Shown: one piece after another, positions 1-33,432 of the stretch | Layout of the letters: each line of letters opens with the position of its first letter | Numbering within the stretch: the first letter of the stretch is position 1 | Virus record (IMG/VR): IMGVR_UViG_3300023210_003947 | Location: 1 to 33,432 of that record | Source: a virus | Reading direction: 5' to 3' (one strand) | DNA length: 33,432 nucleotides | The notes under the pieces: generated by a model | The model's input: only the letters and a program-made list of their open reading frames with translations | Databases searched by the model: none | Told to the model about the DNA's origin: nothing | Program-made: the position numbers and the translations under genes

Positions 1-93
1 ATCAAGCTTACCGGTAGTGTAATCATCTTGAGCCATTAAAGACAATAGATTCATTCTATAATCTTCTAACCATTTTTTTAATTCTTCACTCAT
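1..93 (-). CDS. Hypothetical protein, N-terminal part (runs off window start)
   Basis: An ATG at 93-91 on the minus strand opens a frame of 31 codons with no stop before the window edge. It begins MSEELKKWLEDYRMN, a charged, probably helical start. Only the N-terminus is visible, so no family can be assigned. It follows the small gene at 120-302 on the same strand and may be in the same transcript. Confidence 0.5.
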   Translation of the reverse strand, partial: MSEELKKWLEDYRMNLLSLMAQDDYTTGKLD

Positions 94-119
94 CTTTGTC
101 TTTTTTCTTTTATTTAAAA

Positions 120-302
120 TTATTGCGTTCTTTCTAATTGAACAATATGGAATGCGTGTATTTTACCATTTATTTTAGCATCATACATTGTTTCCATTCC
201 ACTCCATTGTCTTGCTTCTACAATCATTCCATATTGTTCCAAACGTTTATCTACTATTTTGAACTTTGGTAACTTACCTTTAAGTTCGTCCATATAATCC
301 AT
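120..302 (-). CDS. Small hypothetical protein (60 aa)
   Basis: This is a complete 60-residue frame starting at ATG; a second in-frame ATG three codons later is also possible. The protein is soluble and mixed alpha/beta in character (GKIHAFHIVQLERTQ at the C-terminus), with no signal peptide or membrane segment. I do not recognise a family. It lies in a run of small minus-strand genes, the usual setting for phage accessory genes. Confidence 0.5.
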   Translation of the reverse strand: MDYMDELKGKLPKFKIVDKRLEQYGMIVEARQWSGMETMYDAKINGKIHAFHIVQLERTQ

Positions 303-333
303 AATTTTACGATTTTATAACAACAAATATACG

Positions 334-426
334 TTATTTAAGTGTTTCATCTGTTGAGTATCCTGTTAATAATAAGCATTCTATTTCCAATCCAAGCATT
401 CGTAAAAAAATTAAAAATGCTCTCAT
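334..426 (-). CDS. Possible 30-residue hydrophobic peptide
   Basis: An ATG at 426-424 lies one base after the stop codon of the CHU_C gene (pattern TAACATG). The same stop-start arrangement is seen between the ATP-grasp-like and bS21 genes near 14738. The frame runs 30 codons to a TAA and encodes a hydrophobic N-terminal half (MRAFLIFLRMLGLEI) with a polar tail. The coupling-like spacing is the only support, and the frame could be chance. Confidence 0.22.
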   Translation of the reverse strand: MRAFLIFLRMLGLEIECLLLTGYSTDETLK

Positions 427-427
427 G

Positions 428-991
428 TTACACTTTAACTATGCTTATCGTTCCTTCTTTATGAAAATCATTATCGTAATAACCTTTTACCTCGATTGCA
501 TAAGCATAACTACCAATCGGTGCAGGTTTGCCACCATATGTGCCATCCCATTGATCTGATTGTTTATCTGTTTCAAATACTAATTGACCCCATCGGTTAT
601 AAATGATTAGATGGTAGTTTTTTACACCGATACCTAAGCCACCAAAAGTATCGTTCAAACCATCTTCGTTCGGTGTGAATGCATTCGGTACGTAAATATA
701 TAACGATGGTTTAACATCTATTGTATTCGAAACACTCACGATTTCATCATTTACTTTATTTATAGCAGTGACGCGATATTTAATATGTAAATCATCAAGA
801 CCCGGTATAGGATCTCCTGATTCTAATATCCTTGAGTTGTTTTCATTAATATCCATCAGCAATTCCCATGGATCTGGTTTATACCAAACGTCGTATACAT
901 TTATTGCTACTATACTAAGTAAAAGTATTGGTATTATAATTTGTCTAACGTTTCTAGGTAAGCTAAATTTTTTTAGTCTTTTTATAATCAT
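428..991 (-). CDS. Membrane-anchored or secreted protein with CHU_C / T9SS type B sorting domain
   Basis: The 187-residue protein has a basic N-terminus (MIIKRLKKF), one hydrophobic segment at about residues 18-36, a linker of about 65 residues, and a C-terminal domain from about residue 100. That domain carries the hallmarks of the gliding-motility-associated C-terminal domain (TIGR04131, CHU_C, type B): PNAFTPNEDGLNDTF, then YNRWGQLVFE, WDGTYGGKPAP and GSYAYAIE. In Bacteroidota such domains route proteins through the type IX secretion system to the cell surface or medium. The hydrophobic segment may be a signal peptide or a signal anchor. The start overlaps the stop of the upstream gene (988-1209) by four bases, so the two are probably co-translated. 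The domain call is strong. The role in a phage (surface masking, superinfection exclusion, adhesin) is unknown. Confidence 0.85.
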   Translation of the reverse strand: MIIKRLKKFSLPRNVRQIIIPILLLSIVAINVYDVWYKPDPWELLMDINENNSRILESGDPIPGLDDLHIKYRVTAINKVNDEIVSVSNTIDVKPSLYIYVPNAFTPNEDGLNDTFGGLGIGVKNYHLIIYNRWGQLVFETDKQSDQWDGTYGGKPAPIGSYAYAIEVKGYYDNDFHKEGTISIVKV

Positions 992-1209
992 GGTAAGTAT
1001 GGATTATCTGCTAGGTTTGAATATATGACTATACAGATAGCAATGATAACAGAGACAACAAATGCGGTTGACCACGCATGAAACCATTTATAATCTGATA
1101 TCATTTTATCTATAAGCTCTTTATCCTGCTTTTTATATAATTCGATTTGAGCATCTTTCTTTATACGCTCTTCTTTGAAATAGTTTTCATTATCTTTCTT
1201 AGACCTCAC
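988..1209 (-). CDS. Small membrane protein with C-terminal transmembrane helix
   Basis: This 73-residue protein appears to start at GTG (1209-1207); no ATG gives a better start. The first 45 residues are highly charged and probably helical (KKDNENYFKEERIKKDAQ). They are followed by one strong transmembrane segment (STAFVVSVIIAICIVIY) and a short polar tail. The tail-anchored design and four-base overlap with the CHU_C gene suggest a membrane partner for that protein. No family is recognised. Confidence 0.55.
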   Translation of the reverse strand: MRSKKDNENYFKEERIKKDAQIELYKKQDKELIDKMISDYKWFHAWSTAFVVSVIIAICIVIYSNLADNPYLP

Positions 1210-1245
1210 TATATCCTATTTATTTTTATTAGTTACTTCGCTGTT

Positions 1246-1497
1246 TTATTTATCATCTTTCATTTGTTTTGGATTTGATAGTGTTACCATGAACTTACCT
1301 CGAACACTATCATTTAATACAAATGTTATTCCAAAGGTTTTTGATCCGTCTTGCTCTATGACTATGCATTCCTTTGCCGTCGTAGTAACTTCGCCGTCGG
1401 TTCCAAATGTTTCCTTTAAAAAATCTGCAGTAGTTTTAAGGTGATCATTCATGTTCGCTTCCATTACTTTTGTCTCGTCTGTTTTCTTATCTTCCAT
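1246..1497 (-). CDS. Hypothetical protein (83 aa)
   Basis: This complete frame starts at ATG (MEDKKTDETKVMEANM). The N-terminus is charged, and the C-terminal half looks like a small beta-rich domain (ECIVIEQDGSKTFGITFVLN). There is no membrane segment. I do not recognise the family. It is in the same orientation as its neighbours, with short gaps. Confidence 0.5.
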   Translation of the reverse strand: MEDKKTDETKVMEANMNDHLKTTADFLKETFGTDGEVTTTAKECIVIEQDGSKTFGITFVLNDSVRGKFMVTLSNPKQMKDDK

Positions 1498-1506
1498 AAT
1501 TATAAT

Positions 1507-1710
1507 TTAAAAAGACTCTATCATAGAATCACGTCCATTCTCAATTTCTGCTTTAAGTTTACAGTTTTCCTTGAGATATTCAAATTTTTGCTTTTCAGCT
1601 TTTATATATTCTATACGAAGTTTACCATATTTCCATGATATAGCAACAAATAAAATTAATAGTATTGCACATGCAAAGTGATACGGTCGTTCCCTAATGT
1701 CTGTAATCAT
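1507..1710 (-). CDS. Small membrane protein with N-terminal TM and coiled coil (possible spanin-like)
   Basis: The 67-residue protein has a short basic N-terminus, a transmembrane helix (FACAILLILFVAISW) and then a charged, coiled-coil-like stretch (RIEYIKAEKQKFEYLKENCK). This is the architecture of an inner-membrane spanin (Rz type), but it is shorter than typical Rz proteins and sequence alone does not prove it. It overlaps the next upstream gene by four bases. Confidence 0.45.
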   Translation of the reverse strand: MITDIRERPYHFACAILLILFVAISWKYGKLRIEYIKAEKQKFEYLKENCKLKAEIENGRDSMIESF

Positions 1711-1925
1711 TTAGCTGGGTAATTATTTCCAATGTACAAAAATTGGATTGTTTTATAATCAGCGGCTGCATCTTCTATTCTATCATATGGATAAAACATT
1801 TCTTCACTCGGGCTGAGTTTACGAGTTAAATATACTTGACCATTTATTGTGTCTATTCCCATGTTAAATGGTGCACTTAAAAATTCATATAAATCTTTCT
1901 GTACGTTGTAATTAGTTATAATCAT
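1707..1925 (-). CDS. Hypothetical protein (72 aa)
   Basis: The 72-residue frame begins MIITNYNVQKDLYEFLSAPF. It is soluble, with several aromatic residues and no recognisable motif. It ends four bases into the membrane protein gene at 1507-1710, and its start is one base from the end of the gene at 1927-2190, so the three are translationally coupled. Function is unknown. Confidence 0.5.
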   Translation of the reverse strand: MIITNYNVQKDLYEFLSAPFNMGIDTINGQVYLTRKLSPSEEMFYPYDRIEDAAADYKTIQFLYIGNNYPAK

Positions 1926-1926
1926 A

Positions 1927-2190
1927 CTATTTATTTTTTAGGTAATCTTGTACTGCTGGAAAATCTTCTCGTTCTCCTAACATTAAATCGTCAATTCTTT
2001 CTTTTAATTCGTCAAGTGTAAAAAGTTCACTGTAAAGTGATGCTCCACCTGCAGTTACTTCCATTGCACTCCATATAAATTGTTTCTTCATATCGACAGT
2101 TCCGGCGTATACTATGGTGATATAAGTATCTCCCATGTCAATACATAGTGTCTGCATTTCTCGTATTCTGACTGATTCAATAATTCTCAT
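1927..2190 (-). CDS. Hypothetical protein (87 aa)
   Basis: The 87-residue frame has an initial beta-rich part (QTLCIDMGDTYITIVYAG) and a helical C-terminus (LDELKERIDDLMLG). An in-frame ATG at residue 12 is an alternative start. The sequence upstream of the start contains TTAGTAAAATAATA, a weaker version of the TAGTATAATA motif seen before several other genes. No family is recognised. Confidence 0.5.
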   Translation of the reverse strand: MRIIESVRIREMQTLCIDMGDTYITIVYAGTVDMKKQFIWSAMEVTAGGASLYSELFTLDELKERIDDLMLGEREDFPAVQDYLKNK

Positions 2191-2228
2191 AGTATTATTT
2201 TACTAATTTTAATAAACTTTTTTAAATA

Positions 2229-2429
2229 TTATCGTATATATTTAATATAAATAATCGTAATGAATATAACACTTGACCATACAATGAATATAATAAGTAC
2301 ATCAATGAAGCGTGAAATAGCGGCGATTAAGAATAATGAGCTAGAAAATAGAAGTACTTCTACTAAGTCTAATCTACGCAGTAAAATTTTAAAGAAAGCT
2401 ACCACTATTAACTGTTTTTTTACTAGCAT
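2229..2429 (-). CDS. Small membrane protein, two TM segments
   Basis: This 66-residue frame starts at ATG inside the last 41 bases of the sigma-factor gene. Two hydrophobic stretches are visible (VEVLLFSSSLFLIAAIS and VLIIFIVWSSVIFITIIYI), so a two-helix membrane protein is plausible. The overlap suggests coupling to the sigma factor, though the hydrophobicity of AT-rich DNA means a spurious frame cannot be ruled out. Confidence 0.35.
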   Translation of the reverse strand: MLVKKQLIVVAFFKILLRRLDLVEVLLFSSSLFLIAAISRFIDVLIIFIVWSSVIFITIIYIKYIR

Positions 2430-3297
2430 TAAATCTTAATTTCCGTATCGCTGACTTGTACCTACGCTGTATAGTGGCACTGCTCCTTCCTAGATCCGAT
2501 GCTATTTTTGAGAATGATTCTGGAATATCTGTATCAAATCCAAGTCTACGCTTAACTATTTCTCTATTGATGGGCGTAAGTTGATCCAAGTAAGATGCTA
2601 TTAATTTATTATAATCATCAGATTTAACAATATGATCTGCTCCATCTGGATCGCCATTAATTAAATTAACTGGTATAAAGTCACTGTCGTCAGATCCAGT
2701 TCCTTCCAAAGGAGATGCTTTTGTATTTGCTCGTATCGAGTCAACAATTGCCTGTTTCTTTTTAATTTCAACCGATGATGAAGTTAAAACCCCATCGTTA
2801 TCTTGTTCTAAATACGCTTCTATTAATTCATCTTCAGTTGGGTCGCGACCTAGGTCATTAGTTAATTCAGATTCAATATGATTCATCTTAGAAATAGAAG
2901 TTACTTTATTTTGAGGTAATCGTATTTGGCGAGAATGCTCAGATAGGTATAATAACATGTATTTTCTAATATTCCATACTGCATATGATATAAATCTAAA
3001 TCCAGTAGTGTAGTCAAATGCCCTAGCTGCATCTATTAATCCGGTATTTCCTTCGTTAATTAGATCTTGGAATTTAGAAGTACTCCCTCCTGAATATTGC
3101 TTAGCTACACTTATCACGAATCGAAGATTAGATGCAATTAATTTATTAATTGCGTCATTATCTCCCGTTGCTGTTAATTTAGTTACCTCAAGCTCTTCTG
3201 CTGGAGTTAATAATGGATATCTATTAACTTCTACCATGTATCTATCAATTCCACTTGAATTAGGTGTGTATCTTTCGGTAGGTCTAAAATCTCTCAT
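2389..3297 (-). CDS. Sigma-70 family RNA polymerase sigma factor
   Basis: The 302-residue protein has the layout of a group 1/2 sigma factor without region 1.1. Region 1.2-like sequence (DRYMVEVNRYPLLTPAEE) comes first. Region 2 follows, with the core-binding and -10-binding signature (LRFVISVAKQY, DLINEGNTGLIDAARAFD, FRFISYAVWNIRKYM, RQIRLP). A region 3 part (LGRDPTEDELIEAYL) comes next. Region 4 ends with a helix-turn-helix (SFSKIASDLGRSSATIQRRY). It resembles the Bacteroidota primary sigma factor more than T4 gp55. It presumably redirects host RNA polymerase to phage promoters; two recurrent promoter-like motifs in this window are candidate targets. The C-terminus ends with a short basic/serine tail. 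Confidence 0.93.
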   Translation of the reverse strand: MRDFRPTERYTPNSSGIDRYMVEVNRYPLLTPAEELEVTKLTATGDNDAINKLIASNLRFVISVAKQYSGGSTSKFQDLINEGNTGLIDAARAFDYTTGFRFISYAVWNIRKYMLLYLSEHSRQIRLPQNKVTSISKMNHIESELTNDLGRDPTEDELIEAYLEQDNDGVLTSSSVEIKKKQAIVDSIRANTKASPLEGTGSDDSDFIPVNLINGDPDGADHIVKSDDYNKLIASYLDQLTPINREIVKRRLGFDTDIPESFSKIASDLGRSSATIQRRYKSAIRKLRFNASKKTVNSGSFL

Positions 3298-3345
3298 ATT
3301 ATAGTTTTAATAGTTAGAGTACTTATAATTTTACTCAATATTATG

Positions 3346-3360
3346 AATAAATAATAAAAA
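3346..3360 (+). promoter_or_regulatory. Late-type promoter motif upstream of 3374 gene
   Basis: AATAAATAATAAAAA lies 13 bases before the ATG at 3374. The same string recurs before many leader-bearing genes in this window and resembles the T4 late -10 element TATAAATA. Function is inferred from recurrence and position. Confidence 0.6.
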
Positions 3361-3373
3361 TCACGCGACTATT

Positions 3374-4573
3374 ATGCAAGAAATATTTAATTTTAAGACA
3401 TGGAAAAATAGAGTATTTGAACAGGAAACTGTATATACTAAGGAATCTAAGTATGGCGTATATAATTTCGAGGGAGTATTTCCTGATAATATGATAACGC
3501 CAAAACCGGAAGTATACACAGATATAATTGATAAGATGAAATCTGATATAGAAAAGGCAATGGACGATGGTATGAAATTGTCAGAACTTAATATATCAAT
3601 AGAATCAAGTGCAAGTGCTCCCATGGCAACTACATGTCTTCCTAAGGACATAGAAGAAGCAGATCATAATTTCGGAGACGATACACTTAAAGATAAATGG
3701 GCACATTGTGATAGCAACACACGAAGCACACATAGAGTTGAAAATGGTAATAAATTTTTAGCTGAACATCGTGGACTTAAACTTAAGGAAGTATTAATTA
3801 ATGAGATTAATAATATGTTAAAGAGTAAGGATATATCAAATAAGATAACCGATGATATGGTAGAGCTTAGTTTCAAGGTTGCTACCGCAAAGGACCATGT
3901 TGGTGATGATAAAAACAGCGATGATAATCGATATGTAAGAGCAAAGATTGAGGGATTACTTAAATCTAAGAATGTAGAAAAGGAAACTAAGACCGGTCCA
4001 ACTTACCATTATTACATAGAGCTAAATCCAGATGATGGGGCTAAGGAAAGTAGAAAAACCGTTTGGAATTTTAAAGAAAATGGTAAATGGTATCATAAAG
4101 CTGCTTCAGAAAAAATATTCGGAGATGCGAGGAGGAACGCAAGTCCTTCTGAGTTTACTAATCATGATGCTAAAAAGGTGGCAGCGTCACGTGTTAAAGA
4201 TCGTAGCCATGTAGTTTATTCATCTGCTGAAAAAGCACCTGCTGCCGTTCCAAGGATAATTAAAGACCCAGTGGGTCCGACAGAAAAAGCTAACAATAAA
4301 ATAGCATGGAGTAATAGGTTTGGAGGATGGATAACATTTGTAGAAATTAAGAATTACAGTGCAGTAACAAAAGGTGGATCAGGAATCAGATGGTGGTATA
4401 AAGATAATGATGTATTCACAGCTGAGGTTAAAGCATTAAACGTATATCACGGATCCCAACCTATTGTAATAACCAACGATCAAAGTTTACAATGGGGAGC
4501 AGCTAGTATAGGTGGAGGCAAAGGAAAACGCAGTTACACTGTTCCATCCAGTACACCTAGACCTAGTATCTAA
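3374..4573 (+). CDS. Putative packaged internal protein (399 aa), unknown function
   Basis: The protein starts MQEIFNFKTWKNRVFEQE. This has the aromatic-x-x-aromatic pattern (F-K-T-W) followed by V-F-E, like the leader of T4 internal capsid proteins, which is cut by the prohead protease. The rest is soluble. A charged middle part precedes a C-terminal domain rich in aromatic residues and glycine (RFGGWITFVEIKNY, GIRWWYKDND) and ending in a Ser/Pro tail. I recognise no catalytic motif. It stands alone on the plus strand, preceded by a late-type promoter motif and converging with the minus-strand gene ending at 4574. The start is fixed by the promoter spacing and the leader. Confidence 0.7.
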   Translation: MQEIFNFKTWKNRVFEQETVYTKESKYGVYNFEGVFPDNMITPKPEVYTDIIDKMKSDIEKAMDDGMKLSELNISIESSASAPMATTCLPKDIEEADHNFGDDTLKDKWAHCDSNTRSTHRVENGNKFLAEHRGLKLKEVLINEINNMLKSKDISNKITDDMVELSFKVATAKDHVGDDKNSDDNRYVRAKIEGLLKSKNVEKETKTGPTYHYYIELNPDDGAKESRKTVWNFKENGKWYHKAASEKIFGDARRNASPSEFTNHDAKKVAASRVKDRSHVVYSSAEKAPAAVPRIIKDPVGPTEKANNKIAWSNRFGGWITFVEIKNYSAVTKGGSGIRWWYKDNDVFTAEVKALNVYHGSQPIVITNDQSLQWGAASIGGGKGKRSYTVPSSTPRPSI

Positions 4574-4774
4574 TTAGACGCATGTTGTACGATTGCTATT
4601 GCTAAGACCTCCGTCTGTTGCTACGACATCCAACGCAATAGCATTGTCTACATCAATATCATAAATGAATAGTAGTGAATATTCTCGATCAATAATCTCT
4701 GTTGCCTCGTCTTTAGTAAACCCATCGGAAACTAAATTATTAATAGATTTTTGGTACTCCTTAGCTTTTGACAT
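4574..4774 (-). CDS. Small hypothetical protein (66 aa)
   Basis: The 66-residue frame begins MSKAKEYQKSINNLVSDGFT, with a segment like a small UBA-type helical repeat (LVSDGFTKDEATEIIDREY). The rest is beta-like. It ends directly against the stop of the convergent plus-strand gene. It is 11 bases downstream of the CAP-domain gene and probably in its transcript. Function is unknown. Confidence 0.5.
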   Translation of the reverse strand: MSKAKEYQKSINNLVSDGFTKDEATEIIDREYSLLFIYDIDVDNAIALDVVATDGGLSNSNRTTCV

Positions 4775-4785
4775 TTCTTTTAGTT

Positions 4786-5292
4786 TTAGTAAAGTGCTAC
4801 ACTTGAATATGATATAATATCTGATTGTTTAAGATCATTGTATGATATTCTAAAGGTATTAAGTAATCCGTTACCGAATCCACCTTCTAATACTATTCCC
4901 ATTCCGCCCATAGTTGAGTTTGGTAATAATAATATATAATTATGTCCTGGTGAATCTTGCCAAATTTTAACTATAGTCTTAGCGTTTTTTAAGTAAGTAG
5001 ATCCTGCATTATATCCGGTATTACTAATACATTCTCCATGATATGGAGAATTAGTATCGTGTTTAAAATCGTGCTTTAGTTTCTCTGAATATTCTCGACA
5101 CTGAGAAGATAACGTGCTATCCCAAACGATTGGTGATTTTCCGCTATTAACTCTATACTTACTAATTTCTTCAATTACCAATTGCTCTAGGAACTCCATA
5201 TCTAGTGTTTTTATACGTAGAGTATCAGTTGGTTCTGTTGCGAACGTTGAAGTAGAAATAATAACTAAGATTGCGATAAGTAACTTTTTCAT
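4786..5292 (-). CDS. Secreted CAP (SCP/PR-1-like) domain protein
   Basis: The 168-residue protein has a clear Sec signal peptide (MKKLLIAILVIISTSTFA, likely cleavage after FA). A CAP-superfamily domain follows: I-x-K-Y-R near residue 43, IVWDSTLSSQCREYSEKL, the histidine followed by the HGE motif (SPYHGECISNTGY), and the signature IVKIWQDSPGHNYILL with a Gly-rich end (MGGMGIVLEGG). CAP proteins are extracytoplasmic; known activities include lipid or sterol binding and, in some members, proteolysis. Here it would act in the periplasm or outside. It is preceded by a TAGTATAATA-type promoter motif rather than the late type, suggesting expression before lysis. A role in host envelope alteration or superinfection control is possible but unproven. 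Confidence 0.85.
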   Translation of the reverse strand: MKKLLIAILVIISTSTFATEPTDTLRIKTLDMEFLEQLVIEEISKYRVNSGKSPIVWDSTLSSQCREYSEKLKHDFKHDTNSPYHGECISNTGYNAGSTYLKNAKTIVKIWQDSPGHNYILLLPNSTMGGMGIVLEGGFGNGLLNTFRISYNDLKQSDIISYSSVALY

Positions 5293-5317
5293 TTTGTTTA
5301 GTTTAGGGGTTATATAT

Positions 5318-5328
5318 TTATTATACTA
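5318..5328 (-). promoter_or_regulatory. TAGTATAATA-type promoter motif for CAP gene
   Basis: On the minus strand this reads TAGTATAATAA, about 25 bases before the CAP ATG. The same element precedes the ligase, glucosyltransferase and DUF6378-like genes. It resembles a sigma-70 -10 box (TATAAT). Confidence 0.5.
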
Positions 5329-5394
5329 CTAAATATATTAATATTAAAACAATGATGTACTAGGATCGATCTATCTACTTCTCATGAATGCGCG

Positions 5395-5409
5395 AATAAA
5401 TAATAAAAA
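5395..5409 (+). promoter_or_regulatory. Late-type promoter motif upstream of holin-like gene
   Basis: AATAAATAATAAAAA lies eight bases before the ATG at 5418 and is identical to the element before the 3374 gene. Confidence 0.6.
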
Positions 5410-5417
5410 CGATAACG

Positions 5418-5672
5418 ATGATGGGAAAGAAATTACAATGCTTTTATAGCATATTTAAAAATGACAACAGTTGGAACGAGAAATCTATAGTAGGTTTCAT
5501 GGCATTCGCAGTAATGGTTCTATTTGCCGTTGTAGATTTAGTTACGGGATACTTTGGAAAAGACCTTGTAATCCAAGAGTTTATATATAACTCGTTTGTA
5601 TGGATGGTGCTAGGCTCTTTTGGAATTGATGGTATTACTAAGTTTGCTGGTAAAAACAAATCTTCGGAATAA
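5418..5672 (+). CDS. Holin-like small membrane protein
   Basis: The 84-residue protein has a short polar N-terminus, two hydrophobic segments (VGFMAFAVMVLFAVVDLVTG and FIYNSFVWMVLGSFGIDG) and a charged C-terminus (KFAGKNKSSE). This size and topology fit a class II-type holin and resemble small membrane proteins of other Bacteroidota phages. Two ATG codons are adjacent at 5418 and 5421; either can serve. It has its own late-type promoter motif and a strong terminator 80 bases downstream, so it is a single-gene unit, as expected for a timed lysis gene. Holin function is inferred from topology only. Confidence 0.55.
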   Translation: MMGKKLQCFYSIFKNDNSWNEKSIVGFMAFAVMVLFAVVDLVTGYFGKDLVIQEFIYNSFVWMVLGSFGIDGITKFAGKNKSSE

Positions 5673-5754
5673 GACTTAGGTTAATATGTATTCGGTGGTA
5701 AATTTATCAGGCATATAAAGCTGTTAAAGGAAACGATACTGAAGTATAAACAAA

Positions 5755-5782
5755 AAAAAGAGAGGCAATTGCCTCTCTTTTT
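5755..5782. terminator. Bidirectional rho-independent terminator
   Basis: This is a perfect palindrome: A-tract, GAGAGGCAATTGCCTCTC, T-tract. It lies between the convergent holin-like gene (plus) and the gene ending at 5788 (minus), and can end transcription from both sides. Confidence 0.85.
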
Positions 5783-5787
5783 GTATT

Positions 5788-6936
5788 TTAAAATAAATCG
5801 TCTAGTCCAAGTTCAACGAATGGATTGTCTGTATAGAAGTTCTTAGCTACTCTTCCAAGTACTAAATATTGTAAGAACATTGATGCAACAACAGGCTGAG
5901 TATGTTTTTTAACCATGTCTGTTAAATCAGCAGTATCTGTATGTCTCTCAGCTGCTTCATATTCTCCTTCTTTCATTGCTAATTCCAAGAATGTATTTAA
6001 TCTAGGTAATAAAGTATCCGCATCAAATTTAGAAGAGTTGATTAAGCCAATAAGATCTTGAATTTTCTTTTTAGCTTCTTTATTATTTACTTTTAAATCT
6101 CCATATTCAGTTGTCATATCATCCGGCGAAATCTCTGACATTGTTTTTGCATATTCAGATCTGGCCCTATCTCCGCTTTTAGTAAGCATGGGTCCTGCTA
6201 TTTTTGAGAAATTATCTACAAAATATTCAACGAATGCTTCTGGAGTAACTGTTTTAATATCAGATCTAGTTTTTCTAGATCCTCTAACACTATCTTCAGT
6301 TTCAAGTATATATAATATTGAATCATCTGCAATATATCCAGCTTGAATGATTTGACCAATTGTTCCCCACCATTTACCAACAGGTTGACCTGAATCCGCA
6401 TCAATTGCAATATATCTTAAATACATTCCTGTTTTTTCAGAGTGACCAGCTGCTCTCGCTATTTCTAAATCATCTACTCCAAATTTTTCAATTCTACCAG
6501 CAGGTCCAAGTTTACCAAGTTTTCTAGTAATATAACAAACAAAATCAACACTTGGTGTTGCTAATATTAATCTAGTATCTGTATCTTTAGTTTTAGAAAT
6601 TATTTGCTCTAAATAATGTTGAACATTTTTTCGACCAGTTTTAGTACCTATTACTTCTGCTTCATGTGATAATGGAACATCTTCCGTACCTGGCCATGGA
6701 CCTTTCTTTGCAGCATGTGGCTCTATGTCAGTAAAAAACTCTGTATCCATTTTTTTAGTACTTGGATTCCATTGCTTCTGAGCTTCTTTACTTTTTGTAA
6801 CCTTTCCACTTAATTTGTGAATAAATTGCATAAGATCTTTAGGAACCCCTAATTTTGAAAGAGAACTTGCCATTTCATTAATAGACTGTGAAGTCGAGTA
6901 ATCGTTAAATCCTTTAAGGTAGTTGTTTAGTTTCAT
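5788..6936 (-). CDS. Putative packaged internal protein (382 aa), unknown function
   Basis: I place the start at ATG 6936, giving MKLNNYLKGFNDYSTSQSINE. This is a leader with spaced aromatics ending in Ile-Asn-Glu, like the other leader-bearing genes here. An upstream TTG start at 6960 is possible but would sit against the promoter motif. The mature part is soluble and mixed alpha/beta, with no transmembrane helix. A central region (RLILATPSVDFVCYITRKLG, GKWWGTIGQIIQAGYI) looks like a compact domain; the C-terminal part is helical and acidic. I recognise no enzyme motif. It is a single-gene unit ending at the bidirectional terminator. Confidence 0.7.
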   Translation of the reverse strand: MKLNNYLKGFNDYSTSQSINEMASSLSKLGVPKDLMQFIHKLSGKVTKSKEAQKQWNPSTKKMDTEFFTDIEPHAAKKGPWPGTEDVPLSHEAEVIGTKTGRKNVQHYLEQIISKTKDTDTRLILATPSVDFVCYITRKLGKLGPAGRIEKFGVDDLEIARAAGHSEKTGMYLRYIAIDADSGQPVGKWWGTIGQIIQAGYIADDSILYILETEDSVRGSRKTRSDIKTVTPEAFVEYFVDNFSKIAGPMLTKSGDRARSEYAKTMSEISPDDMTTEYGDLKVNNKEAKKKIQDLIGLINSSKFDADTLLPRLNTFLELAMKEGEYEAAERHTDTADLTDMVKKHTQPVVASMFLQYLVLGRVAKNFYTDNPFVELGLDDLF

Positions 6937-6960
6937 GTCGATAGAATATTTTATAGTCAA

Positions 6961-6975
6961 TTTTAATTATTTATC
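6961..6975 (-). promoter_or_regulatory. Late-type promoter motif for 6936 gene
   Basis: The minus strand reads GATAAATAATTAAAA, one base different from the consensus, 24 bases before the chosen ATG. Confidence 0.45.
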
Positions 6976-6988
6976 ATTCAATATAAAC

Positions 6989-7009
6989 AAAAAAACCCTC
7001 TAATGAGGG
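6989..7009 (-). terminator. Rho-independent terminator after 7015-7446 gene
   Basis: On the minus strand, CCCTC/GAGGG arms with a four-base loop are followed by seven T residues, just past the stop codon at 7015. It closes the ligase operon. Confidence 0.75.
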
Positions 7010-7014
7010 CTTAA

Positions 7015-7446
7015 TTAGCGTATTAATTCAATTTCAAGCTTAGGTCGAATCTTTCTCTCTATTCTAAAATTCATACTCATCGCATGATCTGCTATTTTAG
7101 CCGCTGTTTGATCTCCTGGAATTCCTTCCATAGTTTGACCGTGTAACGAATCTCCTTTAAGATGACCACGCTCTTCAACTTGATCTAGTGGTTTAATATA
7201 TTCGATAACAATGATATTCCTAGGTGACTGCGTATGCGTTATATTAAATCTATTGAAATCCCATTCTTTATCTTCTATTAGATCAATAAGTTCCTTTCCT
7301 ATCCTACCACAAAAAGTGACCTTTGATGGCCACTTTTCGGTTTCTGATCCTAATTGATCTATGCATTCTGAAAAAAAGTAAAAGAATTCAGTTGCGAATT
7401 CAGGACTTTTTTCAAATGGTACGTTAAATGTGCGATACGACGACAT
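7015..7446 (-). CDS. Hypothetical protein (143 aa)
   Basis: The 143-residue soluble protein begins MSSYRTFNVPFEKSPEF and has a helical aromatic N-terminal region (FATEFFYFFSECIDQLG) and a basic C-terminus. No motif is recognised. It overlaps the preceding gene by 23 bases and is the last gene of the ligase operon, so a role in DNA metabolism or host takeover is possible only by association. Confidence 0.55.
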   Translation of the reverse strand: MSSYRTFNVPFEKSPEFATEFFYFFSECIDQLGSETEKWPSKVTFCGRIGKELIDLIEDKEWDFNRFNITHTQSPRNIIVIEYIKPLDQVEERGHLKGDSLHGQTMEGIPGDQTAAKIADHAMSMNFRIERKIRPKLEIELIR

Positions 7447-7732
7447 CGAAATCTTCGATTTTTTTCGTATGCGAAGTGTCAGCTAATATCTGTTGAATTA
7501 AAGAATTGATTTTAGTTGCACCTTGTCCTTCTAATCTATAATTATCTCCATCTTTAATAACTGTTCTTCGTTTATTATCAAAACATCTAAGTCTAAATTT
7601 CTTAGGTGGATTAGGAACTACGCCAAAGCTATATATAAATCCCTCTTTGTCGTAATATCGAGTACTTGCGTCGGCATATTTTTCTAAAACTGAATAAATG
7701 TCTTCTGCTGCTTTCGTAGGCATTCTACTCAT
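7424..7732 (-). CDS. Hypothetical protein (102 aa)
   Basis: This 102-residue protein has a helical N-terminus, then a beta-rich centre (FIYSFGVVPNPPKKFRLRCFD) and a helical C-terminus. In-frame ATGs at residues 1 and 4 are both possible. It lies seven bases after the DUF4494-like gene and overlaps the next gene, so it is part of the ligase operon. Function is unknown. Confidence 0.55.
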   Translation of the reverse strand: MSRMPTKAAEDIYSVLEKYADASTRYYDKEGFIYSFGVVPNPPKKFRLRCFDNKRRTVIKDGDNYRLEGQGATKINSLIQQILADTSHTKKIEDFDVVVSHI

Positions 7733-7739
7733 ATCTATA

Positions 7740-7943
7740 TTATTTAATTATTCCCATTATATTTGATTCCTGAACTTTGATAACTGAAAAGTCTGACATT
7801 CCGTCTTTGAAATGTAGCTTCAGTTTATCTTCTGCATCTGACACATCTGATGCTTCTACTAAATAATTTTCTTTAGTCTTTTGGATTCTGCCGTTCTGGT
7901 CGTTAACTGTTTCGAATTGCACTTGGGTATTGTAATACTTCAT
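7740..7943 (-). CDS. DUF4494-like protein
   Basis: The 67-residue protein (MKYYNTQVQFETVNDQNGR, then TKENYLVEASDVSDAEDKLK) matches what I know of DUF4494: an N-terminal strand with a x-V-x-F/Y-E core, a 'K.x.ENYLV-A' segment and a T/D-AE helix. The family is common in Bacteroidota and their phages, and its function is not known. It lies directly downstream of the ligase gene. Confidence 0.6.
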   Translation of the reverse strand: MKYYNTQVQFETVNDQNGRIQKTKENYLVEASDVSDAEDKLKLHFKDGMSDFSVIKVQESNIMGIIK

Positions 7944-7995
7944 ATATTTGTTTTTAATTTAATTCTTTTACTTTTAAATTATAATTGGTTTTGTT

Positions 7996-9417
7996 TTAAG
8001 ATAAGGATTTTGCTGCATTTTCAACTTCCTGTATCTCCTCGAATGAATCGGCGGTCTCTTTGTCAGTTCTAATGTATTTGAATACCGGGTGTAACGTTGA
8101 ATAATTACCTTTACTATCGTGAGATAATCCACAAGATTTCATTTCAATTATTGCTCCCATTAACGTATCCTGGTTGGCAGTAATATATTTCATGTCTTTC
8201 TCCTTGATCCCATTAGGTTTAGTTACTACTTTACCATCTGATGATTCAACCGTAAGAGATGATATAACATGCTCGTTTTTGCTGCCGACGGTCCCGTAGT
8301 TGAACTTAATGATCTTCATTGATGTTGATATCTCCAACTTCATTTTGATCTGCCAGTTAGGCTTACCATCCTTCCACGTACCATCGAATGATTTAAGTAT
8401 AGTTCCTTCTAATCCTCTATTAAGAGCTTCAACGAAGTGTTCCATAGCTTCCGCATATGTTGTAATGATCTTCTGTTCTACAATTTCAATACCTCCAGTA
8501 TTAACAGAGTCCATTGCATCATCATATTGATGTTCTATAATAAATGTCATGATACGGTGTAATCTATCATTATAAGGTACATCACTCTTTTTAGCTTTAT
8601 AATCTGCTAAGTCAATGATATCCCATGCTGTAAATACGATGTTTGCTAGAACTTGCTCGTATGTCATATTGTGACGTTCAAGTAAATGTTCTTTGTCTTT
8701 CGTTGCAAGTTCTCCGTCCTTTATCTTTTTGGAAATACTGATTGCTGAATTGATTACTCCATTACTTTCGTTTCTGTCAATTCCGTTTATTGTTAATTCT
8801 CCATTAACTACGCAATCTTCGTCAAACATTTTAAAGTCATGCATAATCTTAGATCCTGGTAGATATGTTTCTTCACCAGATCTTGATTCTAGATAAACGT
8901 CTCCGTCTTCGATAATAGCATTACAATATCTACCATCCATTTTAATTTGAGAGTATGCCATTCCATTAGCGATAATATCTCTTGCTAATCCTTCATTAAA
9001 TGCTTTTGCTCCCATATAAGGAGTCTTTTCGATAAGCTTTGGAAATATCTTGTTGATGTTGGAAGTTCCCATTCCAATTTTAAGATCCTTATCGATAATT
9101 CGCTCTAGAACATAAGCATCGTCAGGAGATGATGTTTCTAATAAAGATTTAAGATGATCAATTCCCGCAGTTCCTGTAAGTTCTCTGCTACTTAATCGTG
9201 ATAGTCCCACTTCAATTGCTCCATCTAAATCCCCATTAAGGCCGCTATCGGTTTCATATATTGGAAGCTTCTTTATATAATATTTTACTCTTGGACTTTT
9301 AGCAGCATACATTACCTTCTTTAAAAGTTCATTATCCTGATATTTTCTAAGGATGTCCATTTTAGCATTAGAACCAGGTTCTGCTGCAATTTCGTCAAGT
9401 ATTGTTTTTATATTCAT
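7996..9417 (-). CDS. ATP-dependent DNA ligase (T4 gp30-like)
   Basis: The 473-residue protein aligns by eye with T4 DNA ligase from its first residues (DNELLKKV, YYIKK, LTG-A). The adenylation motif I is QIKMDGR, with the lysine near residue 159. Later motifs include YLESRSGEE, DCVVNGELTI, RGLEGTILK and WQIKMK. The length is close to T4 gp30 (487). It joins nicks during replication, recombination and repair in the cytoplasm. It lacks the capsid-targeting-like leader found on many neighbours. It heads a four-gene operon with a TAGTATAATA promoter motif just upstream and a terminator at 6989-7009, consistent with pre-late expression. Confidence 0.95.
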   Translation of the reverse strand: MNIKTILDEIAAEPGSNAKMDILRKYQDNELLKKVMYAAKSPRVKYYIKKLPIYETDSGLNGDLDGAIEVGLSRLSSRELTGTAGIDHLKSLLETSSPDDAYVLERIIDKDLKIGMGTSNINKIFPKLIEKTPYMGAKAFNEGLARDIIANGMAYSQIKMDGRYCNAIIEDGDVYLESRSGEETYLPGSKIMHDFKMFDEDCVVNGELTINGIDRNESNGVINSAISISKKIKDGELATKDKEHLLERHNMTYEQVLANIVFTAWDIIDLADYKAKKSDVPYNDRLHRIMTFIIEHQYDDAMDSVNTGGIEIVEQKIITTYAEAMEHFVEALNRGLEGTILKSFDGTWKDGKPNWQIKMKLEISTSMKIIKFNYGTVGSKNEHVISSLTVESSDGKVVTKPNGIKEKDMKYITANQDTLMGAIIEMKSCGLSHDSKGNYSTLHPVFKYIRTDKETADSFEEIQEVENAAKSLS

Positions 9418-9421
9418 ATGG

Positions 9422-9433
9422 TTATTATACTAA
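9422..9433 (-). promoter_or_regulatory. TAGTATAATA-type promoter motif for ligase operon
   Basis: The minus strand reads TTAGTATAATAA, four bases before the ligase ATG. If it is a -10 box, the transcript would be almost leaderless. Confidence 0.5.
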
Positions 9434-9447
9434 AAACATGATAAAAT

Positions 9448-9484
9448 AAAAACCCCGAAGGTAGCGTTACTTTCGGGGTTTTTT
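9448..9484. terminator. Strong bidirectional terminator
   Basis: AACCCCGAA / TTCGGGGTT arms are flanked by A and T tracts. It ends the minus-strand operon 11415-9524 before the ligase promoter. A second small inverted repeat (CTATAGT-GTA-ACTATAG) follows at 9486-9502, and ACGG/CCGT arms lie at about 9502-9517. Confidence 0.85.
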
Positions 9485-9523
9485 CTATAGTGTAACTATA
9501 GACGGTCCTGAGTCCGTTATATT

Positions 9524-10180
9524 TTAATGTTTGTTTATTACTATAAATGCGCTTGACATCTCATCTTCTGTAATACTAAGATGTTTAATCGACCCTGCTT
9601 CTTTAGCGGATTTAAGCTCAGATGTAAATTCGTACCATTTATCTTCAGGTTCATCATTATCTGAAAAAGAATCTACATATATTGCATATATAGTATCTGT
9701 TAAATTTACAACTCCACTATGTAATGCAGTTAATAACTTAGCAAATAACCAAGATTCACCTTGGTAATATTGATTTTCTTCTGATGTTAATTCAGGATCT
9801 GAATTTATATGGTCAATCACTGGATCTAAATCACTAACCTTTTTACTTAATATAAACGACTCAATTGCATTTTTAAGTTCTGGGGTTTTATCAAAATCAT
9901 CTCCGTTAGTAATAATTGTATAGCTAATATGATCATAGTTGCGATTTACCTCTTTTAAAAAATCTAATATAGGCACCCCGTTTGTTCCATATGCATAATC
10001 ATCTAAATTATTTAATTCAGTAAGTGTACGTTTCGTATTTGGTCCTATTCCAAGTGTGTCTAATACTTCCTCGTCTCCATCATCTAAATCACTAAAATCG
10101 TATCCGCTAAGATCGATGTCATCTAACTCATCTGATTCGTTTAGTCGTTTCCATTCATTAAAGTTTTGTATCTTAATCAT
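9524..10180 (-). CDS. Putative packaged internal protein (218 aa), unknown function
   Basis: It begins MIKIQNFNEWKRLNESDE: aromatic-x-x-aromatic (F-N-E-W) followed by Leu-Asn-Glu, the leader pattern shared by many genes in the window. After the leader comes a very acidic stretch (DDIDLSGYDFSDLDDGDEEV), then a mixed domain without recognisable motifs. It is the last gene of the three-gene operon starting at 11415 and lies seven bases after the DUF192 gene. Function of the mature part is unknown. Confidence 0.65.
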   Translation of the reverse strand: MIKIQNFNEWKRLNESDELDDIDLSGYDFSDLDDGDEEVLDTLGIGPNTKRTLTELNNLDDYAYGTNGVPILDFLKEVNRNYDHISYTIITNGDDFDKTPELKNAIESFILSKKVSDLDPVIDHINSDPELTSEENQYYQGESWLFAKLLTALHSGVVNLTDTIYAIYVDSFSDNDEPEDKWYEFTSELKSAKEAGSIKHLSITEDEMSSAFIVINKH

Positions 10181-10187
10181 ATCTATT

Positions 10188-10622
10188 TTAAATTTTTAAT
10201 GTTATATTTGATCCATTTGTATTAGATTCTACCCATCCGGATTTTAATTCTACTGCGTACATCGCAGGTTTATCGCTTTTATAAATTTGAAGTTCTGAAT
10301 CTTGTTCTCCGTCGTATGGATCCATTGTATGGTGGTTGATATAATTAAATTTATCGTCAAAGAATATGATATCTAGTGCAAATGATACGTTTTTCATCCA
10401 GAATCCTAAATCATCTGGCATTTCATATACAAATAACATTCCATCGTTGTTAATGGGCTCATCTGATCCCATGTATCCTTTTGCTTTTGTATCTTCATTA
10501 GCTGCCACTTTTAGTGTAACCTTGGTTCCTGAAATAGTAGCAACTATTTCTTTACTATCTATTGCGTTTTTCCTACAGTATCCTTCGAATAATGGAAAAT
10601 GTGTCGTTCTTTTATGTTGCAT
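10188..10622 (-). CDS. DUF192 family protein with leader
   Basis: The 144-residue protein carries a DUF192 (PF02643) domain from about residue 25 to the end. Visible features are KGYMGSDEPINNDGMLFVYE, FWMKNVSFALDIIFFDD and YAVELKSGWVE, which match the family's GMLF.F, FWMKNT..PLD..F and AVLEL..G blocks. The biochemical role of DUF192 is not established. Bacterial members are usually exported, but this one has no signal peptide. Instead it starts MQHKRTTHFPLFEGYC, where Leu-Phe-Glu could be a prohead-protease site, so it may be a packaged protein. It overlaps the upstream gene by 11 bases. Confidence 0.8.
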   Translation of the reverse strand: MQHKRTTHFPLFEGYCRKNAIDSKEIVATISGTKVTLKVAANEDTKAKGYMGSDEPINNDGMLFVYEMPDDLGFWMKNVSFALDIIFFDDKFNYINHHTMDPYDGEQDSELQIYKSDKPAMYAVELKSGWVESNTNGSNITLKI

Positions 10623-11415
10623 AATCTATAAATCTCTCGATGTTGACGAAGTATGGCGCACGTTCGATATATTTTTTTGGATCAGGAAGTCTTGATTTAT
10701 CAATCAATTTTACGAAATTCCATGCACTGTTAGATCCAATAGCTCCCTTATCAATTAGCAGTTGCTCAGGATCACTATCAATTCCCATAAGGTCTTTCAT
10801 ATCATCTCCCATATCAATAGATGGAACTTTATAATATTTGTTATCAGCATCAGATACCTTCCCGTCTTCGGAGTCATATGAATAATATACAACATGTGCT
10901 ATACTGTAATCTTCATTCGGATCAATTCCTTCTTGTTTTCTAATATTATCAGGAGAACCTAACATCATTCGAAGTGCACTTTCCTGTATATAATCTTCTT
11001 TAGATAATCCAGATGATTCTATTTCTATATTCAAGGCATCTGCGTCCTTTTGTGCTTTTAAATTCATTGCATCCTTCCACTCTTGATTCTTTATTCGACG
11101 AGCTTCTTCCTCTTGTCTGACTTCAACTAATGTTTTTACATCTATATCATATTCAGTCATTATTTCAAAATGTGAACCATGTTCATCAGTCTGAGCGGTC
11201 ATACCATATTGATAAGTATCATCTTCTCCGCGTACTGATACTTCTTTTACGTACGGAGGATCTACCCAGTCTTCATATGATCCATCCTCTTCTACTTCAA
11301 TTGTAACCTCTTTCCCGTTAGGGTTTATAAGTTTAACGGTATGATCAGACACGCTAATAATTTTGACCTCACTTAGTGCCTCATTTATTCGTCTGATATA
11401 CTTAAGAGTTTTCAT
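10612..11415 (-). CDS. Putative packaged internal protein (267 aa), unknown function
   Basis: It begins MKTLKYIRRINEALSE, which is strikingly close in form to the T4 capsid-targeting sequence (MKTYQEFIAEA), with Ile-Asn-Glu as the predicted cut. The next part is beta-rich (VKLINPNGKEVTIEVEEDG). A charged helix follows (VRQEEEARRIKNQEWKDAM), then an acidic C-terminal domain. No known motif is seen. It is the first gene of a late-type operon with the DUF192 gene and the 9524-10180 gene. Confidence 0.65.
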   Translation of the reverse strand: MKTLKYIRRINEALSEVKIISVSDHTVKLINPNGKEVTIEVEEDGSYEDWVDPPYVKEVSVRGEDDTYQYGMTAQTDEHGSHFEIMTEYDIDVKTLVEVRQEEEARRIKNQEWKDAMNLKAQKDADALNIEIESSGLSKEDYIQESALRMMLGSPDNIRKQEGIDPNEDYSIAHVVYYSYDSEDGKVSDADNKYYKVPSIDMGDDMKDLMGIDSDPEQLLIDKGAIGSNSAWNFVKLIDKSRLPDPKKYIERAPYFVNIERFIDYAT

Positions 11416-11416
11416 A

Positions 11417-11430
11417 TATGATTATTTATC
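11417..11430 (-). promoter_or_regulatory. Late-type promoter motif for 11415 operon
   Basis: The minus strand reads GATAAATAATCATA, immediately upstream of the ATG. The core ATAAATAAT is kept and the A-tract is lost. Confidence 0.45.
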
Positions 11431-11435
11431 TAACA

Positions 11436-11465
11436 AAAAAAGGAACAACTTACGTCGCTCCTTTT
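11436..11465 (-). terminator. Rho-independent terminator after 11497-11832 gene
   Basis: On the minus strand, AAAAGGA/TCCTTTT-type arms with an interrupted inner stem are followed by a T-tract, between the acidic-protein gene and the next operon. Confidence 0.65.
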
Positions 11466-11496
11466 AATATATAAAATTAGATAGTGTTAATTAAGA

Positions 11497-11832
11497 TTAT
11501 GCTTCTTCAACATCAGCCTCTTCTTGATCAGCTACTTCTTCACCTTCTTCACCTTCTTCACCTTCTTGGTCCGGCTCCTGGTCTGGCTCTAATGCTGATA
11601 ATCTTTCTTCAAGATCATCAATCATTGCCTTAAGATCGTCCATTGTTACTTCTTCTTCTTCTTCAACATCTTGATCAGAAAATTCCCCCTGATCAGAAAC
11701 TTCTTCTTGGTCAGCTTGGTCAGCCATTTCTGGATTTGCTCCTGAACTCATTCCTTCTTGGTCGTCTTGGAATTGCTCGTTTAATTTTCCTGATTTAGAT
11801 GACATAAATCCTTTAAAATCTTTTACTTTCAT
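11497..11832 (-). CDS. Acidic leader-bearing protein, prohead-core-like (111 aa)
   Basis: It starts MKVKDFKGFMSSKSGKLNEQ: F-K-G-F, then Leu-Asn-Glu. The rest is extremely acidic and low in complexity, with repeated DQ, EE and GEE units (DQEPDQEGEEGEEGEE) and one helix (MDDLKAMIDDLEERLSALE). Size and charge recall T4 gp67/gp68 and the internal peptides cut from core proteins, so a prohead core or DNA-condensation role is likely, though acidic tracts alone do not prove homology. It is a single-gene unit with the full late-type promoter motif and its own terminator. Confidence 0.7.
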   Translation of the reverse strand: MKVKDFKGFMSSKSGKLNEQFQDDQEGMSSGANPEMADQADQEEVSDQGEFSDQDVEEEEEVTMDDLKAMIDDLEERLSALEPDQEPDQEGEEGEEGEEVADQEEADVEEA

Positions 11833-11843
11833 TTCGAATATAA

Positions 11844-11859
11844 TTTTTTATTATTTATC
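11844..11859 (-). promoter_or_regulatory. Late-type promoter motif for acidic core-like gene
   Basis: The minus strand reads GATAAATAATAAAAAA, 11 bases before the ATG at 11832. A second copy of the core (AATAAATAATAAAAAA, about 11882-11897) overlaps the stop of the gene upstream. Confidence 0.6.
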
Positions 11860-11888
11860 ATTACTATTGATTAAATAATGATTTTTTA

Positions 11889-12419
11889 TTATTTATTCGA
11901 ATCTTCAAGAGTTTTCTTAGCTTCTGCTAATTTTTCATCTAGATTATTAATAATTCCCATAGCTGGTCTAAGTAGCATGCTTGCTGAAAATAATTTACCT
12001 GCCGAATCTGATCCTTTGCCCTCGTAGTTATTCATGAAGAATCCAAGTGACTCAATACATGCTGCACTTAAATCAACTTCATATCTCTTATTCCTATCAT
12101 TATCCTTAAGTCCTGCTGCTACACCTGACAATTCAGATTTTGCAACGATAAGTAAGTATGCTTGTTGTGGTCCCTTGTATCCAGACTTATCTAATAGATT
12201 TCTGAAGTAAACCGCATCCACATATCCCATTCCAACTTTGAATGTTCCCATTCTTTCAGTTTGTAGATCTTGAAAAGCTTGTTCTTCTGTAGATAATTTA
12301 ACCTCAGGTTTAGTTTCAGCTACTTCCTCGGTATCTTCAGGTATATCTGTTGTTTCTTCTATCGTTTCGTCTACTATTTTTTCAGCAGCCTCAACTTCAT
12401 TTGTTTCATTCTCTTGCAT
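11889..12419 (-). CDS. Hypothetical protein with acidic N-terminus (176 aa)
   Basis: The first 50 residues are acidic and disordered-looking (EAAEKIVDETIEETTDIPED). A helical domain follows (VDAVYFRNLLDKSGYKGPQQ, YLLIVAKSELSGVAAGL, SLGFFMNNYEGKGSDSAGK), ending in a charged helix. There is no leader of the x-N-E type at the very start. It is preceded by the TAGTATAATA motif instead of the late motif. The family is unknown; a replication or assembly accessory role is only a guess. Confidence 0.6.
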   Translation of the reverse strand: MQENETNEVEAAEKIVDETIEETTDIPEDTEEVAETKPEVKLSTEEQAFQDLQTERMGTFKVGMGYVDAVYFRNLLDKSGYKGPQQAYLLIVAKSELSGVAAGLKDNDRNKRYEVDLSAACIESLGFFMNNYEGKGSDSAGKLFSASMLLRPAMGIINNLDEKLAEAKKTLEDSNK

Positions 12420-12438
12420 AATAATTGTTTATTTTGAA

Positions 12439-12450
12439 TTATTATACTAG
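12439..12450 (-). promoter_or_regulatory. TAGTATAATA-type promoter motif
   Basis: The minus strand reads CTAGTATAATAA, 19 bases before the ATG at 12419. Confidence 0.5.
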
Positions 12451-12472
12451 GGGAAGTAAGAAGGTTTTTAGA

Positions 12473-14083
12473 TTATGCCATTAAATCAGATCCTCCCATT
12501 TTGGCAAGAACTCTATTAGCGTGATTTGCTCGTTTATTGAGAGCAGCCTCTGATCTATCATGCGGCTGTTCATATTGATTTAGAATAACATGAGTCGCTG
12601 ATTTAACATCAGTAGATTTACGTAAATTATTCAAAGCTCCCTTATGTGTAGTTTTTAATTCATGAGCTAGAAAACTATATGCAATATCATCATTTGCAGG
12701 TTGAACTGTTAAATCAACTCCAAATTTAGATTTAGCATGGTTCTTAAGTGATATCTGTCTAGAATCATGAGTCCACTGTGACCAGCTATATCCAGTCTTA
12801 CCGTCAATTACAAGCGGTTTTACTACTGATCCTGGTTTATGTTGAACTCTAGCTGGATAAAATCCACTCTCTTCCCATAAGTTTCCTGCAAAACCTGCTG
12901 CTTGTTCTTTAGTTAATGAGAAGTCTGCAATTAACTTGGTCGCAATTTGGGCTCCCTTAGTTGCTTTCTGATCCTCTGATGAATTACCCGGTAGAACATT
13001 GAATGCACCTGTACTTTTAATAGTTTTCTTAGTAGAGGGAACCGTAATAAAGTCCTTAGTTTTCTTACTTGAAATAGGTTTTCCCTGTTCAGCAAGCTTA
13101 AATAATCTAGCATATATATTTCCAATATCAGTTCCGGTAATATCATTACCATCCTCAATTATTCTGTCGTCATCCGTCTTTCTAATACTTCCTATTAAAT
13201 CTCGTCTCTTACTATATAAATCAAATTTATGTTCAGACTTGTTATATTTAGCAATCTTAGTTATCCTTTGATCTTTATATCTTATTCTATAATACTTCCT
13301 GTGTTTAATACTACTACGACTCTTAAGTTTAGATTTAGACTTAACTTTAGTTTCGGCTTTAGTTTCGGCTTCTTTCTGCTGAGCAATCGCTTCTCCATCC
13401 CATTCTTCTCTAATTGGTCCGATATACCTAAATGCAGCAGTTTTCTGAGGATTGTTTTTTTCGATATTTTTCCAAGTACTTAACTTGTAGTTCATTTCTA
13501 TTTGTCCTGTATTATCCGAGCTTGGTGGCATTCCGTTTGATGAATTCGATATTATCTTACCGTTATCAACTATGATTCCAGTATGACCGTGGCCATGACC
13601 GGGATTAGTCGCAGTTAATATAACATCACCGGGTTTAGAAGAGGTTTTCCAATCTCTAATCATTTGCCAATTCTTTTTGTCCGAGGATAAATGATCCCAT
13701 AGCGTTGCCGTTCCTAATTGAATTATTGGTTTTCCAGGTATAATTGGATATCCAGTTGCTCGATAGAACATTAATGATAGTGCTGCCACACATCCTAATC
13801 CTCCTGGCTTTGGTTCTGATTTACCTGCTTTTCTTTGTGCTGCAGTTATCGTACCGGTTGCATTTTTAATAGATCTAGTTGGAACGTTTATATTAGCATA
13901 TGCCGATTTAGTAAGATCTCCAATCGGCCCCTTCTTAGGAGATGCGAGCGGTAAGTGATCGTCTTTATTGTCTATTCCTAAGGATCCTCCAAATGTTTCT
14001 ACATCCGCAGGTACTGCCTCTTCGATGGCGTTATGTGCCATTTTGCTATTATTTAGCCAACTATCAAACGAATCTATTTCCAT
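12473..14083 (-). CDS. Two-domain peptidoglycan hydrolase (NlpC/CHAP-like plus phage lysozyme domain) with leader
   Basis: The 536-residue protein starts MEIDSFDSWLNNSKMAHNAI followed by EEAV, giving F-D-S-W and a possible Ile-Glu-Glu cut. Residues about 90-185 look like a papain-fold peptidase of the NlpC/P60 or CHAP type: Cys98 at a helix start (GGLGCVAALSLMFYRATG), the PGDVIL turn, then GHGHTGIIVDNGKIISNSS with the candidate histidine at 167. A basic, Lys/Ser/Arg-rich linker (about 236-300) follows. Residues about 388-520 match the phage tail lysozyme domain (Phage_lysozyme2, PF18013): LTKEQAAGFAGNLWEESGF with the candidate catalytic Glu405, GYSWSQWTHDSRQISL, and a repeated-helix end. It should cut both peptide and glycan bonds of the cell wall. 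The leader suggests it is carried in the virion rather than acting only as an endolysin. Confidence 0.85.
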   Translation of the reverse strand: MEIDSFDSWLNNSKMAHNAIEEAVPADVETFGGSLGIDNKDDHLPLASPKKGPIGDLTKSAYANINVPTRSIKNATGTITAAQRKAGKSEPKPGGLGCVAALSLMFYRATGYPIIPGKPIIQLGTATLWDHLSSDKKNWQMIRDWKTSSKPGDVILTATNPGHGHGHTGIIVDNGKIISNSSNGMPPSSDNTGQIEMNYKLSTWKNIEKNNPQKTAAFRYIGPIREEWDGEAIAQQKEAETKAETKVKSKSKLKSRSSIKHRKYYRIRYKDQRITKIAKYNKSEHKFDLYSKRRDLIGSIRKTDDDRIIEDGNDITGTDIGNIYARLFKLAEQGKPISSKKTKDFITVPSTKKTIKSTGAFNVLPGNSSEDQKATKGAQIATKLIADFSLTKEQAAGFAGNLWEESGFYPARVQHKPGSVVKPLVIDGKTGYSWSQWTHDSRQISLKNHAKSKFGVDLTVQPANDDIAYSFLAHELKTTHKGALNNLRKSTDVKSATHVILNQYEQPHDRSEAALNKRANHANRVLAKMGGSDLMA

Positions 14084-14085
14084 AC

Positions 14086-14099
14086 TAATATTATTTATC
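14086..14099 (-). promoter_or_regulatory. Late-type promoter motif for peptidoglycan hydrolase gene
   Basis: The minus strand reads GATAAATAATATTA, just before the ATG and overlapping the 3' end of the NUDIX gene. Confidence 0.45.
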
Positions 14100-14565
14100 T
14101 TACTCGATCTAGTATTATCAACTGTGATTTATGTATCTTAGGATACGCATCTTCGATTTTTACAAAACCTGCCCAATCTATTTCCTCTAGTTGTAATTTC
14201 TCTTTATCTATTTTATGACCTATCATTCCTATGTCAGAAGGATCGTCTATTCTCATAATGAAGTATATCATTTGGGAATCAATCGAGCCATCTTTTTTGA
14301 AACGAGGTACAGTGTGTGGCTCTGAATCTAGCTTCGACGGGTCCACCTCTATTCCGGTTTCCTCGAATACTTCGCGAATTGCTGCGTCTAACGGATCTTC
14401 TCCTACTTTGATTCCTCCTTTTGGAATTCCAAGTGCACTATGTTGCCAACTTGCGTTAGTTGGGTGAACTAGTAAAAGCTTACCGTCCCATACAAATGCG
14501 ATACCTGCTACATTTTTGGTATCCTCTGATTCATTTATAAATTTATTGAAATTCTTGACCTTCAT
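14095..14565 (-). CDS. NUDIX hydrolase with capsid-targeting-like leader
   Basis: The 156-residue enzyme has an exact NUDIX box, G-x5-E-x7-REVFEETGI, within residues about 46-75 (GGIKVGEDPLDAA then IREVFEETGIEV). The preceding strands (VAGIAFVWDGKLLLVHP) fit the fold. NUDIX enzymes hydrolyse nucleoside-diphosphate-linked compounds (NTPs, ADP-ribose, NAD, capped RNA); the substrate here is not evident. It begins MKVKNFNKFINESEDTK: F-N-K-F then Ile-Asn-Glu, an especially clear copy of the shared leader, so it may be packaged and injected. The start overlaps the bS21 gene by 23 bases, so expression is coupled to bS21 and the ATP-grasp-like gene. Confidence 0.92.
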   Translation of the reverse strand: MKVKNFNKFINESEDTKNVAGIAFVWDGKLLLVHPTNASWQHSALGIPKGGIKVGEDPLDAAIREVFEETGIEVDPSKLDSEPHTVPRFKKDGSIDSQMIYFIMRIDDPSDIGMIGHKIDKEKLQLEEIDWAGFVKIEDAYPKIHKSQLIILDRVR

Positions 14566-14737
14566 CCTTTTTTCTGTTATATACTGCTTTATTTAATTCT
14601 TCTCTTTTCTTAACTGACTTCTTCTTAAATCGTTTTCGTTCTCGAAGTTCTTGATGTACTCCTATATCCTTAAGTTTTTTACGGTACGATTTAAGAGCAT
14701 ATTCTATTTTATTTCCTTTAACCTTTACTATAATCAT
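14543..14737 (-). CDS. rpsU: Ribosomal protein bS21
   Basis: The 64-residue basic protein has the whole bS21 pattern: MIIVKVKGNKIEYALKSYRK, then a long basic helix (QELRERKRFKKKSVKKREE) and a short tail, as in cellular S21 (about 60-70 residues). bS21 sits near the anti-Shine-Dalgarno end of 16S rRNA on the small subunit. In Flavobacterium relatives it helps hide the anti-SD. A phage copy could replace the host protein and bias ribosomes to phage messages. It starts one base after the stop of the ATP-grasp-like gene (TAACATG) and overlaps the NUDIX gene, giving a tight three-gene operon under a late-type motif. Confidence 0.93.
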   Translation of the reverse strand: MIIVKVKGNKIEYALKSYRKKLKDIGVHQELRERKRFKKKSVKKREELNKAVYNRKKDEGQEFQ

Positions 14738-14738
14738 G

Positions 14739-15593
14739 TTAATTATATTTTGAATAATCTAAGGTGTGACGTGATTTTATTAACATTGAATCATATAGCT
14801 TGGTTTTGTAATATTTACTAATGCTCTCTGTTATCATTTTATTTTTAACCCAGTTAGGAAGTTTAGAATCATAGAAATCTGAGTAGGCCGCCTCGTATAC
14901 AGTTAACGCTTGATGTGGATTCAAATCTAGTTTTCTATTAACGTTATTTAAATATAACCCGCCCTTAACTGATTCAAGTAATTCAACATTATAAAAATCT
15001 AAATTGTACTTTTCGTATAATTCCTCAGATATTTTAGTTGCTTCTTTCATATGTACGAATCTATTCATGTCTACATCTAGTGGAAATTTATTTATTGATT
15101 CCACGATGCTGATAGGCTTCCCTTTAAATGATAGGATATTAAATTTAGTTTTAGGTATAACCTTTTCTCTAAACTTTTCGTATAATCCCTCAGATGCTTT
15201 AAGTTTTCCTAGTGTCTTATACTCTACTCCTTCACCTAGTTTATTATATGCTATAATTGGAAATTTTAATTTCTTAATTGTCTTTATGTCACGCGTATAT
15301 GATGGTATAAACTTAGCGCCGCTAAAGTCCTCAATTACCATATTGAAATTTGGAGCTTTATTTAAATTATATGTGAATTCTGATTCATATAGTGCGTTAG
15401 ATTTAAATGAATAATCATCTGCTACTATTACTGGAATCTTATTTAAATTCTCCTTTAGCTCGTATTGATTCTTAATGTAATTGAAGTATGGAAAGTTGAT
15501 GTTTTCATTGGTTGCGATTGCAACCTTGTTTATAAATGTATTTGCATCCTTCGAATACTGCTCGCTATATTGGTTAAAGTTCTTATATTTCAC
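14739..15593 (-). CDS. Putative ATP-grasp-like protein with possible leader
   Basis: I place the start at GTG 15593, 13 bases after a late-type motif. This gives 284 residues starting (M)KYKNFNQYSEQYSKD, with F-N-Q-Y as in the other leaders and Tyr-Ser-Glu as a possible cut. The long open frame extends further upstream but would run through the promoter. Several blocks suggest an ATP-grasp fold: KLKFPIIAYNKLGEGVEYKT (candidate ATP-binding lysine with a Gly-rich turn), SEGLYEKFREKVIPKTKFN, ILSFKGKPISIVE and VELLESVKGGLYLNNVNRK (acidic/Asn metal site). ATP-grasp enzymes ligate carboxylates to amines; RimK, for example, adds glutamates to a ribosomal protein. Its coupling to bS21 makes ribosome modification an attractive but untested idea. 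The fold call is moderate. Confidence 0.5.
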   Translation of the reverse strand: MKYKNFNQYSEQYSKDANTFINKVAIATNENINFPYFNYIKNQYELKENLNKIPVIVADDYSFKSNALYESEFTYNLNKAPNFNMVIEDFSGAKFIPSYTRDIKTIKKLKFPIIAYNKLGEGVEYKTLGKLKASEGLYEKFREKVIPKTKFNILSFKGKPISIVESINKFPLDVDMNRFVHMKEATKISEELYEKYNLDFYNVELLESVKGGLYLNNVNRKLDLNPHQALTVYEAAYSDFYDSKLPNWVKNKMITESISKYYKTKLYDSMLIKSRHTLDYSKYN

Positions 15594-15606
15594 AGGTATA
15601 TACGTA

Positions 15607-15641
15607 TTTTTATTATTTATTGTGAGATAAATAATAAAAAA
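15607..15641. promoter_or_regulatory. Divergent pair of late-type promoter motifs (perfect inverted repeat)
   Basis: Two 14-base arms, TTTTTATTATTTAT (15607-15620) and ATAAATAATAAAAA (15627-15640), are exact reverse complements separated by TGTGAG. The left arm faces the ATP-grasp/bS21/NUDIX operon (minus) and the right arm faces the 15652 gene (plus). Each lies 11-13 bases from its start codon. Confidence 0.65.
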
Positions 15642-15651
15642 CCTATTTAAA

Positions 15652-16680
15652 ATGGTTAATTCATTTAAAACTTGGAGCTCAGTAAACGAAAGACACGGGT
15701 CTACCGGAGGTAGAGAACATATCTGGGTAAAGGGTAAAAAGATCAATATTGTGTATAAGGTTCAAAATAAGGCACAATTCATGATGAAAATTGTACATTC
15801 AGTAGTTGATCAAATCGATGACAACAAAGGAACTCTTACCTCACTAGGAGCAAGTTCAATACTTAATTACGTAAACGCATCACTTGGATTAGTTCAAACG
15901 TTCGGTAAAATGGATACAGCTTTCTTTGGTAAAAAAGTATTAGTTTATAAAATACTAAAGGACACATCTAGAACTCAGAAATATCAGTTTACAGTTACAG
16001 ACAGAACATTGATCGCAGGATTAGATCCTAATACTGAATTTATTTCAACCGCTCAATTATCGAATGCTAAGGGAGACGAGATAAAAGGGGTAATAACGGA
16101 CACGGAGGGAAAAGTAAAAACCGATGATACTGCGGAGAATCCAACCGATGCAATTAATTTAGAAACAGGTGACGGTGAAGGAACTGCAATTACTATCAGA
16201 CAGGCAGGTGATAGGTTCAGATATAAGATGAGATCAAATGAGAAATTATACTTATGTCAATTTACAGAAAACGAAGGAGCAATTGATTGTAACGTTATAT
16301 CCGGAGGTAGAAAACCAAGTGGAACAGTTTCCTGGAAAGTTAATATACCGATATGGATTACAGATGAGGATAACAGCGGAACTACAAGCACTGAACCACT
16401 ATATACTGATACTGAGATATTAGACCCAACTGACAAGAAATTCTTTACTAGAATGTTTACCGATGATGATTATTTAAATAAGATAATCAGTGAATATAAG
16501 GACAAGTATGGATCAAGCGAATTAAACGGCGAAAATCTTAAGAACATGTTATATTATAACGGAACAGAGGATAAAATATTTCCGTCTGAAGTGGAAGACG
16601 AAGGGGAAGAAACCGCAGATGCTGGAACAGTTGGAACGGCCGGAACAGTTGGAAGAACTAAGAAAATGTGGGATAGGTAA
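15652..16680 (+). CDS. Putative packaged internal protein (342 aa), unknown function
   Basis: It starts MVNSFKTWSSVNERHGS: F-K-T-W then Val-Asn-Glu, almost the same leader core as the 3374 gene. The next region is helical (QFMMKIVHSVVDQIDDNKG), then beta-rich (YQFTVTDRTLIAG, RFRYKMRSNEKLYLCQF). The C-terminus is an acidic, Gly/Thr-rich low-complexity tail (DAGTVGTAGTVGRTK). No catalytic motif is recognised. It is the first gene of a two-gene plus-strand operon driven by the divergent late-type motif. Confidence 0.7.
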   Translation: MVNSFKTWSSVNERHGSTGGREHIWVKGKKINIVYKVQNKAQFMMKIVHSVVDQIDDNKGTLTSLGASSILNYVNASLGLVQTFGKMDTAFFGKKVLVYKILKDTSRTQKYQFTVTDRTLIAGLDPNTEFISTAQLSNAKGDEIKGVITDTEGKVKTDDTAENPTDAINLETGDGEGTAITIRQAGDRFRYKMRSNEKLYLCQFTENEGAIDCNVISGGRKPSGTVSWKVNIPIWITDEDNSGTTSTEPLYTDTEILDPTDKKFFTRMFTDDDYLNKIISEYKDKYGSSELNGENLKNMLYYNGTEDKIFPSEVEDEGEETADAGTVGTAGTVGRTKKMWDR

Positions 16681-16722
16681 CGTAGTAAAGATTAAGGATA
16701 TAAAATAAAAGAACTAATAGAT

Positions 16723-18270
16723 ATGCAAAGTAACGATTTATATAATAGATACGCAGATCATAGAATTAACGAGCAAGTTGCTGTTATTTCAGATGACATG
16801 AAAGAACGACTTAGGCAGTATCTTGAGAATGACTCATTCTTAGAAAAGTTAAGTGACTTATTCTTAGATTTAGATGATGGCGAAACTACAACATCAACTG
16901 AACTTCAAATATCCGGTAAGAAATTCGGAATTATGGAAAAAGATATTATTCACGTAAGAGTAGATAAGTCTGATGATAAATCACCTAAGTTTTATATGTG
17001 GGTGATGAATGAAGATCATATGTACGACGGCGTTGATTTCCAACGAGCAGCAGAATTGCTATGGAGATCAGGCCAAGGTGGAGGAGCACTAGGAGCAGTT
17101 GGAAATGCAATCGGCGCATTAGTCGGAGCAGGAGATGCAGGAGATGCAGGAACCCAAGATGACGATTTAATGGGAATAGCTGGAGCTTTATGTAAAATAG
17201 CCGGAGAAAGATCAATAGATCCAGTAGTATACTTTAACAAATTAAGCAAGACGTTTAGTGAATCTAAAGGAGAAAGCTTAGTTGAATTCCTAGAAACTGA
17301 ATATTCAGGTAGAGCAGAAGCTGCAATACTTAATATGTTTAGACAAAAAGTTGATCCAAGTTGGGAGAGAGGAACTAACCTCGGTGCAATTCTATTAGAC
17401 ATTGGAATAACTGCAGCTACATTAGGAATGGGAACATTCGCAAGCGCATCTCTTAAGGGAGTGGGAGCAGGAGCTAAACTTGTACATACAACATCTAAAC
17501 TTGGATCGGCCACGGGAATTATTAATAAACTTAGAATGGCATTTCAAGGACTTAAACCTGCAGTACAAATAGCTAGATTTCAAAAAATATTTGCAAAAGG
17601 AAAGGTTATAACATATATGAACAAGAGCAATGTCTTAGTTACGTCAACTGTTCATGGATTTAAAAACAGTGGTAAAGTAATTCAATTAATAGATAAAGGT
17701 TCAAAAACTCCATATGCAATTGATGTTGTAAATCTAGTAGCGAACGCAGGCCGTGCTGGAGGACTAGGAGCAAATTCTCTTGCTAAACTAGTTCCAACTA
17801 CTGCTGTTAAATTAGCAGCAGGAGCAGGAGCAGTAGTTGCAGATGGAGATGTAAGTGGCGATGGTAACGGACTTGAAATTGCCGGAGAAGTAATGGGATG
17901 GTACGATACAATGACTGCCGACCCAAATGCATACTTAGAGGATCTAGTAGGTAAAAGTGAAGATAATTTAGCAAATATGATATGGGAATTAAGCGAAGGT
18001 ACTGGGATATGGGGAAATACTACAAATAAAGAAGAGCTAGCAATTGCTCTTATTATTACATCACTTACTCCTGGGTCAGCTAAGAAAGTACAAACTGCAT
18101 TTGCCGATCTAGAAACTGAAAGTAGAACAATACATTCTATACTAGTAGATGAATTAGGAGGAAATCTTGAAGATATCGCCACAACATGGTGGTCAGCTTG
18201 TACTGGAGAAAATATTGGAGAACACCCAAAGATCGATCTTATGTATGGTAAACTTACGAAGAAGAAATAA
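16723..18270 (+). CDS. Putative packaged protein with Gly/Ala-rich hydrophobic segments (515 aa)
   Basis: The leader MQSNDLYNRYADHRINEQ ends in Ile-Asn-Glu. An acidic domain comes first, then Gly/Ala-rich hydrophobic stretches (GALGAVGNAIGALVGAGDAG, GAILLDIGITAATLGMGTFA, VKLAAGAGAVVADGD) that could insert into membranes. Near the C-terminus, EGTGIWGNTTNKEELAIALI faintly recalls an annexin-like GT-x-E repeat, though I would not assign that family. The arrangement resembles the 656-residue protein encoded opposite it (18319-20289), suggesting related membrane-active roles. It is the second gene of the plus-strand operon, ending at the 18292-18317 terminator. Function is unknown. Confidence 0.65.
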   Translation: MQSNDLYNRYADHRINEQVAVISDDMKERLRQYLENDSFLEKLSDLFLDLDDGETTTSTELQISGKKFGIMEKDIIHVRVDKSDDKSPKFYMWVMNEDHMYDGVDFQRAAELLWRSGQGGGALGAVGNAIGALVGAGDAGDAGTQDDDLMGIAGALCKIAGERSIDPVVYFNKLSKTFSESKGESLVEFLETEYSGRAEAAILNMFRQKVDPSWERGTNLGAILLDIGITAATLGMGTFASASLKGVGAGAKLVHTTSKLGSATGIINKLRMAFQGLKPAVQIARFQKIFAKGKVITYMNKSNVLVTSTVHGFKNSGKVIQLIDKGSKTPYAIDVVNLVANAGRAGGLGANSLAKLVPTTAVKLAAGAGAVVADGDVSGDGNGLEIAGEVMGWYDTMTADPNAYLEDLVGKSEDNLANMIWELSEGTGIWGNTTNKEELAIALIITSLTPGSAKKVQTAFADLETESRTIHSILVDELGGNLEDIATTWWSACTGENIGEHPKIDLMYGKLTKKK

Positions 18271-18291
18271 TAGGTAACTAATATAAATGAT

Positions 18292-18317
18292 AAAGCCAGC
18301 TTTTAGCTGGCTTTTTT
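18292..18317. terminator. Terminator between convergent operons
   Basis: AAAGCCAGC / GCTGGCTTT arms with a five-base loop are followed by six T residues on the plus strand, and by a shorter T run on the minus strand. It lies between the stop at 18270 (plus) and the stop at 18319 (minus). Confidence 0.85.
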
Positions 18318-18318
18318 A

Positions 18319-20289
18319 TTATCTAATAAATTTACTGAAGGGTGTTATATGCTTAAGTGATATACTTTCAGATACTCTGCTATTGGTCTTATCCATTCCC
18401 ATTCCTTTTTGTAATCGGTTTTCCATATTCCTGATAATCTCGATCTTTTCTTTACCATATGCCATATTATAGAATTCCTCTACTTCTGGTGGAACTGAAT
18501 CTTTTCTGTTATTCCAAGCGTGGGCAACTACTCCAATATCTGGTAATCCAAAGTGAGTTGCATTTTTCTGTAAAGTATCATTAATTACTTTACCTGATTT
18601 CTTATCCCTATCACCCAAGATCGGAGCAACATAAGATGCATCAGGATTATCCTTTAAATATTTATTAATTGCATACTGTACAGTCTGTTGTATCGACTTT
18701 AATCCTATAGCTTTAACCTCTCCATCTGATAATAATTGATCTCCAAACGAATCTGCAAACTTTATAATTTGCTTTCCAATAAATAAAGGCATATATCCCT
18801 TTATTCTAAATACACTTTCACCTATTCGATGGGCTACTTCATATGCTTTACTTGCATGCTCAGTGTTAAGTGCAATTCCCTTATAAAAGTCAGCTAGGTT
18901 AAGTTTATTTTGTTTGACGAAATTGCCAACTTCTTTCTTACCCACCGTACCACCATATGCGTCTTGTAAGAATTTAGCCATATTATCTCCGTACCTAGCC
19001 GTGACGTTTCCTCCTGACTTTAATAGCACAGCAGGCATCGATGACATAACTACTCCCTTTGAATTAAGAACTCTAAGTTCGTCTCCATGAGTAACTATCT
19101 TTCTACCTCTTTGTCCAGCGGCGGCAAAGAAATCATCCATATTTTTAATATGTCCCATGTCAATTAATTTAGGTACATCAGCTGCGAATTTAGCTGATCC
19201 CTTTTCAAAGGTTTCAAACATATTTCCAATTGAATCAAAGAATTTCTTTAATGGTTTCCCAATGAGCGGCATCCATCCTGTAACTTTTGCTAAAAATCCT
19301 TTAAAGAACTTAGCTAGTAAGTTACCAACAAGTGGAACTGCTTTGCCAGCCGATTTTGCTATTTTGTCAAGTCCACTAATTGTTTCAGGTCCAGCTTTAG
19401 CAATAGTGTTAACTGCCTCTGGTGTTATCTTTGCTGTTCCTAATGTATATTTAGATCCACGCTTAACAACGGGTGAAGCATAGTGTGTAGATATTTCCAA
19501 AATACCTCTACCTGCTTTAGTTCCTTTAAATACAGCCTTCATGATATCTCCACCAAATGGGATAGCCGCAGCAATAAATGATACAAGTGCTAGTAAGAAT
19601 TTATCTCCTCCTCCTTTTCCATCAGATCTTTCAGATGCTCCTCTAATTAAGTATATAACTCCGTTAAGAATATCTGCAATAAGTCCAACTGGGACTCCAG
19701 TGACGACGAATATACCATCTCCTACTAATCCAATAATATCTAATATCAAGTGTATAATTCCTATAGGTTCTCCACCTTCAGTTAATGAGAGTGCTAGATT
19801 TTTAAGAATTCCTAGAATTCCGCCGGCATTTTCTTTTGCTTTAGGAACATCGGTTGTTGATTCTATATTCTTTAACACATTTGCGTCTAACAATGAGGCT
19901 TCTTTCTTTGGGTCAGTTATAATATCAGCTGATGACGGATCTACCTTCTCAATTGATTCATCCTCGTTTAATCTAGGAGATTTAAGTTCGTCTACAATTG
20001 ATTTATAAGACGTAGTGATTTCATCCATCTGGATTGATGAGAACATATCAGACACTTGTTCAAGTAATATATTCTTTCCTTGTAATAAATTTCTATTAAA
20101 GTTATCAACTCCTCTAAATCCTTGTTCTAACAGTAATTTAATTTCTAACTCAAATCTAACATTTTCTGGAATAAGTGACTCTATTCTGCTTAATATAGCA
20201 GACTCATTCATTATTAGATCATCGTAGTTAAGAGTTCTAGTTATTCCAAAGGATTGGCTATTATCTCCATACGGTTTTATGTGGCGCAT
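18319..20289 (-). CDS. Large leader-bearing protein with pre-toxin-like hydrophobic domain (656 aa)
   Basis: The N-terminal 30 residues end in LIMNESAIL (Met-Asn-Glu), and a second Leu-Asn-Glu occurs near residue 110 (SPRLNEDES). Residues about 176-253 form a long hydrophobic Gly-rich block (LILDIIGLVGDGIFVVTG, VGLIADILNGVIYLIRG, LLALVSFIAAAIPFGGDIMK). This resembles the pre-toxin linker of bacterial polymorphic toxins (the 'D.IG..PG.GD..D..N..IY..RG....A..S..AAIP' pattern). The rest is Lys/Gly/Phe-rich and helical, with no recognised toxin motif in the C-terminal 250 residues (RDKKSGKVINDTLQ, PPEVEEFYNMAYGKEKIEII). It may be an injected protein that crosses or opens membranes. It is a single-gene unit with a late-type promoter motif. 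Confidence 0.7.
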   Translation of the reverse strand: MRHIKPYGDNSQSFGITRTLNYDDLIMNESAILSRIESLIPENVRFELEIKLLLEQGFRGVDNFNRNLLQGKNILLEQVSDMFSSIQMDEITTSYKSIVDELKSPRLNEDESIEKVDPSSADIITDPKKEASLLDANVLKNIESTTDVPKAKENAGGILGILKNLALSLTEGGEPIGIIHLILDIIGLVGDGIFVVTGVPVGLIADILNGVIYLIRGASERSDGKGGGDKFLLALVSFIAAAIPFGGDIMKAVFKGTKAGRGILEISTHYASPVVKRGSKYTLGTAKITPEAVNTIAKAGPETISGLDKIAKSAGKAVPLVGNLLAKFFKGFLAKVTGWMPLIGKPLKKFFDSIGNMFETFEKGSAKFAADVPKLIDMGHIKNMDDFFAAAGQRGRKIVTHGDELRVLNSKGVVMSSMPAVLLKSGGNVTARYGDNMAKFLQDAYGGTVGKKEVGNFVKQNKLNLADFYKGIALNTEHASKAYEVAHRIGESVFRIKGYMPLFIGKQIIKFADSFGDQLLSDGEVKAIGLKSIQQTVQYAINKYLKDNPDASYVAPILGDRDKKSGKVINDTLQKNATHFGLPDIGVVAHAWNNRKDSVPPEVEEFYNMAYGKEKIEIIRNMENRLQKGMGMDKTNSRVSESISLKHITPFSKFIR

Positions 20290-20298
20290 GTGCTATAG

Positions 20299-20314
20299 TT
20301 TTTTATTATTTATT
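20299..20314 (-). promoter_or_regulatory. Late-type promoter motif for 20289 gene
   Basis: The minus strand reads AATAAATAATAAAAAA, nine bases before the ATG. Confidence 0.6.
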
Positions 20315-20327
20315 CAACTTTATAAAC

Positions 20328-20359
20328 AAAAAAGACCTACTGATCAAGGAAGGTCTTTT
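20328..20359 (-). terminator. Terminator after tmRNA / tRNA-like RNA unit
   Basis: On the minus strand, AAAAGACCT / AGGTCTTTT arms with a 12-base loop are followed by six T residues. It lies 21 bases after the encoded CCA of the tRNA-like RNA and closes the RNA gene cluster. Confidence 0.75.
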
Positions 20360-20380
20360 AAATGTGAGTTGCTTTATAGT

Positions 20381-20510
20381 TGGTTCATATTACGGATTCG
20401 AACCGCTTTGCTCTATATTCTGTTCGCCAATGTTTAGCGTTACGTATTATTAAGAGTAATCCTTGAGTTGGTACCAACTCAAGGACCGTGTATCCCATCC
20501 ACCAATATGA
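20381..20510 (-). ncRNA. tRNA-like RNA lacking an anticodon arm
   Basis: The two ends pair as a perfect 7-bp acceptor stem (TCATATT with AATATGA), followed by A and an encoded CCA. A T-arm-like element precedes it, with loop TTCGAAT between GCGG and CCGT. A D-arm-like element (GTGGATGGGATACAC) follows the 5' strand. Where the anticodon arm should be, there is a perfect 26-base palindrome (20460-20485) that folds as a closed hairpin without a seven-base loop. About 50 further bases follow, with a second hairpin (CGCTAA / TTGGCG). At about 130 nt it is too long for a tRNA and has no usable anticodon. It could be a tRNA-derived regulatory RNA or a decayed tRNA. It lies 70 bases downstream of the tmRNA and ahead of a shared terminator. 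The spacer holds two more hairpins (20513-20529 and 20533-20554). Confidence 0.5.
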
Positions 20511-20580
20511 ATAAAGGACTTTCACCTTTCCTGATTAGCTGTAACCCACTAATCTTATTTGATCATTCAATCAAACCGTG

Positions 20581-20935
20581 TGGAGACGGAGGGACTCGAA
20601 CCCTCGTCCATTAAACATCGACAATAGATTTTATTACAGCATAGGATAATCGTTTTCTAACAATTCCAAAATAGAGAGTTCCCTTATTACTGTTCGGTTT
20701 ACTCATAACTAATCTTCAGGTTTTCAATTTCACGCGTGAGAAATAGAAATACTAACTAAACTGTTACTTCCTTTTACATCTAATCAACCTACAAGTATAC
20801 TCAGTTACATGATGTGCACTACTTACCTATTAGGCAGCCATTGCGTACTCAGCGTTGTCGGCTAAGATTGATGTAGGTCATCACCCGTTGCTGAATCTAA
20901 AGCTTCTCGAATAATGTCAAAGCCATGTCATCCCC
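20581..20935 (-). ncRNA. ssrA: Transfer-messenger RNA (tmRNA)
   Basis: Read on the minus strand, the RNA begins GGGGATGACATGGCTTTGAC and ends with a T-arm (GAGGG-TTCGAGT-CCCTC) and CGTCTCCA. The 5' GGGGATG pairs with the 3' CGTCTCC as the acceptor stem (two G-U pairs); CCA is not encoded. Bases after the 5' end pair with those before the T-arm (TTTAGATT with AATCTATT, CATTA with TAATG), forming the long tmRNA helix 2. The tag frame reads GCC GAC AAC GCT GAG TAC GCA ATG GCT GCC TAA TAG, encoding ADNAEYAMAA, a typical degradation tag ending. At about 355 nt the length is normal. It would rescue ribosomes stalled on broken mRNAs, using host SmpB. Upstream, TAGTATA lies about 30 bases before the 5' end and may be its promoter; the transcript is likely trimmed. 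Confidence 0.94.
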
Positions 20936-21000
20936 ATATTTTAAAGAACTAAAGTAACGATATACTATTTAGTTACTGTTACAAAATATACATTATTACG

Positions 21001-21144
21001 TTATGATTCATTCTTTATCTTTATAGGTTTTTTACAAGTTTCACACTTGTTTTTAATTTTTTCTGATTCAGAAAATGGTCTTGGTAAGCAAACACAAGAC
21101 GAAATCATAACACTACCTAAATTTAATTTATTCGTTTCACTCAT
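21001..21144 (-). CDS. Small zinc-ribbon-like peptide (47 aa)
   Basis: A 47-codon frame starts at ATG 21144 (an in-frame ATG two codons earlier is also possible) and ends at TAA 21001. It has two cysteine pairs, SSCVCLPRP near residue 17 and NKCETCKKPI near residue 34, the spacing expected of a small zinc ribbon, and a basic C-terminus. It lies 65 bases upstream of the tmRNA 5' end on the same strand, so the RNA may be processed from a shared transcript. Function is unknown. Confidence 0.5.
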   Translation of the reverse strand: MSETNKLNLGSVMISSCVCLPRPFSESEKIKNKCETCKKPIKIKNES

Positions 21145-21168
21145 AAACATAATTTTAGCTTTATCATG

Positions 21169-21372
21169 TTATAATTCAACAATCTCAATATTTCCTATCT
21201 CTTGCATCTCATTGAAATACTCAACAGAGCAAGATTTACCCTCGCCTGTTTCAATATTTGTAAAATCTAATGTATCATCAGGCAACCACCTATTGATTAT
21301 TTTGTAATTTCCTTTGTTAGTGCTGAATATTATTCCGGGAATCGGATTAAAAAGGCATTTCATCATGTTCAT
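21169..21372 (-). CDS. Small hypothetical protein (up to 67 aa)
   Basis: Several in-frame ATGs cluster at the start (MNMMKCLFNPIPG). The protein is beta-rich (IIFSTNKGNYKIINRWLPDD, then an acidic end), without a membrane segment, and could be a small SH3-like domain. It overlaps the upstream membrane-protein gene by 26 bases if the first ATG is used. No family is recognised. Confidence 0.45.
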   Translation of the reverse strand: MNMMKCLFNPIPGIIFSTNKGNYKIINRWLPDDTLDFTNIETGEGKSCSVEYFNEMQEIGNIEIVEL

Positions 21373-21595
21373 CTTTTTTGGTTAATGTAAAGTTATTATT
21401 AAATTCAATATTTGATGTTTTTTCTGTAACTATTTTACTGCTTAATGGATTAACACCATTGCAGACAAAACCCAATCCATTATTGTACTCCATCATTACA
21501 GGCTGATCGGCAAAACTTACCAATAATGCAACTATAGCTCCTAATATAAAAAAAGCAATTTGCTCTAAAAACTGTATTCTATTAAATTTAAACAT
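21347..21595 (-). CDS. Small membrane protein (82 aa)
   Basis: I place the start at ATG 21595 (MFKFNRIQFLEQIAFFILGA); the upstream TTG is weaker and would overlap the glucosyltransferase end. There is one transmembrane helix near the N-terminus (FFILGAIVALLVSFA) and a polar C-terminal domain of about 50 residues. It lies 13 bases after the glucosyltransferase gene. Function is unknown. Confidence 0.5.
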   Translation of the reverse strand: MFKFNRIQFLEQIAFFILGAIVALLVSFADQPVMMEYNNGLGFVCNGVNPLSSKIVTEKTSNIEFNNNFTLTKKDEHDEMPF

Positions 21596-21608
21596 TTTTT
21601 TAATATTT

Positions 21609-22628
21609 TTACACCAACTCAAGATTAAAAATTCGTTGCAATTCCCTTCTCTGTCTATTAATTAAGTCAGGAGAGTATGCTTCAATTAAACGTTTAACAT
21701 CGTTTTGATTTGATACGTATAATAAATCCTTAAGAACTGGATCCTTAATTAACTTCTTCTCGGGATCATATTCTATCTGAATAGCAGCAAGACAATTAGA
21801 CGCAAGGGTTTCATAGAACCTGTATGTTGTTACGTTGTCTAGGTGTTCTTCGTCTCCGGTAATAAATGAGACTTTTACTTTATCCAATTGCGCCATTAGG
21901 TCTTCGTGCTTTAACTTCTTCATGAATTCTCCTGGTACCTTATCAGACTTATATCCAATTTTTAGATTGTTTGTATCTGATGGGAAATACTTTCTTAATT
22001 GATTTTCTCTAAAGGATCCTCTTTTATCTCCAAAATATACGAGATCGAATTCTTTTTCAAGTGTTTCGTCGGCAGGTGCAAATATGTCAAATTGTTCCGA
22101 GTTAGTAAATCGTTCCTTAAAGATATAAGTGAACCAATCTACCTGTTGATGGTTTTTAGGTTCGTATCCTAGAAATTGCTCTATATTCTTTCCAGCAAAT
22201 AAGTACGTCGCATTCTCAATAATATTATCCCAAAGTTCAACAGATTCATTACATATATCAAATCGTTCAGATATAGTCTTTGCGTAATTCATTGGTGGAA
22301 TTCGTGGATCATTAATAAGGAAATAAATCTTTCCTTTAAACTTTGCAAGGTTATTACAAATAGTTTCACAATGTTCTCCCATAACTCCTCCGAAGAAATT
22401 AGGCGTAGATAATTGAACGATAACTGCTCCGTATTCTGAGAAATCATTGTCTGTATAGTTATGATAGAAATCAAGATCCTTCATGTTTCTATTCTTATAA
22501 CCTACACAATCAACTTGAGCTCCTTTTTCTTCCATCATTTTCTTGATGAACATTGCTTCTAGTCCTCTATGGTTCTTATCGTTATACGTAAGATTTGCAA
22601 ATACTGATGTTAACGCTATTTTCTTCAT
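21609..22628 (-). CDS. DNA glucosyltransferase-like (T4 beta-glucosyltransferase family)
   Basis: The 339-residue protein follows T4 beta-glucosyltransferase (351 residues) along its length. Matching blocks are an N-terminal MKKIALTSVFAN strand, VQLSTPNFFGG, AKFKGKIYFLINDPRIPP, FDLVYFGDKRGSFRENQL, FITGDEEHLDNVTTYRFYET, LASNCLAAIQIEYDPEKKLI and LLYVSNQNDVKRLIEA. The T4 enzyme moves glucose from UDP-glucose to 5-hydroxymethylcytosine in phage DNA, protecting it from restriction. If the activity is conserved, this phage should carry a hydroxymethylated base; no enzyme making one is in the window, and a different acceptor is possible. It has a TAGTATAATA-type promoter motif and no leader. Confidence 0.85.
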   Translation of the reverse strand: MKKIALTSVFANLTYNDKNHRGLEAMFIKKMMEEKGAQVDCVGYKNRNMKDLDFYHNYTDNDFSEYGAVIVQLSTPNFFGGVMGEHCETICNNLAKFKGKIYFLINDPRIPPMNYAKTISERFDICNESVELWDNIIENATYLFAGKNIEQFLGYEPKNHQQVDWFTYIFKERFTNSEQFDIFAPADETLEKEFDLVYFGDKRGSFRENQLRKYFPSDTNNLKIGYKSDKVPGEFMKKLKHEDLMAQLDKVKVSFITGDEEHLDNVTTYRFYETLASNCLAAIQIEYDPEKKLIKDPVLKDLLYVSNQNDVKRLIEAYSPDLINRQRRELQRIFNLELV

Positions 22629-22630
22629 AA

Positions 22631-22644
22631 TAATATTATACTAA
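22631..22644 (-). promoter_or_regulatory. TAGTATAATA-type promoter motif for glucosyltransferase gene
   Basis: The minus strand reads TTAGTATAATATTA, directly upstream of the ATG at 22628 and next to the stop of the gene upstream. Confidence 0.5.
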
Positions 22645-22923
22645 TTACTTCTTATCTTTTTCATTTATATAATTCTCCAATCCTTGGATATATGCTAATG
22701 CGTCTAATAAGTTATCTTGTTTATGATTGTAAGATTCTCTTGAGAATTTAAGTGAAATTAATGCTTTGAACATATCAGCGCCATCTACTTTATGACCTGT
22801 CATTCCTTGGAATATCATTGCTGCTCTATCCATACCCTCTGAGAATGGTCCGTAATTTCTCTCTGCTTCTTCAGATCGATTATTTACGATATCATCTGCT
22901 AGTTTTAAAATTGATTTATCCAT
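22645..22923 (-). CDS. DUF6378-like protein (92 aa)
   Basis: The 92-residue helical protein has the DUF6378 pattern: RSEEAERNYGPFSEGMDRAA (the RNYG..ENF-type helix), a middle with DMFKALISLKFSRES, and HKQDNLLDALAYIQGLENYI (the H..DN..D..GY end). The family is widespread in phages, with no established function. It has its own TAGTATAAAA-type motif and is followed by the glucosyltransferase gene, suggesting expression with DNA-modification genes. Confidence 0.7.
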   Translation of the reverse strand: MDKSILKLADDIVNNRSEEAERNYGPFSEGMDRAAMIFQGMTGHKVDGADMFKALISLKFSRESYNHKQDNLLDALAYIQGLENYINEKDKK

Positions 22924-22930
22924 AGTTATA

Positions 22931-22941
22931 TTTTATACTAA
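22931..22941 (-). promoter_or_regulatory. TAGTATAAAA-type promoter motif
   Basis: The minus strand reads TTAGTATAAAA, about seven bases before the ATG at 22923. Confidence 0.45.
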
Positions 22942-22971
22942 GTTAATATACTACGTTTTATTGGAAAATAA

Positions 22972-22997
22972 AAAAGCGAACTAAAAAGTTCGCTTTT
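22972..22997 (-). terminator. Terminator after 23020-24903 gene
   Basis: AAAAGCGAAC / GTTCGCTTTT arms with a six-base loop are followed by T residues on the minus strand, just after the stop at 23020. Confidence 0.85.
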
Positions 22998-23019
22998 AAA
23001 TTAATTATGTGTAAAAGAA

Positions 23020-24903
23020 TTATGATCTAAGATACTGAGAAGCTAGATTAGATTCGGCAGTAACTCCTTCGTCTAATTTACCAGATTCCTTATCTTCTAC
23101 TGTTTTCTGAGTTGAAGTAGTTCCGATTGCGTCTTTCTCAGCTTTGTCTGCAACTGTTTTCTGAGTTGAAGTAGTTCCGATTGCGTCTTTCTCAGCTTTG
23201 TCTGCAACTACTTTCTTATCCTTTGGATTAGATCCGGCCTTAGCTCCTTTCTTAGCCAAATAAGCCTTAAGTCCATCATTCATTTTTTTCTTTTCATTAA
23301 CAGTAGGAGCGATTTCTCCTTTAGCTAAATCAATTGTGATATATTCTTCTTTTAGTGTAGAAACTGATTCTTCAATAGAAGTTTTTAATTTCTCTAATGA
23401 AGCTATATCAGATGCATCAACTGATCCAGAACCGATAGTCTCGTCAAGTTTAGCAATAGAACCTTCTAATTTAGCAACATTCTCTAATATTGCAGATTTA
23501 GCTGCTTCCATTTTTCTCTTTTTCTCGATAGACTCATCAATCTTAGTTGCAAATACTGAACTAATATCATACTGAAATTTATCGTTGAAAAAATCAAACA
23601 TTTGATGTTCATCAACCTTACCCCATGTTCTTTGTGCTGAGTTAGGTTTATCGCATATAATGTAATCTCCATTTAATTCCAAAACTGTTGCTTCGGAAAT
23701 AAGTCGGTCATTTGATATATTCTTAATAAATTCAAATGCGTAAATTTTATTAATATTTTCAAAAACATATTCTACTCTTGTCCTAACAGCTGGAGTTTCC
23801 ATTGCTAAAGCTTCAGTTAAATTAATAGAATCTAATCCATCAATCTTAACGTCATTTAGGTAAATATCAAGTCCGTTAGACTCGTTAGTGTTTAATCCAA
23901 TTTTAAAGTTTCTAATCGCGTTACTTTCTACTCCTTCTCTATTTGCAGCCTGTTTAAATCCAAGTGAAGCAAAAGATTCTGCTAGTTGAAATAACTTTGG
24001 AAATTTACTGGCAACGAAATCAGGATCCATAGTAGCGATTGTAAATCCTTCGTTAATATGAACTTCACTTTCATTACCACTAAGTTTAGTAGATTCTGAA
24101 ATCTTAATGAATCTATTATCTGCATAGGTTAATATTCCATTTTTAAGTTTTTGAGATGGTGCAATTAAATTAGTAATTCTAGTATCAACGTTTCCGCCTC
24201 CTAATGTAAATCCTGAATCCTTTTTAGATTCTGTAATTTTTAGGTTGTTTACTAGATTAGCAACTAGTGGTAATTGAGATTCACCGTGTCTTAAGTTAAT
24301 AATATCAGAGCTGTATTTGTTTTCAGCAAGTGATTTCTTTAACGAATTAGCGATATCATCATATATTGGAGATTTAACATTTTCCATAAGTTGGATAGTG
24401 TTCAAAACCTCAAAGTCAGAAGCTTTATTCTCTAATATTGAATTTATTTGATCAACTACAGTTTTAACTGAGCTCTCATGAACGTGCTTACTAAATTCAT
24501 TTATAAAAGAAGGATATAATTGAAATTCAGAGGTGCCATTAGAAATCTGTGAAGCGAACGTATCTACTTGAGATTTAATAATTGGATTTGAATAAGCATT
24601 TGATTCTCTAATAAGCCCTAACTTGCTAGTTAAATCTCCTACTTTACTCATTTCGTAAAGAACTGAGTCTACCGTTCTATCTTTCTTCGAAAATTGAGAA
24701 AGCATATTTTTAATTTTATTATTGTTTAAGTGTTCATTGACCCCATTAAGAGATTCTTTTAGTTGAACATATATGTTATCATAGCTTTCATTACTTATAA
24801 TCGATTTAGTTGTCGATTCGATAACTAACTTTATTAGAGTGTTCTCGTTTAGTTTAGAATCATTCTTTAATTCAAGTAATACGCCGTTTACGAAATCCTT
24901 CAT
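23020..24903 (-). CDS. Large leader-bearing virion/assembly protein (627 aa)
   Basis: It starts MKDFVNGVLLELKNDSKLNE, a leader-like segment ending in Leu-Asn-Glu. Further I-N-E sites occur inside (FINEFSKHV, EVHINEGFTIA), so a prohead protease could cut it several times. The body is long, helical and Asn/Ser-rich. A coiled-coil stretch (ILENVAKLEGSIAKLDETIG) precedes a low-complexity tail holding two identical 18-residue repeats (KTVADKAEKDAIGTTSTQ). It has no membrane segment and no recognised domain. A head-core, internal or ejection protein is the best guess. It has a full late-type promoter motif and its own terminator. Confidence 0.65.
   Translation of the reverse strand: MKDFVNGVLLELKNDSKLNENTLIKLVIESTTKSIISNESYDNIYVQLKESLNGVNEHLNNNKIKNMLSQFSKKDRTVDSVLYEMSKVGDLTSKLGLIRESNAYSNPIIKSQVDTFASQISNGTSEFQLYPSFINEFSKHVHESSVKTVVDQINSILENKASDFEVLNTIQLMENVKSPIYDDIANSLKKSLAENKYSSDIINLRHGESQLPLVANLVNNLKITESKKDSGFTLGGGNVDTRITNLIAPSQKLKNGILTYADNRFIKISESTKLSGNESEVHINEGFTIATMDPDFVASKFPKLFQLAESFASLGFKQAANREGVESNAIRNFKIGLNTNESNGLDIYLNDVKIDGLDSINLTEALAMETPAVRTRVEYVFENINKIYAFEFIKNISNDRLISEATVLELNGDYIICDKPNSAQRTWGKVDEHQMFDFFNDKFQYDISSVFATKIDESIEKKRKMEAAKSAILENVAKLEGSIAKLDETIGSGSVDASDIASLEKLKTSIEESVSTLKEEYITIDLAKGEIAPTVNEKKKMNDGLKAYLAKKGAKAGSNPKDKKVVADKAEKDAIGTTSTQKTVADKAEKDAIGTTSTQKTVEDKESGKLDEGVTAESNLASQYLRS
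23099..23206. repeat. Two perfect 54-bp tandem repeats
   Basis: Positions 23099-23152 and 23153-23206 are identical by eye. The length is a multiple of three, so the repeat duplicates 18 residues in the C-terminal tail of the 627-residue protein without breaking the frame. Identity at silent positions suggests a recent duplication. Confidence 0.9.
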
Positions 24904-24917
24904 TTCAGTGCAAATTA

Positions 24918-24933
24918 TTTTTTATTATTTATC
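24918..24933 (-). promoter_or_regulatory. Late-type promoter motif for 24903 gene
   Basis: The minus strand reads GATAAATAATAAAAAA, 14 bases before the ATG, overlapping the stop of the upstream gene. Confidence 0.6.
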
Positions 24934-26962
24934 AGTTCCTTTTTATCTTTTTAGCTAAATTAGAGAAGACCGTCGGATTCTTAGATTTCTTACCTGCATT
25001 CGATACGCTAGTTTTAATTTTCTTAGGACTAGGCATTCCAATTCTATTTACAACAGAAGGCGAGGCCTTCTTCTTAATTACAGAATTTCTAGATAAATTG
25101 AATTTCTTTTTGTCAGCATCTAATGATAATTTAGCAATTTTAGCTTCGAGGGCAGAGATTGCAGCATCTCTATTTTCTCTTTCATCACCTTCAATCGTAG
25201 CTGCTTCAACTGCCGCATCAACATCTGCCTGTTGTGCAGGCTTTCTCCATTCTCCAGTGTACATTAACGTTTCATCTCCTAATTGAGAAACTGAAGTTAT
25301 GTATACTGTTCTATTTGATGACGACATTATATTTTCACTATCATTCTTATTAACGTTGAATAACAACTCTCCTGTTGAATAGTTTTCAAGCTTATCACTA
25401 TTTGAACTATCTACCTTTACTTTGCCTCCGTCTAATTCAAATACTAATCTAAATTTAGCTTTATTTAGGTTAAGATCTAGCGGTATTGCTTTCTTACCTA
25501 CGATGTTAAACATTTTAAGTTTTATCGCATTATCAAATGGCGACATTATGAATCTAAGATCTCCGGGTCCAAATATTACTTCATCTGCTTGATCCTTAAG
25601 TTTAACACTTCCACTTCCATTTGAAATTGATATATTATTATTACTGAAGAATACAGGAACGTATTCAACTGAACTAACTGTAGTTTTTTTAGATTCTACT
25701 TCTCCTTCAAACCCTGGAGCAAAGGTAGGCTCAATGAATAAATTAGTTGCTTCGAAGTTCTTTTTAATTATCTTATTGTATACCACTTGAGATTGAGGCT
25801 CATCTGACAGTGGAATAGTTGTTAATTTTTTTCCGTATTTCTTTGGAGATAACAAGTTGAACGATGCTTCTCTAATTATTTGTTCTCCGTTTAGTCTATT
25901 AGTTAGTCGGCTTAAAAGATCAATCGACATACTAACGGCGGTACCTGCATTCTTAAGAATTGGTCTAAATACTAACGGTTCATCCCAGTTATCTTCTTGA
26001 AATATAATTTGCCTAGTTGTATTAACGAATGAGCTTCCGATTTGTTCAAATATACTAAGTTGGTGGATAATTATCCAATCATTGCTTGGATTTCGTTTAT
26101 TAAGTATTGATATTAATTCTTCAGGAAATCCTGCGTTATATGTTAAGTAATATTCTATAAAATCTCCATCTGTTGCTTCGTTGATATACGTGCCAACTGT
26201 ATCAAATTCGTTAGTTTGAGATACTGAAGCTTCATGATTATCTGAAATAGTAAATACATCGTATTTAACGTTAACATTAGTTGATAGTTTTTCTCGCGTG
26301 GCACATTCAGATAAATTAATATATATAGGAGAGTTGGTTATAAATCCAGTAGATCCTCCAGTTCCGTTCGGAGTAATGTTGGCAGCAAACGTCGTAGATT
26401 GATTTAATGCAGTATTATACTCTTCATTAATATTCTTAATTGATGGAACCTTGATATCTACGTATCTATCATATAGTGAATCGGATAAGAATAAAGGTTT
26501 AGAATTAAATGTAATTAGCTCGGCAATAGTTTCAGGAGCAAGTAGTATGTTTGCGAATAAGAAATTCTCACCGTTGTTTTGTTTTTGTCTAATACTCAAA
26601 AGTATTGCTTCAAATCCTTCAAAATCAAATCCCGCAATAAAGTGAAATCTTACTTGATCATATACTACATTATATCCGTTAATAGGAGTCTCGGTTATTG
26701 CATCATCAAAATCAATATAATTTGGAATCTTTTCAGAATCAATATACGCTACCTTATTATTTCCAATAGGGACTACTGTTAGATCCTTAATGTTTTTAGT
26801 AGACGAGTATGAACTGTCTGTGTTAAATATTTGAGCAGTTTCTGCGGTTGTATTTGATAGTAAAACCACATCTTCACTTAGGAAATTGCTTGAACCTAAT
26901 GGTTCGAACATATATTCAACTAAACAATATTGAGTTAAACTTATAAATCTACTTTGTGTCAT
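24932..26962 (-). CDS. Large putative structural protein (676 aa)
   Basis: The protein starts MTQSRFISLTQYCLVEYMFE with no leader. It is beta-rich, with many Asn/Ser/Thr residues and few cysteines, and has Gly-rich turns (PNGTGGSTGFITNSPIYINL) of the kind common in tail or baseplate proteins. The last 120 residues are a charged helix (ISALEAKIAKLSLDADKKK) and a very basic tail (SPKKIKTSVSNAGKKSKN). I do not recognise a family. It is followed directly by the late-type unit at 24903 and preceded by the membrane-protein genes. A virion role is inferred from composition and position. Confidence 0.6.
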   Translation of the reverse strand: MTQSRFISLTQYCLVEYMFEPLGSSNFLSEDVVLLSNTTAETAQIFNTDSSYSSTKNIKDLTVVPIGNNKVAYIDSEKIPNYIDFDDAITETPINGYNVVYDQVRFHFIAGFDFEGFEAILLSIRQKQNNGENFLFANILLAPETIAELITFNSKPLFLSDSLYDRYVDIKVPSIKNINEEYNTALNQSTTFAANITPNGTGGSTGFITNSPIYINLSECATREKLSTNVNVKYDVFTISDNHEASVSQTNEFDTVGTYINEATDGDFIEYYLTYNAGFPEELISILNKRNPSNDWIIIHQLSIFEQIGSSFVNTTRQIIFQEDNWDEPLVFRPILKNAGTAVSMSIDLLSRLTNRLNGEQIIREASFNLLSPKKYGKKLTTIPLSDEPQSQVVYNKIIKKNFEATNLFIEPTFAPGFEGEVESKKTTVSSVEYVPVFFSNNNISISNGSGSVKLKDQADEVIFGPGDLRFIMSPFDNAIKLKMFNIVGKKAIPLDLNLNKAKFRLVFELDGGKVKVDSSNSDKLENYSTGELLFNVNKNDSENIMSSSNRTVYITSVSQLGDETLMYTGEWRKPAQQADVDAAVEAATIEGDERENRDAAISALEAKIAKLSLDADKKKFNLSRNSVIKKKASPSVVNRIGMPSPKKIKTSVSNAGKKSKNPTVFSNLAKKIKRN

Positions 26963-26966
26963 TATG

Positions 26967-26977
26967 TTTTATACTTT
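26967..26977 (-). promoter_or_regulatory. Possible TAGTATAATA-like promoter motif
   Basis: The minus strand reads AAAGTATAAAA, four bases before the ATG at 26962. It matches the second promoter class in six to seven core positions only. Confidence 0.3.
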
Positions 26978-27757
26978 TTATAACCCGAAAGGGCTGAATA
27001 ATTTTTTGATAGGCTTATTTAAATTATAAGTTACATTGAATCCTACGGTAACTCCATAACTTACAGTTCCTCCTCCAAACACAATACCATATCCTATTGA
27101 TGGGCCTATTACAACTGCACTTTCATTTGATTGAACCATTTTCTTATCTATAATTGCTCCTTGTATATCAGTTGCGATAAATCCTGGATAATCCGATGTT
27201 ATGAATATTTCGTAATTATCTTTACCTTCCTTAAGTCCAGTTGTTAACTTTAACCCAAATGTATTTGTATTGATACTTGTGAGTGCGTTAGATACAGTTC
27301 CATTATCAAAATCAAACACGGTGGTCCCTGCCATTTTCTGATAATTACCTACACTGAACGTTGAATCATATTCCCAATCTAATTTAAAAGTATTAGAATC
27401 TATTTTAGTAACAAATGTTTCAACCTCAATTGTATCGTGTACTATTCTAGTCTTAATTAAATAAACAATTTTAGGGTTGTCCTTAAGGTACTTTACTTCA
27501 TCATATAGTTCTTTATTAATATCCTTTAATTCCTTCTTAGATGCAATCAAGGCGCTCTTCTCGTGAACTAGAGATCCGTTCTTCTTCTCATATGTAGTTA
27601 CACTGTCTAATAATGCAGCCTGATTCATGTTAATAATCGCAACTTCGCTACCTAAGTTAGATGTACTATTACATTGTCGTAATAATAGAATGACAACTAC
27701 TATGATCACAATCATTAGGATTGTGTTTAGATTGATCTGCTTTAGTTTTTCTAACAA
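26978..27757 (-). CDS. Membrane-anchored coiled-coil protein with Gly-rich C-terminus (259 aa)
   Basis: An N-terminal transmembrane helix (TILMIVIIVVVILLLRQC) is followed by a coiled coil (SLVHEKSALIASKKELKDIN, residues about 60-95). A beta-rich domain comes next, ending in a Gly-rich, barrel-like C-terminus (GPSIGYGIVFGGGTVSYGVT, then VGFNVTYNL). Proteins of this design are common in Bacteroidota phages; an envelope-spanning or spanin-like role has been my working guess, not a known function. It follows the 79-residue coiled-coil gene with no gap, so the two are probably partners. Confidence 0.6.
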   Translation of the reverse strand: MLEKLKQINLNTILMIVIIVVVILLLRQCNSTSNLGSEVAIINMNQAALLDSVTTYEKKNGSLVHEKSALIASKKELKDINKELYDEVKYLKDNPKIVYLIKTRIVHDTIEVETFVTKIDSNTFKLDWEYDSTFSVGNYQKMAGTTVFDFDNGTVSNALTSINTNTFGLKLTTGLKEGKDNYEIFITSDYPGFIATDIQGAIIDKKMVQSNESAVVIGPSIGYGIVFGGGTVSYGVTVGFNVTYNLNKPIKKLFSPFGL

Positions 27758-27997
27758 TTATGAGTTTATTATTTTCTTTAGAAGGGCGTGGGTTAACTTT
27801 TCACCTGTCTCGCTCTCTATTTTATTTATTAGGGATATCTCAGATTCTCTTAAATATTTAAGTTCATCACTTACTTGGTTTTTCTTGTTTATTATATTTT
27901 CCATTTCAACTTCAAGAAAATTTATTTTATCATATACCTCTCCGTATGATTCTGTTATACTCTTTAATTTATTCTTATCTTCTGTTGTAATATTCAT
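27758..27997 (-). CDS. Coiled-coil protein (79 aa)
   Basis: The 79-residue protein is almost entirely helical and charged with heptad-like spacing (YDKINFLEVEMENIINKKNQ, then DELKYLRESEISLINKI). It has no signal peptide or membrane segment. It starts one base after the stop of the I-N-E-rich protein gene and ends directly against the membrane-anchored coiled-coil gene. A small assembly or linker protein is plausible; the family is unknown. Confidence 0.55.
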   Translation of the reverse strand: MNITTEDKNKLKSITESYGEVYDKINFLEVEMENIINKKNQVSDELKYLRESEISLINKIESETGEKLTHALLKKIINS

Positions 27998-27998
27998 A

Positions 27999-29936
27999 TT
28001 AATCTATAATTTTAACATCGAGTGGACCAGCTAACGCATTTTCTATCTTTCTAAGTCTAGCAACTACTTCCGACATGTCTATATTAGTTGGCGATACCTG
28101 AGTTGACGTGTTTGATGTATCAGTATTAGATACCGAAGACGGTGCTTCAGGTTTAGATTCCACAGGGGTATCCGCTTTAATAGGTTCAACTTCTGTTAAT
28201 TTAACATCATCTTCTTCAGGTGAATCTGGGGTATTAATAGGAGCTATTTTTTTATCTATTCCTAATTTAGATTTTGTAACCTCAATTGCATTTCCTATTT
28301 TATCCTTAATCTTATTTTTTGCTCCTTCTAGAAACTTAGGTGATTTATCTACGTTTAGCGATGATTTAATTGATTCTGAACTTTCGTCAATTTCATTTAT
28401 TACACTATTATCACTTTCATTTACTACAGATCCATCCACATTGTTAATACTAGATTCTGAACTTTCGTCAATTTCATTTATTACACTATTATCTTCTTCA
28501 CTGATTGAAGTTGGTTTCGCGTTCCCCTTTCTTAAAAAATCCAAAGTTGCACTTATATCGTCTTGTGTAAATGAGCTTCCTGCTATATTATTTGCGATAT
28601 TTACATTTTTATCTTGAGGTGTGTCATTTATTCCAGTAACAGGAGGAATGTCATCACTAGTCGCAACATTAGGTCCAGCGAGGTCATCTCTATCTCCTAT
28701 TTCATTAATTACAGAATTAGAAGATTCAACTGTTTCATTAATTACAGAATTAGAAGATTCAACTGTTTCATTTATTACGGTAATATCTCCTTCTATATTT
28801 TGAGCGAGGTCAGTAGATGTAGGTTCTTCATTAATAACCTCTCCACTTTCATCATTGATAGTACCTGCGGTATATTCAGCTTCGGTAGTATCTAATTTTT
28901 CCTGTGCAACCTCATTTTGATTTGTAATATTACTTACTTCATTTATTGAATTCTCTACAATATCATTAAATACATCTCCTTGTTTTGCTACATCTGTATA
29001 TTCATTTATATTAATAACACCGTCGCTATTAGTATCAAAAGTAGATTTATCTGCAGGTTCATTAATTGGAGCTGGCGGAACTACTTCAGTAAAATTATCA
29101 GATTGTTCACTTACATCTGCTGGAACTACTGTGCCGTCAGATTTAGGAGTTTCTTCTTTTTCAAGTGCAGGAGTGGCCGATTCAACGCTAGATGTTTCAG
29201 TTTCAATGCCTACTGTGCCGTCTCCTTCATTTATTGGTCCATCTTCAGATCCGTCTTGTGATTCTGTTTCTTCTACTTCATTAATTGGAGCTGCTTCCTC
29301 GTTAATTGGAGCAGTTTCCGTATCGTTGATTGGAGCAGTTTCCTCTTCAACTTTCCCATTTGGTCCAGCTTCAGTTAATGCTGCTATGAATTCAGAAGAA
29401 TTAACTACTTGACGTGGAGCTTCATTGTAAATATCATCACGGTTCATACCACTCGAACCAAGTATACCTTGAAGCTCAGTTGGAAATTTTAGAAATTGTT
29501 TCCAGTTTTTATCATTTTCACCTGTAAACAATCCCCTAATTCTATTAAGAAGATATTCAGAACCCTTTGTTTTTTTATCCTTTTCACTAGCGACGCTATT
29601 TTCTGCACTCGCTACATCTTCAATTGAGTCACTTAACCTTATTAGCCGTTTTAATTTTTTATCAAGGTCATCATCGAATCCTATTAAGTCCTGATATTCA
29701 GGACTATCTTTTTGGTTTAACGATGTTACTCCAACTGCTCCACCTCCTGCAGGAAACACAGCAGTAAAGTTTTTCTCTTCTGAAAGCATTGTGAATTCAG
29801 CCAATAGGAACGGATATAGTTCTTCCCACTCGGCAAGCTCAGCTTGCTTTTTAATAAGATGGTCCTGGGCCCTAGCAATATACTTATCTGCTTTCTCATT
29901 AAACTTTGAATCGTATGCACTTAATATTTCACTCAC
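27999..29936 (-). CDS. I-N-E repeat protein, possible prohead-protease polyprotein (645 aa)
   Basis: It starts at GTG 29936, 11 bases after a late-type motif: MSEILSAYDSKFNEKADK, with Phe-Asn-Glu. Residues about 15-190 are a helical, folded-looking domain (RLIRLSDSIEDVASAENSVA, KNWKQFLKFPTELQGIL). From about 200 to 560 the sequence is acidic and low in complexity and carries about twelve Ile-Asn-Glu motifs in varied contexts (APINEEAAPINEVEE, SNSVINETVES twice, DNSVINEIDESSES twice). A basic helix follows (GAKNKIKDKIGNAIEVTKSK), then a Ser/Thr-rich tail and a final coiled coil (MSEVVARLRKIENALAGPLD). If I-N-E is the prohead-protease site, the middle would be cut into many small peptides, as T4 core proteins gp22 and gp67 are. 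A scaffold role is the simplest reading. Confidence 0.65.
   Translation of the reverse strand: MSEILSAYDSKFNEKADKYIARAQDHLIKKQAELAEWEELYPFLLAEFTMLSEEKNFTAVFPAGGGAVGVTSLNQKDSPEYQDLIGFDDDLDKKLKRLIRLSDSIEDVASAENSVASEKDKKTKGSEYLLNRIRGLFTGENDKNWKQFLKFPTELQGILGSSGMNRDDIYNEAPRQVVNSSEFIAALTEAGPNGKVEEETAPINDTETAPINEEAAPINEVEETESQDGSEDGPINEGDGTVGIETETSSVESATPALEKEETPKSDGTVVPADVSEQSDNFTEVVPPAPINEPADKSTFDTNSDGVININEYTDVAKQGDVFNDIVENSINEVSNITNQNEVAQEKLDTTEAEYTAGTINDESGEVINEEPTSTDLAQNIEGDITVINETVESSNSVINETVESSNSVINEIGDRDDLAGPNVATSDDIPPVTGINDTPQDKNVNIANNIAGSSFTQDDISATLDFLRKGNAKPTSISEEDNSVINEIDESSESSINNVDGSVVNESDNSVINEIDESSESIKSSLNVDKSPKFLEGAKNKIKDKIGNAIEVTKSKLGIDKKIAPINTPDSPEEDDVKLTEVEPIKADTPVESKPEAPSSVSNTDTSNTSTQVSPTNIDMSEVVARLRKIENALAGPLDVKIID
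28372..28493. repeat. Two 41-bp direct repeats inside I-N-E tract
   Basis: Positions 28372-28412 and 28453-28493 are identical by eye and encode the same acidic VINEIDESSES-type segment. The spacer of 40 bases encodes a related unit (VVNESD). Confidence 0.8.
28701..28766. repeat. Two perfect 33-bp tandem repeats inside I-N-E tract
   Basis: Positions 28701-28733 and 28734-28766 are identical and each encodes an 11-residue unit with one I-N-E motif; a partial third copy follows. They show how the motif number has grown by in-frame duplication. Confidence 0.85.
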
Positions 29937-29947
29937 GTAACTGAATC

Positions 29948-29962
29948 TTTTTATTATTTATT
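29948..29962 (-). promoter_or_regulatory. Late-type promoter motif for I-N-E repeat gene
   Basis: The minus strand reads AATAAATAATAAAAA, 11 bases before the GTG start at 29936 and overlapping the 3' end of the gene upstream. Confidence 0.6.
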
Positions 29963-30173
29963 AGATTTTTAAGTGAGAAGGTAGATTTACAGACGGGCTA
30001 GTAGTGGTATCCGGTATCTGATCAATATCTGTCATTCCATTGTTCGCCTCTTCAATATCCTTATTAATAATATTAAGCAGTAATGAGTATTCTAGGTATT
30101 CTAATTCGTAAAGTGTGTCGAAGCTTTGGTTAAGCTTCACCGCTAATCGAGCATTAAGCTCAAATAAGTTCAT
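29961..30173 (-). CDS. Small helical protein, overlapping the baseplate gene (70 aa; possible frameshift product)
   Basis: The conservative start is ATG 30173, 14 bases inside the end of the gp26-like gene, giving MNLFELNARLAVKLNQSFDT and a helical protein with a polar tail. The frame is open further upstream to a GTG at 30278, and its translation there (DWRAQFFWEEASLSKIFSLF) looks protein-like. Seven T residues followed by GGG (about 30227-30236, minus strand) lie in this overlap and could allow a shift from the gp26-like frame. A separate coupled gene is more likely, but a fused product cannot be excluded. No family is recognised. Confidence 0.5.
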   Translation of the reverse strand: MNLFELNARLAVKLNQSFDTLYELEYLEYSLLLNIINKDIEEANNGMTDIDQIPDTTTSPSVNLPSHLKI

Positions 30174-31155
30174 CAAGTCCAGCTGAAATAATGAAAATAT
30201 CTTTGACAGTGAAGCTTCCTCCCAAAAAAATTGAGCTCTCCAGTCTTGTCTTACATTTTTCACATACTCCAGTTGCACGGTTTACGGATGCGGCCTTTAG
30301 CGCTTCTGTTATTTTATACAGAATTGCGAATTTTCTATCTCCCCATCCCATTGATTCCATTTTAAAATGTGCAAATGATTCATTTCTGATTCCTCTCCAA
30401 TCTGTAACTAGATACGGGTATGTATCGTAGAATGATTTATCAACGTCAGATCCACTATTTAGCTCAGCTTTCTTTTTCTGTCTAAATTTATTTGTAATAC
30501 CTGAAGATGGTAGATATAATTTAAGAGTTTCTCCTAATTTCTCAGAATTAATAACGAAACACTTTTCATCAGGATGATAGTACTTCTGTAATTCGTCAGG
30601 TATATCAAATCCTAATAAATTCTGACTTGTTACTTTAATTCTATTAACATGCTTACATTTAGAGTTATCACATCTAAGGTTTGCCATTAATTTATTCTCC
30701 TGATTTGGAAAAGTAAGTTCATATATTCTAAATAGAATATGATACTTATCAACCTCAGAATAATCATTGAAATTTAAAGGTGCCGGATTTCCTCTTACTT
30801 TAAATTTAGTGCATGCATTTAAAACGAAGTTGATTTTTTCTCTAACATCAATTGGATCATGTTCATCCATGGTAGACCAATGTCTAATTTCCTTAGTCTT
30901 AGCTGATCTAATTAATAATTCGACTCCTTCAGGATAAAACATTCCATTTGATGGAAGTACATCTAAATTAAGTAATTTCCAAGGCGATTCCTCAGCAGCA
31001 GACATATTTACCTGCTCATAGCTCCTAGCTTTTCCTAAGCTCTTAATAGGTTCCTCCTTTTCTACAACAACTTCACTGCTTATGTTGACACCATGTTCTG
31101 CGTCCATTGCATCCAGTTTAGTTATTTGATCTTCTTCTTGTGATTCATCGCTCAT
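30160..31155 (-). CDS. Baseplate hub-assembly protein (T4 gp26-like)
   Basis: The 331-residue protein has an acidic, disordered N-terminus (about 70 residues). A domain matching the T4 baseplate protein family (PF12322, gp26 type) follows: VLPSNGMFYPEGVELLIRSA, KEIRHWSTMDEHDP, INFVLNACTKF, PLNFNDYSEVDKYHILFRIY. A C-x(4)-C-x-H motif (LRCDNSKCKHVN) follows, and near the end a second C-x2-C pair (GVCEKCKTR), so a zinc site is possible. It would take part in baseplate assembly of a contractile tail. The next gene overlaps its 3' end in another frame. Confidence 0.7.
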   Translation of the reverse strand: MSDESQEEDQITKLDAMDAEHGVNISSEVVVEKEEPIKSLGKARSYEQVNMSAAEESPWKLLNLDVLPSNGMFYPEGVELLIRSAKTKEIRHWSTMDEHDPIDVREKINFVLNACTKFKVRGNPAPLNFNDYSEVDKYHILFRIYELTFPNQENKLMANLRCDNSKCKHVNRIKVTSQNLLGFDIPDELQKYYHPDEKCFVINSEKLGETLKLYLPSSGITNKFRQKKKAELNSGSDVDKSFYDTYPYLVTDWRGIRNESFAHFKMESMGWGDRKFAILYKITEALKAASVNRATGVCEKCKTRLESSIFLGGSFTVKDIFIISAGLDELI

Positions 31156-31190
31156 AAATAAACGTTATTTTATATCTTATATAAAGAATG

Positions 31191-31217
31191 ATGCCTCTAG
31201 TTTTAAAACTGAGGCAT
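31191..31217. other. Hairpin in the leader of the gp26-like gene
   Basis: ATGCCTC / GAGGCAT arms enclose the palindrome AGTTTTAAAACT. It lies between a late-type motif at 31222-31236 and the ATG at 31155. The T run after it on the minus strand is weak, so it may be an attenuator or an mRNA-stabilising 5' hairpin as well as a terminator for the gene above. Confidence 0.45.
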
Positions 31218-31221
31218 TCTA

Positions 31222-31236
31222 TTAATATTATTTATT
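31222..31236 (-). promoter_or_regulatory. Possible late-type promoter motif upstream of gp26-like gene
   Basis: The minus strand reads AATAAATAATATTAA, right after the stop of the 31239-31712 gene and about 65 bases before the gp26-like ATG, farther than in other cases. Confidence 0.4.
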
Positions 31237-31238
31237 GA

Positions 31239-31712
31239 TTATGATCCCAAGAACTCAGAGAAGTTCATTGCTCGGTATTTAGATTCAAATATACGTTCCA
31301 TTGTATCAACGTATATTTCTTGCTCTTCTAGCGTTTCTGGATTATGGATATAGATTTTTATAGTATGATCTCTTCTATTAATTTCAACTTTAGTAAGTTT
31401 TCCAATAACAGTTCTACCATTATCTTTATTAAGTTGAGAATTAACTAGAATTCCACGAACTCTATCTCCAGGTTTATAGTATTGCTTTATGATATTTACA
31501 TTGTAGTCAAATTCACTAATGCCGGCGTCTCCGCCTTTATGTGACATATCGCTTAGTGGAAGTAATTTAATAGAAATACCCGGAGTGAATTGACTTCTAC
31601 CCATAACAAAGTTGAAATCACCCTTAGCTCCTCCCCACGGAAGTCCCCTTAGAGTATCACGATGTTGAAACGCACCCATTGCGCTTCCGTTATTTTCGTT
31701 AACTTTACTCAT
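31239..31712 (-). CDS. Putative tail/baseplate protein (157 aa)
   Basis: The 157-residue protein begins MSKVNENNGSAMGAFQHRDT and contains a beta-rich domain (KPGDRVRGILVNSQLNKDNG, VIGKLTKVEINRRDHTIKIY) that may be an OB-like or barrel fold. The C-terminus ends RAMNFSEFLGS. I do not recognise the family. It lies one base after the 31714-32148 gene in a run of minus-strand genes leading to the gp26-like gene, so a structural or assembly role in the tail is likely from context. Confidence 0.6.
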   Translation of the reverse strand: MSKVNENNGSAMGAFQHRDTLRGLPWGGAKGDFNFVMGRSQFTPGISIKLLPLSDMSHKGGDAGISEFDYNVNIIKQYYKPGDRVRGILVNSQLNKDNGRTVIGKLTKVEINRRDHTIKIYIHNPETLEEQEIYVDTMERIFESKYRAMNFSEFLGS

Positions 31713-31713
31713 T

Positions 31714-32148
31714 TTATCCGATTCCTAATGGCTGTTGATTAGTTCTATGTCCCATTATTGAATAAGTTCCTCCAGCTGCTACCGGAGTTCCTGCTAAATC
31801 ACTAGCAAATTCAAATTTCCAAAGAATAAGATCTAATGTTACTCCATCTAGATATGATACTGGATATACTACAGCTGATGCGTCAGTGTTATGTATCGCC
31901 CATACTTTAATGTGAGTTGCACTTAGGTTACTAAGATCTGCAAATTCTATTTTATAGATTGCTCCTACCGTATTACCAATTCTATCACTTTCTAAAGGTC
32001 CACCTACTTGAAGATACTTCATTGTAGTAAGAGTAGGATCTTTCACTCTCTTATCGGTTACAATATAAACAGGTTTATACGATAATTCTGGACTTGCAGA
32101 ATCTGCGTTGTGTAATGCTATGATTTCTGTTGCGCTACTGTTATGCAT
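31714..32148 (-). CDS. Putative structural protein (144 aa)
   Basis: The 144-residue protein is beta-rich and low in charge (YKPVYIVTDKRVKDPTL, YKIEFADLSNLSATHIKVWA, SYLDGVTLDLILWKFEF), ending in a Gly-rich tail (GTPVAAGGTYSIMG). The composition resembles small virion decoration or tail proteins. It is tightly packed with its neighbours on both sides. The family is unknown. Confidence 0.55.
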   Translation of the reverse strand: MHNSSATEIIALHNADSASPELSYKPVYIVTDKRVKDPTLTTMKYLQVGGPLESDRIGNTVGAIYKIEFADLSNLSATHIKVWAIHNTDASAVVYPVSYLDGVTLDLILWKFEFASDLAGTPVAAGGTYSIMGHRTNQQPLGIG

Positions 32149-32160
32149 GTTTGTTAAAAA

Positions 32161-32697
32161 TTATTTTACTTTTCCATGGATAATTAATCCCGAAACTTTA
32201 ACATTAAACAATGAGTTTGGGTTAACTATCTTTATTCTATTTATTAGATCAGTTGGGTCATTTGATTTAGGATTAGTAAACATCGCAAATAAATTATACA
32301 AATTGTATTTTTTATACGTCAATGTTTCAGCATCTTCTATCCAAAGCTCGACTGATTTGTCAACTATATCAATCTCTTCTCCGTTATCATCGTTTACTGG
32401 ATATGTAACTTTAAGGAGAATTCCTCTCACATATATTTTATTCTGAATAAGATCAGTAACGGGAGATCCTATCGTTAATATTTCATTATCGAATAGTGTA
32501 ATTTCTCCGCCTGCCATCTCAGCAGATAATGAAATACATTGTTCTCCGTCAACAGGAAACGCAAAATCGCCTAAGCAGAATTCGGCTCCGGTATCTACTC
32601 CAGATATTACTTTAAAGCACTTATCGTCGAATAATTGTAATATGTCCTGTGATGAAGATGAATCGTCGCATATTTCATTAAGTTTTGCTATCGCCAT
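32161..32697 (-). CDS. Putative structural protein (178 aa)
   Basis: It starts MAIAKLNEICDDSSSSQDIL, with Leu-Asn-Glu at residues 6-8, shorter than the other leaders. The rest is beta-rich and acidic (DTGAEFCLGDFAFPVDGE, YVRGILLKVTYPVNDDNG, SVELWIEDAETLTYKKYNL). The start overlaps the upstream membrane-protein gene by 20 bases. There is no recognised family; a virion role is suggested by the neighbours. Confidence 0.55.
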   Translation of the reverse strand: MAIAKLNEICDDSSSSQDILQLFDDKCFKVISGVDTGAEFCLGDFAFPVDGEQCISLSAEMAGGEITLFDNEILTIGSPVTDLIQNKIYVRGILLKVTYPVNDDNGEEIDIVDKSVELWIEDAETLTYKKYNLYNLFAMFTNPKSNDPTDLINRIKIVNPNSLFNVKVSGLIIHGKVK

Positions 32698-33432
32698 TAT
32701 CGTTGGTGTTATTTTTATACATTTGACCCGTGTTAGGATTTATTCCTTTTTTAATTAAGCTAAGGGTTGCCTCATTTCCTTTATTGGGTCTAATTTTGCC
32801 TACTGGAAGTCCAGTTCCGCTTGCGGTTAATCCGCTCGGTGTATTTTTATTAGGAGATACTTTTTGCTCCTCTTTATATTCTTCAATAAATTCCTTTATT
32901 GCTTCTGATTCAATATCATTGGATACTTCCTTGTCCACTATTTCTTGAATTTCGATATCTTCTAAGTCATTTACCATATTGTTCATTACTTGATCTAATG
33001 CATGTTCTTCATCGAATTCTTTTTCAATTGTTTTAACTATTGGATCCTCATCTTCTGGAATATCATTCCTTGAATCGTTAAATTTAATATAGAAGTGAAG
33101 TGCAGTTAATGACATAAGAGGTAAAGTTCCTCCTTGAATAGTTGCTAGAAATCTCCTATGATCTAATACATCCCAATCCATGAATATCGGTTCAATAAGC
33201 TGCACCCAGGATACAAAGCCTTCGCCTACGGGATTAATATCTTTAAACTCATAGAATATGTTACCAATTACTTGAATTGCTGTAACTAACCCGAATAAGA
33301 ACCATATTGATCCCCTACTCATTTTAATTGAGGCGGCGGATACTGAAGCTACTGCAAATATCTCAATTGCAACTGATAAGTAAATAGCCCATGATCTAGG
33401 GTTACCTAAATCATACCAACTTACAACGTGAC
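32678..33432 (-). CDS. Multi-pass membrane protein, 5' end beyond window
   Basis: The frame is open from the window edge. The translated part upstream of the first ATG (33322) contains a transmembrane-like segment (SWAIYLSVAIEIFAVASVSA), so the true start lies outside. Two more hydrophobic segments follow (IWFLFGLVTAIQVIGNIFYE; GGTLPLMSLTALHFYI). Then comes a long acidic helical tail (EEHALDQVMNNMVNDLEDIE) and a polar Gly/Lys/Asn-rich end (NPNTGQMYKNNTNDNGDSK). The family is unknown. Confidence 0.65.
   Translation of the reverse strand, partial: HVVSWYDLGNPRSWAIYLSVAIEIFAVASVSAASIKMSRGSIWFLFGLVTAIQVIGNIFYEFKDINPVGEGFVSWVQLIEPIFMDWDVLDHRRFLATIQGGTLPLMSLTALHFYIKFNDSRNDIPEDEDPIVKTIEKEFDEEHALDQVMNNMVNDLEDIEIQEIVDKEVSNDIESEAIKEFIEEYKEEQKVSPNKNTPSGLTASGTGLPVGKIRPNKGNEATLSLIKKGINPNTGQMYKNNTNDNGDSKT

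Follow-up and report, generated by a model that had tools for sequence, protein, structure and literature searches.

The type IX secretion system (T9SS) occurs in Bacteroidota and is the main route by which adhesins and enzymes are placed on their surface. In Flavobacterium johnsoniae, the type B substrates of this system (e.g. SprB and Fjoh_3952; TIGR04131) are known or predicted adhesins, and in 9 of 12 cases a shuttle gene lies adjacent (PMC12618676). Type B C-terminal domains (CTDs) suffice for T9SS secretion and targeting but require a shuttle of the PorP/SprF family; one shuttle sometimes serves several substrates, and orphan host substrates rely on a shuttle encoded elsewhere (PMC12618676). 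The working type B signal spans 150–235 aa, exceeding the CHU_C domain itself, and the conserved motifs A–E within the last 100 residues are required for secretion (PMC12618676). At the cell surface, type B proteins are kept by PorP-like proteins (PMC9143113). Flavobacterial gliding and T9SS mutations confer phage resistance, with SprB and RemA as possible receptors (PMC13288928; PMC7345892).

Here we analysed a virus record of 33,432 bases (the window), which encodes a protein with the same C-terminal sorting domain as the F. johnsoniae type B substrates, including its conserved core, and likewise a putative N-terminal export segment. Unlike these substrates, it measures only 187 aa, and neither an adhesin part nor a neighbouring shuttle gene is present. 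The features of the locus are as follows:

428–991, minus strand: CHU_C protein gene (187 aa, ATG start), the final gene of a compact minus-strand run
431–694, minus strand: type B T9SS sorting domain (CHU_C/TIGR04131), residues 100–187, from profile matches and model
704–784, minus strand: beta-hairpin region, residues ~70–96 (YRVTAINK...SVSNTIDV), model strands 70–80 and 83–93
890–940, minus strand: N-terminal hydrophobic segment, residues ~18–34 by hydropathy, helix 13–29 in the model
988–1209, minus strand: 73-aa protein with a C-terminal transmembrane segment, start/stop overlap with the CHU_C gene (ATGA)
2389–3297, minus strand: sigma-70-like factor (profile matches), heading the compact gene run that ends in the CHU_C gene

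An earlier note on this DNA had claimed that the protein bears a type B sorting domain but no catalytic region, and both claims are borne out by profile searches. TIGR04131 matches the protein with 60.9 bits (E 9.8e-17, residues 100–170; curated cut-off 35) and PF13585 (CHU_C) with 68.9 bits (E 4.1e-19; curated cut-off 27), scores that lie far beyond chance level; a further score for the sorting domain over residues 100–187 amounts to 70.4 bits. The domain runs up to the C-terminus and keeps all nine invariant columns (P102, N103, F105, P107, D110, N113, G135, W148 and G150) defined on an alignment of 60 phage and bacterial CHU_C C-termini, with motif blocks at 102, 130, 148, 160 and 180. It is the sole domain found in the Pfam and NCBIfam profile search, which detected no second domain, be it a catalytic or a binding passenger. 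PHROGs yielded no meaningful family, and the only sequence match in the PDB is the C-terminal domain of Aureispira GhpA (9flp; E 6e-11, residues 90–168). Taken together, the protein consists of a membrane-targeting start and a complete C-terminal type B sorting domain, joined by a short linker that holds the hairpin, and little else. Recognition of this domain by the T9SS is likely.

The AlphaFold2 model is confident over residues ~98–187 (pLDDT mostly >90), with residues 29–65, following the N-terminal helix, poorly ordered and of low confidence. The hairpin is possibly what remains of the Ig/Fn3-like domain found in front of CHU_C in cellular proteins; a complete Ig domain ahead of CHU_C is absent from the model. 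A PDB fold search with the model returned nothing at E <0.001. The VIA fold list contains T9SS sorting domains (PorU 6za2, Z 7.4; NucA-bound T9SS complex 8glk_D, Z 7.1; PorZ 5m11, Z 7.0) together with unrelated Ig folds that score equally high or higher. The VIA list supports an Ig-like sandwich and nothing beyond. Virions commonly bear Ig-like folds, and the resemblance of the model to many of them could also be read as that of a decoration or fibre part within the particle. We consider a virion protein very improbable, however, as the product carries a putative N-terminal export segment and has T9SS sorting domains as its nearest sequence relatives, and its gene closes a sigma-factor-headed run of small genes, not beside structural genes.

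As for the signal or anchor segment that the earlier note had proposed, a single N-terminal hydrophobic segment is indeed present, but it may be either a cleavable signal peptide or a membrane anchor, the start showing no clear, canonical cleavage site. Cleavage would give a surface product, whereas an uncleaved N-terminus would give a decoy tethered to the inner membrane, whose periplasmic sorting domain would jam the translocon or trap shuttles from inside. The missing site, the long and strongly basic n-region (18 residues, charge +6) and the long hydrophobic core all argue for tethering: hydropathy reaches 3.12 over 12 residues and 2.17 over 19, the latter compared with 1.1–1.9 in those other short phage proteins that were tested. 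In the model, the disordered residues 29–65 could serve as the tether. However, the n-region is shorter in the full-length relative described below (L001), which has a possible SNA|F cleavage site, and most other short phage CHU_C members appear to be cleaved; we therefore regard a tethered decoy as improbable.

Apart from this locus, the window encodes a phage tail lysozyme domain, an ATP-dependent ligase, a T4-like beta-glucosyltransferase and a tmRNA. The ligase is nearest to that of Cellulophaga phage phi4:1 (48.6%), and a large protein is similar to one in Flavobacterium phage MaF61 and in huge uncultured phages. Because of the CHU_C domain and these similarities to phi4:1 and MaF61, the host is likely a member of the Bacteroidota. 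The tmRNA gene is complete (20578–20935, minus strand; Rfam RF00023, 68.6 bits) and encodes the tag DNAEYAMAA. A small CAP-domain protein (4786–5292, minus strand; PF00188, 44.2 bits) has a likely signal peptide, MKKLLIAILVIISTSTFA, and is probably a second exported phage protein. Furthermore, many window proteins, including a Nudix hydrolase, carry similar N-terminal tags (MIKIQNFNEWKRLNES, MKVKNFNKFINES, MQEIFNFKTWKNRVFEQE, MVNSFKTWSSVNER):

9524–10180, 10612–11415, 11497–11832, 12473–14083 and 14095–14565, minus strand: tag-bearing open reading frames
3374–4573 and 15652–16680, plus strand: tag-bearing open reading frames

The shared tag presumably recalls the capsid-targeting sequence of T4 internal proteins, and by this analogy the tagged proteins may possibly be packaged and injected.

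The 73-aa gene lies upstream of the CHU_C gene and overlaps it by 4 nt; its product has one hydrophobic segment, close to the C-terminus. The supposed coupling of the CHU_C gene to a small membrane protein therefore stands within the window, but it is not conserved. The sole full-length relative of the CHU_C protein in viral_contigs, L001, is encoded on a 241,918-base contig, where a weak relative of the 73-aa protein (42% over 62 aa) is found ~6 kb away in a different gene run. As it is not adjacent to the CHU_C gene there, the 73-aa protein was rejected as a conserved partner.

L001 is 63% identical to the window protein, including the stretch ahead of CHU_C. Two further small proteins of the window have short matches on its contig, which shows no detectable match to the window ligase or to the 676-aa window protein; the two phages are apparently unrelated. 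Differences between the two CHU_C genes amount to 0.28, 0.15 and 0.53 at the first, second and third codon positions. Since third positions dominate and dN is 0.26 against a saturated dS of ~2.6, the comparison indicates that the gene is under purifying selection. The lack of relatives of two large window proteins in the L001 phage suggests that the gene is retained on its own merit, and it looks to be an accessory gene that moves independently. When the full-length protein was aligned against genome_contigs, no relative emerged, and plasmids gave partial matches only, none covering >80% of the query. The CHU_C domain alone has cellular matches of just 37–57%, scattered across Bacteroidota. 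With neither a full-length cellular relative nor closer domain matches, no named cellular donor could be assigned. The sequence resembles the tail end of a cellular CHU_C protein, which might point to an inert fragment, i.e. the end of a host gene that was recently captured and is drifting. This explanation is already disfavoured and, in our view, very improbable, given that the protein is conserved end to end and under purifying selection in two phages without apparent relationship, and that short forms recur with several origins.

This recurrence was found in a viral survey with a degenerate DNA pattern for PNAFTPNxDxxND, which yielded 71 stretches in viral_contigs. Of 45 closed phage CHU_C frames (median 240 aa) left after removal of redundancy at 90%, 23 measure ≤250 aa, compared with 5 of the best-listed 150 cellular matches in ten Bacteroidota genomes (median 808 aa). 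The size of this contrast (odds ratio 30, P 4e-13) is only rough because the two samples were collected by different routes, cellular frames were measured between stop codons, and short genes are the rule in phages. The short phage set comprises at least four kinds: proteins of ~190 aa with a signal peptide, one Ig/PKD domain and CHU_C; proteins of 107–108 aa with a signal peptide and CHU_C, and nothing more; proteins of 240 aa; and the pair formed by the window protein and L001. In a domain tree, which has few columns and many open forks, the short viral form requires 9 changes, of which supported branches force no fewer than 4, and the window protein groups with L001 only (100/100), with close cellular kin absent. 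Judged from this tree, the short form had several origins in phages, and the repeated origin of such label-only proteins suggests that phages act on the T9SS route. Many of the surveyed viral records are fragments, and terminase genes are present in 10 of 31. A PorP/SprF gene, likewise rejected as a conserved partner, is lacking in the 33-kb window, in the 242-kb relative and in 30 of 31 phage records tried. The exception is contig L162 (3039–4639), where the gene directly downstream of a short CHU_C gene encodes the phage's own PorP/SprF shuttle (PF11751, 251 bits). The survey also contained a phage CHU_C family of ~300–340 aa whose members have a signal peptide and a long N-terminal part without assignment (18 loci, many on contigs <25 kb, e.g. 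L104, L108, L118, L121, L124, L126, L139 and L142).

Elsewhere in phages, the ~190-aa CHU_C gene occurs in a cassette, often with overlaps of 1–4 nt, alongside one or two Ig/PKD proteins that have a signal peptide but lack CHU_C:

L113 3051–5592, L117 276–2624, L128 449–2725, L116 5292–7620: CHU_C cassette loci
L170 4769–7107, L168 18–1662, L169 920–2644, L115 10348–12063: CHU_C cassette loci

The Ig/PKD partners share a short C-terminal tail (..ISHD, ..ISHN, ..IQHY, ..IQHF) on otherwise unrelated domains, and this tail is retained despite the insertion of an extra domain (L113 versus L117). It is found in ~29 of 121 signal-peptide open reading frames of the viral CHU_C loci (duplicates counted) but in none of 76 in cellular CHU_C loci, and may represent an undescribed C-terminal signal for assembly or sorting. 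The pairing itself, found in many phages, resembles a split multi-domain surface protein and would fit a part in surface assembly: the CHU_C protein would be exported and anchored by its CHU_C domain, and its value would be physical (a coat, a scaffold or a receptor shield on the infected cell) instead of lying in competition for the route. However, an Ig/PKD partner was seen neither in the window nor in the 40 kb around the L001 relative, the modelled window protein has no complete Ig domain before CHU_C, and the 107-aa phage forms have nothing to display. A surface part is thus rather unlikely for the window protein, though it carries appreciable weight.

We tentatively prefer, with somewhat less than even confidence, the reading that the window protein is a cargo-free substrate of the host T9SS, which would most likely occupy shuttles or translocons and lower adhesin display. 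Beyond the hydrophobic segment the protein has ~150–155 aa, about the length of a working type B signal with nothing attached, which favours shuttle capture and occupation of the route. Sec would export the protein to the periplasm, where its CHU_C domain would be recognised by the host translocon and a host shuttle of the PorP/SprF family. The protein would then reach, or stall at, the outer-membrane site that normally serves host type B adhesins and, carrying no cargo, tie up shuttles or translocons. An occupied route would mean less display of gliding adhesins, the putative phage receptors, and fewer receptors would reduce superinfection and the loss of progeny to already infected cells. 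As pairs of type B CTDs and shuttles are specific, the domain encoded by the phage may fit a single shuttle, or none at all. The roles suggested at the outset, i.e. display on or jamming of the T9SS, altered gliding or a block to superinfection, would be compatible with published T9SS biology and with the repeated occurrence of cargo-free CHU_C proteins among phages. A more far-reaching version, which we find doubtful, is that phages have repeatedly reduced type B adhesins to the bare sorting signal, an inhibitor that saturates PorP/SprF shuttles or the translocon and switches off adhesin display and gliding in infected cells. If true, saturation of shuttles or translocons would amount to a phage-encoded inhibitor of type IX secretion; in the literature searched, we found no description of a phage factor acting on the T9SS. 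Natural cargo-free sorting domains would be direct test pieces for a block of adhesin display, for the shuttle that is bound and for the smallest functional type B signal.

Compared with known systems, the Cryophage T9SS cargo proteins (PMC7468147) are likewise phage-encoded and have a T9SS sorting domain; there, however, a type A domain is fused to enzymes or a PA14 domain, whereas the window protein has a type B domain without cargo. Cluster 2 of the crAss-BACON proteins (PMC6949934) also places a sorting domain in Bacteroidota phage genomes, but with BACON carbohydrate-binding repeats near structural genes, neither of which applies to the window protein. Aureispira GhpA (9flp), the grappling-hook protein whose C-terminal domain matches, is a cellular protein of 5898 aa. 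Also similar are the phage proteins A0A6J5L8Z9 (199 aa) and A0A6J5NJX2 (187 aa), named 'Gliding motility-associated, C-terminal domain' in BFVD, and A0A8D9CF28 (108 aa), which are short, have the same fold and are 29–30% identical; their names are automatic, and we found no described function for them. Phage-encoded T9SS substrates are thus already known, and what is new is the recurrent, cargo-free type B form.

Follow-up and report, generated by a model that had tools for sequence, protein, structure and literature searches.

A conserved gene trio of uncultivated phages places ribosomal protein bS21 between a most likely non-catalytic ATP-grasp-fold protein and a NUDIX hydrolase

Three minus-strand genes at positions 14095-15593 of a 33-kb virus record (IMG/VR record IMGVR_UViG_3300023210_003947, analysed over its full 33,432 nucleotides and called the window here) encode an ATP-grasp-like protein, then the ribosomal protein bS21, then a NUDIX hydrolase. 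One base separates the ATP-grasp-like stop from the bS21 start, and the bS21 and NUDIX genes overlap by 23 nt (Table 1). The trio is kept in at least six phage lineages on ten contigs (the window; L015/L018; L016/L017; L041; L044/L045; L046/L047), and its genes abut or overlap at both junctions in all six; in L044/L045 the same position is held by a divergent bS21-like protein of 64 aa that falls below the Pfam cut-off. A sequence-only reading of the window had described these genes, with this spacing and overlap, as one coupled unit. All three were confirmed in place, and since the arrangement recurs in five further phage lineages, it is not a matter of chance. The ATP-grasp-fold protein is most likely non-catalytic, and the trio is a candidate toolset by which the phage would exchange one ribosomal component in the infected cell. 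A coupling of bS21 to a non-catalytic ATP-grasp-fold protein and a NUDIX hydrolase across lineages was not found described in the literature searched; the conservation of the trio in six lineages, the promoter-like TAAATAATAAA before the block and the relatives that lack bS21 are new here.

Table 1. Features of the gene block and associated elements, in window coordinates.
Feature	Position	Strand	Description
ATP-grasp-fold protein	14739..15593	(-)	284 aa, GTG start
Mg-ligand region, residues 204-219	14937..14984	(-)	active ATP-grasps have D...ExN; here E204, N217, N219
Phage bS21	14543..14737	(-)	64 aa, no Shine-Dalgarno sequence upstream
bS21 Tyr53	14579..14581	(-)	aligns with F. johnsoniae 7jil Tyr54; invariant in six aligned phage bS21
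NUDIX hydrolase	14095..14565	(-)	156 aa, N-terminal leader MKVKNFNKFINE
Complete NUDIX motif GGIKVGEDPLDAAIREVFEETGI	14350..14418	(-)	GX5EX7REUXEEXGU
Promoter-like TAAATAATAAA	15609..15619	(-)	begins 26 nt before ATP-grasp start codon
TAAATAATAAA copies	3348, 5397, 6079, 11847, 11885, 15609, 15628, 20302, 24921, 29950		window positions

Searching viral contigs for the ATP-grasp and NUDIX proteins, for the product of a neighbouring gene and for a C-terminal motif yielded 13 related records besides the window, all of them fragments; two scans of bacterial genome contigs yielded no relatives. The ATP-grasp-like gene is present in every lineage examined, and its GTG start is also found in L002, L006, L013, L015 and L046. 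Pairwise identity among the ATP-grasp relatives falls as low as 30%, so the gene order has persisted through long divergence. In L002, which lacks bS21, the ATP-grasp gene overlaps the NUDIX gene directly, while L006 and L013 have two other genes between the two, in the place of bS21. No bS21 was found anywhere on these three records, all of which are fragments, and L030/L038 ends too early for its presence to be judged. Because the ATP-grasp and NUDIX genes persist in these lineages, the ATP-grasp protein does not strictly need phage bS21. In a tree of the ATP-grasp sequences those from bS21-less phages group apart from the others (support of 0.888 for the separating split), which suits a single loss.

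Such dispensability, together with the other genes that fill the place of bS21 in L006 and L013, would fit a reading in which bS21 sits in the late unit for strong expression only, without any functional tie to the genes beside it. Chen et al. 2022 place phage bS21 generally near structural genes (PMC9723584). This reading has to accommodate an unchanged gene order, with overlapping genes, in six divergent lineages, and a gene tree that suits one loss in the bS21-less group, and we consider it less likely than not.

Several other candidates were set aside. The idea that bS21 was an insertion peculiar to the window was dropped when further bS21-bearing lineages turned up. Matches in Serratia phage BF and Erwinia were weak, fell on a small unassigned gene and were left unused, and the ATP-grasp gene of Cellulophaga phi14:2 belongs to a different system, lying beside gamma-glutamyl cyclotransferase and aminotransferase genes with no bS21 annotated near. 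Counting against the reading favoured below, bS21 adjoins no ATP-grasp gene in three phage records of more than 630 kb (LR745206, LR756502 and LR756504). The ATP-grasp-like protein of L006 carries a C-terminal extension of about 100 residues (5052-5366), rich in Lys, Arg and Gly, that runs from near KINESS.

The late element of phage T4 is TATAAATA, and the window element TAAATAATAAA resembles it. In 7/9 lineages the ATP-grasp start is preceded by an exact copy of TAAATAATAAA, with no mismatch, at -23 to -29; none was found before bS21 or NUDIX. This supports a single transcription unit that starts before the ATP-grasp gene. The window holds 10 exact copies where 0.28 would be expected, mostly just upstream of gene starts, and TAAATAATAAA is probably a late promoter-like element. 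From this element and the gene neighbourhood we infer that the trio is a late operon, as the earlier reading had called it. In the same neighbourhood, a cell-wall enzyme gene follows NUDIX in the window (12473-14083), L006 (6478-7968) and L002 (9372-10856). The copy in the window has a match to phage tail lysozyme and a weak one to CHAP; those of L006 and L002 are partly alike, with enzyme domains that seem different. A ClpP-type protease gene is also present in this neighbourhood in L002 (1082-1813; Pfam 9e-52).

A phage tmRNA had been grouped with the trio as part of one programme for taking over translation. The tmRNA itself, at window 20578-20935, is genuine: it scores 68.6 bits against Rfam RF00023 and has the predicted tag DNAEYAMAA. 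The proposed connection is not supported, since a tmRNA scored over the cut-off in only 1/13 related records (G012, 73093-73476; the records are fragments), and on this evidence the tmRNA is not tied to the trio. Many weak matches to the tmRNA model fall in one stretch of G002 (50164-59300), which is probably a tRNA gene array.

The label of the first gene product as ATP-grasp-like was a guess when it was made, since the 284-aa protein has no sequence match in Pfam, PHROG or the PDB; PDB searches with the window protein and with a three-row profile gave chance-level matches only, such as phenol hydroxylase. An AlphaFold2 run on two sequences only gave a pLDDT of 31 and was discarded. With an alignment of 12 sequences (A11), made up of 11 members of the family and a distant ATP-grasp from L004, the model of the window protein reached a pLDDT of 87.4 and a pTM of 0.85. 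Foldseek against the PDB returned 328 matches at E<=0.001 and, among the matches listed, all were ATP-grasp-fold proteins. In VIA-align the top row was Pseudomonas RimK 7qyr (Z 12.4, 214 residues, rmsd 4.4), with LysX, PsnB and PurK inside its tie band and the RimK-RpsF complex 5zk6 also among the tied top matches. Rank 1 was not accepted as evidence of RimK membership, as it lies within the tie band of other ATP-grasps. The guess of an ATP-grasp fold was thus borne out at the level of a confident model whose best solved matches are all of this fold.

The single canonical ATP-grasp row, that of L004, could bias the predicted fold, and for this reason independent support matters. A phage relative in BFVD, A0A6J5PSK2, was modelled separately and has the same fold (37% identity, TM 0.90). 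Three divergent family members found the ATP-grasp of L003 (E 0.5, 0.006 and 0.7 in 2.3 billion bases of phage records), and a family profile built without L003 and L004 scored this huge-phage ATP-grasp at 62 bits, its best relative. Alignment of the family to L003 by hhalign gave 97.9% over 253 columns, with unrelated controls below 0.5%. Together with the model, these results support an ATP-grasp fold for the window protein. The L003 protein retains the canonical residues, and it has a Pfam R2K_2 match above the cut-off. It is encoded at 3635-4624 of L003, is the ATP-grasp of huge phage LR756500.1, and begins with MKFIKPYEEFK, which looks like the same kind of leader as that described below for NUDIX.

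While the fold is predicted with confidence, the catalytic residues are not kept. The catalytic register was set by aligning the family to L003/L004, where the spacing agrees, and by predicted final strands at 200-208 and 213-219, because single-sequence hhalign comparison with E. coli RimK and DdlB gave a signal too weak to inform. Across 11 family members the Mg-ligand columns read EEEEEENRSGG at the Asp position, NGSGSSSKSAA at the Glu position and NNNNNNDEGSS at the Asn position, so that the Glu is absent in 11/11 and the Asp and Asn columns are not conserved. The ExR motif is gone, its positions being occupied by K/R and variable residues, the Gly-rich loop is shortened and without its Gly pattern, and the AKP lysine that contacts ATP is found only in L041 and L044. 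With these elements not kept in the family, canonical ligation is unlikely. The loss is specific to the ATP-grasp protein, since the NUDIX motif encoded in the same operons is complete in 8/9 lineages. Other positions are invariant, namely K126 (one of the R2K RAGNYA lysines, of which the strand-2 lysine is lost in most members), E143, D173, E207-S208, P226, E234 and D239, and these mark another constrained surface.

RimK, of the RimABK system, acts in ribosome modification, glutamylating bS6. The window protein shares its predicted fold and lies next to a ribosomal protein gene; it differs in lacking conserved metal ligands, Gly loop and ExR, and no rimA or rimB was seen beside its gene. The earlier suggestion of a RimK-type enzyme that modifies ribosomal proteins is therefore not upheld. 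An active ligase of this type, which would add amino acids to bS21, bS6 or another host protein, perhaps through a rearranged site, could still draw on the tied structural matches to RimK, including 5zk6, on the canonical residues of its distant relative L003, and on K126, E143, D173, E207 and D239, from which a new site might be formed. Set against Mg-ligand columns that vary freely and the loss of the other catalytic elements, we judge such activity improbable. The synapsin C domain has the ATP-grasp fold without ligase activity and still binds ATP. It appears in the VIA-align list (Z 10.7-10.9) and, with no sequence relation to the window protein, offers a precedent for an ATP-grasp with a binding or regulatory role. 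Among phage proteins, a close comparison is with the R2K.2 ATP-grasps (Burroughs et al. 2015, PMC4431377; PF18299), to which the best relative of the family profile belongs by its R2K_2 match. The window family differs from R2K.2 in the frequent loss of the strand-2 lysine and in the lack of an R2K Pfam match for the window, L002, L015 and L016 proteins. Modification of host proteins has been proposed for the phage R2K ATP-grasps (PMC4431377, PMC7824862).

The second gene of the trio is a genuine bS21, matching Pfam Ribosomal_S21 at 33.8 bits (cut-off 27) and two PDB bS21 chains, one of them F. johnsoniae 7jil. It had been called uncommon in phages, but bS21 is by far the most common of the phage-encoded ribosomal proteins (PMC9976891). 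In Bacteroidia the 16S tail is sequestered by bS21, bS18 and bS6 (PMC9976891), and the F. johnsoniae tyrosine that corresponds to the conserved phage residue stacks on the 16S rRNA 3' tail, according to Chen et al. (PMC9723584). The rpsU gene of Bacteroidota hosts has an exceptionally strong Shine-Dalgarno (SD) sequence, and ribosomes without bS21 use it to autoregulate production of the protein (PMC9976891). No SD was found before phage bS21 in the lineages examined, so its synthesis should escape the rpsU loop and follow the ATP-grasp gene instead. In the window as a whole an SD core lies upstream of 1/36 genes, where 10% of random stretches have one, and positions -3 and -6 of gene starts are enriched in A, as expected for a phage of a Bacteroidota host.

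The presence of bS21 in late regions of Bacteroidetes phages and the hypothesis that it replaces the host protein have already been published by Chen et al. 2022 (PMC9723584). Their Bacteroidetes myophages resemble the window in the conserved aromatic bS21 residue, the inferred Bacteroidota hosts, the late or structural neighbourhood and the lack of SD use. Unlike in the window, bS21 of those phages lies between hypothetical families, on the strand opposite that of the structural genes, and is co-transcribed with an other-strand gene, fam498. The main-text sections consulted make no mention of ATP-grasp or NUDIX partners (PMC9723584).

The third product was correctly read as a leader-bearing NUDIX protein (Pfam NUDIX 5e-14), and with a complete motif it is apparently an intact hydrolase; any link to RNA is putative. 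Its leader belongs to a wider pattern. An [ILVM]NE motif occurs within residues 6-32 in 43/141 genes of nine loci, compared to 4.9 expected from internal stretches (maximum 12), and the full aromatic-plus-NE motif in 23 of 141 compared to 0.6. The NUDIX of most lineages carries it. The leader is also common to unrelated late-type proteins of the window, for example those at 11497-11832, 15652-16680, 16723-18270 and 9524-10180. The internal proteins of T4 similarly bear a short N-terminal aromatic leader with an E-containing site on unrelated late proteins; this targeting sequence is the only thing they have in common, and they are injected (PMC3012670). The present leader resembles this capsid targeting sequence, but a T4-type S77 protease was not found in six related records, all fragments.

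These observations raise the possibility that NUDIX, and perhaps the ATP-grasp protein, is packed in the head by way of a T4-like leader and injected with the DNA, with bS21 alongside or carried, which would place the unit in the head-internal protein set as well. Chen et al. have suggested a possible encapsidation of phage bS21 (PMC9723584). However, the ATP-grasp protein has the aromatic half only (KNFNQY) and no NE site, bS21 has no leader, the expected protease was not seen, and the leader may have another role in assembly. Virion packaging is thus a serious possibility, on balance somewhat doubtful.

The explanation that we tentatively favour, with a little less than even confidence as a whole, is a late unit for bS21 replacement with a non-catalytic ATP-grasp accessory. 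The conserved TAAATAATAAA would start a late-type transcription unit giving three coupled proteins. Phage bS21, with its 16S-tail tyrosine kept, would most likely replace host bS21 on the 30S platform, entering Bacteroidota-type 30S subunits late in infection, where continued occlusion of the anti-Shine-Dalgarno tail would allow phage messages without an SD to be served. The ATP-grasp-fold protein, given that conservation of the catalytic metal site is lost, most likely acts by binding rather than ligation, as a co-produced accessory and perhaps as a RimK-like factor for docking or exchange at the bS6-bS18-bS21 platform. The NUDIX hydrolase, with its intact motif and T4-like leader, would be the third product of the unit. 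A more specific version strikes us as a long shot: here the ATP-grasp-fold protein would serve solely in bS21 exchange, as a catalytically silent mimic of RimK that docks on that platform, removes the host bS21 and puts the phage copy in its place.

It has been speculated that phages encode products that help bS21 exchange on the ribosome (PMC9976891), and the ATP-grasp partner is for now a concrete candidate for such a factor and nothing more. If the protein should prove unrelated to ribosomes, the unit would still stand as a late block, with a non-catalytic ATP-grasp protein, that is conserved among these uncultivated phages. Related phages that have ATP-grasp and NUDIX with no bS21 alongside provide a plain control. 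Phage bS21 has already been proposed to respecialise Bacteroidota ribosomes, and the coupled partner makes the question of its exchange testable.

Follow-up and report, generated by a model that had tools for sequence, protein, structure and literature searches.

A complete phage tmRNA gene with a lineage-specific family of DNAE-type tags

The DNA analysed here (the window) is an IMG/VR virus record of 33,432 bases, for which an initial annotation had proposed a phage-encoded tmRNA at positions 20581–20935. The locus raises the question of whether this gene is genuine and complete, where it and its tag belong, and what such an RNA would do for a phage.

The tmRNA gene and its fold

The window carries a genuine, complete phage tmRNA gene, and the proposal was borne out by three approaches: a search with Rfam RF00023, a gene call by ARAGORN and a covariation test. 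RF00023 matched the minus strand from 20935 to 20578 at full length (positions 1–374) with 68.6 bits (E 7.1e-25), above the gathering score of 47; a near-identical contig (L002/L040) reached 75.8 bits. ARAGORN called a standard one-piece tmRNA ending at 20580 with the tag DNAEYAMAA and two stops. The coordinates first given were thus right, and the strand, which had been left out, is minus. The gene is about 355 nt long plus CCA, which is not encoded in the window and is encoded in several relatives of this tmRNA; the RNA begins with GGGGAUGACAUGGCUUUGACA and finishes with GGACGAGGGUUCGAGUCCCUCCGUCUCCA. A nucleotide similarity search against named phages returned nothing beyond the universal T-arm stretch, and a promoter scan of the sequence gave no more matches than were obtained in shuffles. 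The features are collected in Table 1.

Table 1. Positions of the tmRNA, its parts and neighbouring elements in the window, and of the Clp genes of a tmRNA-bearing relative.
Feature	Position	Strand	Basis or remark
tmRNA (ssrA) gene, one-piece standard form	20581–20935	-	RF00023, ARAGORN and covariation test (12 phage homologues)
Acceptor stem, 5' strand GGGGAUG	20929–20935	-	third pair G-U in 12/12 sequences
Acceptor stem, 3' strand CGUCUCC	20582–20588	-	discriminator A at 20581
Helix 2, 5' strand	20889–20915	-	covariation alignment, helices 2–5
Pseudoknot 1, GGGU-GAUG-ACCU-A-CAUC (GGGU/ACCU with GAUG/CAUC)	20870–20886	-	pairs invariant in 12 aligned sequences
Tag reading frame GAC AAC GCU GAG UAC GCA AUG GCU GCC = DNAEYAMAA	20833–20859	-	ARAGORN, frame read
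Tag stop codons UAA UAG	20827–20832	-	directly after tag frame
Pseudoknot 2 (AAGUA/UACUU with CAUC/GAUG) and inner helix UAAC/GUUG	20777–20824	-	helices 8–10 of covariation test
Helix 2, 3' strand	20610–20641	-	covariation alignment, helices 2–5
T-arm GAGGG-UUCGAGU-CCCUC	20589–20605	-	RF00023 match and covariation; one pair is A-U in the window and U-A in relatives
128-nt tRNA-like element	20384–20511	-	acceptor UUCAUAU/AUAUGAA, D-arm, T-arm
Probable intrinsic terminator of the unit, AAAAGACCU..AGGUCUUUU then U-run	20330–20359	-	12-nt loop; read from sequence
ClpC-like ATPase, 674 aa	L102 (G001:77500-81600), ORF 991–3015		AAA_2, D2-small domain, IGFE stretch
ClpP, 222 aa	L102 (G001:77500-81600), ORF 3015–3683		PF00574, 197 bits; Ser-His-Asp motifs

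For the covariation test, 12 distinct phage sequences were aligned and scored against a hand-drawn structure that included the pseudoknots. Pairing was found in 92.2 % of the cells and two-sided changes at 13 of 50 pairs, which was equalled by none of 500 shuffles; when the partners were slid by 1–3 columns, pairing fell to 38–51 %. The structure was drawn on the window sequence, which biases the score towards the window and its twin; the informative part of these figures is the set of two-sided changes among the ten remaining sequences. The majority of such changes lie in helices 2–5; pair 5 of the acceptor also changes on both sides (A-U in the window, G-C in relatives), the inner helix of pseudoknot 2 holds two, and one pair of that pseudoknot varies as U-A, U-G and C-G. 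Pseudoknot 1 and one stem of pseudoknot 2 are invariant in the alignment and are therefore neither supported nor contradicted by covariation; minor variants of pseudoknot 1, in the outer pair or the loop, were seen in L104–L110. Helix 3, a short inner piece of helix 2, is 47 % paired and is not common to the relatives. Helix 2 and pseudoknots 1 and 2 are paired across the family. Covariation is seen in helix 2, in the acceptor and T-arm and in the inner helix of pseudoknot 2, and it supports the tmRNA fold. The 7-bp match of the acceptor ends, the T-arm and the helix 2 pairing, all claimed beforehand from the single sequence, hold on alignment with the 11 other phage sequences. Intact in all 12 are the G3-U70 pair, an A at position −4 before the tag, the T-arm and the end of the tag. 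The G-U third pair of the acceptor (G3-U70) is the alanine signal of tRNA-Ala and tmRNA.

The tag, its family and the likely host

The stretch UUAGCC stands immediately 5' of GAC, with its A at −4. The E. coli resume codon, G90, follows U85, A86 and GUC; A86 is almost invariant and is required (PMC2481249). Since U-A-GCC precedes GAC with A at −4 as in this rule, GAC is most likely the resume codon and the encoded tag most likely has the nine residues DNAEYAMAA; GCC was rejected as resume codon because a C would then fall at −4, contrary to the same rule. With GAC as resume codon, the first alanine of ADNAEYAMAA, the tag as initially annotated, would come from the charged Ala-tmRNA. That string is retained as the appended peptide, A-DNAEYAMAA, with its leading alanine most likely carried by the tmRNA and not encoded; the frame ending in AMAA and two stops was found as described (AMAA-UAA-UAG).

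By using patterns built on the tag and pseudoknot 1, tmRNAs with DNAE[Y/L/F]AMAA were found in 25 IMG/VR contigs, over which the single hydrophobic position (Y/L/F) is the only change in the tag. The Y form occurs in the near twin (L002/L040), L043, L054 and L065, the F form in L107 and the L form in all others. Other matches to the tag pattern among L036–L057 were mainly tmRNAs of other phages with different tags. In most contigs that reach far enough, tRNA-Ala(UGC) lies within a few bases 3' of the tmRNA, in some members after an intervening tRNA-Gly(ACC).

When 84,980 species of bacteria and archaea were scanned for DNxEYAMAA, two matches were obtained, ANDNYEYAMAA in a Pseudodesulfovibrio MAG and ADDNFEYAMAA in a proteobacterial MAG, both being longer tags and both lying outside Bacteroidota; the nine-residue form was found in none of the species scanned. 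A DNAE tag is likewise absent from the tag table built into ARAGORN. Most Bacteroidota are entered there with tags of the GENNYALAA type, in line with the earlier remark that the phage tag departs from this type; the remark was overstated, since the same table has Bacteroidota tags that end in AMAA (GESNYAMAA, GEESYAMAA) and one that begins with D (Fluviicola DNTSYALAA). The named relatives of the window proteins, at roughly 20–30 % identity, are a Flavobacterium phage, two Chryseobacterium phages, Tenacibaculum phages, Prevotella Lak phages and a Sphingomonas phage. On the basis of these distant phage relatives, the host is likely to belong to Bacteroidota.

Origin of the gene and its genomic surroundings

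Phages that are close to the window in the neighbouring glucosyltransferase (up to 90 % identity) and in tail genes have the same gene order, and in these order-conserving relatives no tmRNA separates the glucosyltransferase from the next gene. The distribution of the gene is patchy and, since the closest relatives do not have it at this locus, it was probably gained from another phage. The shared structural protein is 29–31 % identical to that of other DNAE-tag phages versus 59–68 % for two tmRNA-less window relatives; the tag/pseudoknot core is 84–87 % identical to that of the distant group and the middle of the RNA 35–47 %. So similar a core in such distant phages is consistent with the tmRNA having passed from one phage lineage to another, and strong constraint on the core could contribute to its high identity. 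These comparisons suggest that the probable source of the tmRNA is another large phage lineage and not a recent capture from a host.

One window relative (G030) carries a different tmRNA at another place (L082, 1503–1909, minus strand), for which ARAGORN reported the long tag DEKSTFTFEDAMSFVSGEVAVAA. The glucosyltransferase of the window (21609–22628, minus strand) is a T4-like beta-glucosyltransferase (PF09198), which suggests modified, glucosylated DNA in this phage lineage.

Downstream of the tmRNA, about 70 nt from its 3' end and upstream of the terminator-like hairpin, lies a 128-nt tRNA-like element. It has a perfect 7-bp acceptor, U8, a D-arm with GG and a T-arm with UUCGAAU; in place of an anticodon arm there are a hairpin of 11 bp, with GUAC as its loop, and some 50 more bases. 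Its fold was better than that of 200 of 200 shuffles (z −4.6). A filter for the acceptor, T-arm and D-arm is expected to match 0.013 times per random window of the same composition, a figure that is not a clean p-value because the filter was designed after the element had been seen; the rest of its matches, in loci totalling about 1 Mb, were almost all on tRNA genes called by ARAGORN. The element itself was read by ARAGORN as a tRNA with a 50-nt insert at lowered thresholds only, had no match to the Rfam tRNA family at E up to 10 and gave no homologue outside the near-identical contig (L002/L040). It was rejected as a second tmRNA, since its double stop follows ...LKDYS, which is not tag-like, and there was no covariance-model match; as a member of the YrlA or plastid UTR families it gave sub-threshold chance matches only. 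A 635-kb phage also has, within its tRNA array, an unusual tRNA-like gene of about 124 nt with a long insertion (L093, 525–648), which ARAGORN at a lowered threshold reads as tRNA-Ser with a 31-nt insert. The loop of the probable terminator exceeds the loop limit of the scanner, and part of the hairpin is kept in relatives without the tmRNA. The motif ATAAATAATAAAAAACTATA recurs at 20290–20337 (minus strand) of the window and at many places in L003–L035, and resembles a T4-type late promoter (TATAAATA).

A search for SmpB (PF01668) gave no match in 19 records of the tmRNA family, most of them fragments, including the 181,663-base contig G001, so host SmpB would have to serve; the related huge phages LR745206.1 (635 kb) and LR756502.1 (642 kb) encode SmpB, and no tmRNA scored above the cut-off there. 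G001 combines a tmRNA with the tag DNAELAMAA with a ClpC-like ATPase, whose IGFE stretch resembles ClpP-docking loops, and with ClpP; the two reading frames overlap by one base. The same ATPase is found in a 70-kb tmRNA contig (G038). In a tmRNA-less window relative (G026) a 243-aa ClpP (L081, 1435–2166, minus strand) adjoins the same glucosyltransferase gene, at the variable spot where the window has the tmRNA on the other side. Within the 33-kb window fragment there is no Clp gene. With most contigs being fragments, the co-occurrence of the tmRNA family with Clp genes is suggestive only.

Possible roles and comparison with known systems

We consider it reasonably probable that the gene yields a functional one-piece tmRNA that takes part in ordinary trans-translation with host SmpB and alanyl-tRNA synthetase (AlaRS) and recycles ribosomes during infection, ribosome recycling being one of the two roles suggested initially. 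Its charging, use of SmpB, timing and protease we infer as follows. Host AlaRS would charge the RNA with alanine via G3-U70, and host SmpB would bring it to ribosomes that have stalled because their mRNA is cut or incomplete. Such mRNAs may be expected to be common where host transcripts are being degraded by a large T4-like phage or host defence nucleases act. The ribosome would then switch to GAC, append A-DNAEYAMAA, stop at UAA UAG and be recycled, and the tagged fragment would be degraded, most simply by host ClpXP reading the C-terminal -A-[LM]-A-A. This role is favoured by the full-length RF00023 match, the tag call and the covariation over 12 phage sequences; by the presence of G3-U70, A at −4, T-arm and tag end in 12/12; by a tag that varies at one position only in 25 contigs; by the core that is so much better conserved (84–87 versus 35–47 %) than the middle of the RNA; by the conserved-order relatives that lack the gene at the locus; and by the tmRNA genes in 402 of 18,146 phage genomes (PMC9004378). 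Against it stand the lack of SmpB in the tmRNA-bearing phage records searched and the fact that quality control predicts no need for a private tag, yet this tag is absent from the bacterial genomes scanned.

In a private tag-and-destroy route, which takes up the initial suggestion that tagged proteins are redirected to another protease, A-DNAE[YLF]AMAA proteins would be preferred by a phage ClpC-like/ClpP protease, giving the phage control over their breakdown and returning amino acids for reuse; to this idea we give a small chance. It draws on G001, where the tmRNA coexists with an AAA+ ATPase of ClpC type (IGF-type loop) directly followed by ClpP, on the ATPase in G038 and on the ClpP beside the glucosyltransferase in G026. 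However, ClpP and ClpA/X of jumbo phages may serve virion assembly or host attack (PMC7824862), the window, a 33-kb fragment, has no Clp gene, and a tag ending in A-M-A-A should be readable by ordinary ClpX. Smaller still is the chance that large phages, probably of Bacteroidota, run a largely private pathway in which the DNAE[YLF]AMAA tag is read by the phage ClpC-like/ClpP pair and only SmpB and AlaRS come from the host, with the second tRNA-like RNA as an addition in the window. It is likewise unlikely that the divergent copy is a replacement which escapes host defence toxins or nucleases that cleave tmRNA or tRNAs, and so restores rescue. A passage in PMC10264068 has it that phage tRNAs can evade tRNA-targeting defences, one in PMC3912914 that tmRNA can be cleaved by toxins (HigB), and the flanking tRNA-Ala of most family members, with tRNA-Gly in some, fits the same logic; no toxin or cleavage site is known for the hosts of the tmRNA-family phages, and the change of tag is left without explanation.

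We regard two further readings as very improbable. The RNA might titrate SmpB and so block trans-translation in the host, in the manner of the tag-less tmRNA of mycobacteriophage DS6A: molecules of that kind inhibit tmRNA, perhaps through SmpB titration (PMC4131195), and no SmpB gene accompanies the family tmRNA, but a decoy would need none of the tag frame, stop, pseudoknots 1 and 2 and upstream A that are kept in 25 contigs. Or it might be an unselected host ssrA copy, the relic of a prophage attachment site, as ssrA is often used for integration (PMC11915505, PMC9004378); against this, no integrase was recognised among the scanned window proteins, distant phage groups have the gene in complete form and with helices that covary, the nine-residue tag was met in no scanned bacterial species, and the fold, under two-sided base-pair change, and the tag are conserved across distant phages.

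Mycobacteriophages and phage G are reported carriers of tmRNAs (PMC4131195), huge phages with tmRNA and SmpB are on record (PMC7162821), a 2025 tmRNA database holds 79 unique phage sequences (PMC11915505), and Clp proteins occur in jumbo phages (PMC7824862). Since phage tmRNAs and jumbo-phage Clp proteins were already known, the gene is a further phage tmRNA, with a lineage-specific tag family that forms a new branch within a known kind of system. The value of this compact family lies in its distinctive tag, covarying structure, patchy spread between phage lineages and the one contig with Clp genes; it offers a concrete tag to seek by proteomics of infected cells, and its RNA is a defined target for deletion or expression.

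The tmRNAs of Bacillus phage G, the Bxz1/Wildcat mycobacteriophages, methylophage Melnitz and huge phages are likewise complete ssrA genes on tailed-phage genomes, and similar roles have been proposed for phage tmRNAs elsewhere (PMC4131195, PMC9004378, PMC7162821). The present family differs in its tags (DNAEYAMAA, DNAELAMAA, DNAEFAMAA), which are not in the ARAGORN table, and in belonging to a distinct large-phage lineage that probably infects Bacteroidota; the Melnitz gene is in two pieces, whereas the window tmRNA is in one. The DS6A RNA, a relative of phage tmRNAs, has little beyond the tRNA-like domain (PMC4131195), unlike the window tmRNA with its conserved tag frame and stop. Compared by tag only, the chromosomal tmRNAs of Bacteroidota share nine-residue tags, -YA[LM]AA ends and, in Fluviicola, an initial D, but DNAE occurs in no listed species. 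One jumbo phage with both tmRNA and Clp-type genes is known, Sinorhizobium phage AP-J-162 (PMC11242549); its host (Alphaproteobacteria) is unrelated, and G001 has the ClpC-like/ClpP genes as an adjacent pair.
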